This document shows positions 1 through 35,818 of a stretch of DNA of 35,818 nucleotides, piece by piece. The notes under the pieces are model-generated. The model was not told where the DNA came from. It did no database searches and was given only the letters and a program-made list of their open reading frames with translations. The stretch spans positions 1 to 35,818 of the forward strand of contig JAIOPN010000035.1 of NCBI GenBank assembly GCA_021413865.1, given 5' to 3'. The position numbers and the translations under genes were made by a program. This DNA comes from Planctomycetota bacterium (GTDB lineage Bacteria; Planctomycetota; Phycisphaerae; Phycisphaerales; Phycisphaeraceae). How positions within the stretch are numbered: position 1 is the stretch's first letter; every line of letters begins with the position of its first letter.

Positions 1-123
1 GCCGCCGGCAAGCCCAACAAGGTCGTCATCGTCGCCGCCATGCACAAGCTCCTGGCACTCCTCAACGCCATGATCAGGGAGAACCTCACATGGGACCAGC
101 TCAACGCCGTCAAAAATGCTTGA
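1..123 (+). CDS. IS110-family transposase, C-terminal fragment (cut by window edge)
   Basis: The frame is open from the first base to a TGA at 121-123 and gives 40 residues containing K-P-N-K-V-V-I-V-A-A-M-H-K-L-L and L-N-A-M-I-R-E. This is the style of the last helix of IS110/IS1111-type transposases (transposase_20 domain end), which usually read K-x-K-V-A-L-x-A-x-M-R-K-L-L followed by L-N-A-M. The rest of the gene lies left of the window, so completeness and activity cannot be judged. The family call rests on this short tail only. Confidence 0.65.
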   Translation, partial: AAGKPNKVVIVAAMHKLLALLNAMIRENLTWDQLNAVKNA

Positions 124-220
124 CAACGAACACAGCCGCTATCGGGATGCAGTGTGGCACCCGAGGAAATCGCCAGCCGGTAGGGTTGTGTGATGACGCG
201 AAACCCAATCGGCCGGTGAT

Positions 221-271
221 CCCCTCACCCGGCGGCGAGGACGCCGCCACCCTCTCCCAGGAGAAGAGGGG
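221..271. repeat. Hairpin-rich intergenic repeat after dut and the IS110 end
   Basis: Two stems lie side by side: GGCGGCG/CGCCGCC (231-237 and 242-248, 4-nt loop) and CCCTCT/AGAGGG (250-255 and 265-270), enclosed by CCCCTC (221-226) and GAGGGG (266-271). The segment lies just past the dut stop codon and could end dut transcription. It also looks like the dispersed CCCTCACCC...GAGGGG type of intergenic repeat. No T run follows on the minus strand, so a Rho-independent terminator is not certain. Confidence 0.35.
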
Positions 272-291
272 ATTTCATACACGCCGGCCCG

Positions 292-750
292 CTACCGCCC
301 GGTGTGCCCAAACCCACCGGCCCCGCGCTCGGTCTCGGGCAGCTCGGCGACCTCGTTCCACTGCACGCGCGGGACGGGCTTGAGGATCATCTGGGCGATG
401 CGCATGGAGCGCGTCACTTGGAACGGCAGGCGGCCGTGGTTGATCAGCGGGACCTGGACCTGGCCGCGGTAGTCGGCGTCGATCGTGCCCGGGGCGTTGG
501 GCATGGAGATGCCGTGCTTGGTCGCCAGCCCCGAGCGCGGGCGGACCTGGGCCTCGTACCCGATCGGCACCGCCATGGCGAAGCCGCAGGGCACCAGCGC
601 GATCGCGCCGGGCTCGATCGTCACCGGCGCATCGGCGGGGACGGCGGCGTGGAGGTCCATCCCCGCGGCGTAAGCGGACTGGTAGTCCGGCAGCGGGAGG
701 TCGTCGTTGCCGGGCAGACGCTTGATGGCGACGGTGAGTATTGAAGACAT
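292..750 (-). CDS. dut: dUTP diphosphatase (dUTPase)
   Basis: This 152-residue protein hydrolyses dUTP to dUMP and pyrophosphate, keeping uracil out of DNA and feeding dTMP synthesis. All five motifs of the trimeric dUTPase family are visible: A-G-M-D-L-H-A (29-35), P-R-S-G-L-A (71-76), G-T-I-D-A-D-Y-R-G (88-96, with the catalytic Asp near 91-93), R-I-A-Q-M-I, and the C-terminal G-A-G-G-F-G-H-T-G-R. The length is normal. It is transcribed away from the antiporter gene across a 146-bp divergent intergenic region. No clear Shine-Dalgarno sequence precedes the ATG at 750. Confidence 0.95.
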   Translation of the reverse strand: MSSILTVAIKRLPGNDDLPLPDYQSAYAAGMDLHAAVPADAPVTIEPGAIALVPCGFAMAVPIGYEAQVRPRSGLATKHGISMPNAPGTIDADYRGQVQVPLINHGRLPFQVTRSMRIAQMILKPVPRVQWNEVAELPETERGAGGFGHTGR

Positions 751-840
751 AGCGGTCCAGCGTAAAGCGGGCGGATCAAAAAAGAAAACACACGGGGCCG
801 CGCCAAAAAAACCTTACGCCGAACCGCGACGGGACCGGTT

Positions 841-856
841 CGTATGCAGGCATACG
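841..856. promoter_or_regulatory. Perfect inverted repeat upstream of the antiporter gene
   Basis: CGTATGC-AG-GCATACG is a perfect 7-bp inverted repeat with a 2-bp centre. It lies 40 bp before the antiporter start in the divergent dut/antiporter intergenic region, next to a TATGCT that could be a -10 element. The shape fits a dimeric regulator site, but no regulator is identified and chance is possible. Confidence 0.3.
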
Positions 857-896
857 CTATGCTTCGGGGCTAGCGGCGCAAAGAGCGAAAGGCGTC

Positions 897-2939
897 ATGC
901 ACGGGATCGCACTGCTCCAGGACCTGTCGGTGGTGCTGCTGGTCGCCGGCGTGGTGACGGTGGTGTTTCACCGCTTCCGCCAGCCGGTGGTGCTGGGCTA
1001 CATCCTCGCGGGCCTGATCATCGGCCCGCACACGCCGCCGTTCCCGCTGATCCACGACAAGGCGAGCATCGACACGCTGGCGGAGCTCGGCGTGATCATG
1101 CTGATGTTCGGCCTGGGGCTGCACTTTAGCCTGCGCAAGCTCGCCAGCGTCGGGGCGACCGCCTTTGTCGCCGCCACCCTGGAGATCGCCCTCATGGGGC
1201 TGCTGGGCTACGAGGTCGGCCGTCTCTTCGGCTGGAGCGCAATGGACAGCCTCTTCCTGGGCGCCATCCTCTCGATCTCCTCCACCACCATCATCGTCAA
1301 GGCTCTGCAGGAGTTGAAGCTGACGCGGGAGAAGTTTGCCGACCTGATCTTCGGCATCCTCATCGTAGAAGACATCCTGGCCATCGCGATCCTGGCGCTG
1401 CTCTCCACCATCGCCATGACCGGCACCGCCGGCATCGGCCAGATCACCTCGACCCTCGGTCGGCTGGGCATCTTCCTGGCGGTGGTGCTGGTCGTGGGCC
1501 TGCTGGTGGTGCCCCCGCTGCTCCGCTACGTCTCCCGGTTCAAGAACAACGAAGTGCTGGTGATCACGGCCCTGGGCCTCTGCTTCGGCGTCTCGCTGCT
1601 GGCGGCGAAGCTCGGCTACAGCGTGGCGCTGGGGGCGTTCCTCATCGGGGCGATCATCGCCGAGACCCGTGAGCGGGGGAAGATCGAGCAGCTTATCGAG
1701 CCGGTGCGCGACGTGTTCAGCGCGATCTTCTTCGTCGCCGTCGGGATGCTGATCGACCCGATGCTGCTCGTTGAGTATGCCGTGCCGATCCTGGTGATCA
1801 CCGTGGTGGTCATCGTGGGCAAGATCATCGCCTGCTCCGCCGGGCCGTTCCTGACCGGGCACGATACGCGGACCTCGCTGCGGGTGGGCATGGGTGTCTC
1901 GCAGATCGGCGAGTTCTCCTTCATCATCGCGCAGCTCGGGCTCACCCTGAACGTCACGGGCAAGTTCCTCTACCCGATCGCCGTGATGGTCTCGGCGATC
2001 ACGACGCTGACCACGCCCTACCTCATCCGCAGCTCCGACCCGCTGGTGGACCGCTTCGACCGCTTGGCGCCGCTGCACCTGGTGGAGACGCTGTCGGGCT
2101 ACACGTCGTGGGTGAAGCGGATGGCCGGTAGCCGGGGCGGGAGCAGCCAGGTCCGCCGGTTGCTGCGCCGCTGGCTGCTACAGATCGGCCTGAACATGGC
2201 GCTGGTCACGGGCTTCCTGCTCGCCGCCGCGGGGGTGGGCGACTGGGCGGACAGATGGATGCCGCAGCAGGTTTCACAATGGATCGGCGGCCCCAAGGCC
2301 GCGGTCTGGCTGGTCGCGCTGCTGCTCTCGCTGCCGCTGCTGATCGCCTCGTTCCGCAAGCTCCGCGCGATGGCCATGCTGGCGGCGGAGGCGAACGTCA
2401 CGCACGCCGCCGCGGGCGAACAGACCGCGGTGCTGCGGAGCATGCTGGTCCACGCGATCCTGATCGCGGGGACGGCCGCGATGATCGGCTGGGTGCTAGT
2501 GCTCAGTTCGACCCTCCTGCCGCCGGGGCCCGGCGCCTTCGCGCTGGCGGCGATCATCTTCGGGGTCGCGGTCGTGCTCTGGCGGTCCCTCATCAAGGTT
2601 TACGCCAAGGCGCAGATCTCGCTCACGGAGACGATGACCCGGGAGGAGACCGATGAGCAAGACGGGCACGCGGAAGTCGCCCCGCTGAGCACGATGCTCG
2701 AGGGGGCGGCCCTCGATTCCCTGACCATCCCGACCGGCTCACCGATCAGCGGGAAATTGATCCGCGAGGTGGAGCTAAGGTCGCGCACCGGCGCCAGCAT
2801 CGTCGGCATCCAGCGCCCGAAGGCGAACATCGTCAACCCCGGCCCTGACGAGGAACTCAGGGCGGGCGACAGGGTCTTGCTCCTGGGGGATCGCAAACAA
2901 CTGGACGCCGCGCATCTTCTCTTCGTTATGAGCGCATAA
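897..2939 (+). CDS. CPA2-family cation:proton antiporter with RCK_C (TrkA-C) domain
   Basis: The 680-residue inner-membrane protein probably exchanges K+ or Na+ for protons, like KefB/KefC and YbaL. Residues about 5-385 form the Na_H_Exchanger core: many hydrophobic helices, the L-G-Y-I-L-A-G-L-I-I-G-P start, G-L-G-L-H-F-S-L, and I-S-S-T-T-I-I-V-K-A-L. A second hydrophobic block covers about 430-565. Residues about 597-680 resemble a TrkA-C/RCK_C ligand-binding domain (G-A-S-I-V-G-I-Q-R, E-L-R-A-G-D-R-V-L-L-L-G-D). The NAD-binding TrkA-N domain usual in KefB/C is not visible. The ATG at 897 follows an AAAGG tract. The exact ion cannot be told from sequence. Confidence 0.88.
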   Translation: MHGIALLQDLSVVLLVAGVVTVVFHRFRQPVVLGYILAGLIIGPHTPPFPLIHDKASIDTLAELGVIMLMFGLGLHFSLRKLASVGATAFVAATLEIALMGLLGYEVGRLFGWSAMDSLFLGAILSISSTTIIVKALQELKLTREKFADLIFGILIVEDILAIAILALLSTIAMTGTAGIGQITSTLGRLGIFLAVVLVVGLLVVPPLLRYVSRFKNNEVLVITALGLCFGVSLLAAKLGYSVALGAFLIGAIIAETRERGKIEQLIEPVRDVFSAIFFVAVGMLIDPMLLVEYAVPILVITVVVIVGKIIACSAGPFLTGHDTRTSLRVGMGVSQIGEFSFIIAQLGLTLNVTGKFLYPIAVMVSAITTLTTPYLIRSSDPLVDRFDRLAPLHLVETLSGYTSWVKRMAGSRGGSSQVRRLLRRWLLQIGLNMALVTGFLLAAAGVGDWADRWMPQQVSQWIGGPKAAVWLVALLLSLPLLIASFRKLRAMAMLAAEANVTHAAAGEQTAVLRSMLVHAILIAGTAAMIGWVLVLSSTLLPPGPGAFALAAIIFGVAVVLWRSLIKVYAKAQISLTETMTREETDEQDGHAEVAPLSTMLEGAALDSLTIPTGSPISGKLIREVELRSRTGASIVGIQRPKANIVNPGPDEELRAGDRVLLLGDRKQLDAAHLLFVMSA

Positions 2940-3064
2940 ACGGCAGCCGCTTGCCCGTGATTGCGGGCTTGCTCCGCCCGTGTTTACGGCTCCGTTGCAG
3001 TATTTCGGCACGAATTGACGATAAAGCAGTTTGCCGAAACGCCCCACAGGCGGAGATTTTGATC

Positions 3065-3223
3065 ATGCACAAACTGACACGCTGTATATCCGTCGTTGCC
3101 GTCATCGCGACGGTCGTCGCACTGCCCGCCTGCAATACGATTAACGGCTTTGGCAAAGACCTCAGCGAGACGTCCACCAACACCAAGCAGTTCATCGACC
3201 AGCACACCACCGCCCAGCGCTGA
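3065..3223 (+). CDS. Entericidin-like small lipoprotein
   Basis: A 52-residue protein starts at the ATG at 3065, about 10 bases after AGGCGGAG. Residues 1-22 are a short basic start, a hydrophobic stretch and a lipobox-like L-P-A-C with the lipidated Cys at 23. The mature part (N-T-I-N-G-F-G-K-D-L) matches the entericidin A/B pattern C-N-T-x-x-G-x-G-K-D. Members of this family are tiny envelope lipoproteins, some forming stress-linked toxin/antidote pairs. Only one copy is seen here, so that role is not claimed. Confidence 0.75.
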   Translation: MHKLTRCISVVAVIATVVALPACNTINGFGKDLSETSTNTKQFIDQHTTAQR

Positions 3224-3230
3224 CCATTCC

Positions 3231-3297
3231 GGTGGGACAGGCGTCCCGCCCGCCTCTGGATGGCCTCTCGAAAGGCAGGCGGGACGCCTGCCCCACC
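3231..3297. repeat. Long imperfect inverted repeat (REP-like)
   Basis: Two 24-bp arms (3231-3254 and 3274-3297) are inverted complements with only two mismatches, separated by 19 bp. The left arm starts GGTGGGACAGGCGTCCCGCC and the right arm ends CGGGACGCCTGCCCCACC. The repeat starts 8 bp after the entericidin stop and ends 25 bp before the convergent HAD gene stop, so it can act as a terminator for both. Its composition (GGCGTCCCGCC cores) suggests a dispersed REP-type element. Confidence 0.6.
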
Positions 3298-3321
3298 AGG
3301 CAAATACCTGCCGACATTGCG

Positions 3322-4194
3322 CTAGCCCCACCGCCCCGATAACAACTGCTCGATCGCGTAGCCCACGCCGCTCTCGTCGCTGGTGAGCGTCACATGGTCC
3401 GACGCCGCTTTCACGGCCTCGATCGCGTTGCCCATCGCAATCCCTAATCCAGCCGACTCCACCATCGCCAAGTCGTTGACCTCGTCGCCGATCACCGCGA
3501 TCTGCTCGGTCTCGATGCCCCGCTGCGCCGCGATCCAGCTCAGGCCGCGCCACTTGTCCACGCCGCGTGCGAAGACCTCCAGCACGTGCATCGTGTCGCG
3601 CGGGTCGGGCATCTGCACCGCCGCAAAGCTCTGGAGCAGCACGCGGTCGCCGAATGTCTCCCGCAGGCCGGCGGTAACCCGGTTCATCCGCGCCGTGTCT
3701 GTCACCAGCCCCACGCGCATCACGTGGTGCAGGTCGCCGAGGGCGGGTGTGCGGTGGAAGTGGACTGTCGCACCAGTCGCCTGGAACCACCACTCGGTGT
3801 TGGGGCTTAGCGTGCCCCGGCCGGTCACCATGTAGTCGTGGCCGACGAGGTTGGCGTCGCGGAAGACAAGCACCGCCTCGTCGTTGTCATGCAGGTGCCC
3901 GATAAGTTCGAGAGCCAGCGTCGGCTCGATGACGGCGATGTCCATCGACTTGCCCGAATCCAGGTCGCTCACCACCGCCCCGCCGACGAACACGCCCGGG
4001 TTTTCAGCCCCCTGCACACGCGGGAATGCGGAGAGCACCATACGCGACTCGCGCCACGCCCGGCCCGTGCAGGGCACCACCAGCACGCCGACCCGCTCCG
4101 CCTCGGCGATGGCGCGGAGGTTGCGCGGCGTCGCCTTGCCGTGCCGATCCAGCAGCGTGCCGTCCAGGTCGATCCCGATCATCCGGTAGCGCAT
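3322..4194 (-). CDS. Cof-type HAD-superfamily phosphatase
   Basis: A 290-residue cytoplasmic hydrolase. Motif I is I-D-L-D-G-T (nucleophile Asp9 and Asp11), motif II is C-T-G-R (Thr43), a lysine-bearing motif III lies in D-K-W-R-G-L-S-W, and motif IV is G-D-E-V-N-D-L-A-M, all in the order of class IIB (Cof/YbiV-like) HAD enzymes that dephosphorylate small sugar phosphates or nucleotides. The spacing between motifs II and III leaves room for the C2 cap. The substrate cannot be inferred. It lies 61 bp downstream of cardiolipin synthase on the same strand and may share its transcript. Confidence 0.88.
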   Translation of the reverse strand: MRYRMIGIDLDGTLLDRHGKATPRNLRAIAEAERVGVLVVPCTGRAWRESRMVLSAFPRVQGAENPGVFVGGAVVSDLDSGKSMDIAVIEPTLALELIGHLHDNDEAVLVFRDANLVGHDYMVTGRGTLSPNTEWWFQATGATVHFHRTPALGDLHHVMRVGLVTDTARMNRVTAGLRETFGDRVLLQSFAAVQMPDPRDTMHVLEVFARGVDKWRGLSWIAAQRGIETEQIAVIGDEVNDLAMVESAGLGIAMGNAIEAVKAASDHVTLTSDESGVGYAIEQLLSGRWG

Positions 4195-4255
4195 GCTGGG
4201 CAGTGTAAATGTTCTTCGCGCTTAGCGGGCGTCCCGAAGGGGCCTCCGCTCTTGG

Positions 4256-5689
4256 TCACAACAGCGGCGACACCAGCGCCGCGACGTCCTCAATCAGCCG
4301 CGTGAGCCACGGCTGCTTGAGCCATTCCTCGAGCGAAGCCTTGTTGGACTTGGCGATATAGGCGTCCTGCACGGCGCGCAGGCTGCCGGTGATTTTAGGC
4401 CCCAGGAGGAGCATGTTGATCTCGAAATTGAGATAGAAGCTCCGGATGTCGAGGTTCGCCGAGCAGAGCAGCGCAAATGAATCATCCACGGTCACGGTCT
4501 TGGAATGCAGCACGCCGGGTTGATAGAGGTACACGTGGATGCCCGCGCGGAGCAGGTTCGTCAGGCACGATCGCCCCGCGGCGGTGACGAACACATGGTC
4601 GGACGCCTCGGGCACGACCACGTTTACGGTAACGCCGCGGTCCACCGCCATCGCCAGCGACAACATCATCGACTCATCCAGGATGAGGTAGGGCGTGGTG
4701 ATGACGACGTTGCGCTTGGCGGAATTGACCGCGGTCAGGAGGATGCGTGGCAGGGCCTCGGTTTCGTGGCTGGGGCCTGTGGGCACAGCCATGGCGAGTG
4801 TGTCGCCGGTCGGCTGGATGTCGGGCAGGTATTCCTCGGCGCTCAGAACCTCCTCGGTCTCGAACGCCCAGTCTTCAAGAAAGACGGTCTGGAGCTGTGT
4901 GACCACCGGCCCGGTGAAGCGCGCGGAGAGATCGATCCACGTTCGGCGGCGGCTGGGGCCGAAGTCCGGGTCCACGATGTTCTGGCTGCCGGTGTGCGCG
5001 GCGAGCCCGTCGATGACGGCGATCTTGCGGTGGTTGCGGATGTCGAGCCTGGCCAACCCGCGGCGCAGGGGCGCGACCGGCAGCGCGGGCCAGACCTGCA
5101 CCCCGCCCTCGCGCAGGCGGGCGGCCGGGCCCTGACGCGCGAAAAACCCCCTCGACCCCGCCGCGTCGGCCAGCACACGGCAGATCACGCCCCGCTTCAC
5201 CGCGCGCAGCAACGCCTCCACCACGCCCCGGCCCGTCGCGTCGTCCCCGAAGATGTAATACACCATGTGGACGTGGTGGCGCGCCGCGTCGATGTCCGCG
5301 ATCAATCGTGCAATCGTCTCGCGCTGGTCGGGCAGCCAATCGACCGTGTTCCCGCCGATGACCGGCATGTCGGTGAGCCGCTCGGCCTGGCGGATGATCG
5401 GCTCCTGCTCCGGCGTGAACTGTGGACGTCTGCTCTTGGACCGCTGCCTCTCACGCCAACCCTTCGCGCGCGACGAGGCGATCACGTCACGGTGCAGCCG
5501 TATCCGGCGCTTGCCCAGCCGCACGTCCCCAATCAGCACATAGAGGAAAAGCCCGGGCACCGGTGCCGCGAAGACGATCGCCAGCCACGCCAGCGCGACC
5601 GCCGGAGAAAGCCGGCGACGCGGGATCACCACCACCATCACCAGGCGGATGATCCACTCCAGAACGGTGAAGTATGCCCACCAGGACAT
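4256..5689 (-). CDS. cls: Cardiolipin synthase (phospholipase D family)
   Basis: A 477-residue membrane enzyme that condenses phosphatidylglycerol into cardiolipin. Residues 1-55 hold two transmembrane helices (PLDc_N type). Both HKD motifs are complete: H220-x-K222-x4-D227 and H395-x-K397-x4-D402, each followed by the expected G-S-Q-N or S-A-N-L. The length fits bacterial Cls. The ATG at 5689 is preceded by GGAG at 6-bp spacing. The gene begins 19 bp after the holB stop codon, so the two are probably co-transcribed. Confidence 0.92.
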   Translation of the reverse strand: MSWWAYFTVLEWIIRLVMVVVIPRRRLSPAVALAWLAIVFAAPVPGLFLYVLIGDVRLGKRRIRLHRDVIASSRAKGWRERQRSKSRRPQFTPEQEPIIRQAERLTDMPVIGGNTVDWLPDQRETIARLIADIDAARHHVHMVYYIFGDDATGRGVVEALLRAVKRGVICRVLADAAGSRGFFARQGPAARLREGGVQVWPALPVAPLRRGLARLDIRNHRKIAVIDGLAAHTGSQNIVDPDFGPSRRRTWIDLSARFTGPVVTQLQTVFLEDWAFETEEVLSAEEYLPDIQPTGDTLAMAVPTGPSHETEALPRILLTAVNSAKRNVVITTPYLILDESMMLSLAMAVDRGVTVNVVVPEASDHVFVTAAGRSCLTNLLRAGIHVYLYQPGVLHSKTVTVDDSFALLCSANLDIRSFYLNFEINMLLLGPKITGSLRAVQDAYIAKSNKASLEEWLKQPWLTRLIEDVAALVSPLL

Positions 5690-5708
5690 CGTGACTCCAA
5701 GGTATCCG

Positions 5709-6818
5709 CTACACCCGGCCGGTCATCCCGCGGAACAGCCGCGACACCAGGTGGTCCGACGCGAGTGACATCTGCACGTTCGCGTCGATCTCACGCTCTG
5801 CGTCGTTGACGGCGTCGATCACCCCGGCCCAAGGCTCCAGCGACGACTCGGCGGCCACCGGGTCGTCCGGCTTCACCTTCGCCGCGAGCGTCTGCATCTT
5901 CCGCCGCGCGTAGTGTGTGATGACCGCCCACATCAGCGACGCGCCGAGCTTGTTCGCCGCGTCCTTCGACGCCTTCTCGTGCCGATCGACCCACGACTTG
6001 GCAAACTCGTCCATCATCGCGCCCATCGCGCCGCCCAGGTCGGAGGGATACTTGCCCTGGGCGGCGGCGTCGATCGCCGGCAGAACGCGCTGCGCCCAGC
6101 GGCCCAGGTCGTATTCCACCGCCAGCGCCGCACGGCCCAGACTCCCGCCGGCGAAGTCCGTCAGCCACGCACGGCTCTGTGGCGACCATGCGTGCGCGTG
6201 CTCCTCCGCCCAGGCGCGGATTGTTTCTTCGGGCAGAGGGAGGAACGCGACGCGCTGGCACCGGCTGCGGATCGTCGGCAGCAGCTCGTGCTCACTCGAC
6301 GTGACCAGGACGACGTACGTCCCCGCGGGCGGCTCCTCCAAGGTCTTGAGTAAAAGATTCTGCCCCCGCGCGTCGATCAGCTCGGCCTCGTCAACCACCA
6401 CTACCTTGTTGTGCCGCAGCAGCGCCGAGCGGGACACCGGCTGGAGCACGTGTTGCTCCAGCACCGCCAGCGGGATGTTGGACAGCTTGCGCTCGCGGGT
6501 CTGCCGGTCCTCGCTGTAGAGCGCCAGTTCCTTCACGACAAGATGGAGGTCCGGGTGCGCGGAGGAGGCGGCCGCGCCGGGGCGATCGGGGATGAGCTTG
6601 CACGACTCGCACGCGCCGCAGGCGGCGACGTTTCCCGACAGGTCGTTCGCCGGCTCGTGGCAGAGCATCACCCGCGCAAAGCCCAGCGCCGTGGTGAACT
6701 TCCCGACGCCCGCGGGGCCGTGGAAGATGAAGGCGTGCGGCACCCGGCCCGAGCGGAGGGAGGACTGGAGCACGTCGATGGCGCGGGATTGGCCAATGAT
6801 GTGGTCCATGCGTGGCAT
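5709..6818 (-). CDS. holB: DNA polymerase III delta' subunit (clamp-loader ATPase)
   Basis: A 369-residue AAA+ protein of the clamp loader, which opens the sliding clamp around DNA. The Walker A-type loop is G-P-A-G-V-G-K (34-40). A zinc-binding set follows (C53, C67, C70, C73). Further on are V-V-V-D-E-A-E (Walker B region), N-L-L-L-K-T-L-E-E-P-P and the S-R-C arginine-finger motif in T-I-R-S-R-C-Q. DnaX shares these motifs, but the size and the missing long C-terminal region favour delta'. A second ATG three codons in (6809) gives M-D-H-I-I-G-Q and may be the true start. Confidence 0.88.
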   Translation of the reverse strand: MPRMDHIIGQSRAIDVLQSSLRSGRVPHAFIFHGPAGVGKFTTALGFARVMLCHEPANDLSGNVAACGACESCKLIPDRPGAAASSAHPDLHLVVKELALYSEDRQTRERKLSNIPLAVLEQHVLQPVSRSALLRHNKVVVVDEAELIDARGQNLLLKTLEEPPAGTYVVLVTSSEHELLPTIRSRCQRVAFLPLPEETIRAWAEEHAHAWSPQSRAWLTDFAGGSLGRAALAVEYDLGRWAQRVLPAIDAAAQGKYPSDLGGAMGAMMDEFAKSWVDRHEKASKDAANKLGASLMWAVITHYARRKMQTLAAKVKPDDPVAAESSLEPWAGVIDAVNDAEREIDANVQMSLASDHLVSRLFRGMTGRV

Positions 6819-6899
6819 CCTATCAGGGTTGCAATCCGCGGGCGTATCGCCGGTGATAGACTTTTAGATCAGGCATCGCATGTCCGCGCGAGACAAGCC

Positions 6900-7547
6900 A
6901 TGACGCCCCACCAGCCAAGCGCCACACCCAACCCCGCCGACACCCCGAGGGATGCAACGCAGCGCGCCCTCGTGGTGATGATCGGCGGCATCTTGGCCGC
7001 GCTGGTCTCGATCGTGGTGTTGCTCGCGCTGCTGCTGAATCGCCCCGCGGCCACGCTGGTGGTGCAGCCGAACGCCGCAGCAACGGCGACCGGGCCCGCC
7101 ACGGCAATCGCGCCCGCGAACGGAGCCGCCGGCCGCAGCCCCTTGCCACAGCCCGGCGAGACCATCGCGCAACCTTTCCCCGCAAACAGGCTCGACGGGC
7201 AGAGCGCCGACCCCACCTCCCCACTGCCCACCACCACGATTAGGCCGCCCCCGGTCGTGCCCTGGACCCTCGCGGCTCAGCACGTTGACGAGACCGTTAC
7301 CGTCGAGGGGGAGGTGGTTGACACCTACAACACCGGCACGGTCTGTTTCCTCAATTTCACCCGCGACAAGAAAGGTGACTTCTACATCATCATTTTCCAG
7401 GAAGCGCTCAAGGGCTGGCCCGGCCCGCCGCAGGATTACTTTCTTAATAAAACCATCCGCGTCACCGGCCAAGTCATGCCCCACAACGCGCGGACACAGA
7501 TCCGGGTCCGCAACCCTTCGCAGATCAAACTCGTCGAGGAGCCGTGA
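6900..7547 (+). CDS. Membrane-anchored protein with OB-fold-like domain
   Basis: A 215-residue protein with one hydrophobic helix at about 23-46, a Pro/Ala-rich linker to about residue 125 and a C-terminal beta-rich domain. That domain (V-T-V-E-G-E-V-V-D-T-Y, C-F-L-N-F, I-R-V-T-G-Q-V-M, R-N-P-S-Q-I-K-L) has the strand pattern of small OB-fold/nucleic-acid-binding-like modules. The anchor puts the domain most likely outside the cytoplasm. The start is chosen at the ATG at 6900, because the same frame upstream overlaps the antisense of holB. No specific function is recognised. Confidence 0.65.
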   Translation: MTPHQPSATPNPADTPRDATQRALVVMIGGILAALVSIVVLLALLLNRPAATLVVQPNAAATATGPATAIAPANGAAGRSPLPQPGETIAQPFPANRLDGQSADPTSPLPTTTIRPPPVVPWTLAAQHVDETVTVEGEVVDTYNTGTVCFLNFTRDKKGDFYIIIFQEALKGWPGPPQDYFLNKTIRVTGQVMPHNARTQIRVRNPSQIKLVEEP

Positions 7548-7627
7548 GCCGGCCCAGCCCACGCTTCCGGCGATTTCAATTTATCCCTCCCCCTCACTAC
7601 ACTCTCCCGATCCCCCGGAGCAGACCC

Positions 7628-8908
7628 ATGAAGACAGCGACCTCCAAGCTCGCCATCAACGGCGGCAAAAAATCCGTCCCCGAGGACCTCAAGTTTCACG
7701 TCTGGCCCGCCGTCGATAAGGACGACGAGGAGATGGTCCTCGCCTCCCTGCGCCAGCCCAGCCACGCGTGGGGCCCCAACTGCGTCAAGCTCCAGGAAGA
7801 ATGGGCGGCGTGGAACGGCAACAAGTTCGTCGCCGCCACCAACTCCGGCACCGCCGCGCTGCACATGGCCATCGCCGCGTGCGACATCGGCGCCGGCGAC
7901 GAGGTCATCACCACCACCCTCTCCTGGACCAGCACCGCCACCAGCATCCTCCACCACAACGCGATCCCGATCTTCGTGGACGTCGAGTGGAAGACCATGC
8001 TGATCGACCCGGCCAAGATCGAGGCCGCGATCACCCCCAAGACCAAGGCCATCATGCCCGTGCACTACTGGGGCGTCCCCTGCGACATGGACCCGATCAT
8101 GGACATCGCGCGGCGCAAGGGGCTGCACGTGATCGAGGACGCCTGCCAGGCGCACGGGGCGCGGTACAAGAAGCGCAACGTCGGCACCTTCGGCAACTGC
8201 GCCGCATTCAGCCTCAACCAGAACAAGAACTTCTGCGGCGGCGAGGGCGGGCTCTTCTGCACCGAGGACGAGCAGATGCACGTCAAGGGGCGGGCGCTCA
8301 TGAACTTCGGCGAGATGCGTGCCCCCGAAGCCAACCGCGACTTCCACGCCTACGGCATGGGCTGGATGTACCGTACCAGCGACCTGCCCGCGGCCTTCTC
8401 CCGCAGCCAGCTCAAGAAGCTCACCGCCACCAACGACCAGGCACGCGCGAACTGGAACCGCGTGCACAAGGGCCTGGCCGGTGTGCCGAACATGGTCCCC
8501 TCCTTCAGCACCGCCGATCAGGAGACCAACGGCTACGCCTACGTCGTCCGCCCCGACCCCGCGTATGCCAACCGTCGCGGCGTGAAGATCGGCGACCTGC
8601 GCGACGCGGTCGTCAAGGCCATCGTCGCCGAGGGCGTCAACGTCGGCGGGCCGCGCTGGATGCTCCCGGCCCACACCGTCTTCCAGGCCAAGAACGGCTA
8701 CGGCCACGGCTGCCCCTGGACTTGCAGCTTCGCCCGGCCCAACATCAGCTACGACCTCTCCCAATACGAGGTCGGCACCCAGTGCATGGAGAGCACCATC
8801 TGGCTCTCGGTCAACACCCACCGCCCGCCCAACGGCCCAGAGCAGTGTGACGCCGTCATCGCCGGCATCCGCAAGGTGTTTGAGAACATCGACGAGGTGC
8901 CCGTTTAG
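7628..8908 (+). CDS. DegT/DnrJ/EryC1/StrS-family PLP aminotransferase
   Basis: A 426-residue PLP enzyme of the sugar/aminocyclitol aminotransferase family. G-T-A-A-L-H (74-79) binds the cofactor phosphate, V-I-E-D-A-C-Q-A-H-G (168-177) carries the Asp facing the pyridine nitrogen, and N-Q-N-K-N-F-C-G-G-E-G-G places the Schiff-base lysine at K200. The usual S-F-H-x-x-K is replaced by S-L-N-Q-N-K. GGAG lies 8 bp before the ATG at 7628. Typical roles are in nucleotide-sugar or surface-glycan synthesis, but no other such genes are next to it, so the substrate is open. Confidence 0.87.
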   Translation: MKTATSKLAINGGKKSVPEDLKFHVWPAVDKDDEEMVLASLRQPSHAWGPNCVKLQEEWAAWNGNKFVAATNSGTAALHMAIAACDIGAGDEVITTTLSWTSTATSILHHNAIPIFVDVEWKTMLIDPAKIEAAITPKTKAIMPVHYWGVPCDMDPIMDIARRKGLHVIEDACQAHGARYKKRNVGTFGNCAAFSLNQNKNFCGGEGGLFCTEDEQMHVKGRALMNFGEMRAPEANRDFHAYGMGWMYRTSDLPAAFSRSQLKKLTATNDQARANWNRVHKGLAGVPNMVPSFSTADQETNGYAYVVRPDPAYANRRGVKIGDLRDAVVKAIVAEGVNVGGPRWMLPAHTVFQAKNGYGHGCPWTCSFARPNISYDLSQYEVGTQCMESTIWLSVNTHRPPNGPEQCDAVIAGIRKVFENIDEVPV

Positions 8909-8929
8909 TCCAGCGTCCTCGGCCGCTCC

Positions 8930-9910
8930 ATGCCTCCAACAACGCATCAACCCAGCGCCGCCAGGGGGTTCGCTTTCGCCTTTGTGGGCATGGTTTTCCT
9001 TTCCTGCAATTACATCTCGGTGAAGTATTGCCTGGATAGAGAAGGCAACGGGTTCAACCCCGAAACACTCACCGTCATCTGGATGGGCGCGGCGACGCTG
9101 TTCGCCTTCCTCTGGGTCATCGGACGGCGACAGGTATCTGAGCTCCCCCTCGCGGGTGCAACCCTTGGGTGGATGGTTGGGCTGGGCGTATGCAACGGCG
9201 CCGCGCAGCTCATGGCTTGGCAGGGCCTGAACCGGCTCGACCCGTCGATGGCCTCATTCATGGGGCGGTTCGCGCCCGTCATGGCGATCTTCATGGGCGC
9301 CACGATCCTCCACGAGCGCATCCGCGTCGTCGAATGGTACGCCATCGCCCTGATGATCGCCGGCGGCCTGCTCACCACGCTCGCCCCGACGCACAACGCC
9401 CCGGTGCTGAGCTGGCTGGGCATCATCCTCAGCCTCGCCTCGGCGTTCCTCTTTGCGATGCAGCTCCTCCTGGCCAAGAAAAACGGGCACGGCCTGGCGG
9501 TCGGCGTCATGATCTTCTACCGCGTCGGCGTCGCCGCCGTCATCGTCACCGTCTGGGCGCTCGCCGCACGCAAGCTCGACTTCTCCCACGCACGCCCCGA
9601 TCAGTGGGCCGTCCTAATCGGCGGCGCCTTCATCGGCCCGTTCCTCAGCTACGTCTGCACCTTCCACTCCTACCGCTTCTGGGACATGGCCCGCTCGTCG
9701 ATGATCCTCACGCTCCAACCCCTGGTCGTGATCCCGCTGGCGTTGATCGTCTTCGGCACGAGGCTCACCACCTGGCAATACGCCGGCGGCTTCATCACGA
9801 TCGCCGGCGGCGTCTGGCTCGCCGTCATCCACCACCGCGCCCAGGAAGACCCGATCGAGGTCATCGGCGAAGAGGAACCGTCGGGAAGCGCGCAGCCCGC
9901 CGATCGCTAG
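8930..9910 (+). CDS. DMT-superfamily (EamA) transporter
   Basis: A 326-residue integral membrane protein with about ten hydrophobic helices in two EamA repeats (about 12-150 and 165-305). The first repeat includes A-S-F-M-G-R-F-A-P-V-M-A-I-F-M-G and a typical helix pair around E-R-I-R-V-V-E-W-Y. EamA proteins export amino acids, metabolites or nucleotide sugars. It starts 21 bp after the aminotransferase stop codon on the same strand, so the pair may be one unit. The substrate is not predictable. Confidence 0.85.
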   Translation: MPPTTHQPSAARGFAFAFVGMVFLSCNYISVKYCLDREGNGFNPETLTVIWMGAATLFAFLWVIGRRQVSELPLAGATLGWMVGLGVCNGAAQLMAWQGLNRLDPSMASFMGRFAPVMAIFMGATILHERIRVVEWYAIALMIAGGLLTTLAPTHNAPVLSWLGIILSLASAFLFAMQLLLAKKNGHGLAVGVMIFYRVGVAAVIVTVWALAARKLDFSHARPDQWAVLIGGAFIGPFLSYVCTFHSYRFWDMARSSMILTLQPLVVIPLALIVFGTRLTTWQYAGGFITIAGGVWLAVIHHRAQEDPIEVIGEEEPSGSAQPADR

Positions 9911-9940
9911 CTCGGACATGAGATATCTAATAGCTCCAGA

Positions 9941-9969
9941 TTGGCGGGCATGCGCAACATTGTTATACT
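9941..9969 (+). promoter_or_regulatory. Probable sigma70 promoter of tRNA-Val
   Basis: TTGGCG (9941-9946), a 17-bp spacer and TATACT (9964-9969) give a reasonable housekeeping promoter about 85 bp before the tRNA. It lies in an otherwise gene-free interval. Confidence 0.5.
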
Positions 9970-10053
9970 TCCACACTCGGTGACGGGCAGTTTCCCGCCG
10001 CCGGTTGCACGCGCAACAGGGTTAGACCCCAGCGCCGGCAAGTCTGCCGATAA

Positions 10054-10127
10054 GGGCCATTAGCGCAGTTGGCTAGCGCGCTTCCTTGACATGGAAGAGG
10101 TCACTGGTTCAAGTCCAGTATGGCCCA
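10054..10127 (+). tRNA. tRNA-Val (anticodon GAC)
   Basis: The cloverleaf folds completely: acceptor GGGCCAT with ATGGCCC, D stem GCGC/GCGC, anticodon stem CTTCC/GGAAG around loop TTGACAT (anticodon GAC at 10088-10090), T stem ACTGG/CCAGT around TTCAAGT, discriminator A at 10127. CCA is not encoded. Its last 15 bases belong to the att core of the element that follows, so integration restores an intact tRNA. The minus-strand integrase gene overlaps it from 10101. Confidence 0.97.
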
Positions 10128-11393
10128 TTGGTTACGTTCGCAATTTCCCGCAACCTCCCGCAACTCCCGCGAATCACAGGCATCTACATCATTTCCCGTT
10201 TTCCCCGCTATCCGTGGTTGCGGGTCGTTTTCTGTCGTTCGGTGCAATGACTGTGCCGGATTCTGTGCCGCGCTGTCGGCGCCCGTCGCGGCGTCGAAGT
10301 GGGCGTCTCTCGTTTGCAGGTAGTGCGTCGCCGCGATCAGCGGGGAGTGGCCCAGCCATCCCGCGACGACGTGATTCGGGAACCGCTCCACCCAATCGCA
10401 CGCGCACGACGCCCGCAAATTGTGGAAAAGTCTCGGCCATGGTTTCTCCCCGGCGCGGTTGATGATCTTGTGCAGGGTGGTCCGCAGGTTCATCCCCGGC
10501 GTGTGCAGCCTGGGTATCACGGCCTCGGTCGTGGTGGGATCCTCGGGGTCAAACGGCGCGGCTTGCTCGAACAGCGTCAACAGGATCGGGCGCAGGTCCG
10601 GCCCGATCGGCACGACGCGCACCGCGTGGCCCTCGTGCCCGGCGGTCTTGGGCGAGCGTACCGTCAGCCGTGAGCGCTCCCAGTTCACATCGGCCCACCG
10701 GAGCCCCATGATCTCCGACGGGCACCGCAGGCCCGCGTAGCGGCTCAGCGCGACGACGGCTCGCCACTGTTGATCGGGACAGGCGTTGAGCACCGCCGCG
10801 ATGGTCGCGCGGCTGACGTACCTCGAGCGCTCGGGGTTGGATTGCGAGCCGGTCCGCAGGTCGGCAAACGGGTTGGCGGTCAGCAGCCCCCACCGCACCG
10901 CCTTGGCGAAGATGGCCTTCGCCACCCGCACCCGCTTGGCGACGGTCGCGCCGGCCAGCTTCGCATCGACGATGGACTTCCTCCACCCGTCAGCGTCCGC
11001 CGCGGTGATGGACTCGAGCGCCCGCCCGCCGATGTACGCCCGCAACGAGTCGGTCGTCTGTTTGTACGCCAGCAGCGTTACGGGCTTGACGGTGGCGTTC
11101 TTCGTGAAGCGGTCGAGTAGGTCCGCGACGGTGCCGGCGCCGCCGGCGGGCTTGGTCAGCCCCACCGCCACGAGCCGGGCGCGGAGGGTGTCGCCGATGC
11201 CCTCCAGCCACGCCAGCGTCTCGGCCCTGGGCGTGCCGTTGCATGACTTGGCGGCGATCAGGTCGTCAACAAACCCGCGCACCCGCTCGGCGTTCCTCGC
11301 GGTCATGTCGCCCAACCGGATCGTCTTGCGCTTCAGGCCGTCGGTGAACAGGATGCGCCGCCGGCCGCTTGCTTCGGTGTTGATCGTGCTCAT
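10101..11393 (-). CDS. int: Tyrosine site-specific integrase, 3' end running into tRNA-Val
   Basis: A 430-residue phage-type integrase. The N-terminal half is SAM-like DNA-binding sequence. The catalytic domain is complete: R223 (G-L-R-C-P-S-E), K249 (S-P-K-T-A-G), H324-x-x-R327 (H-N-L-R), H349 (W-L-G-H-S) and nucleophile Y358 (T-H-Y-L-Q). It should recombine attP with the tRNA-Val 3' end. Residues 420-427 (R-N-Q-W-A-I-L-D) are encoded by the att core, and the last three residues plus TGA by the antisense of the tRNA. In the excised circle the frame would continue into the open frame at the other end of the element. Its ATG overlaps the stop of the upstream Xre gene (ATGA). Confidence 0.93.
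   Translation of the reverse strand: MSTINTEASGRRRILFTDGLKRKTIRLGDMTARNAERVRGFVDDLIAAKSCNGTPRAETLAWLEGIGDTLRARLVAVGLTKPAGGAGTVADLLDRFTKNATVKPVTLLAYKQTTDSLRAYIGGRALESITAADADGWRKSIVDAKLAGATVAKRVRVAKAIFAKAVRWGLLTANPFADLRTGSQSNPERSRYVSRATIAAVLNACPDQQWRAVVALSRYAGLRCPSEIMGLRWADVNWERSRLTVRSPKTAGHEGHAVRVVPIGPDLRPILLTLFEQAAPFDPEDPTTTEAVIPRLHTPGMNLRTTLHKIINRAGEKPWPRLFHNLRASCACDWVERFPNHVVAGWLGHSPLIAATHYLQTRDAHFDAATGADSAAQNPAQSLHRTTENDPQPRIAGKTGNDVDACDSRELREVAGNCERNQWAILDLNQ
10113..10136. other. attL: attL core (24-bp direct repeat, left copy)
   Basis: The core begins GTCCAGTATGGCCCATTGG and ends GTTACG. Its first 15 bases are the T-stem 3' strand, acceptor 3' strand and discriminator of tRNA-Val. An identical copy lies at 19246-19269. 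Similarity continues imperfectly to the right of both copies because integrase 3' ends lie there in both places. Confidence 0.9.
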
Positions 11394-11620
11394 GGCTTAC
11401 TCCGTTTCTTGAGGCGGGGCGAGGGTTTCAACTCGATGGTGTGACCGAGTGCGCGGGCGAGGGTTTCGGCGCTCTCGAACATCAGCCCCCGCTCTTTGCG
11501 GAGCAGGCGGGAGATGGCGCTCTTGGCGATGCCCGTCTCTCTGGACAGCGCCCCGATGGTGCGGCCGTCGCGTCGGATCAGGGCGGCCAGTTCGTCTAAT
11601 ACCTTTGGCATGGCTTTCAT
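11390..11620 (-). CDS. Xre-family helix-turn-helix regulator
   Basis: A 76-residue single-domain DNA-binding protein. The HTH lies about 20-57 (I-G-A-L-S-R-E-T-G-I-A-K-S-A-I-S-R-L-L), followed by E-S-A-E-T-L-A-R-A-L-G, the classic Cro/cI-type order. The ATG at 11620 is preferred over an upstream TTG because GGAG stands 8 bp before it. The stop overlaps the integrase ATG by four bases, so the two are translationally coupled, and it probably controls int expression. A terminator lies just upstream, so this pair has its own promoter. Confidence 0.85.
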   Translation of the reverse strand: MKAMPKVLDELAALIRRDGRTIGALSRETGIAKSAISRLLRKERGLMFESAETLARALGHTIELKPSPRLKKRSKP

Positions 11621-11667
11621 CTTATCGACTCCGTAGCCCGGTGGCAACAGCAATTTACAGGGAATCT

Positions 11668-11700
11668 AAAAAGCCCGGCCGGCTCATCACTTCCGGCCGG
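11668..11700 (-). terminator. Rho-independent terminator of the element operon
   Basis: On the minus strand, CCGGCCGG, a 10-nt loop and CCGGCCGG form an 8-bp GC stem followed by GC and five T residues. It lies 38 bp past the stop of the small membrane protein and separates the long operon from the xre-int pair. A further stem, TGCGGC/GCCGCA (11707-11722), precedes it. Confidence 0.7.
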
Positions 11701-11738
11701 ACAGGATGCGGCACACGCCGCACCCGCGCGGTACTGGA

Positions 11739-11864
11739 TTAGAACAAGTGGAGCACGGCCACCGCGATATACATCGCACACACCAGCATCACCGCCACCG
11801 CGCCGATTAGCGCGGCTCCGATGGCGTCCACTGTGTTGATGTCGTCTTCGTCGTTGAGGCTCAT
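11739..11864 (-). CDS. Small single-span membrane protein
   Basis: A 41-residue protein: acidic start M-S-L-N-D-E-D-D, then a hydrophobic helix at about 15-38 rich in Ala, Val, Ile and Met, ending H-L-F. An AAGGAG sequence 7 bp before the ATG at 11864 supports it as a real gene. It is the last gene of the leftward operon, before the terminator. The size and topology recall small phage membrane proteins (holin-like or superinfection-exclusion), but one helix is too little to assign a role. Confidence 0.7.
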   Translation of the reverse strand: MSLNDEDDINTVDAIGAALIGAVAVMLVCAMYIAVAVLHLF

Positions 11865-11945
11865 GTGAGGCTCCTTCGTTGAGTTGAGGTAAAAGCCCAC
11901 GCCGGCCGCGTGCGTAGGTCACGGCCGGCGCGGGCGAGCAAAGGA

Positions 11946-12479
11946 TCAGAGCCAGGGCAGGGGCTTCTGCTGCATGCAGTCCGCCACCCACGCGGCCAGC
12001 GCGGGCGCGCCGCCGATGCGGAGAAGCTCGCGGCCGTTGCCGATTTGCTCGCGCCACGCCTCGGATCCGCCCGTGCCGGCGCGGTTCAGGTGTTCGAGGA
12101 TCAGCGCCTCGTAATCGCCGGGCTCGCGCTCGACCATGTGTTCCGCGAGACCCTTCATGGACTGCGACCGGACACCCGCCGCTGCCCGGACCGCTTCGGC
12201 CCGCGCCGCCGCGCTCCGCTCGAACTCTGCCCGCTCGGCCGCGTGCCGCTTCTCGACCGCGCGCAGGTCGTCGCGTTGGTCCTCGTTCATCTCGCCCAGG
12301 CCGTCCTTGGCGAACGCCCGCAACGCCTTCGTCAGCTCGGCCGGCGTCTTGGGCAGTCGGTCACGCCGGGCCTCGCGGTCGGCCCGCCACCGGGCGGTCA
12401 ACGCTTCCGCGTTCACGCGCGCGTTGTGCTGCTGCGGCGTTTCCTGAAATTGTCCGGTCGTCGTGTTCGTCGTGCTCAT
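11946..12479 (-). CDS. Hypothetical protein with charged helical centre
   Basis: A 177-residue protein with no recognised family. Residues about 20-110 are very rich in Arg, Ala and Glu and likely form long helices or a coiled coil (R-A-V-E-K-R-H-A-A-E-R-A-E-F-E-R). The C-terminal part is shorter and ends K-P-L-P-W-L. AAGGAAG lies upstream of the ATG at 12479. It lies between the M41-like peptidase and the small membrane protein in the same operon, so it is probably a module protein of the element, perhaps structural or scaffolding-like. That role is a guess. Confidence 0.65.
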   Translation of the reverse strand: MSTTNTTTGQFQETPQQHNARVNAEALTARWRADREARRDRLPKTPAELTKALRAFAKDGLGEMNEDQRDDLRAVEKRHAAERAEFERSAAARAEAVRAAAGVRSQSMKGLAEHMVEREPGDYEALILEHLNRAGTGGSEAWREQIGNGRELLRIGGAPALAAWVADCMQQKPLPWL

Positions 12480-12548
12480 ACTCTGCTTCCTTGCTTACTC
12501 GCCGCTGAACCGCGCGGCTCCGGTTGCGGAAATGCTCCGCGTGAATCG

Positions 12549-13610
12549 TCAAAAGTTTTTCGGTATGCCTCTTGCCCACGGCCAGCCCTTATCGCCAGCC
12601 AGTCGCGCTTTCCAAAACGCGGCCTCCATCTGCTCGTCGTAATCGCCACGGTGGTACGCGACGACGGTGGCGACGGTCTCGCCGCTGACCTCGCCGTCGT
12701 CGTACAGCAGCTTCGCCAGGCCACGGATTGCGAGATAGTTATCCTGCACGCACCGCTGCGCCAGCTGCCACGCCTGGGCGGTTTCGTCGCCGTATTCCGC
12801 AACGTCTTTGCCGTGGTAGGCGGACACGGCCGCGAGGAACTGCGGGCCGTCGGCGTGCGGGCCGTGATCCTGCATCCGCGAGGATGTAGCCCCGCCGACG
12901 ATTACCTCGGCTTCTGCGCCGGCGCTAGTGGAGATCGCCATCAGGTCTTGCCGACCCTCGCTGCGGTACTGGCAAAGACCACTCCGCCCGCCTGCATCCA
13001 CGCGGGCAAACTTGACGTTGCCCGGCATTAAGACCTCCATCACGCAGGCGTGACCGGCTTCGTGAGCGGCGACGATCCACTTCTCGCGGTCCTCGGCTTC
13101 GCGGTGGTCGCCGTCGTTGAGGGTCAGTGCCGCCGTGAGGCTCGGCTCGCCCAGCCCGTGCCCAGGGCGTTGACGGTCGGCCTGGTCCCTCCTGACCTTG
13201 GCGAGAAAATCGAGGTGCCCTTGAATCTTCCGCTTCAACTCGCGGTCCTGCGCGGTCGATCGCGGACCGGGTGTTGCCGCAGGCGGAGCGCCGGCCGATG
13301 GCCGAACGCCCGCCCACGGCAACGGAATACCCGGCTCGGGCATCGGCTCGCCGCTGTCGATGATGCGCTGGCGTTCGGCCTCGATCGCCGCGCCTGTAAC
13401 GTCGCGGACGCCGCGACGATGAAGCGCGCCGACGATCCCGATGGTGTTCGCCTGGTGCTGGCGAAGCTCGGCCATCGCCGCGAGGATGATCGGGTCATTC
13501 GCGGGGGCTCCGCGTAACCTGCCCGCCACGAGAACGAGGGAGGCGGGACCGCCCCAGAAACCAGTGGGTGCGGTCGGACGGGGGGGCATGGGGGTGATGC
13601 GGGTGGTCAT
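12549..13610 (-). CDS. Stand-alone M41-like (FtsH-type) zinc peptidase
   Basis: A 353-residue protein starting at the ATG at 13610 (AAGGAAA upstream). The key signal is V-A-A-H-E-A-G-H-A at 181-188, with H183-E184-x-x-H187 as zinc ligands and base. This H-E-A-G-H form is typical of FtsH peptidase domains (family M41). The following A-G-A-E-A-E-V-I-V-G-G (230-240) and the Asp-bearing H-A-D-G-P-Q-F (252-258) match the FtsH order of G-G-R-A-A-E-E and S-N-D-L. No AAA+ ATPase domain and no membrane anchor are present. Residues 1-120 are Pro/Ala-rich. It could process element or helper-phage proteins. The substrate is unknown. Confidence 0.7.
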   Translation of the reverse strand: MTTRITPMPPRPTAPTGFWGGPASLVLVAGRLRGAPANDPIILAAMAELRQHQANTIGIVGALHRRGVRDVTGAAIEAERQRIIDSGEPMPEPGIPLPWAGVRPSAGAPPAATPGPRSTAQDRELKRKIQGHLDFLAKVRRDQADRQRPGHGLGEPSLTAALTLNDGDHREAEDREKWIVAAHEAGHACVMEVLMPGNVKFARVDAGGRSGLCQYRSEGRQDLMAISTSAGAEAEVIVGGATSSRMQDHGPHADGPQFLAAVSAYHGKDVAEYGDETAQAWQLAQRCVQDNYLAIRGLAKLLYDDGEVSGETVATVVAYHRGDYDEQMEAAFWKARLAGDKGWPWARGIPKNF

Positions 13611-13635
13611 GGTGATTTCCTTTTGTGTGGGTTGG

Positions 13636-14916
13636 TTACTTGAACGCATCCTCGGTAACGACCGTGACGGTGACGCCGGTACCCTCTTTGTTGTTGAGCT
13701 TCTGTAGCTCCTCGTACTGCTTCTTCGCCACATCAAGCTGTGCCTTCGTGTTCGCCTCAGCGGTGTCGCGCCGTGGGGCGCTGGACGCATAGCCGGTGGT
13801 GAACCGCACCTGCTTGAAGGCGAACGTGTTCGGCGCGTCGGTGTTCGCGCTTGCAAGGTCGATGTTCGCGGCGCGCACGGCGCGGGCGTAGGTGTCCCAG
13901 TTGATGGCCCCGGCGTTGAGCAATTCCCCGAGCCGGTCGATCGCGGCCTCGTGCTTTTCGAGAGGGGTGCGGGTGGCGTCGTAGACGGATTTGGCGTCTC
14001 TGGCGATCGCGGCCTGCGCGTCAGCGACCCTTTTGGCCGACTCCTCCAGCGAGTCGAGGCGGGCTTTGTAATCGTCGAGTTGCACGCCGACCCCCGGACC
14101 GAACGCATCGACCGCCGCCTTGCGCATCGCCTCGAATGGGGTCACGCCGAACTGGTCAACGCTCCTGAAGAAATCGTCGAGCTGGTCGCGCAACGGCTTC
14201 AGGGAGGTGGCCTTGATCTCGTTCTGCGTTGTTCGCAGCAGGTCAAGTGCGCCCGCCCGGATGGCGTCGATTTGTTCCGAGAGCGCCGCGATGCCGCCCG
14301 GCGCGATGTTCATACGCGACAGCTTCTCCATCACCTTTTGAAGCTCAGCCCCCTTGTTGATGGAATCCTCGAAAGCGCTCTGCGCGGCGGCAAGCTGCTT
14401 TTGTTCGGGCGTAGCGTCGGACGCCTGGATGCGGGCGCGGGCAAGGTCTGTCACGATGTCGCGCGCCTTTGTCGCCGCGCCGGTGTATTCGGCCAGTGCG
14501 GCGGCGCTCTTCTTGTTGGCCTCGATGGTTTTTGTGGTGAACTCCTCAACCGTCATGCTGCCGGTGGTCCACGCCACGAGCATCTCGCCGATCTTCGTGC
14601 CGGCCTTGAAATACTCGCCGAAGACGGGAATCGTTCCGGCGATGGCGCTGCCTAAACCGATGCTCGCCTCGGCCGCGTCTAGCTCCCCCTTGCGGAGCGC
14701 CTCCATCGTGCTCCGGGATTCGTCCAGCGCGCGGTTGAGGCGCTTGCCCGCAAACTCCAAAATCGCGCCGGCCGCGCCGCCCTTGATGAATTCGAGGGAC
14801 AGCCCGCCCGTTCCTTCGGTGAGCCGGCGCGTGGTTGCGGCCGCCTTGTTCATTTCGTTGGTAAACGCGGCCGTGTTGGCAGAGAGACCGACAGCTAGGT
14901 TTGCGATGAGTGCCAT
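13636..14916 (-). CDS. Tail tape-measure-like protein
   Basis: A 426-residue, mostly helical protein. The N-terminus (A-N-L-A-V-G-L-S-A-N-T-A-A-F-T) resembles the start of tape-measure-like phage proteins, followed by hydrophobic Gly/Ala segments (about 45-57 and 85-100) and long charged helices. True tape measures are often over 600 residues, so this may be shortened or a related morphogenesis protein. Its ATG lies one base after the terminase small subunit stop, with AGGA inside that gene's 3' end, which implies coupled translation. In normal phages the head genes lie between these two. Confidence 0.45.
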   Translation of the reverse strand: MALIANLAVGLSANTAAFTNEMNKAAATTRRLTEGTGGLSLEFIKGGAAGAILEFAGKRLNRALDESRSTMEALRKGELDAAEASIGLGSAIAGTIPVFGEYFKAGTKIGEMLVAWTTGSMTVEEFTTKTIEANKKSAAALAEYTGAATKARDIVTDLARARIQASDATPEQKQLAAAQSAFEDSINKGAELQKVMEKLSRMNIAPGGIAALSEQIDAIRAGALDLLRTTQNEIKATSLKPLRDQLDDFFRSVDQFGVTPFEAMRKAAVDAFGPGVGVQLDDYKARLDSLEESAKRVADAQAAIARDAKSVYDATRTPLEKHEAAIDRLGELLNAGAINWDTYARAVRAANIDLASANTDAPNTFAFKQVRFTTGYASSAPRRDTAEANTKAQLDVAKKQYEELQKLNNKEGTGVTVTVVTEDAFK

Positions 14917-14917
14917 G

Positions 14918-15427
14918 TCAGGATCCTTTTGGGGTGGGGTTTTTGCTCGCCGTCTCGGTGAGGTAGTTGTTAATCGTGTTGCGGTTTAAGAACTCGGCCA
15001 GCATGTCACGGGCCGGCGTGACGGGCAGGTCCAATCGCTGCCGCGACAAACTCGTCAGCCCAAAGTGCCCGGCGAGTTGAAGGTAGAGCGATGCGGCCTG
15101 CGAAAAAATCGCGTTCGCGGGATTCGACTTCCGAAGCTCAGCCGTTGCGTAGGTGATGCCGTTTTCGCGCAGGGCATCCGCCGCGGCGCGCATCACGCTG
15201 TAGGTCTCGGCCGTCGCCTCGAGCGCCGGTTCGTCGATCGCCATGAAGACGCCGCTTTGAACCAGGGCCGGCGCGACCCTCCGCCAGAATTCCTTTGCGC
15301 AGTCCGTCAGGTGCTCGGGCGGTTCGGCCGAGCCGGGGGTGAGCCCGGTGGTTTTCGGTGCCGGCTTCCCTCGCGTCGAGCCGGCGAGTCGAAGGGCGCG
15401 CGGTTTTGGATACGGTCCTGGTGCCAT
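14918..15427 (-). CDS. terS: Phage terminase small subunit, P27 family
   Basis: A 169-residue protein with the P27-type layout: P-K-P-R-A-L-R-L-A-G-S-T-R-G-K-P near the start, E-F-W-R-R-V-A-P-A-L, A-L-E-A-T-A-E-T-Y, then N-P-A-N-A-I-F-S-Q-A, Y-L-Q-L-A-G-H-F-G-L-T-S-L-S-R-Q-R-L. Small terminases recognise the packaging site on DNA and hand it to the large subunit. No large subunit gene is nearby. The ATG at 15427 overlaps the TAA of the upstream gene (TAATG), and AAGGAG stands before it. A terS without terL is what satellites such as PICIs carry to redirect helper packaging. Confidence 0.85.
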   Translation of the reverse strand: MAPGPYPKPRALRLAGSTRGKPAPKTTGLTPGSAEPPEHLTDCAKEFWRRVAPALVQSGVFMAIDEPALEATAETYSVMRAAADALRENGITYATAELRKSNPANAIFSQAASLYLQLAGHFGLTSLSRQRLDLPVTPARDMLAEFLNRNTINNYLTETASKNPTPKGS

Positions 15428-15879
15428 TAGTTGGTCTCCTTGGTCAAATTGAGGGGGAATTCACCCCGAAACTCAGCGGCGCGCGTTTCACGGAGGCCAG
15501 TCGGTACTTTTTTGAGGGGTTGCAGATTCCTCGACCGGATAATGGGGGGTGTGCCCGCCTCGCCTGCGTCAACCATGCCGCGTCGCGTCGGCGCGTCCGA
15601 CCCGTTGGCCACCGCATCGGCCGACGCATCCTGGGGCAGCGTGGTGGTGATGGTGGGCGTAAACAATTGTTTACGTTTGCCGAGTGGCGCGGTGGTCACC
15701 TTGTTGGACAACGTGGTCAACAAGGTGGGCATCGTGGTGGTGGTGGTTGCCTGCTCGATGCTCTCGCACCGAATGCCGCATCCTCGGCTCGCATACTTCA
15801 GCAGGCGCTTGAGCGCGGACACCTCATTGACGCCACGCATCGGGACCATGCGCAGGATGTAGGTGGGTTGGGTATTCAC
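15427..15879 (-). CDS. Hypothetical protein, conserved-looking N-terminus and Thr-rich tail
   Basis: A 150-residue frame starting at GTG 15879, which overlaps the upstream stop as GTGA. Residues 1-45 (Y-I-L-R-M-V-P-M-R-G-V-N-E-V-S-A-L-K-R-L-L) have the look of a small module placed near replication genes in planctomycete mobile elements, recalled rather than searched. From about residue 46 the sequence becomes low-complexity, with T-T-T-T-T and T-I-T-T-T runs, and its DNA carries an 18-bp perfect palindrome and a 10-bp inverted repeat. The C-terminal part may therefore be loosely constrained or overlie control sites. No function is assigned. Confidence 0.55.
   Translation of the reverse strand: MNTQPTYILRMVPMRGVNEVSALKRLLKYASRGCGIRCESIEQATTTTTMPTLLTTLSNKVTTAPLGKRKQLFTPTITTTLPQDASADAVANGSDAPTRRGMVDAGEAGTPPIIRSRNLQPLKKVPTGLRETRAAEFRGEFPLNLTKETN
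15658..15675. repeat. 18-bp perfect palindrome inside an element gene
   Basis: CGTAAACAATTGTTTACG is a perfect palindrome and AT-rich in a GC-rich setting. About 20 bp further, CACCTTGTTG (15697-15706) and CAACAAGGTG (15718-15727) form another perfect inverted repeat. Both lie upstream of terS in the direction of transcription, so they may be operator sites for the late genes. Confidence 0.45.
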
Positions 15880-16469
15880 GCCAGCGCCCCCGCCGTCGCG
15901 CCGGTCTTGTTCCTGTGCGCCTCGAAGATTCGTTTCGCGGACGCCTCCCCGCCGTCGCGGATGAACTGCTCGCGGGCCTCGGCCGTGTGCGACCGCGTCT
16001 CCACCGGGTCGGTGCGGACGCCGGCGGCCACAAGGGCACGCATCCACGCCTGCCAGAACGAGACCGTCGAGACCGACGCGGGCCCGTAGGTTTGTGTCGC
16101 CCTCCGAAAATCCATCTCGGCACGCTGCACGCGGGCGTCGGCGTCGCTCATTGCGTCGGCCTGTTCCTTCACCACTCCCGCCACCTGCAGCGCGGCCTTA
16201 TCGAGATGGCCCTGGGTCACGATGACGCGGGGCTTGCCGGAGCCCCCAGTGGTCTTCGCATGACGCCGCAGGGCCTCTCTCAACTCGCTCGGCTTCGGAG
16301 CCCATTTGAGGGTGTCCATCAGCCCGCGAAGCGCGCGGATGATGGTGTCGTCGTCGTGGCCGTGCATGGCACGCTTCCACGCCAGGGCGGTCTCGTGGTT
16401 CATGTCGTCGCCGGCCATCTTCGGCCAGCACTGCCCCATCACGCTGAACGGTCGGCTTCGGTCACTCAT
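15876..16469 (-). CDS. Possible helicase-loader-like (G39P-type) replication protein
   Basis: A 197-residue protein whose ATG at 16469 overlaps the stop of the initiator-like gene (ATGA). The N-terminal 70 residues (W-P, W-K-R-A-M-H-G-H-D-D-D-T-I-I-R-A-L-R, A-P-K-P-S-E-L-R-E-A-L) follow the pattern of phage G39P/loader proteins: a short helical domain with W...L, a run that drives A-L-x-x-L, and a P-x-x-x-E/D-L end. The rest is helical with no recognised motif. Position after a winged-helix initiator-like gene fits a loader for the host DnaB helicase. Moderate to low certainty. Confidence 0.5.
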   Translation of the reverse strand: MSDRSRPFSVMGQCWPKMAGDDMNHETALAWKRAMHGHDDDTIIRALRGLMDTLKWAPKPSELREALRRHAKTTGGSGKPRVIVTQGHLDKAALQVAGVVKEQADAMSDADARVQRAEMDFRRATQTYGPASVSTVSFWQAWMRALVAAGVRTDPVETRSHTAEAREQFIRDGGEASAKRIFEAHRNKTGATAGALA

Positions 16470-17029
16470 TGGACGGTCTCCATTTTTTCGGCCTCGTTGG
16501 CGAGGCGGACCATGCGTTCGCCGGCGGTCTCGGTCTTCCGTGAAGGGGAAGAAACGCCGGCGGGCGGGCTTCCTCTCTTCCCTCTCTTCATCTCTTCCTC
16601 TATTGGGGTGACACTCTGTGTGTCAGGGTTTCGCTCATGGATGTCAGGGTTTCGACCTCCAGGTGTCAGGGTTTTGGTACTCCGGATGTCACCCTTTCCC
16701 GCTTCTCCATCGCTAGAAACGGTGACACTCTGGGTGTCAGGGTTTGTGTTGAGCGTGTAGGTGTTGGCGCGGTGCCGTCCGCCGCCGCAGACGATGGTGA
16801 TGTGACCATTGGCGGCCAGCTTCCTGAGTGCCCGCTGCGCCGTCCGCTTGCTCTTCTTCATCAGCCCGGCCACTACCTCGATGCTGGGGTAGCTGCTCCA
16901 GGCTTGGCGGACATGCACGGCCACGGCCAGGTATGCCCGCAGCTCCGCGCAGCTCATCCGGGCGATGGCGTCCGTCTTGGTAAGACGCTCATGCGGGAGG
17001 CGGCCGAAGAGGATGGTGTCCTCGCTCAC
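16466..17029 (-). CDS. Winged-helix replication-initiator-like protein
   Basis: A 187-residue protein starting at GTG 17029, overlapping the upstream stop as GTGA. Residues about 25-90 form a winged helix (A-E-L-R-A-Y-L-A-V-A-V-H-V, P-S-I-E-V-V-A-G-L-M-K-K-S-K-R-T-A-Q-R-A-L-R-K-L, G-H-I-T-I-V ... N-T-Y-T-L) of the HTH_36 type common in phage O-like initiators. The second half is low-complexity and repeats N-P-D-T-Q-S-V-T, because the DNA there is built of spaced repeats. As in lambda O, the origin may lie inside the gene. The 3' end is a polypurine stretch encoding E-E-E-M-K-R-G-K-R-G. Confidence 0.7.
   Translation of the reverse strand: MSEDTILFGRLPHERLTKTDAIARMSCAELRAYLAVAVHVRQAWSSYPSIEVVAGLMKKSKRTAQRALRKLAANGHITIVCGGGRHRANTYTLNTNPDTQSVTVSSDGEAGKGDIRSTKTLTPGGRNPDIHERNPDTQSVTPIEEEMKRGKRGSPPAGVSSPSRKTETAGERMVRLANEAEKMETVQ
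16607..16745. repeat. Iteron-like repeats, candidate replication origin
   Basis: TGTCAGGGTTT occurs at 16621, 16642, 16664 and 16735, and the variant TGTCACCCTTT at 16687. Start-to-start spacings are 21, 22, 23 and 48 bp, about two helical turns each. The first and last copies share a 25-bp version (16607-16631 and 16721-16745) with one mismatch. A 30-bp pyrimidine tract (about 16571-16601) lies next to them. Regular repeats within an initiator gene are the hallmark of lambdoid and iteron origins. Confidence 0.65.
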
Positions 17030-17253
17030 CGGGCGCCCTCCCCGGTGGTGGTGACAGCCTTGGCGATTTCCTTCGCGATGAAGTCGCGCAGCCCCTCGGG
17101 GGAATACAAAATCCTCCCGCCGAAAACGAGATGGGGAACCTCGCCGCGCTTGCGCCTGTTGTAGAGGGTCTTGGGGGAGACTCCCAAGAGCCGCGCGGCC
17201 TCGGGCTCGCTGATGAGGAGCGGTTCGGGTTGTGGGGTGGCGGGCGTGCTCAT
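17026..17253 (-). CDS. Excisionase-like HTH protein (HTH_17)
   Basis: A 75-residue protein from the ATG at 17253, which overlaps the previous stop (ATGA). The domain L-L-I-S-E-P-E-A-A-R-L-L-G-V-S-P-K-T-L-Y-N-R-R-K-R-G (12-37) followed by P-H-L-V-F-G-G-R-I-L-Y is the MerR/AlpA/Xis-type helix-turn-helix of HTH_17. Such proteins act as recombination directionality factors or transcriptional switches in prophages and satellites (AlpA in P4-like elements). Which of the two adjacent HTH proteins is the excisionase is not decidable here. Confidence 0.8.
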   Translation of the reverse strand: MSTPATPQPEPLLISEPEAARLLGVSPKTLYNRRKRGEVPHLVFGGRILYSPEGLRDFIAKEIAKAVTTTGEGAR

Positions 17254-17456
17254 CGTGCCACCGCCTCGCCCTTGCGGGCACGCTCGGCGAGCACGGCGCG
17301 GGCGTCGGTGATGCTGACCAGCACCCGCCGGCCAGCATGTAGCGACGGAACACGGCCGGCCTCTACCTCGCGGCGCAGCCATGCGGCCGGGACGCCAAGC
17401 GCCTCAGCCGCCTCGATGGTCGGTACAAACTCGGGTGTAGTTTTCTCGCCGTGCAT
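17250..17456 (-). CDS. Second HTH_17-type DNA-binding protein
   Basis: A 68-residue protein with T-I-E-A-A-E-A-L-G-V-P-A-A-W-L-R-R-E-V-E-A-G-R-V-P and H-A-G-R-R-V-L-V-S-I-T-D-A, the same fold as its downstream neighbour but clearly diverged. It is the first gene of the tightly overlapping operon. The ATG at 17456 lacks an obvious Shine-Dalgarno sequence, and the 93 bp before it probably hold the operon promoter. The paired small HTH genes may bind as a heteromeric or sequential switch. Confidence 0.75.
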   Translation of the reverse strand: MHGEKTTPEFVPTIEAAEALGVPAAWLRREVEAGRVPSLHAGRRVLVSITDARAVLAERARKGEAVAR

Positions 17457-17549
17457 GCATAAAGCATCGGCGAGTAAATCAGAATGTCGCGGGCGGGGCC
17501 TCTCGCGTTGCGCTTATTGGCGCGCCTGTGACGCCGCGTTGCGCATATT

Positions 17550-18164
17550 TCACTTCAAATCTTGCGAGTACCACTGTTGCACGTCGCTGTGTTTGTAGCA
17601 AACCACGTTATCAATCACCTTCTTCTCAACTCGTTTTGTTTTTCGCGTCGGACTCGATGCCATGCGAAGCTTGCTGGCTATTTTGCCAGGGTACGCCGAT
17701 GCCGGTCGGTAGTCGTCTGCGATCTCTGATGCCGCCTCGCTTGCCGCCAGCGCCATCTGCCCCAGCACCCACGCCGACTTCTCCGCCGCGCCGGGGATTG
17801 ATATTTCCTCGAACGCCACAAGCGCCGCACGCTTGCCTTTTCCGCTCACCGCCGCGTTGTGGTGCGTCTTGCCCTTGTGCCAGACCATCGGCGTGCGGGC
17901 GTCCGCGTACATGTCGGCGGGCGTGGCGTCGAGTACCAGCCGCAGCCACCGCTCGACGGGGCGATTGCCCGCGACGCCATCGACCAGCCGCACGGCATCA
18001 CCCACCAACATCTTGAACCGCGCCAGCCACTCCCTCGACGGGAACCCGGCCACGCGGATCGACTCCTCATCACCGACGCGGCAATACTCGATGCGCGACG
18101 GGTCGCCGTGTTGTGCAAGCTCGCGGAAAGCCTGGGCGAGACGGTCGTAATTTGATGGTGACAT
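17550..18164 (-). CDS. Hypothetical protein with possible C-terminal DNA-binding module
   Basis: A 204-residue protein. The ATG at 18164 has GGAG 8 bp upstream and is preferred over earlier in-frame starts. Residues 1-90 are helical (D-R-L-A-Q-A-F-R-E-L-A, W-L-A-R-F-K-M-L-V-G-D-A-V). Residues about 165-204 (I-A-S-K-L-R-M ... V-E-K-K-V-I-D-N-V-V-C-Y-K-H-S-D-V-Q-Q-W) look like the end of an HTH_17-type domain, where a helix pair is followed by a strand and D-V-x-x-W. It could be a regulator made of a sensor part and this module. No family recognised. Confidence 0.6.
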   Translation of the reverse strand: MSPSNYDRLAQAFRELAQHGDPSRIEYCRVGDEESIRVAGFPSREWLARFKMLVGDAVRLVDGVAGNRPVERWLRLVLDATPADMYADARTPMVWHKGKTHHNAAVSGKGKRAALVAFEEISIPGAAEKSAWVLGQMALAASEAASEIADDYRPASAYPGKIASKLRMASSPTRKTKRVEKKVIDNVVCYKHSDVQQWYSQDLK

Positions 18165-18333
18165 GACACGTTCTCCATCGGGCGACTCCGGGCGGGACAC
18201 GCGGAACGTGTATCACGCGCCCGCCCGAAGTCTTCCGGCGAGGATCAGTCGCCGGCCCACACACAAAACTACCGTCGAGACCAAGCCGCAACAAACCCGA
18301 CCGGCCGCTTTGGCGCTAGCGGCACGGGTGTTA

Positions 18334-18380
18334 ACCGGCGGTTGTGACTTTGGCAATTTTGCCGAAGTCAGTCCGCCGGT
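18334..18380. repeat. 47-bp two-part hairpin in the element
   Basis: Inner arms TGACTTTGGCAA (18345-18356) and TTGCCGAAGTCA (18359-18370) pair with one G-T mismatch around two T bases. Outer arms ACCGGCGG (18334-18341) and CCGCCGGT (18373-18380) pair perfectly. It lies between genes, 18 bp past the stop of the 133-residue protein and 170 bp before the next gene on the minus strand. It could be a terminator without T run, an operator, or a structured RNA. Confidence 0.55.
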
Positions 18381-18398
18381 CGCGGTCTTGAGATTCGC

Positions 18399-18800
18399 CT
18401 ACGCCTTCCGCGCCTCACCCGCCTCTTGGATGCTCCGCGCCTCGCGGGACCAGTTGCACACCATCCGCCGGACTTGCTGAATCCCCGGCGGCTCGGGCAG
18501 CAGGTGCCCAAGGTCGCGGATCATGTTGGACAGGTCGCACTCGAGCTCCACCATGTCGCCGTGGACGCCGTCGGTGAAAGCCCGGTCGGTGCCGATGTAC
18601 CCCTGCTCTGTTGATTCAAGGAACGCCAGCAAGTCAATCACCGACTGGATGCGCTCCCGCAGCTCAAAAATCAGCAGCGCCCCCGTCCGCACCGAATGCG
18701 GGTTCGGGTCTGGATGCAGAAACATGTGCGCATCATCGCCATCGACAAAGGCGTTGACTCGGGTCGATTCGCTCTTCGCTCGTTTCTTGGACTTGGACAT
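18399..18800 (-). CDS. Hypothetical protein
   Basis: A 133-residue protein beginning with a basic stretch (M-S-K-S-K-K-R-A-K), then an acidic and helical body (F-E-L-R-E-R-I-Q-S-V-I-D-L-L-A-F-L-E-S-T, D-M-V-E-L-E-C-D-L-S-N-M-I-R-D-L-G-H-L). GGAG stands about 9 bp before the ATG at 18800, and the G/C-ending codon pattern supports a real gene. No motif, membrane segment or family is recognised. It is flanked on both sides by strong hairpins, so it is probably its own short transcript. Confidence 0.6.
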   Translation of the reverse strand: MSKSKKRAKSESTRVNAFVDGDDAHMFLHPDPNPHSVRTGALLIFELRERIQSVIDLLAFLESTEQGYIGTDRAFTDGVHGDMVELECDLSNMIRDLGHLLPEPPGIQQVRRMVCNWSREARSIQEAGEARKA

Positions 18801-18840
18801 GCTGCACTCTCCTTGCTCGGCCGGCGGTTTAGTTGCCCCA

Positions 18841-18871
18841 CAACACCCCCGGCCGGGCGGGTGGGGTGTTG
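18841..18871. terminator. Hairpin after the integrase-extension frame
   Basis: CAACACCCC (18841-18849) and GGGGTGTTG (18863-18871) form a perfect 9-bp stem around a GC-rich 13-nt loop. It begins two bases after the stop codon of the minus-strand frame ending at 18874. No T run follows, so termination may be Rho-dependent or the hairpin may protect the 3' end. Confidence 0.45.
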
Positions 18872-18873
18872 GG

Positions 18874-19284
18874 TCATGCTGGGGTGTCGTCGTCGCTTAC
18901 GAGGCGTAGGACGGGCTTGGCGGCCGTCGTGGGTTGCTGGCGGTCCGCCAGGGATCGGCTCAGCGCCAACACGAAAGAGGCGGTCTCGGTCCGCAGGGCG
19001 TCCGCTACTTTGTTGATGGCGTCGCGTAGGTCGGGGTCGATGCCCGCGCGATCCTCCAGGCATTCGATGAACCCGTGCAGATAGGGCGTGGATTCTGTTT
19101 TCAGGTGCTCCACAATCCGCCGGAGCAGGTCGTCTCGCTCAGTGGCGGGAGGTAGCCGCAGCGTCAGCGGCGCCGGGTGTGCCGGATTTTGTGCCGCCTC
19201 GGTCGTGGACTGCGTTATTTCTCGGGGATTACCGGGGGGGTGCGGGTCCAGTATGGCCCATTGGTTACGGTCGTCATTTCCCAC
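18874..19284 (-). CDS. Open frame without internal start, in phase with int across att
   Basis: The frame covers 136 codons if read from a GTG at 19284, outside the element and without a ribosome site. Inside the element it has no ATG and no convincing start. Residues 6-13 (R-N-Q-W-A-I-L-D) are the att core in the same phase as in the integrase. The remaining 123 residues have strongly G/C-biased third codon positions and predicted helices (R-D-D-L-L-R-R-I-V-E-H-L, L-R-D-A-I-N-K-V-A-D-A-L). Joining the element ends would make it the C-terminal extension of the integrase (427 + 123 residues). As an independent gene it would need a start supplied by the flank. Confidence 0.6.
   Translation of the reverse strand: MGNDDRNQWAILDPHPPGNPREITQSTTEAAQNPAHPAPLTLRLPPATERDDLLRRIVEHLKTESTPYLHGFIECLEDRAGIDPDLRDAINKVADALRTETASFVLALSRSLADRQQPTTAAKPVLRLVSDDDTPA
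19246..19269. other. attR: attR core (24-bp direct repeat, right copy)
   Basis: It is identical over 24 bases to 10113-10136. To its left is element sequence. To its right is the 3' end of a decayed integrase gene homologous to int, so the repeat is followed by further similarity. Confidence 0.88.
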
Positions 19285-19551
19285 AACTGTCCGTAACTTT
19301 AGAGAAGCGCGCTCGTTTACAGCGTTTCCTAGGGTTCCCGCTATCGCTGGTTACGGGCTGTTTTCTATCGTTCGATGCAACCACTGTGCGGACTCTGTGA
19401 CGCGCTCTGCGCGCCCGTGGCACTCAACACCGCCGTGATGGTCTCGCTGCTGACGTACCTCAATCGCTCGGGGTTGGCCTGTGAGCCCGCCCACAGATCT
19501 GCGAACGGCGAGACGAGGATCAGCCCCCGCCGCGCGGCTAAAACAGGTACC
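19270..19551 (-). pseudogene. Remnant of a second tRNA-Val-type integrase
   Basis: Minus-strand translation gives R-R-G-L-I-L-V-S-P-F-A-D-L-W-A-G-S-Q-A-N then P-E-R-L-R-Y-V-S, matching residues about 165-204 of the intact integrase. It then jumps to T-G-A-Q-S-A-S-Q-S-P, matching residues about 370-380. About 165 codons with most catalytic residues are missing, and in-frame stops and a one-base shift follow. Its last codons (V-V-G-N-D-D-R-N-Q-W) mirror V-A-G-N-C-E-R-N-Q-W of int and enter attR. The 5' side ends against the GH95 gene stop. It is a relic of an earlier element at the same site. Confidence 0.85.
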
Positions 19552-19553
19552 GC

Positions 19554-21956
19554 TTACGCCTCCGCCTCCACGCGGTAAACCTCGCCCGCGCCGCCGCGCC
19601 ATTCCATCAACTCACGGAAGCGGCGATCGGCGTGGAGGATTATTTTGCCGTCCGACGCGCGGACGACGCGGACCGTCACCGCCGCGCCGCGCTCCCGGCC
19701 GTAGGGGTTGAGCAGGCGCACCTCGCCGCCTTCCAGTATTTGCAGCGCGACATGCGTCACGACGCCGCCCTGTTGCCGGCCGCTGACGAGCACGGCCCCC
19801 GGCGCGCGGAGCGAGTGGAAGGCGATGTCGATCCGCGCCGGCATGGCGGGGAAGAGGACCAGCAACCCCTCGACGCCGATGACCAGCATCGAGTTGAGCG
19901 CCAGCGACATGCCCGGCGCGTGGTCGGCCTGGAGGATGTTGAGCGTGGCGCCGTCCCCCATGCCGTTGACGGCCATCGGCATCGACGCGGCGCGGTAGGC
20001 CCACTCGGCGTCGCCCATCCGCGCCGCCGCCGCCACGGGCGTGCCGCCGCACCAGGCGTTGCAGACTTTCGCGCTGGCGTCACGCCAGGTGGCCGCCGCC
20101 TGCCGGCGCCACCGCTCGGGGCCGTTGAACGCGCCGGCCATTTCGCAGGGAAACACCGGGTGGAAGAACGAGCCCGCCGCGATGCGATGGTTGTTCTCGG
20201 GCTTCGGGTGGTTGCGCCAGAAGACCCACATGTCCTGGGCGTCCACCGGCATGTCGGGCAGCAGCGCGGCCGCGGCACGCCACTTCACCGCCGCCTCGCC
20301 ATCCACGCCCAGCGCCCCGGCCGCTTCGGCCGCCTGCGTCAGCCCGATCCACGTCGCCGCGATGTCGTAGCTCGAATCCGTGCCCCACGCCTCGAACGCG
20401 GTGCACGCCCACTCGCCCCAGATGCTCGGCTCGAGCAGGTAGCGCCCGTCGGGCCCCTTGCCCGCGAGCTCCAGCAGCCCGTGCACGTAATCCGCGACAC
20501 CCTTGATGATCGGGTAGGCCGCGTCGCGCAGGAACTCACGGTCCAGCGTGTGCAGGTAGGCCCACCAGACCACCCGCGCGATCCACGGGCTGGGCGCGAG
20601 CGAGACGGCGAGCGGGAACCAGTTCAGCTCCGTTTGCTCCTGCCCGTCGATCCCGCCGGCGTGGGGGAAACGCACACCGGCAACGCCGAAATAGTCGTGA
20701 GTGTCTTGGCCGCACTGCGCAATCATGCCGTGGTACAGGCTGACGTACGGCTCGACGAGCTCCACGTGGTTGGAGCCCATCACGCCCTGATACACCGCCT
20801 GGATGTTGACGTTGCCGTGAAAATCCGCGTTCCACGGCGGCTGGTTCTCCTTGCACCACATGCCCTGCAAACCCGGCGAAACCTTGCCCGGCCTCAGGAT
20901 GCTCCCGGCGATGTAATTCGAGATGTACCACGGTCGCTCCAGCGCCGCGTCCTCACACGCCACCCACGCGCGCGACCAGAACAACGCCCAGTGGCGCCGA
21001 TGCTCCGCGTGGACCGCGTCCCATCCGGCCCGCGCCGCCGCCTCGACGCGCTCCCGCGCCGCGGCGGCCGGAGATTCACCGTCACGGTGCGTCGCCGCCG
21101 CCAGCCAGAGCGTCATCGAGTGTGCGTCGTCGCTGTCCACCTCGCCCAGCACCGACCGCCGGGCGATCGTCGTCGTGACGGCGGGAGATTCCTGCAGCAT
21201 CGCAACGGCGTAGCGGTCGCCCCGCGGCATCGCCTGCTCGAGCAGCGTCACCACGCCCGGCTTTGCGCCCGCCTCACCGCTCCACGGCGATGTTGCGAAC
21301 GCGGCCGGCGGGAGCAGGCGGTGCGTCTCGCGCCCCAGCCGCCAGGTGATCGAGCGCAGCGGCAGGCGTGTGCGCGTTACGCGGATGCCCAGCACCTCGT
21401 ATCCCGCGGAGGCGAAGGCCTCGACCTCGAAGTCCGGGTCTTGCGCCCACATGTTGTCCAGGCCGTGCACCTCGAACTTCATGCGCCACGTCGCGTCGTG
21501 GAGCGAGAGGGCTGATTCGAGCTTGCGCAGGTTGCCCGTGTCCGCCAGGTGGAGGCGGAGCGTGGCCGCCTGCGTGAGCGTCGAGGGCATGAAGCGGTCG
21601 GTCCAGTTCGGGTCGCCGGGCATGAGCCTGGCGAACGCCTCGCGGTCCCGCCGGCGGTAGATGTCCAGGAGCCCGGCGTAGTTCTCGCGCGGGAACGTGC
21701 TCGGCTCGCCGGGGCGGACCCAGAGGTCGTTCTTGCCCAGGAGGAAGGTGAGGCTGTCGGGGGGACCCGAGACCATCGCGCCGAAGTCGCCGTTGCCCAG
21801 CGGCGCACCGCCGAACCATTGCCCCGAGAGCGCCGCGGCGACCGGCCATTTCATGTCGTGCCGCGCCACGCGCGCTGCGATGTCGATCGTCTCCGGCGCC
21901 GCCGACCCGGGCATGACCCGGTGCTGACGCGAGACCCAGCCTGGAAGCGTTGGCAT
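19554..21956 (-). CDS. GH95-like glycoside hydrolase (alpha-L-fucosidase/galactosidase type)
   Basis: An 800-residue enzyme. The N-terminal beta domain has P-L-G-N-G-D-F-G-A-M-V (52-62), the family start. The (alpha/alpha)6 barrel contains G-L-Q-G-M-W (362-367) and P-W-N-A-D-F-H-G-N-V-N-I-Q (374-386), where N382 and N384 align with the paired catalytic asparagines of GH95 (N-x-N). An acidic segment E-P-S-I-W-G-E-W may hold the acid residue. No signal peptide is visible, so it probably works in the cytoplasm on imported fucosides or galactosides. Another in-frame ATG at residue 35 is possible as the start. The stop codon touches the integrase remnant. Confidence 0.78.
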   Translation of the reverse strand: MPTLPGWVSRQHRVMPGSAAPETIDIAARVARHDMKWPVAAALSGQWFGGAPLGNGDFGAMVSGPPDSLTFLLGKNDLWVRPGEPSTFPRENYAGLLDIYRRRDREAFARLMPGDPNWTDRFMPSTLTQAATLRLHLADTGNLRKLESALSLHDATWRMKFEVHGLDNMWAQDPDFEVEAFASAGYEVLGIRVTRTRLPLRSITWRLGRETHRLLPPAAFATSPWSGEAGAKPGVVTLLEQAMPRGDRYAVAMLQESPAVTTTIARRSVLGEVDSDDAHSMTLWLAAATHRDGESPAAAARERVEAAARAGWDAVHAEHRRHWALFWSRAWVACEDAALERPWYISNYIAGSILRPGKVSPGLQGMWCKENQPPWNADFHGNVNIQAVYQGVMGSNHVELVEPYVSLYHGMIAQCGQDTHDYFGVAGVRFPHAGGIDGQEQTELNWFPLAVSLAPSPWIARVVWWAYLHTLDREFLRDAAYPIIKGVADYVHGLLELAGKGPDGRYLLEPSIWGEWACTAFEAWGTDSSYDIAATWIGLTQAAEAAGALGVDGEAAVKWRAAAALLPDMPVDAQDMWVFWRNHPKPENNHRIAAGSFFHPVFPCEMAGAFNGPERWRRQAAATWRDASAKVCNAWCGGTPVAAAARMGDAEWAYRAASMPMAVNGMGDGATLNILQADHAPGMSLALNSMLVIGVEGLLVLFPAMPARIDIAFHSLRAPGAVLVSGRQQGGVVTHVALQILEGGEVRLLNPYGRERGAAVTVRVVRASDGKIILHADRRFRELMEWRGGAGEVYRVEAEA

Positions 21957-22116
21957 GCGGAGAGTTCCCGTAGAGATGCGGGCGTGGCGGGCGAAAACCC
22001 CGAGAAATCCAGGGTTCCCGACAACGCCCCCCCCCCCCGCGGTAGCCTAACAGACCAAGTCCGGGGCGGCGTAGAACGGGCGCGTGCCGCAGAAGGGGGA
22101 GTTGTCCGTTCGTCAG

Positions 22117-22254
22117 CTACGCGCGGAGGTGGCGAATCTCCTCCACGTGCTCGGGCGGGATCGGTTGGGAGAGATCGATGTCGAGGAAGTTGGCACCGAT
22201 GGTGCGCGCGACGGACGTGACCTGGAATGTTTTGTATCGGTGGGTCGAAGCCAT
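22117..22254 (-). pseudogene. TauD/TfdA-type dioxygenase, N-terminal fragment
   Basis: A 45-residue frame from the ATG at 22254, with AGGA upstream, reads F-Q-V-T-S-V-A-R-T-I-G-A-N-F-L-D-I-D-L-S-Q-P-I-P, the usual start of Fe(II)/2-oxoglutarate dioxygenases of the TauD family (T-I-G-A-E-I-x-G-I-D-L-S-x-P). It stops about 45 residues in, while the family is about 280, and the iron ligands are missing. The rest of 21957-22319 holds no gene; a run of 12 C bases lies at 22027-22038. The fragment starts 65 bp after the flavoprotein stop codon and may once have been in that operon. Confidence 0.65.
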
Positions 22255-22319
22255 GGCCGTGATTCCTGTCGCGTGCTGATTGGCAAACAATACCAACCGC
22301 CGGCATCCGTTGATCGTCG

Positions 22320-23984
22320 TCACAATGAGCGGCTCTGCGCGGACGGCTGAAAGAGCTTGTACGTCTTGTACCCGCCACCCAGATTCGCCGCGGAAAACCC
22401 GGATTGCAGCAGGATCCGGGTCGCCAGGTAGCCCCGCTGTCCAACCTGACAGTAGGCGGCAATCTTTCGGTTGCGCGGTAGTTTCCCGAGGCGGGACCGC
22501 AGGTCATCCACGGGAATGTTCAGGGCCCCGGGGATGTGGCCGGAAGCAAACTCCTGCGGCGTGCGAACGTCCAACAGAAACGGCTGGTCGGCAACCGGGG
22601 CCGCCAAGCACGTGTCGACGTCGAGTTGGGGATGTTCTCCACGCAATAAACCTGCCGCCACAAAACCGGCCATGTTGACCGGGTCTTTGGCTGAGCCGAA
22701 TTGCGGCGCGTAGGCGAGTTCCATTTCCTCCAGGTCGAAAACCGTCATCCCCGCCTGGATGGCCACAGCCAGCACGTCGATCCGCTTGTCTACACCGGCC
22801 CCGCCTACGGCCTGTGCTCCCAGCACTCGGCCCGTGGTTGGGTCGAACAGGAGTTTGAGTGTCATCGAATCCGCGCCGGGGTAGTACCCGGCGTGATGGG
22901 CCGGGTGGACGTAAATCTTGCGGAAGGGCCGATTCGCGCGACGCAGGGTTTTTTCGGAAGAGCCGGTCATCGCGGCCGTGCGGTCGAACACGCCGACGAT
23001 GGCGGTCCCTTGTGTACCCCGGTAATTCGCCGGGCGTCCGAACACATTGTCGGCGGCGATCCGCCCCTGGCGGTTGGCCGGGCCGGCGAGCGGCACCTGG
23101 GTCGGATCGCCAGAAACAACGTCTTTGACTTCGATGGCATCGCCGACGGCATAGATGTCCGGGTCGCTCGTCTGAAGCCGCTCGTTGACGCGGATACCGC
23201 CGCGAGGCCCGACTTGCAGGCCCGCGTCGACCGCCAGCTTGTTTTCCGGGCGCACGCCCACTCCCAAGATGACCAGTTGGGCGGGCAACCGCTGACCGGA
23301 CTTCAACCGGACAACAAGGCCATCGGCGCCTTCCTCGAAGCCCTCGGCCGATTGGCCCAGCAGTACCGTTACATTCTTGTCCAAGAGCGTTTCTACAATC
23401 GGTGTCGTCATTTCTTTGTCGAATGGCGGCAGGACTTGGTCCTGCAACTCGACCACCGTGGTGGCTATGCCGCGCTTCACAAAATTCTCGACCAGTTCGA
23501 GGCCAATGAAACCGGCCCCGACCACGACCACCTGCTTGACGCCACTGTCAACGTGCTCCTTGATGCGATCGACATCTTGCAGATTACGCAACGTAAAGAC
23601 CCCCGGCAGGTCGATCGCCGCGATCGGGGGCCGCAGCGGCGCCGCACCTGGCGCGAGGATCAGCTTGTCGTAGCTTTCCTCATATTCGCGTCCCGAAGCC
23701 AGGTCGCGGACGCGAACCATCTTGGCGGTGCGGTCGATGGCTTCGACCGACGACCGGGTTCGGACGTCGAGTCGGAAGCGGGACCGCAACATTTCCGGCG
23801 TGGTGACGAGCAGCTTCTTGCGCTCGACAATCTCGCCTCCGATGTAATACGGCAGGCCGCAGTTGGCGAACGATACATCCGGGCCACGCTCAAAGAGAAC
23901 GATGTGGGCGTCTTCCGAGAGCCGCCGTGCACGGGCGGCCGCGGAAGCTCCACCGGCCACGCCACCCACGATGATCAGTTTCAT
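22320..23984 (-). CDS. CoA-disulfide/persulfide reductase-like flavoprotein fused to rhodanese
   Basis: A 554-residue protein. Residues 1-450 are a pyridine nucleotide-disulfide oxidoreductase: FAD motif G-G-V-A-G-G-A-S-A-A (7-16), S-F-A-N-C-G-L-P-Y-Y with redox Cys42, NAD(P)H motif V-V-V-G-A-G-F-I-G-L-E-L, and the FAD site D-I-Y-A-V-G-D-A. Residues about 465-554 are a rhodanese domain with A-A-Y-C-Q-V-G-Q-R-G (Cys512). This CoADR-RHD fusion reduces CoA disulfide or CoA/protein persulfides. GGAG precedes the ATG. It lies 30 bp after the rhodanese-DUF2892 gene in one operon. Confidence 0.9.
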   Translation of the reverse strand: MKLIIVGGVAGGASAAARARRLSEDAHIVLFERGPDVSFANCGLPYYIGGEIVERKKLLVTTPEMLRSRFRLDVRTRSSVEAIDRTAKMVRVRDLASGREYEESYDKLILAPGAAPLRPPIAAIDLPGVFTLRNLQDVDRIKEHVDSGVKQVVVVGAGFIGLELVENFVKRGIATTVVELQDQVLPPFDKEMTTPIVETLLDKNVTVLLGQSAEGFEEGADGLVVRLKSGQRLPAQLVILGVGVRPENKLAVDAGLQVGPRGGIRVNERLQTSDPDIYAVGDAIEVKDVVSGDPTQVPLAGPANRQGRIAADNVFGRPANYRGTQGTAIVGVFDRTAAMTGSSEKTLRRANRPFRKIYVHPAHHAGYYPGADSMTLKLLFDPTTGRVLGAQAVGGAGVDKRIDVLAVAIQAGMTVFDLEEMELAYAPQFGSAKDPVNMAGFVAAGLLRGEHPQLDVDTCLAAPVADQPFLLDVRTPQEFASGHIPGALNIPVDDLRSRLGKLPRNRKIAAYCQVGQRGYLATRILLQSGFSAANLGGGYKTYKLFQPSAQSRSL

Positions 23985-24014
23985 GATTAGGACTCCATTC
24001 AGACGCGGAGGTTT

Positions 24015-24575
24015 TCAGAGGCTGCAACTGGAAACAGCGGGTTGGCTACATTGGTTCCACGGCATTCGGGCCAAGATCATGCCCAGCCCGCAGGTGTCGG
24101 TGATCCCGGCGAAGATGAGGCCGGCGCCCACAAAAGCGGAGAGCCCGACGAAGGCCGGATGGACCAGCCAGCCAAGCACCGCGCCCAGCAGAACAAGCGA
24201 ACCCGCGGCGATACGCACCTGCCGTTCAAGGGATACGGCCTTCTTCCCGCGGACGACAGGAAGGCCGGCTTCCACGCACGCCATCGTGCCGCCCTCGATG
24301 TTGAGCACGTTCGCGAAGCCCGCCTTGATGAACTTGTCGCAAGCCTGCTGGCCCCGGCTTCCGGAGCGGCAGATGAGGTACAGCGGTTCGCTCGCCGCTC
24401 CGTTGCGGGCGCGCATGACGGCTGCCGGATCGAGTTGGTCCAGCGGGACGTTTGTTGCGACGCCGACGTGTACCTCCCGAAACTCGAGGGGCGTGCGGAC
24501 GTCAATGAGATCGAGCTTCTTGCTTCCCTTGCAGGCCTCGGCAAGTTCTTGCGGCCTAATCGTGGGCACGTTCAT
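24015..24575 (-). CDS. Rhodanese-domain protein with DUF2892 membrane pair
   Basis: A 186-residue protein. Residues 1-110 are a single rhodanese domain: L-I-D-V-R-T-P-L-E-F (23-32) and the catalytic loop L-I-C-R-S-G-S-R-G with Cys69. Residues about 115-170 carry two hydrophobic helices (V-L-L-G-A-V-L-G-W-L-V-H-P, F-V-G-A-G-L-I-F-A-G) typical of DUF2892, which ends with C-G-L-G-M-I-L-A. It moves sulfane sulfur near the inner membrane. A strong GGAGGAGG precedes the ATG. An ArsR operator lies 61 bp upstream. Confidence 0.9.
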   Translation of the reverse strand: MNVPTIRPQELAEACKGSKKLDLIDVRTPLEFREVHVGVATNVPLDQLDPAAVMRARNGAASEPLYLICRSGSRGQQACDKFIKAGFANVLNIEGGTMACVEAGLPVVRGKKAVSLERQVRIAAGSLVLLGAVLGWLVHPAFVGLSAFVGAGLIFAGITDTCGLGMILARMPWNQCSQPAVSSCSL

Positions 24576-24635
24576 GGTCGCCTCCTCCGTCAGGGTTCCG
24601 TGTCATGGGCATGAAAGACAATTGAAAATTACAAA

Positions 24636-24655
24636 ATATCGCGATACGACGATAT
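24636..24655. promoter_or_regulatory. ArsR-type operator before the sulfur operon
   Basis: ATATCG, eight bases, CGATAT. The same architecture occurs at 25044-25063 in front of the regulator gene, and the right arm CGATATATC is shared over nine bases. It lies upstream of the rhodanese-flavoprotein operon, 17 bp after the ArsR gene stop codon. Confidence 0.65.
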
Positions 24656-24672
24656 ATCGACCAGAAAGAAAA

Positions 24673-25011
24673 TCACCCGTTCTTGCCGCCGAAGCGGGCC
24701 TCGATGCAGGCCATGATGCTCGACAGATGCTTTTCGACGATCTGGTAATACGCCTTCCGCCCCTCTTTTTCACTGGTCAGGAAGCCGCACCGCTGCATGA
24801 GCCGCAGGTGCTCGGATGCCATATGGCTCGGGATGCCGCACGCCTCCGCGAGTTCCCTGACCGTGTAGCGGCCTTGGAGCAGCATCTGCACCATGCGTAG
24901 CCGGTGGGGATGCGCCAACGTCTTGAGGCATTCCGCCGCTTGCATTAGGGCGTCGAGCGGCGTGAGCCTGGGGCGTTTGGCGGGTCGCGTTTTCGCTGCC
25001 GGCGGCGCCAT
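24673..25011 (-). CDS. ArsR/SmtB-family repressor
   Basis: A 112-residue winged-helix regulator: L-A-H-P-H-R-L-R-M-V-Q-M-L-L (32-45), V-R-E-L-A-E-A-C-G-I-P-S-H-M-A-S-E-H-L-R-L-M (51-72) as the recognition HTH and E-G-R-K-A-Y-Y-Q as the wing. Four cysteines (28, 58, 75, 102) could sense persulfide or metal. They do not obviously match the two-Cys positions of BigR/SqrR, but the neighbours are sulfur-transfer genes, so a sulfane-sulfur sensor is the likely role. GGGAG stands before the ATG. It should repress itself and the downstream operon through two matching operators. Confidence 0.85.
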   Translation of the reverse strand: MAPPAAKTRPAKRPRLTPLDALMQAAECLKTLAHPHRLRMVQMLLQGRYTVRELAEACGIPSHMASEHLRLMQRCGFLTSEKEGRKAYYQIVEKHLSSIMACIEARFGGKNG

Positions 25012-25040
25012 TGGCGTGTCTCCCGCTGGGTTCCACGTTC

Positions 25041-25068
25041 ATTATATCGTAATATCCCGATATATCAA
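25041..25068 (-). promoter_or_regulatory. Promoter and operator of the ArsR gene
   Basis: On the minus strand TTGATA (25063-25068), a 16-bp spacer and TATAAT (25041-25046) form a strong sigma70-type promoter. The operator ATATCG-N8-CGATAT (25044-25063) covers the spacer and overlaps the -10, so binding should block RNA polymerase. Confidence 0.7.
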
Positions 25069-25080
25069 TTATATTTCGGC

Positions 25081-25336
25081 GGAGCTCCCCCCTCCCCCGG
25101 CGTCCGTCGATACCGACCGGGCGTCACGGCGATGACCGGGGGTGCGGTCACGGATTTTTCGTTCTCCCATCCTCGTGAGATCGTTCAGGTGGCGATGTGC
25201 TGGGCGAACTGCCGACCCGTATGAGGCCCGGGCTGGGGGAACGAGGTACACCGATCCGACGAGGGGGAGCCCGGGAACGACCGGACACGGTAGCCGCGGC
25301 AAGCCCATCGTTTTTTTAGACAGATCGATCCTTGTA
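25081..25336. other. Intergenic stretch without a recognised feature
   Basis: No convincing gene is seen between the ArsR promoter and the GH20 gene stop codon. Short frames on both strands lack ribosome sites and family signals. A run of seven T bases at about 25311-25317 faces the wrong way to end the GH20 transcript. Confidence 0.5.
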
Positions 25337-26875
25337 TCACCCGCCGCGGAGCAGCCGTTCGCAGCGTGCCGGCTCGCGTGCCAGTTCGGCGGAAAACACC
25401 GCGGCCTCGCGGAACGTGAAGTGGAGCTGGTCCTCGGGGTGCATGAAGGGGAAGGCCTGTGTCTTGCTGGGGGAGGTCGCGGGGCGGTGGCGGTCCCACT
25501 CGGCGTCGAGACGGGAGAGCAGCCGCGCGTCGCGCTGGGCGATGAGGGAGACCAACGCGACGCCGTCAGCAGTGGGCGCACGCGAAGCTTCGAGGAGGAC
25601 GCGATCGCGCCAGTGCAGGTGCTCCAGATACTCGATGCTCAGGACGAAGTCCTCGAAGTCGTTCAGGTTCCGTCTCACCTCCTGGCGGCACACGGCGAGC
25701 TGCGACAACACACGAGTAAACGCCGGCCGCGCGGCGTCGCCCCGAGCGACGACGCCGCGGAGGTCTTCCTCGCTTTTCCAGGGCACCGGCAGCGTCGGGG
25801 CCATCCAACCCGGAGCGCACTGCGCACGTGGCGGCGCGAGGTCGTACACGCTCGCCAATACGTCGGCCCAGGTGTCGTTCCAGAGCGCCCCGTAGTGACG
25901 CTCGACGAAGCGTTGCATGGCGTGGGCCCGGGCGGGGGCGGCCCCCTCGTTCAGGGCTACGCCCGCGTACGCCACGCCGTCCCACATCGAGCCCGGCAGG
26001 TAACGCCCCGGCACCCACTGCGTCACCAGGACGCCCATGCACCGGGCGTCCTCGAAGCGTCGGTACACCTCCGCGAAAGACTCGACATTGCGGAGTTGCG
26101 GCGTGCCGATCCGCGGCCCCCAGCGGCACCAGTTCAACGCCGGACCGCCCAGCACGCGGTGGCCGGCGTCCATCGCTGCTTTCGCGTGGCCGTGCAGCTC
26201 GCCCTGCTCGTTGTCCCAGTAGCACCAGTCGTGCAGGATGATCGCCTTGTCGAGCAGCTCCAGGATACCGCTCTCCTTACGCAGCACGTGATCGGCCCAG
26301 ACGATGAGTTCCTTGCCGCAGCCGCGCGCTGCGGCGTTGAGCTTGTTGAGGTATTCACCCCAGACCTGTGCCCGGCTGCGCGTCTTGAGCGCCTCGCGCG
26401 ACATCTCGGAGAAGCCCCAGTTCACCTCGTCGCACCCGCCGTGCAGGTAGCGGCTCGGGAAGATCGACGCCGCCTCGCGGTAGAGGTCGGTCACGATCTC
26501 GAGCGAACGCGGGTGGATGGGGATCAGCCCGGTGAAATGCTTGGCCGGGTCGGTGTCGGCCAGCTCGGGGTACGCCGTGGTGATGCACGTGGCGTGGCCG
26601 AAAGATTCGATCTCGGGGATCAGCTCGACCCCGCGCGTCTGGCCGTGCTGCGCCAGCTCGCGCATCTGGTCGGGCGTCAGGGCATTGGCGTGGGTGACCA
26701 GCTCGGGGTGGCTGGCGAAACGCATGGAGCAGCCCTGGTCGTCGGTCAGGCGGAAGACGATGGCGTTGAGCCCCCAATCGGCGCAGAAGTCGATCAGGCG
26801 GTGGTAGTAGGCGGGCGACTCGACGAGCCGGGCCGCATCGGCCATCAGGCCACGCAGTGCAAGCGGTGTGGGCAT
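25337..26875 (-). CDS. GH20-like beta-N-acetylhexosaminidase
   Basis: A 512-residue TIM-barrel glycosidase. Key signals are F-R-L-T-D-D-Q-G at about 41-48, V-E-L-I-P-E-I-E-S-F-G-H (83-94) and H-G-G-C-D-E-V at 145-151, where D149-E150 match the substrate-assisted catalytic pair of GH20 (H-x-G-G-D-E). Later W-x-D and aromatic-rich segments (V-W-A-D-H, W-C-Y-W-D) build the barrel. No signal peptide is visible. The ATG at 26875 is chosen because the upstream part is basic and unlike the family, though it has no good ribosome site. It would release GlcNAc-type sugars from imported oligosaccharides. Confidence 0.78.
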   Translation of the reverse strand: MPTPLALRGLMADAARLVESPAYYHRLIDFCADWGLNAIVFRLTDDQGCSMRFASHPELVTHANALTPDQMRELAQHGQTRGVELIPEIESFGHATCITTAYPELADTDPAKHFTGLIPIHPRSLEIVTDLYREAASIFPSRYLHGGCDEVNWGFSEMSREALKTRSRAQVWGEYLNKLNAAARGCGKELIVWADHVLRKESGILELLDKAIILHDWCYWDNEQGELHGHAKAAMDAGHRVLGGPALNWCRWGPRIGTPQLRNVESFAEVYRRFEDARCMGVLVTQWVPGRYLPGSMWDGVAYAGVALNEGAAPARAHAMQRFVERHYGALWNDTWADVLASVYDLAPPRAQCAPGWMAPTLPVPWKSEEDLRGVVARGDAARPAFTRVLSQLAVCRQEVRRNLNDFEDFVLSIEYLEHLHWRDRVLLEASRAPTADGVALVSLIAQRDARLLSRLDAEWDRHRPATSPSKTQAFPFMHPEDQLHFTFREAAVFSAELAREPARCERLLRGG

Positions 26876-27186
26876 GCCGGCATTATTGCGGGTTCCGGTC
26901 GGCGCGGCGACCTCCGGCGGCGTGCCGCGTGAGCGTGATTTCGTCTGATTCGCCCGCAACCCAGAGGCGGTGTGGCCCTATCGGCGGAGATGCGGTTTTC
27001 GCTTCCGCGCTGCCCAGCGACTTTCAGGACACGATTCCGAGTCAGTAACCATGGTTCAGTTGCTGAATCTGCTCCCCCCGACGCTGAGCCGGCAGGCGGC
27101 GCCGCCTTTCGCCCGTGAAACAAAAGGGTAAGACGACGGCAACACCCTTCCCCCCGCCGGGCCGGTGACCCGCCTTCTGTTCGAAT

Positions 27187-27909
27187 TTACGCCACCATGT
27201 TGTGCTCGCGTAGCGCGGAGCGGGGGAACAGGATGTTGTTTTCCTTGTGCACGTGCTGGTGCATGTCGGCTTCGAGTGTGGCCAGGCCGTCGAGCATGGC
27301 GCGGTAGGTGTTGCACGCGTCCGACGGGGCGGCGTAGCCGCGGGTCAGCTCACGGAGCCGGGCCAGCGCGTTGCCGGCACTGTCGTGCTCCATCTCCATC
27401 ATGCGGATCGGGTTGGCGATGCTGCCGCAGTGGAAGCTGGGGCGGGTAGCCGAGGATTCGAGCTTACGGATCATCGGGAAGAGCACGCGTTCTTCCTTGG
27501 CCATGTGGTCCGTCATCTCGCTCGCAAGCGCGGCGAAGACCCGCGCCACCTCGGGGAGTTCCGCGTGGTTGCCGCCGTGGACCCGTGCGACTTTCTCGAC
27601 GAGCCCGCCCAAGCGGGGCAACTCGCGTTTGAGATAGGCGTGGTGCGTCGCTTCGATGTGATCCGCCAGCGCCGCGAGCGGGGCCGCGGACCAATCTGTC
27701 GCGGCCTCACCCACGGCACCGGTCCGCTCGCCGGCGAGCATCACCTTGAGCACCGTCTGCGGATCGAGGCCCTTAGCCTTACATACCTCCGCCAGCGGTT
27801 TCTTGCCGCCGCAGCAGTAGTCGATGCCCAGGTCTTCAAACACGCGTGACCGGCTGGGCTTCTGCGTGACGAGGTCGCCCACAGTTGTGTTGATGTCGAT
27901 CGTCGTCAT
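27187..27909 (-). CDS. ric: Iron-sulfur cluster repair di-iron protein (RIC/YtfE/ScdA type)
   Basis: A 240-residue protein. The N-terminal ScdA_N (DUF542) domain has G-I-D-Y-C-C-G-G (C32-C33). The C-terminal hemerythrin-like domain supplies His/Glu ligands in E-A-T-H-H-A-Y-L, H-M-A-K-E-E, M-E-H-D and H-Q-H-V-H-K-E. These proteins repair Fe-S clusters damaged by NO or oxidants. AAGGAG precedes the ATG at 27909. It lies 34 bp after the NO reductase gene on the same strand, so both should be made together in response to NO. Confidence 0.92.
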   Translation of the reverse strand: MTTIDINTTVGDLVTQKPSRSRVFEDLGIDYCCGGKKPLAEVCKAKGLDPQTVLKVMLAGERTGAVGEAATDWSAAPLAALADHIEATHHAYLKRELPRLGGLVEKVARVHGGNHAELPEVARVFAALASEMTDHMAKEERVLFPMIRKLESSATRPSFHCGSIANPIRMMEMEHDSAGNALARLRELTRGYAAPSDACNTYRAMLDGLATLEADMHQHVHKENNILFPRSALREHNMVA

Positions 27910-27943
27910 GGTTGGTTCTCCTTTAGGGATGTTTGTGCGTGGA

Positions 27944-30241
27944 TTACTTGATTTCCGACGCCGCCTGCGGGAACTGCTCGGCGACCGCGTCGTCCTGGGG
28001 CAAAAGGGACCATCCGGTCCTGAGGCCGACGACGAACCAGCCCATGCCCAGCAGGCCGATGGTGAAGATGGTGTCACCGAAGACGCGCATCCAGCGGAGG
28101 TTGTTGAGGAGAGGTGTCTGCATGAACTCCGCCGAGCGTGCATACCACATGCCATGCTCGACGCTGGCCTTGGTCTGGAGGAGGCCGACTGGGAGGAGGG
28201 AGAGCAGGATCATGAGCGACAGGCCGATGTTGATGGACCAGAAGGAGAAGGAGAGCGTACCGGTGCGCCACTGACGGTGGACGGTGAGACCCTTGAGGCA
28301 GAAGAGCATGAGCCCCAGGCCGAGCATGCCGTAAACACCAAAGAGCGCCGCGTGTCCGTGGACGGGCGTGGTGTTGAGCCCCTGCATGTAATAGAGCGCG
28401 ATGGGAGGGTTGATGAGGAAGCCGAAAAGGCCCGCGCCGACGAGGTTCCAGAACGACACGGCGACGAAGAAGTAGATGGGCCAGCGATAGGCGGAGACCC
28501 ATGGCTTGGCGCGCGTGAGCGTGAGATTCTCGTAGGCCTCGAATCCGATTAGCGTCAGCGGCACGACCTCCAGGGCGCTGAAGACGGAGCCCAGCGCCAG
28601 CACGACCGTGGGCGTGCCAGAGAAGTAGAGGTGGTGGAACGTGCCGATGATCCCGCCGGAGAGGAAGATGGTGGTGGCGAAGAGAACCGACGCGGTGGCG
28701 GTGGCGATGCGGAGCAGCCCCATGCGTGTGAAAAGGAAGGCGATCACCACGGTGGCGAAGACCTCGAAGAAACCCTCGACCCAGAGGTGGACGACCCACC
28801 AGCGCCAGTATTCCGCCATGGCAAGGTTGGTCTGGCGGTGCCACATAAGGCCAGCGCCGTAAAAGCCCGCGATAGCCAGTGAGGAGATCAGGAAGAGCGC
28901 CAGCAGGTGCTTGTGCTCACCGGGCTGGCTGAACGCCGGCCACATGGCGCGGGCCATCAACCCCAGCCAGAGAAAGAGGCCGATGAAAAGAAATATCTGC
29001 CAGAACCGCCCTAGATCAACGTATTCATAGCCCTGATGGCCGAACCAGAAGTTCGTCTCATAGCCCAGCTTCTGCTGCACGCCCAGCCACTGCCCCGCCA
29101 TCGACCCGACAACGATGATGAGCAGGCAGAGGAAAAGAAAGTTCACCCCGGCGCGCTGGTACTTTGGCTCATACCCAGAGACCGCCGGCGCCACGAAGAG
29201 CCCCGTCGCCAGCCACGCGGTGGCGATCCAGAAGATGCCCAGTTGCGTGTGCCAGGTGCGGGTGACGGCATAGGGCAGCCACTTGGCGAGCGGGATGCCG
29301 TAGAACCCGTTGCCCTCCACGCCGTAGTGGGCGGTGATCGCCCCCAGCGCCGCCTGAGTGACGACCAGCGCCCCGACGATCCAGAAATACTTGAGCGTCG
29401 CCTTCATCGACGGCGTCGGGGTCAGCGCCAGCAGCGGGTCGCGCTGGGGCAATACTGTTTCCTCCATCGACTCGCGGTTCTTGAGCGTGGCGTGGTACCA
29501 CGCCAGCGCGCCGATGCCCGCAAGCAAAACAACGAAACTGACCACCGACCAGACCACGATCGCGCCGCTGGGGTGGTTGTCGATGAGCGCCTCGGCGGGC
29601 CAGTTGTTGCTGTAGGTGATCTCCTGGCCGGGGCGGTTGGTCGAGCAGGCCCACGAGGCCCAGAAGAAGAAGGCGTTGAGCATCTCCTGGCGGTGCGGGT
29701 CCTTGATGGCGTGGGGCGGGATGGCGTAGGCGTCGCGGAGGCCGTCCAACTCGGGTGCCGCGCCGAATAGGCCGGTGTAGTGCGCCGCCACGGCTTCCAT
29801 GGCCAGCGCGCGGACCGTCGAGACGGTCAGGTCTCCCGTGGCCGGGTCGTAGGTGTTGGCCCGTATGTCCTTCTTGAGCCGTGCCCGGAGTTGCGCCTGC
29901 TTCTCGACGTCGAGTCGATCGAACGCGGCGCCGTGATCTGCCCGCGCCCAGTAGTCAAGCATCCAGACCGCTTCGCGGTGGAGATAGTCGGCCGACCAGT
30001 CCGGTGCGACGTAGGCCCCGTGGCCCCAGACACTGCCAACCTCCTGCCCGCCGATCGACTGCCATACATTCTGGCCATCCTTGATGTCCTGCCCGGTGAG
30101 CAGCACGCGGCCGTCAGGGGTCGCCACGCGTTGGGGCACGGGCGGGGCCTGGCGGTAAATCTCACGGCCGTAGTAGCCCAGGACGGCGAACGAGCCCAGG
30201 ACCACCAGAGCGAGTCCGATCCAGAGGCGGCTGTAGCGCAT
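27944..30241 (-). CDS. norZ: Quinol-dependent nitric oxide reductase (qNor)
   Basis: A 765-residue membrane enzyme that reduces 2 NO to N2O with electrons from quinol. The N-terminal extension (one helix, then G-Q-D-I-K-D-G-Q-N-V-W-Q-S-I-G-G-Q-E and the extracytoplasmic domain) is the fused NorC-like part of qNor without a heme c C-x-x-C-H. From about residue 215 on there are some twelve helices of the heme-copper oxidase fold, with H-L-W-V-E-G-F-F-E-V holding a metal-ligand His and the Glu of the FeB site, and further His in F-H-H-L-Y. The -10 of its promoter lies in an operator shared with the divergent Rrf2 gene. Confidence 0.95.
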   Translation of the reverse strand: MRYSRLWIGLALVVLGSFAVLGYYGREIYRQAPPVPQRVATPDGRVLLTGQDIKDGQNVWQSIGGQEVGSVWGHGAYVAPDWSADYLHREAVWMLDYWARADHGAAFDRLDVEKQAQLRARLKKDIRANTYDPATGDLTVSTVRALAMEAVAAHYTGLFGAAPELDGLRDAYAIPPHAIKDPHRQEMLNAFFFWASWACSTNRPGQEITYSNNWPAEALIDNHPSGAIVVWSVVSFVVLLAGIGALAWYHATLKNRESMEETVLPQRDPLLALTPTPSMKATLKYFWIVGALVVTQAALGAITAHYGVEGNGFYGIPLAKWLPYAVTRTWHTQLGIFWIATAWLATGLFVAPAVSGYEPKYQRAGVNFLFLCLLIIVVGSMAGQWLGVQQKLGYETNFWFGHQGYEYVDLGRFWQIFLFIGLFLWLGLMARAMWPAFSQPGEHKHLLALFLISSLAIAGFYGAGLMWHRQTNLAMAEYWRWWVVHLWVEGFFEVFATVVIAFLFTRMGLLRIATATASVLFATTIFLSGGIIGTFHHLYFSGTPTVVLALGSVFSALEVVPLTLIGFEAYENLTLTRAKPWVSAYRWPIYFFVAVSFWNLVGAGLFGFLINPPIALYYMQGLNTTPVHGHAALFGVYGMLGLGLMLFCLKGLTVHRQWRTGTLSFSFWSINIGLSLMILLSLLPVGLLQTKASVEHGMWYARSAEFMQTPLLNNLRWMRVFGDTIFTIGLLGMGWFVVGLRTGWSLLPQDDAVAEQFPQAASEIK

Positions 30242-30275
30242 CGTGTTTTCCCTTCAGGACGGCCGGCGGCTGTTA

Positions 30276-30320
30276 TTAGATAATTGGATAATTATATCCA
30301 CTTGATGACAAGTGTATCAC
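30276..30320 (-). promoter_or_regulatory. norZ promoter with Rrf2-type operator
   Basis: On the minus strand GTGATA (30315-30320), 18 bp, TATAAT (30291-30296). The 26-bp segment 30276-30301 (TAGATAAT..GGATAA core) covers the -10 and agrees at 20 of 26 positions with the reverse complement of 30931-30956 before the nirK operon. It sits between norZ and the Rrf2 gene and can serve both. Confidence 0.65.
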
Positions 30321-30373
30321 CGGGTAAAATGGACGTCAAGGTCCAATTACCGGCTTCGACCCGAGGATCGCCC

Positions 30374-30847
30374 TTGTTTTCACAAACCGTTGAGTACGCC
30401 CTCCGCGCCGTGGTCTGGCTGGCGTACAACCACCCGGAGTCGCTGACGACCCAGGAAATCGCCCGCTCCACGCAGGTTCCCGCGGGGTACCTCTCCAAGG
30501 TCCTCCAGGGCCTGGCGCGGGCCGGCCTCGTACAGGCACAGCGCGGGCTCCACGGCGGGTTCAGCCTCGCCCTCTCGCCGGATGAACTCTCCATCCTTGA
30601 CGTCGTCAACGCCGTCGATCCCCTCCGCCGCATCAGCCGCTGCCCGCTGGGCCTGGCGACGCACGCCAAAAGGCTGTGCCCCCTGCACAAGCGGCTCGAC
30701 GATTCCATGGCCATGATTGAGAAGACCCTGAGCGAGAGCAAAATCGCCGAATTGCTCAATGTCCCCGCCGCCGCCACGCCGCTGTGTGATGCCCCGCCCG
30801 TGCCGCGGCGCGCCCCGCTGACCGTCACCGCCCGCCGCAAGCGCTGA
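30374..30847 (+). CDS. Rrf2-family regulator, NsrR-like
   Basis: Read from the TTG at 30374 (GAGG 7 bp upstream) the protein has 157 residues and starts F-S-Q-T-V-E-Y-A-L-R-A, as Rrf2 proteins do. ATG codons at 30305 and 30329 in the same frame are alternatives. The winged helix spans about 20-65 (T-T-Q-E-I-A-R-S-T-Q-V-P-A-G-Y-L-S-K-V-L). The sensor loop is C90-P-L-G-L ... L-C102-P-L-H, with only two of the three cysteines of NsrR; H97 lies between them. Being divergent from NO reductase it probably senses NO through an Fe-S cluster and represses nor and nir. Confidence 0.82.
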   Translation: MFSQTVEYALRAVVWLAYNHPESLTTQEIARSTQVPAGYLSKVLQGLARAGLVQAQRGLHGGFSLALSPDELSILDVVNAVDPLRRISRCPLGLATHAKRLCPLHKRLDDSMAMIEKTLSESKIAELLNVPAAATPLCDAPPVPRRAPLTVTARRKR

Positions 30848-30893
30848 GATTCCGCTGCAACGGGCATAACCGGCCTCTCCCTGTAAAAGAACC

Positions 30894-30956
30894 TTGACAT
30901 CTTCACTATCGGTGCTAAATTACTCATAAAGTAGATAAGTTTATCCGATTATCTAC
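30894..30956 (+). promoter_or_regulatory. Promoter and operator of the cupredoxin-nirK operon
   Basis: TTGACA (30894-30899), 16 bp, TAAATT (30916-30921). Directly downstream, 30931-30956 is an inverted repeat with perfect 8-bp arms GTAGATAA/TTATCTAC, related to the norZ operator. A repressor bound here would block transcription near the start site. Confidence 0.7.
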
Positions 30957-31022
30957 AATGAACAGCCAGACGGGGAGCGCGAGATGGAAACGGCAGGGAA
31001 GAACAACCAGGGAGACCCAGCG

Positions 31023-31787
31023 ATGAACCGAATTGTCACACTACGGGCATTTGTCGCGACCCTCGCGGCGGCGGCGTTCTCAGGGGCGGTATTGGGCCAA
31101 GTGGCTCTGGCCCAGGACGCGCCCCCTGCCGCCGGCGGGGGCGCCGTCGTCGGCAAGGTCCTCTTCAGCGGCGACAAGCCCAAACGCCGCACGATCAACA
31201 CCGCCGCCGATCCCGCCTGCCAGGGACACGAAGGCCGACCACTCCTGAGCGAGGTCGTGATCGTCAACCCCAACGACACGCTCCGCAATGTCCTGGTTTA
31301 CGTGAAGGTCGGGCTGCCGGCGGACAAGAAATACGAACCCCCCAAGGGGGCGTTCCTCGTCGATCAGGTCGGTTGCGCCTACCACCCCCATGTCTTTGCG
31401 GCGATGGCCGGCCAGACGGTGACCATCCGCAACAGCGACCCGACGCTGCACAACGTCCACGGTCGGCCCAAGGTCGCCAAGGAGTTCAACGTCGCCCAGG
31501 CCGTCCAGGGGATGGAAGAAAAGATCGTTTTCAAAAAACCCGAAGCGCCGTTCGCCATCAAGTGCGACGTGCACCCCTGGATGACGTCATGGTGCGCCAT
31601 CTTCGAGCACCCGTACTTCGCCGTGACCGGTGATGAGGGAACTTTCTCGATCCCCGATCTCCCCGCCGGCGATTACACCATCGAGGCCTGGCACGAGAAG
31701 TTCGGCGTCAAGGAGATGAAGGTCCACGTCACCGCGGGTGAGAAAAAAGAAATCGAGTTCACTTACGAGATCAAGAAGGCGTCCTGA
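31023..31787 (+). CDS. Secreted cupredoxin-like protein with regulatory-like beta domain
   Basis: A 254-residue protein with a Sec signal peptide (M-N-R-I-V-T-L-R-A-F..., cleavage near residue 31). Copper-type ligands lie in G-C-A-Y-H-P-H-V, L-H-N-V-H-G and K-C-D-V-H-P-W-M, a plastocyanin/methylamine-utilisation-like pattern. The last part (G-T-F-S-I-P-D-L-P-A-G-D-Y-T-I-E-A-W-H) is the Gly-Asp-Tyr strand of carboxypeptidase-regulatory-like domains. GGAG precedes the ATG at 31023. It lies 35 bp before nirK and behind one promoter, so it may pass electrons or copper to nitrite reductase. Confidence 0.82.
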   Translation: MNRIVTLRAFVATLAAAAFSGAVLGQVALAQDAPPAAGGGAVVGKVLFSGDKPKRRTINTAADPACQGHEGRPLLSEVVIVNPNDTLRNVLVYVKVGLPADKKYEPPKGAFLVDQVGCAYHPHVFAAMAGQTVTIRNSDPTLHNVHGRPKVAKEFNVAQAVQGMEEKIVFKKPEAPFAIKCDVHPWMTSWCAIFEHPYFAVTGDEGTFSIPDLPAGDYTIEAWHEKFGVKEMKVHVTAGEKKEIEFTYEIKKAS

Positions 31788-31822
31788 GGCCCGATGCGTA
31801 TCGCCATTGAAAGGAACCCGCT

Positions 31823-32905
31823 ATGACCCGCACCGCTCAAATCATGAACCTCCGATCGTCCGCGTTGGCGTTGACCGTTTTCGCCGGGCTTGGCCTGGGC
31901 GGGTGCGGATCGACGCAGGACCGTGCCGCGGCGGACGGGAAGGCCTCGCGCCCCGTTGAAACGGCCGTGCTGACCTATGCCCCCGCGGTCCCGCCGCCGA
32001 TCACCCGTCATACGCCGGCGACCGTCGTGGCGCACCTGGAGGCGAGCGTGCAGACCACGGAGCTCGCCCCGGGTGTGAAGTACGCCTTCTGGACGTTCAA
32101 CACCCGTGTGCCCGGCCCGTTCATCCGCACCCGCGTGGGCGACACGCTGGAGATGCACATCACCAACGCCGACATCACCGGCACGCCGCACAACATCGAC
32201 CTGCATTGCGTCACCGGTCCGGGCGGCGGCGCCACGGTCACCACCGGCGTCAAGGGGGACCACAGGATGGTCCGCTTCAAACTACTCCACCCCGGCATCT
32301 TCGTTTACCACTGCGCCGCCCCGCCGGTGATGGACCACATCGCCAACGGGATGTACGGCCTGATCCTGGTCGAGCCCGAGGGCGGCCTTCCCAAAGTGGA
32401 CCACGAATTTTATGTCATGCAGAGCGAGTTTTACACCAACCCGCTCGCCGAAGACACCGACGTTGCAACCTACTCGCACGAGCAGGGCTTGGCGGAAAAC
32501 CCGACCTATGTGGTGTTCAACGGCCGCGTGGGCTCGCTCACGGGCGACAACATGCTCCAGGCCAGGGTCGGCGAAAAGGTCCGCATTTTCTTCGGCAACG
32601 GCGGGCCGAACAAAATCTCCTCGTTCCACCTGATCGGCGAGATCTTCGACAAGGTCTACCGCGAGGGCGACCTGGTCAGCCCCCCGGCCCGCAGCGTGCA
32701 GACGACCCTCGTGCCCGCGGGCGGCGCGGCGGCCGTAGAGTTCGGCGTCGAGGTCCCGGGCACCTACACGCTTGTTGACCACGCGATCTTCCGTATCGAG
32801 AAAGGCGCGGTGGGCTTCCTCAAGGTCACCGGGGCGGAGCAGCCCGACATATTCCACTCCGTGCAGAAGCCTACCCCCTGCGAAGGGTGCCTTGTGCATC
32901 CGTGA
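31823..32905 (+). CDS. nirK: Copper-containing nitrite reductase
   Basis: A 360-residue periplasmic enzyme reducing nitrite to NO. The signal ends in a lipobox L-G-G-C, so it is probably a lipoprotein. Two cupredoxin domains follow. Type 1 copper ligands are in T-P-H-N-I-D, Y-H-C-A-A-P-P-V-M-D-H and the Met of N-G-M-Y-G. Type 2 ligands are His in D-L-H-C, Y-H-C and S-F-H-L-I-G. An AAAGGA site precedes the ATG. The tail ends P-C-E-G-C-L-V-H-P, a C-x-x-C pair that is not a proper heme motif. Confidence 0.95.
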   Translation: MTRTAQIMNLRSSALALTVFAGLGLGGCGSTQDRAAADGKASRPVETAVLTYAPAVPPPITRHTPATVVAHLEASVQTTELAPGVKYAFWTFNTRVPGPFIRTRVGDTLEMHITNADITGTPHNIDLHCVTGPGGGATVTTGVKGDHRMVRFKLLHPGIFVYHCAAPPVMDHIANGMYGLILVEPEGGLPKVDHEFYVMQSEFYTNPLAEDTDVATYSHEQGLAENPTYVVFNGRVGSLTGDNMLQARVGEKVRIFFGNGGPNKISSFHLIGEIFDKVYREGDLVSPPARSVQTTLVPAGGAAAVEFGVEVPGTYTLVDHAIFRIEKGAVGFLKVTGAEQPDIFHSVQKPTPCEGCLVHP

Positions 32906-33126
32906 TACATACACCGTTCCGCAGACATTGAGGGCGGCATGACCCGCCGCCATCGACGGCCGGTACGACGGAGTTGGCGACGCGACCGCCTACCACAAGT
33001 CGGGCAAGCTCTTCGGGATGTGACGTGGCTTGAGGGTGTACGTCTCCGGTCCCGACCGTGCGCCCTGAAGCCACGCTCGCCCCCCCCATACCGCATGCGG
33101 AATTTTTTTCTGCTATGACACCCGCC

Positions 33127-34293
33127 ATGAAGATCACCGACTTCCAGACGTTCGTGGTGGGCACGCCGTGGCGGAACCTGACCTACCTCGTGCTGCAGAC
33201 CGACGAGGGGATCACCGGCGTGGGCGAGGCGCGCGTGGTGGGCAAGACGCACACCGTCTGCGAGTACGTCCGCGACGTGCGGCGGTACATCCTCGGCCAA
33301 GACCTCGGCGACATCGAGGCGCTGTACCGGCGCTTCACCCTCGAAGACTTCGGCTCCGCCGGCGAGGTCGTCATGACCGGCCTGGCGCTGGTGGAGATGG
33401 CCTGCTGGGACATCCTGGGCAAGAAGGCGGGCATGCCCGTCTATCAGTTCATCGGCGGCAAGGTCCGCGACAAGGTCCCCGCCTACGCCAACGGGTGGTA
33501 CAAGGTCGAGCGCACGCCCGAGGCCTACATTCAGGCCGCCAAGCGCGTTGTTGCCAAGGGGTACCTCGGGCTGAAGTTCGATCCGTTCGGCGCCGGTGAT
33601 CTCGAGCTGACACGGAAAGAGTTCCACCGCTCGATCGAATTGATCGAGGCGGTGCACACCGTAACGGGCAAGGACGTGCAGATTTTCTGCGAGATGCACG
33701 GGCGGTTCGCGCCGCACCAGGCGGTCGAGGTTGCCAGGGCCATCGAGAAGTTCGCGCCGGGATGGATCGAGGAGCCCTGCCGACCGGAGGATGTGCCGGC
33801 ATTGAAGTACGTCGCGGCGCACACGTCGCTGCCGATCGCGACGGGCGAGAGGCTCTACCGCGCCAGCCAGTTCCGCGACCTGTTCGAGGCGCGCTGCGTG
33901 CACGTCATCCAGCCGGACATCAACCAGTGCGGCGGGCTGTACGAGGTGAAAAAGATCGCCTCGACGGCCGAGACGTATTCCGTGATGGTCGCGCCGCACA
34001 ACGTGGGCGGCATCGTCTCGACGACGGCGGCGATCCACCTGATGGCGACGCTCCGCAACGGCAAGGTGCTCGAGCACTTCAACGACTTCGCGGATGAGGA
34101 GGTCAAGAAGTGCGGCTCGCCCTACCCGGAGGTGATCGACGGGCATTTCAGCCTGCCGACCGGGCCGGGTTGGGGGCTTGAGTTGAACATGGATTTCATC
34201 CGTGAGCACGGGCCGCGGCGGGTGGATGGGGTGATCGCGGACCCCGGGCTGAATCTGTTCAACAACCCGGATTGGGCGAAGCGTGGGAAGTGA
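33127..34293 (+). CDS. Enolase-superfamily sugar-acid dehydratase (mandelate racemase/muconate lactonizing fold)
   Basis: A 388-residue enzyme. The N-terminal capping domain ends near residue 115. The barrel shows K150 in L-K-F-D-P-F, metal ligands E189 (C-E-M-H-G), E215 (I-E-E-P) and E241 (G-E-R), D264 (Q-P-D-I-N-Q-C-G-G) and H291 (A-P-H-N). The K-F-D-P-F and A-P-H-N signatures fit the D-galactonate/gluconate dehydratase side of the family. The reaction is abstraction of a proton alpha to a carboxylate, then loss of water. An ATG 12 bp upstream is an alternative start. Preceding bases 32906-33126 hold no recognised gene. Confidence 0.87.
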   Translation: MKITDFQTFVVGTPWRNLTYLVLQTDEGITGVGEARVVGKTHTVCEYVRDVRRYILGQDLGDIEALYRRFTLEDFGSAGEVVMTGLALVEMACWDILGKKAGMPVYQFIGGKVRDKVPAYANGWYKVERTPEAYIQAAKRVVAKGYLGLKFDPFGAGDLELTRKEFHRSIELIEAVHTVTGKDVQIFCEMHGRFAPHQAVEVARAIEKFAPGWIEEPCRPEDVPALKYVAAHTSLPIATGERLYRASQFRDLFEARCVHVIQPDINQCGGLYEVKKIASTAETYSVMVAPHNVGGIVSTTAAIHLMATLRNGKVLEHFNDFADEEVKKCGSPYPEVIDGHFSLPTGPGWGLELNMDFIREHGPRRVDGVIADPGLNLFNNPDWAKRGK

Positions 34294-34462
34294 GTGAGAG
34301 ACATCCGGGAAGACCCCGACGACTCGCGGACTCGTCATCGGGTTTGGCCGGGATTGCGGTGAAACCCATTGTTTCCGTGGAATAATGCGGGCCTCTCGCG
34401 TGCTATCTCTCACGCCGCCGCGGCGTATAGTTACTCACCGCCGCGGCGCGGGAGCGAACACC

Positions 34463-35668
34463 ATGCGTCCCACCACACCGATTCTTTCGATCGCCCTGAC
34501 CATCTGCCTGATGATCCTCTCCGGCTGCGAGCAGTCCGGTGCGGCCCCGCCCGAGAAAAACACCACACCCCCAGGGAGCACACCCATGGTGCGCGTCCGC
34601 GTCTTCGGCCCCGACGGCAAGCTTACCGGCCCCGTCGATGTCCCCAAGCTCGTGCTCACCGACGCCCAGTGGCAGGCACGCCTGACCCCCGCGCAGTACA
34701 CCATCCTCCGCAACAAGGGCACCGAGCCCGCCTTCTGTGGTGCGCTGCTGCACAACGCCGACAAGGGCGTCTATGTCTGTGCCGCCTGCGCCCTGCCGCT
34801 CTTCGAGACCGGCTCCAAATTTGAATCGGGCACCGGCTGGCCGAGCTTCTTCAAACCGATCGCGGAGGAGAACGTCCTGCAGCACGCCGACAACAGCTAC
34901 GGCATGGAGCGCACCGAGACGCTCTGCGCCCGCTGCGAGAGCCACCTGGGCCACGTCTTCGATGACGGCCCGCGCCCGACCGGCCTGCGCTTCTGCATGA
35001 ACTCCGAGTCCCTGCGCTTCGTCCCACAGGACAAGCTCGCCACGCTCGCCGAGGTCATCCCCGCGACCCAGCCCGCGGCGACGCAGCCCTCCGCGAACGT
35101 GAAAGACAAAGCACATGACAGCGCCGAGATCGTTCTCGCCGGCGGGTGCTTCTGGTGCGTCGAGGGCGTGTTCGAGCAGCTCGACGGCGTGACCGAGGCG
35201 ATCAGCGGCTACGCGGGCGGCAGCAAAGAGACCGCGAACTATGAGGCCGTCTGCACCGGGACGACCGGCCACGCCGAGGCGGTCAAGATCATCTACGACC
35301 CCCGCAAGATTTCTTACGAGCAACTCCTCAAAGTCCACTTCGCCACGCACGACCCGACCACGCTCAACCGCCAGGGCAACGACGAGGGCACGCAGTACTG
35401 CTCGGCGATTTTTTACGCCAGCGAGGAGGAACGTCAGATCGCCCAGGCGTTCATCGCCGACCTGAATGACGCGAAGATTTACGGCAAGCCGATCGTGACG
35501 CGGCTCGAACCGCTCAAGGCCTTCTACCCGGCCGAGAAGTACCACCAGGATTACGTCTGCCGCAACCCCAATCAGCCGTACATCCAGGGCATCGCTCTGC
35601 CGAAGGTGGAGAAGGTCCGGCACCTGTTCAAAGACATGGTGAAGCCCGAGCCGGTCGTAAAGCCGTGA
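34463..35668 (+). CDS. msrBA: Fused peptide-methionine sulfoxide reductase MsrB-MsrA lipoprotein
   Basis: A 401-residue protein that repairs oxidised methionine. The signal ends L-S-G-C (Cys22), so it is anchored as a lipoprotein outside the cytoplasm. MsrB (about 65-190) has zinc cysteines C106/C109 and C155/C158, G-T-G-W-P-S-F and the catalytic C178 in R-F-C-M-N-S. A linker rich in Thr/Pro leads to MsrA (about 222-385), which has G-G-C-F-W-C with C229. The R-epimer reductase precedes the S-epimer reductase, the reverse of the common PilB order. GGAG stands before the ATG at 34463. Confidence 0.95.
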
Positions 35669-35689
35669 AAGAAGATCGCTAGAGCATTC

Positions 35690-35818
35690 CTATTCCGTCT
35701 GTAGCGTATACCCGCAGTGGCGGAAGCAGTTCATCGCGTCTGAAGCCGTCACGCGGTCCAGCACGCCCTGCATCGCCGACCACAGGGCCTCACCGGTCCG
35801 GCAGGCCAGCGAGCGCAG
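35690..35818 (-). CDS. IS630-family-like transposase, C-terminal fragment (cut by window edge)
   Basis: The last 42 residues of a minus-strand frame are open to the window edge and end T-L-Q-T-E-stop. E-A-L-W-S-A-M-Q-G-V-L-D-R-V-T followed by A-M-N-C-F-R-H-C-G-Y is the usual ending of IS630-type DDE transposases in planctomycetes (S-A-I ... A-x-x-F-F-R-H-C-G-Y), recalled rather than searched. The catalytic part is outside the window. Confidence 0.6.
   Translation of the reverse strand: MRSLACRTGEALWSAMQGVLDRVTASDAMNCFRHCGYTLQTE

Follow-up and report, generated by a model that had tools for sequence, protein, structure and literature searches.

An integrase gene cut at its C-terminal end by integration: a candidate switch shared by mobile elements of the Planctomycetota

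The window analysed here, i.e., the whole 35,818-nt stretch of DNA, comes from a planctomycete bacterium and contains a mobile element of about 9.1 kb inserted at a tRNA-Val gene (Table 1). Both ends of the element carry the same core sequence, GTCCAGTATGGCCCATTGGTTACG, of which the window holds these two copies only. The integrase gene at the left end encodes, judging from its conserved domain, a member of the tyrosine recombinases/phage integrases, and its start is overlapped by the gene of a small HTH protein, a possible repressor or directionality factor. Tyrosine recombinases share a catalytic motif consisting of R, K, H-x-x-R, H and Y; the matching residues, which we take to be R223, K249, H324/R327, H349 and Y358, are all present upstream of the split, in line with the proposal of an earlier note on this DNA that the gene is divided C-terminally and keeps its catalytic residues. 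The same note had the integrase entering the core and stopping in the tRNA-Val antisense, and this agrees with the open reading frame, in which 427 codons run up to the core and are followed by L-N-Q and a stop codon from the tRNA antisense, the frame traversing the left core to give the C-terminus ...RNQWAILDLNQ. On the chromosomal side of the right core lies the relic of an older related integrase. It retains parts of the tail and of the middle, which differ in frame, with an internal deletion and one stop; the two pieces show protein identities of 49% and 54-60% and DNA identities of 76% and 78%. Homology continues past the right core, which thus adjoins the remains of an older element.

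Table 1. Features of the element and its borders (positions in the window).
Feature	Position	Strand	Remarks
tRNA-Val(gac), attB target	10054..10127	+	ARAGORN; intact in the integrated state
Tyrosine integrase, 430 aa	10101..11393	-	Pfam PF00589, E 1.2e-9; phrog_1, E 4e-39
Left att core (attL), 24 bp	10113..10136		Exact repeat; its first 15 nt coincide with the tRNA 3' end
Arm-like repeat, integrase side of core (TGTGCCGGATTCTGTGCCGC)	10252..10271		19/20 match to 19178-19197
Small HTH protein	11390..11653	-	Pfam HTH_26/HTH_3, E 3e-5; 4-nt overlap with integrase start
Phage terminase small subunit, cargo of the element	14918..15427	-	Pfam PF05119, E 6e-18; phrog_83
Split-off C-terminal extension, 123 codons and stop	18874..19245	-	Open in the integrase phase
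Arm-like repeat, extension side of core (TGTGCCGGATTTTGTGCCGC)	19178..19197		Pairs with 10252-10271
Right att core (attR)	19246..19269		Exact repeat of the left core
Relic of older related integrase	19246..19538 (approx.)	-	Chromosomal side of attR

Joining the element ends in silico yields an attP with a single open frame of 550 codons and a stop (427 + 123), and neither a stop nor a frameshift was found at the junction; the circle would thus encode the 550-residue fusion that had been predicted from the integrated copy. In the other two phases, reading out of the right core meets a stop after 9 and 4 codons. The extension had further been called coding-like and devoid of an ATG or ribosome site. 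Both descriptions stand: by a score trained on four window ORFs taken as genes, the integrase among them, it reaches +11.7 nats in phase, and none of the five remaining frames exceeds -13.8. It contains no ATG, and its GTG codons (44 and 91) and TTG codon (92; numbering from 0) are preceded by no clear ribosome site. An AF2 model of the extension predicts helices at residues 34-50, 54-67 and 71-102 (mean pLDDT 71.6, pTM 0.33).

Related elements were collected starting either from the integrase or from the extension, whose conserved part is referred to as EXT. The integrase-first set was entered with 57 loci and comprises 56 after removal of L083, whose end is open (L071 and L098 denote a single place, as do L073 and L099; L008-L010 were excluded as partial). 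An att pair was accepted if a repeat of at least 13 nt lay at a tRNA-like 3' end, repeats of 11-12 nt being rejected, and 21 elements qualified. Among these, L057, L079, L086 and L093 were accepted without an ARAGORN call, their cores being read as tRNA or tmRNA 3' ends, and left out were L087 (a 13-nt repeat not at a tRNA) and L095 (a 12-nt repeat inside a tRNA that gives just 18 codons); L062, with no accepted repeat in the first stretch, shares a 28-nt repeat with L177 and was counted with the extension-first loci. In all 21 elements the rejoined integrase frame stays open for a further 55-123 codons, an open length that on its own is weak evidence in GC-rich DNA, 6/42 shifted frames also being open for at least 55 codons. 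Leave-one-out EXT profiles match in phase in 17/21 (E<=2e-5) and in 0/105 of the other frames. The window extension itself matches EXT weakly (leave-one-out 2e-4, with a shifted frame reaching 6e-4); its best relative shows 40% identity over 56 aa (E 0.003), and 400 genomes of its order, among them the one it comes from, yielded no relative but itself at E<=1e-3.

In the extension-first set, EXT was found again in 38 of the 40 loci taken, and 15 of these 38 fall outside the count owing to a missing att repeat, the lack of an intact integrase ORF or a contig end. The 23 testable loci, which involve many tRNA species, are all in phase (13/13 + 9/9 + 1/1), so that the phase is common to 44/44 testable elements, counts that are not fully independent given that several loci are related (e.g., L166 and L174). 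A chance agreement of phase was rejected on the basis of these 44 loci and the leave-one-out profiles. With up to 15 candidates scored in each genome, EXT matches were obtained from at least 122 of the 392 Planctomycetota genomes sampled, and among the matches listed most sit in short open frames; the search covered this phylum and does not imply that EXT is confined to it. Identity at the three codon positions is 0.47/0.55/0.37 against an expected 0.32/0.27/0.32 (59 sequences, 32 columns), a pattern as for a selected protein. EXT has no match to speak of in Pfam and PHROGs, and a PDB search by sequence gave a single, insignificant match. Some loci show further peculiarities: L154 has a second, non-core repeat that is out of phase and arm-like; for L172, ARAGORN calls no tRNA at the core, a sequence almost identical to the tRNA-Gly core of L171; in L160, EXT is joined to an integrase fragment from a neighbouring element; and an EXT-like match ends the primase-like protein L161, from which it follows that EXT can occur elsewhere.

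The search for free integrases bearing the extension, suggested in the earlier note, succeeded in part. A viral (phage) contig carries a naturally unsplit gene of 574 aa, organised as integrase, linker and EXT, with terminase, helicase and primase-like genes as neighbours; from the subfamily to which the window integrase belongs, the searches made turned up no unsplit gene. In the AF2 model of the 574-aa protein, an integrase fold is followed by a linker of very low confidence (419-533) and a helical hairpin (539-568); the linker between catalytic domain and tail is probably disordered. Judging from its linker, the gene would have its att site there; its best tRNA match is a modest one to tRNA-Thr (21/23 nt, E 0.002). 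Used as a query against viral contigs, the 574-aa gene gave four loci, two of them from its own virus sequence; of the others, L183 ends at a contig edge, and L184 stops at 392 codons without a tail. Together with the 8/56 integrase-first loci that have neither a tRNA at the stop nor an accepted att pair, the tail-less L184 indicates that the layout is not universal. The window integrase and extension found no relatives in viral contigs, and among four further tail queries one gave four loci and three none. A phage search returned two weak Thermus matches with the integrase and no match with the tail, and a plasmid search returned no match.

At the level of sequence, these data establish the architecture and its conservation across Planctomycetota. 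We consider it likely that they represent a widespread planctomycete version of the int-attP switch of phage Mx8, with a previously undescribed tail domain. In such a switch, attP, comprising the core and arm-like sites on both sides, would lie within the integrase gene, at the stretch encoding the linker between the catalytic domain and a small, helical domain at the C-terminus. The circle would carry the gene whole and yield a long integrase (here of 550 aa). By recombining with the tRNA 3' end, the element would cut the gene downstream of the catalytic domain, leaving the prophage with an integrase that retains its catalytic residues and takes its last few residues from the tRNA antisense, and leaving the tail stranded at attR without a clear start; excision would restore the long form. 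The enzyme would thereby record the state of the DNA, as has been reported for Mx8. We infer that the long form is produced for integration and that the shortened prophage enzyme has a lower activity or a different direction; the two could be an insertion form and a lysogenic form, as the Mx8 precedent suggests. More tentatively, and with somewhat less than an even chance of being right, phages and small satellites of Planctomycetota may generally hold a complete attP with arms in the disordered linker of the integrase, the conserved hairpin being an integration-specific module attached only in the free state, so that direction would be set by covalent rewriting of the enzyme and each tRNA or tmRNA site would have evolved into linker sequence.

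The split could instead be neutral, in which case attP would mark the overlap of an ancestral gene with a tRNA-like sequence and the two forms would work alike; selection would then act on the tail only via a function in the free state, e.g., folding or DNA binding. The catalytic domain and its residues do remain with the prophage copy, and the very low confidence of the linker in the model implies that tail loss need not disturb the core. However, the Mx8 integrase is described as less active after the same change (PMC4701971), and conservation of the tail at the protein level across the phylum makes a loss without effect improbable. On balance, neutrality is rather unlikely.

It is very unlikely that the tail is a degradation tag whose loss at integration stabilises the protein. 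In mycobacteriophage BPs, the split gene encodes the repressor and the tail is such a tag. The likeness lies in the geometry, as integration-dependent immunity is described as having attP in a coding gene whose product is altered by integration (PMC4557955). Here it is the integrase that is split. Against a tag, no C-terminal motif is common to the 21 tails (an AA end occurs in 1/21), and the tail is predicted to be helical with conserved W, P and L, unlike a short tag.

The arm-like repeats raise the question of whether the DNA alone matters, with the extension region serving as P arm of attP and owing its coding appearance to repeated arm sites. The 19/20 match in the window was equalled by 0/12 shuffles, 20/21 elements have arm-like repeats that flank the core within the coding region, and such repeats do produce look-alike peptides, such as AAQNPA on either side of the window core. 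Nevertheless, the conserved EXT motif is located beyond these repeats, in 15/21 the distance between the arms cannot be divided by 3, whereas the EXT phase is retained, and identity rises well above expectation at codon positions 1 and 2 and little at position 3; this reading is even more improbable than the tag. Least credible is a separate small gene with its own start that is in phase by chance, for despite the GTG at codon 44 of the window extension, an in-frame ATG in 11/21 integrase-first extensions and the EXT-like end of L161, all 44 testable loci are in phase, a gene of this layout is unsplit on the phage contig, and the homologous extensions show no start codon at a fixed position.

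A design hitherto described for Mx8 and a small number of other elements seems to be common among the integrases of a whole bacterial phylum. The many natural pairs of long and short integrases provide material for testing how the direction of recombination is controlled, many of the integrase genes annotated in planctomycete chromosomes probably encode truncated products, and the ends of elements can be recognised by EXT fragments next to tRNA remnants. The architecture also runs against the statement of a review that self-disrupting recombinases are exclusive to archaea (PMC8371274).

The archaeal SSV-type "suicidal" integrases, according to the same review, have att inside the gene, and integration splits the gene, parting the N-terminal from the catalytic portion, which is held to inactivate the enzyme (PMC8371274). 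The window integrase gene likewise holds its att site and is split by integration, but its N-terminal part and catalytic residues stay together and the tail alone is lost. The earlier note made the comparison with SSV; Mx8 is the closer parallel. The rumA-targeting streptococcal ICEs also have att in the integrase gene, the excised form being described as encoding a different C-terminus (PMC4701971); they differ in using a serine recombinase and another target.

In Mx8, the coding sequence of the tyrosine integrase (intP/intX) contains attP, and integration exchanges a 112-residue C-terminus for 13 residues, giving a modified enzyme described as less active or altered in specificity (PMC4701971, PMC6070905). 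Similarly, the attP core formed in silico from the window lies within the integrase ORF, past the codon of the catalytic Tyr, and integration swaps 123 codons for a short host-derived LNQ. Arm sequences reportedly flank the Mx8 core on both sides within int; in the window, arm-like repeats, as candidate arm sites, lie on both sides of the core. In the Mx8 record, an att-like peptide precedes the long tail, as judged by eye. The Mx8 integrase is, however, just a distant relative of the window family, and the best domain of the EXT profile on it (i-E 0.18) falls at 105-118, outside the tail. Finally, whereas Mx8 is a single phage case, the elements described here occur across a phylum and at many tRNA genes.

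For core, tRNA, integrase ORF and 123-codon extension alike, the positions given in the earlier note were borne out. The integrase crosses the 24-bp core in the phase R-N-Q-W-A-I-L-D and then adds L-N-Q before a stop in the tRNA-Val antisense. The circle had also been said to encode a 550-codon fusion and, when the ends of the element were joined in silico by a script, 550 codons indeed ran without a stop, the remaining two phases across the junction stopping after 9 and 4 codons. At the right end, the placement of core and extension stood, but the broken copy of a related integrase beyond the right core had been overlooked.

Features of the element and its right flank
Feature	Position	Description
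Element	10113-19269	9.1 kb; integrase, HTH gene, terminase small subunit
Left core	10113-10136	24 bp
HTH gene	11390-11653	overlaps integrase start
Right core	19246-19269	24 bp
Broken copy of related integrase	about 19246-19538	right of right core; tail and middle piece

With a cut-off of E<=1e-40, 29 of 51 family genomes hold relatives of the integrase, the source genome among them; relatives are also present elsewhere in the same genome and at 10 loci in genome contigs. Among 56 loci found by integrase, the integrase stop lies inside an antisense tRNA gene at 37 and the ORF holds a whole tRNA at a further 7; the other 12 comprise 4 with an accepted att pair and a tRNA-like core and 8 with neither. 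Att repeats, accepted at 13 nt or more, were placed in 21 loci, and in all 21 the integrase frame across the core stays open for 55-123 codons at the far end. With a tail-domain profile (EXT) built without the tested locus, the tail was recognised in phase at E<=2e-5 in 17 of these (weakest, locus L082, 1.1e-5), and none of 105 other frames reached this level (best 9e-5). The att cores of two related loci, L086 and L093, presumably resemble tmRNA 3' ends and not tRNA 3' ends; ARAGORN called neither at these cores in the scanned stretch.

Four tails scored weakly in the leave-one-out test: that of the window and those of loci L054, L067 and L092. Homology evidence for the window's own tail is weak, since it scored 2e-4 in phase and one shifted frame scored 6e-4. 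The case for this tail is made by its phase, the coding signal, the company of related elements and a weak relative (40% across 56 aa at E 0.003) at the same position in L054, a different element in this genome. Predicted alone by AF2, the tail forms three helices with modest confidence. At L067, a separate small minus-strand ORF directly downstream of the extension ends in EPVLRLVGEEEPEPPPEPAA, which closely resembles the extension ends of the window (KPVLRLVSDDDTPA) and of L054 (PALRLADSDDRPA).

Searching by EXT leads to the same layout. The profile (alignment A1) matches in at least 122 of 392 sampled Planctomycetota genomes and, among the matches listed, most lie in short open frames. From the phylum search 40 places were sampled, with further stretches for 13 of them, and EXT was re-found in 38. 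At 23 of these loci an integrase ORF runs across an att repeat, and all 23 share the phase (13, 9 and L177, which was paired with the integrase of L062; the other 15 of the 38 fall outside this count). ARAGORN identified tRNA genes for Ile, Val, Met, Ser, SeC, Ala, Gly, Leu, Lys and Glu at the sites. The window-family profile scores strongly against some of these integrases and only weakly against others, which means that there are at least two integrase groups. Against Pfam and PHROG, no family was matched by more than one of 15 EXT members, with matches at E 0.01 or worse, and against PDB there was no significant match. Additionally, a primase-like protein (AEP-TOTE; L161:7269-8711) has an EXT-like match at its C-terminus, and the domain may occur outside integrases too.

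The joined gene is also encountered. On a 43-kb IMG/VR viral contig, a single 574-codon ORF comprises the integrase (Pfam domain at 197-390), a linker with an att-like peptide, and EXT. It is flanked on its two sides by terminase, helicase, primase-like and sigma-factor-like genes and is therefore not located at a chromosome junction. The linker DNA modestly matches antisense tRNA-Thr (21/23 nt identical, E 0.002), suggesting that the att site lies within the linker. The AF2 model has an integrase fold, with Brujita, XerA and lambda integrases as best Foldseek matches; residues 419-533, which include the att-like peptide, have very low confidence, and residues 539-568 are modelled as a helical hairpin at the C-terminus (block pLDDT about 59-82), which has little alignment behind it because just 2 of the 11 input rows contain EXT. 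In apparent tandem elements at tRNA-Ser (L160, 7694-8863 and 15398-17149), the inner junction places one element's integrase fragment and the other's EXT in a single frame. The layout is not universal, since the viral relative L184 stops at 392 codons without a tail.

In 20 of the 21 integrase-found elements (the exception being L093), a 20-nt stretch 105-162 nt from the core on the integrase side has a second copy 61-89 nt from the core on the extension side, the two agreeing at 17-20 positions, a level reached by 0 of 12 shuffles; the sequences vary between elements. These repeats look like arm-type integrase sites, candidates lying inside the coding region, and they produce look-alike peptides (e.g., AAQNPA) on both sides of the core. 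In 15 of 21 elements the distance between the copies is not divisible by three, which makes the repeats a feature of the DNA. The conserved portion of EXT is situated farther out than these repeats. Over 59 sequences, conservation at its codon positions is 0.47/0.55/0.37 against an expected 0.32/0.27/0.32; positions 1 and 2 are well above expectation and position 3 is near it, which suggests selection on the tail at the protein level.

Judged from sequence, the architecture is that of a split gene. On the circle, the whole gene would give a long integrase; attP, inside the linker-coding stretch, would recombine with the 3' end of the tRNA gene, stripping the tail from the integrase gene. From the prophage a shortened integrase would then be made, in which the catalytic residues are intact and host DNA encodes the last few residues. 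This form may be weaker or differently directed, mainly by analogy with the Myxococcus phage Mx8, and the HTH gene could encode a repressor or directionality factor.

In the broken integrase, tail and middle piece are joined by a deletion in different frames, with one stop, and the tail reaches the core in the same phase. On the simplest reading, tRNA-Val was formerly occupied by an earlier element of this type; after that element had decayed, the present one integrated between tRNA and scar, a sign that related elements have used this tRNA repeatedly. No capsid gene was recognised among ten scanned reading frames, part of the element's ORFs, and the element may therefore be a PICI-like phage satellite.

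A literature search that covered few subscription journals found no paper on planctomycete integrases with attP, though a description may exist outside this coverage. The design is not described in the listed titles and abstract starts on int-internal attP, Mx8 and bacterial suicidal integrases, nor in those of the best 12 of 329 papers on planctomycete prophages. Self-disrupting recombinases are called exclusively archaeal in a review of archaeal recombinases (PMC8371274), very few integrative elements, with Mx8 as the example, are described as carrying att sites inside integrase genes (PMC4701971), and according to the Islander paper the integrases of Mx8 and SSV extend across attP (PMC4383910); the modified Mx8 integrase is reported to be less active (PMC4701971) and altered in specificity (PMC6070905). 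By eye, the Mx8 integrase has the same layout but lacks EXT. With the architecture shared and the tail not homologous, the planctomycete design is best grouped with Mx8 as a distinct form of that layout.
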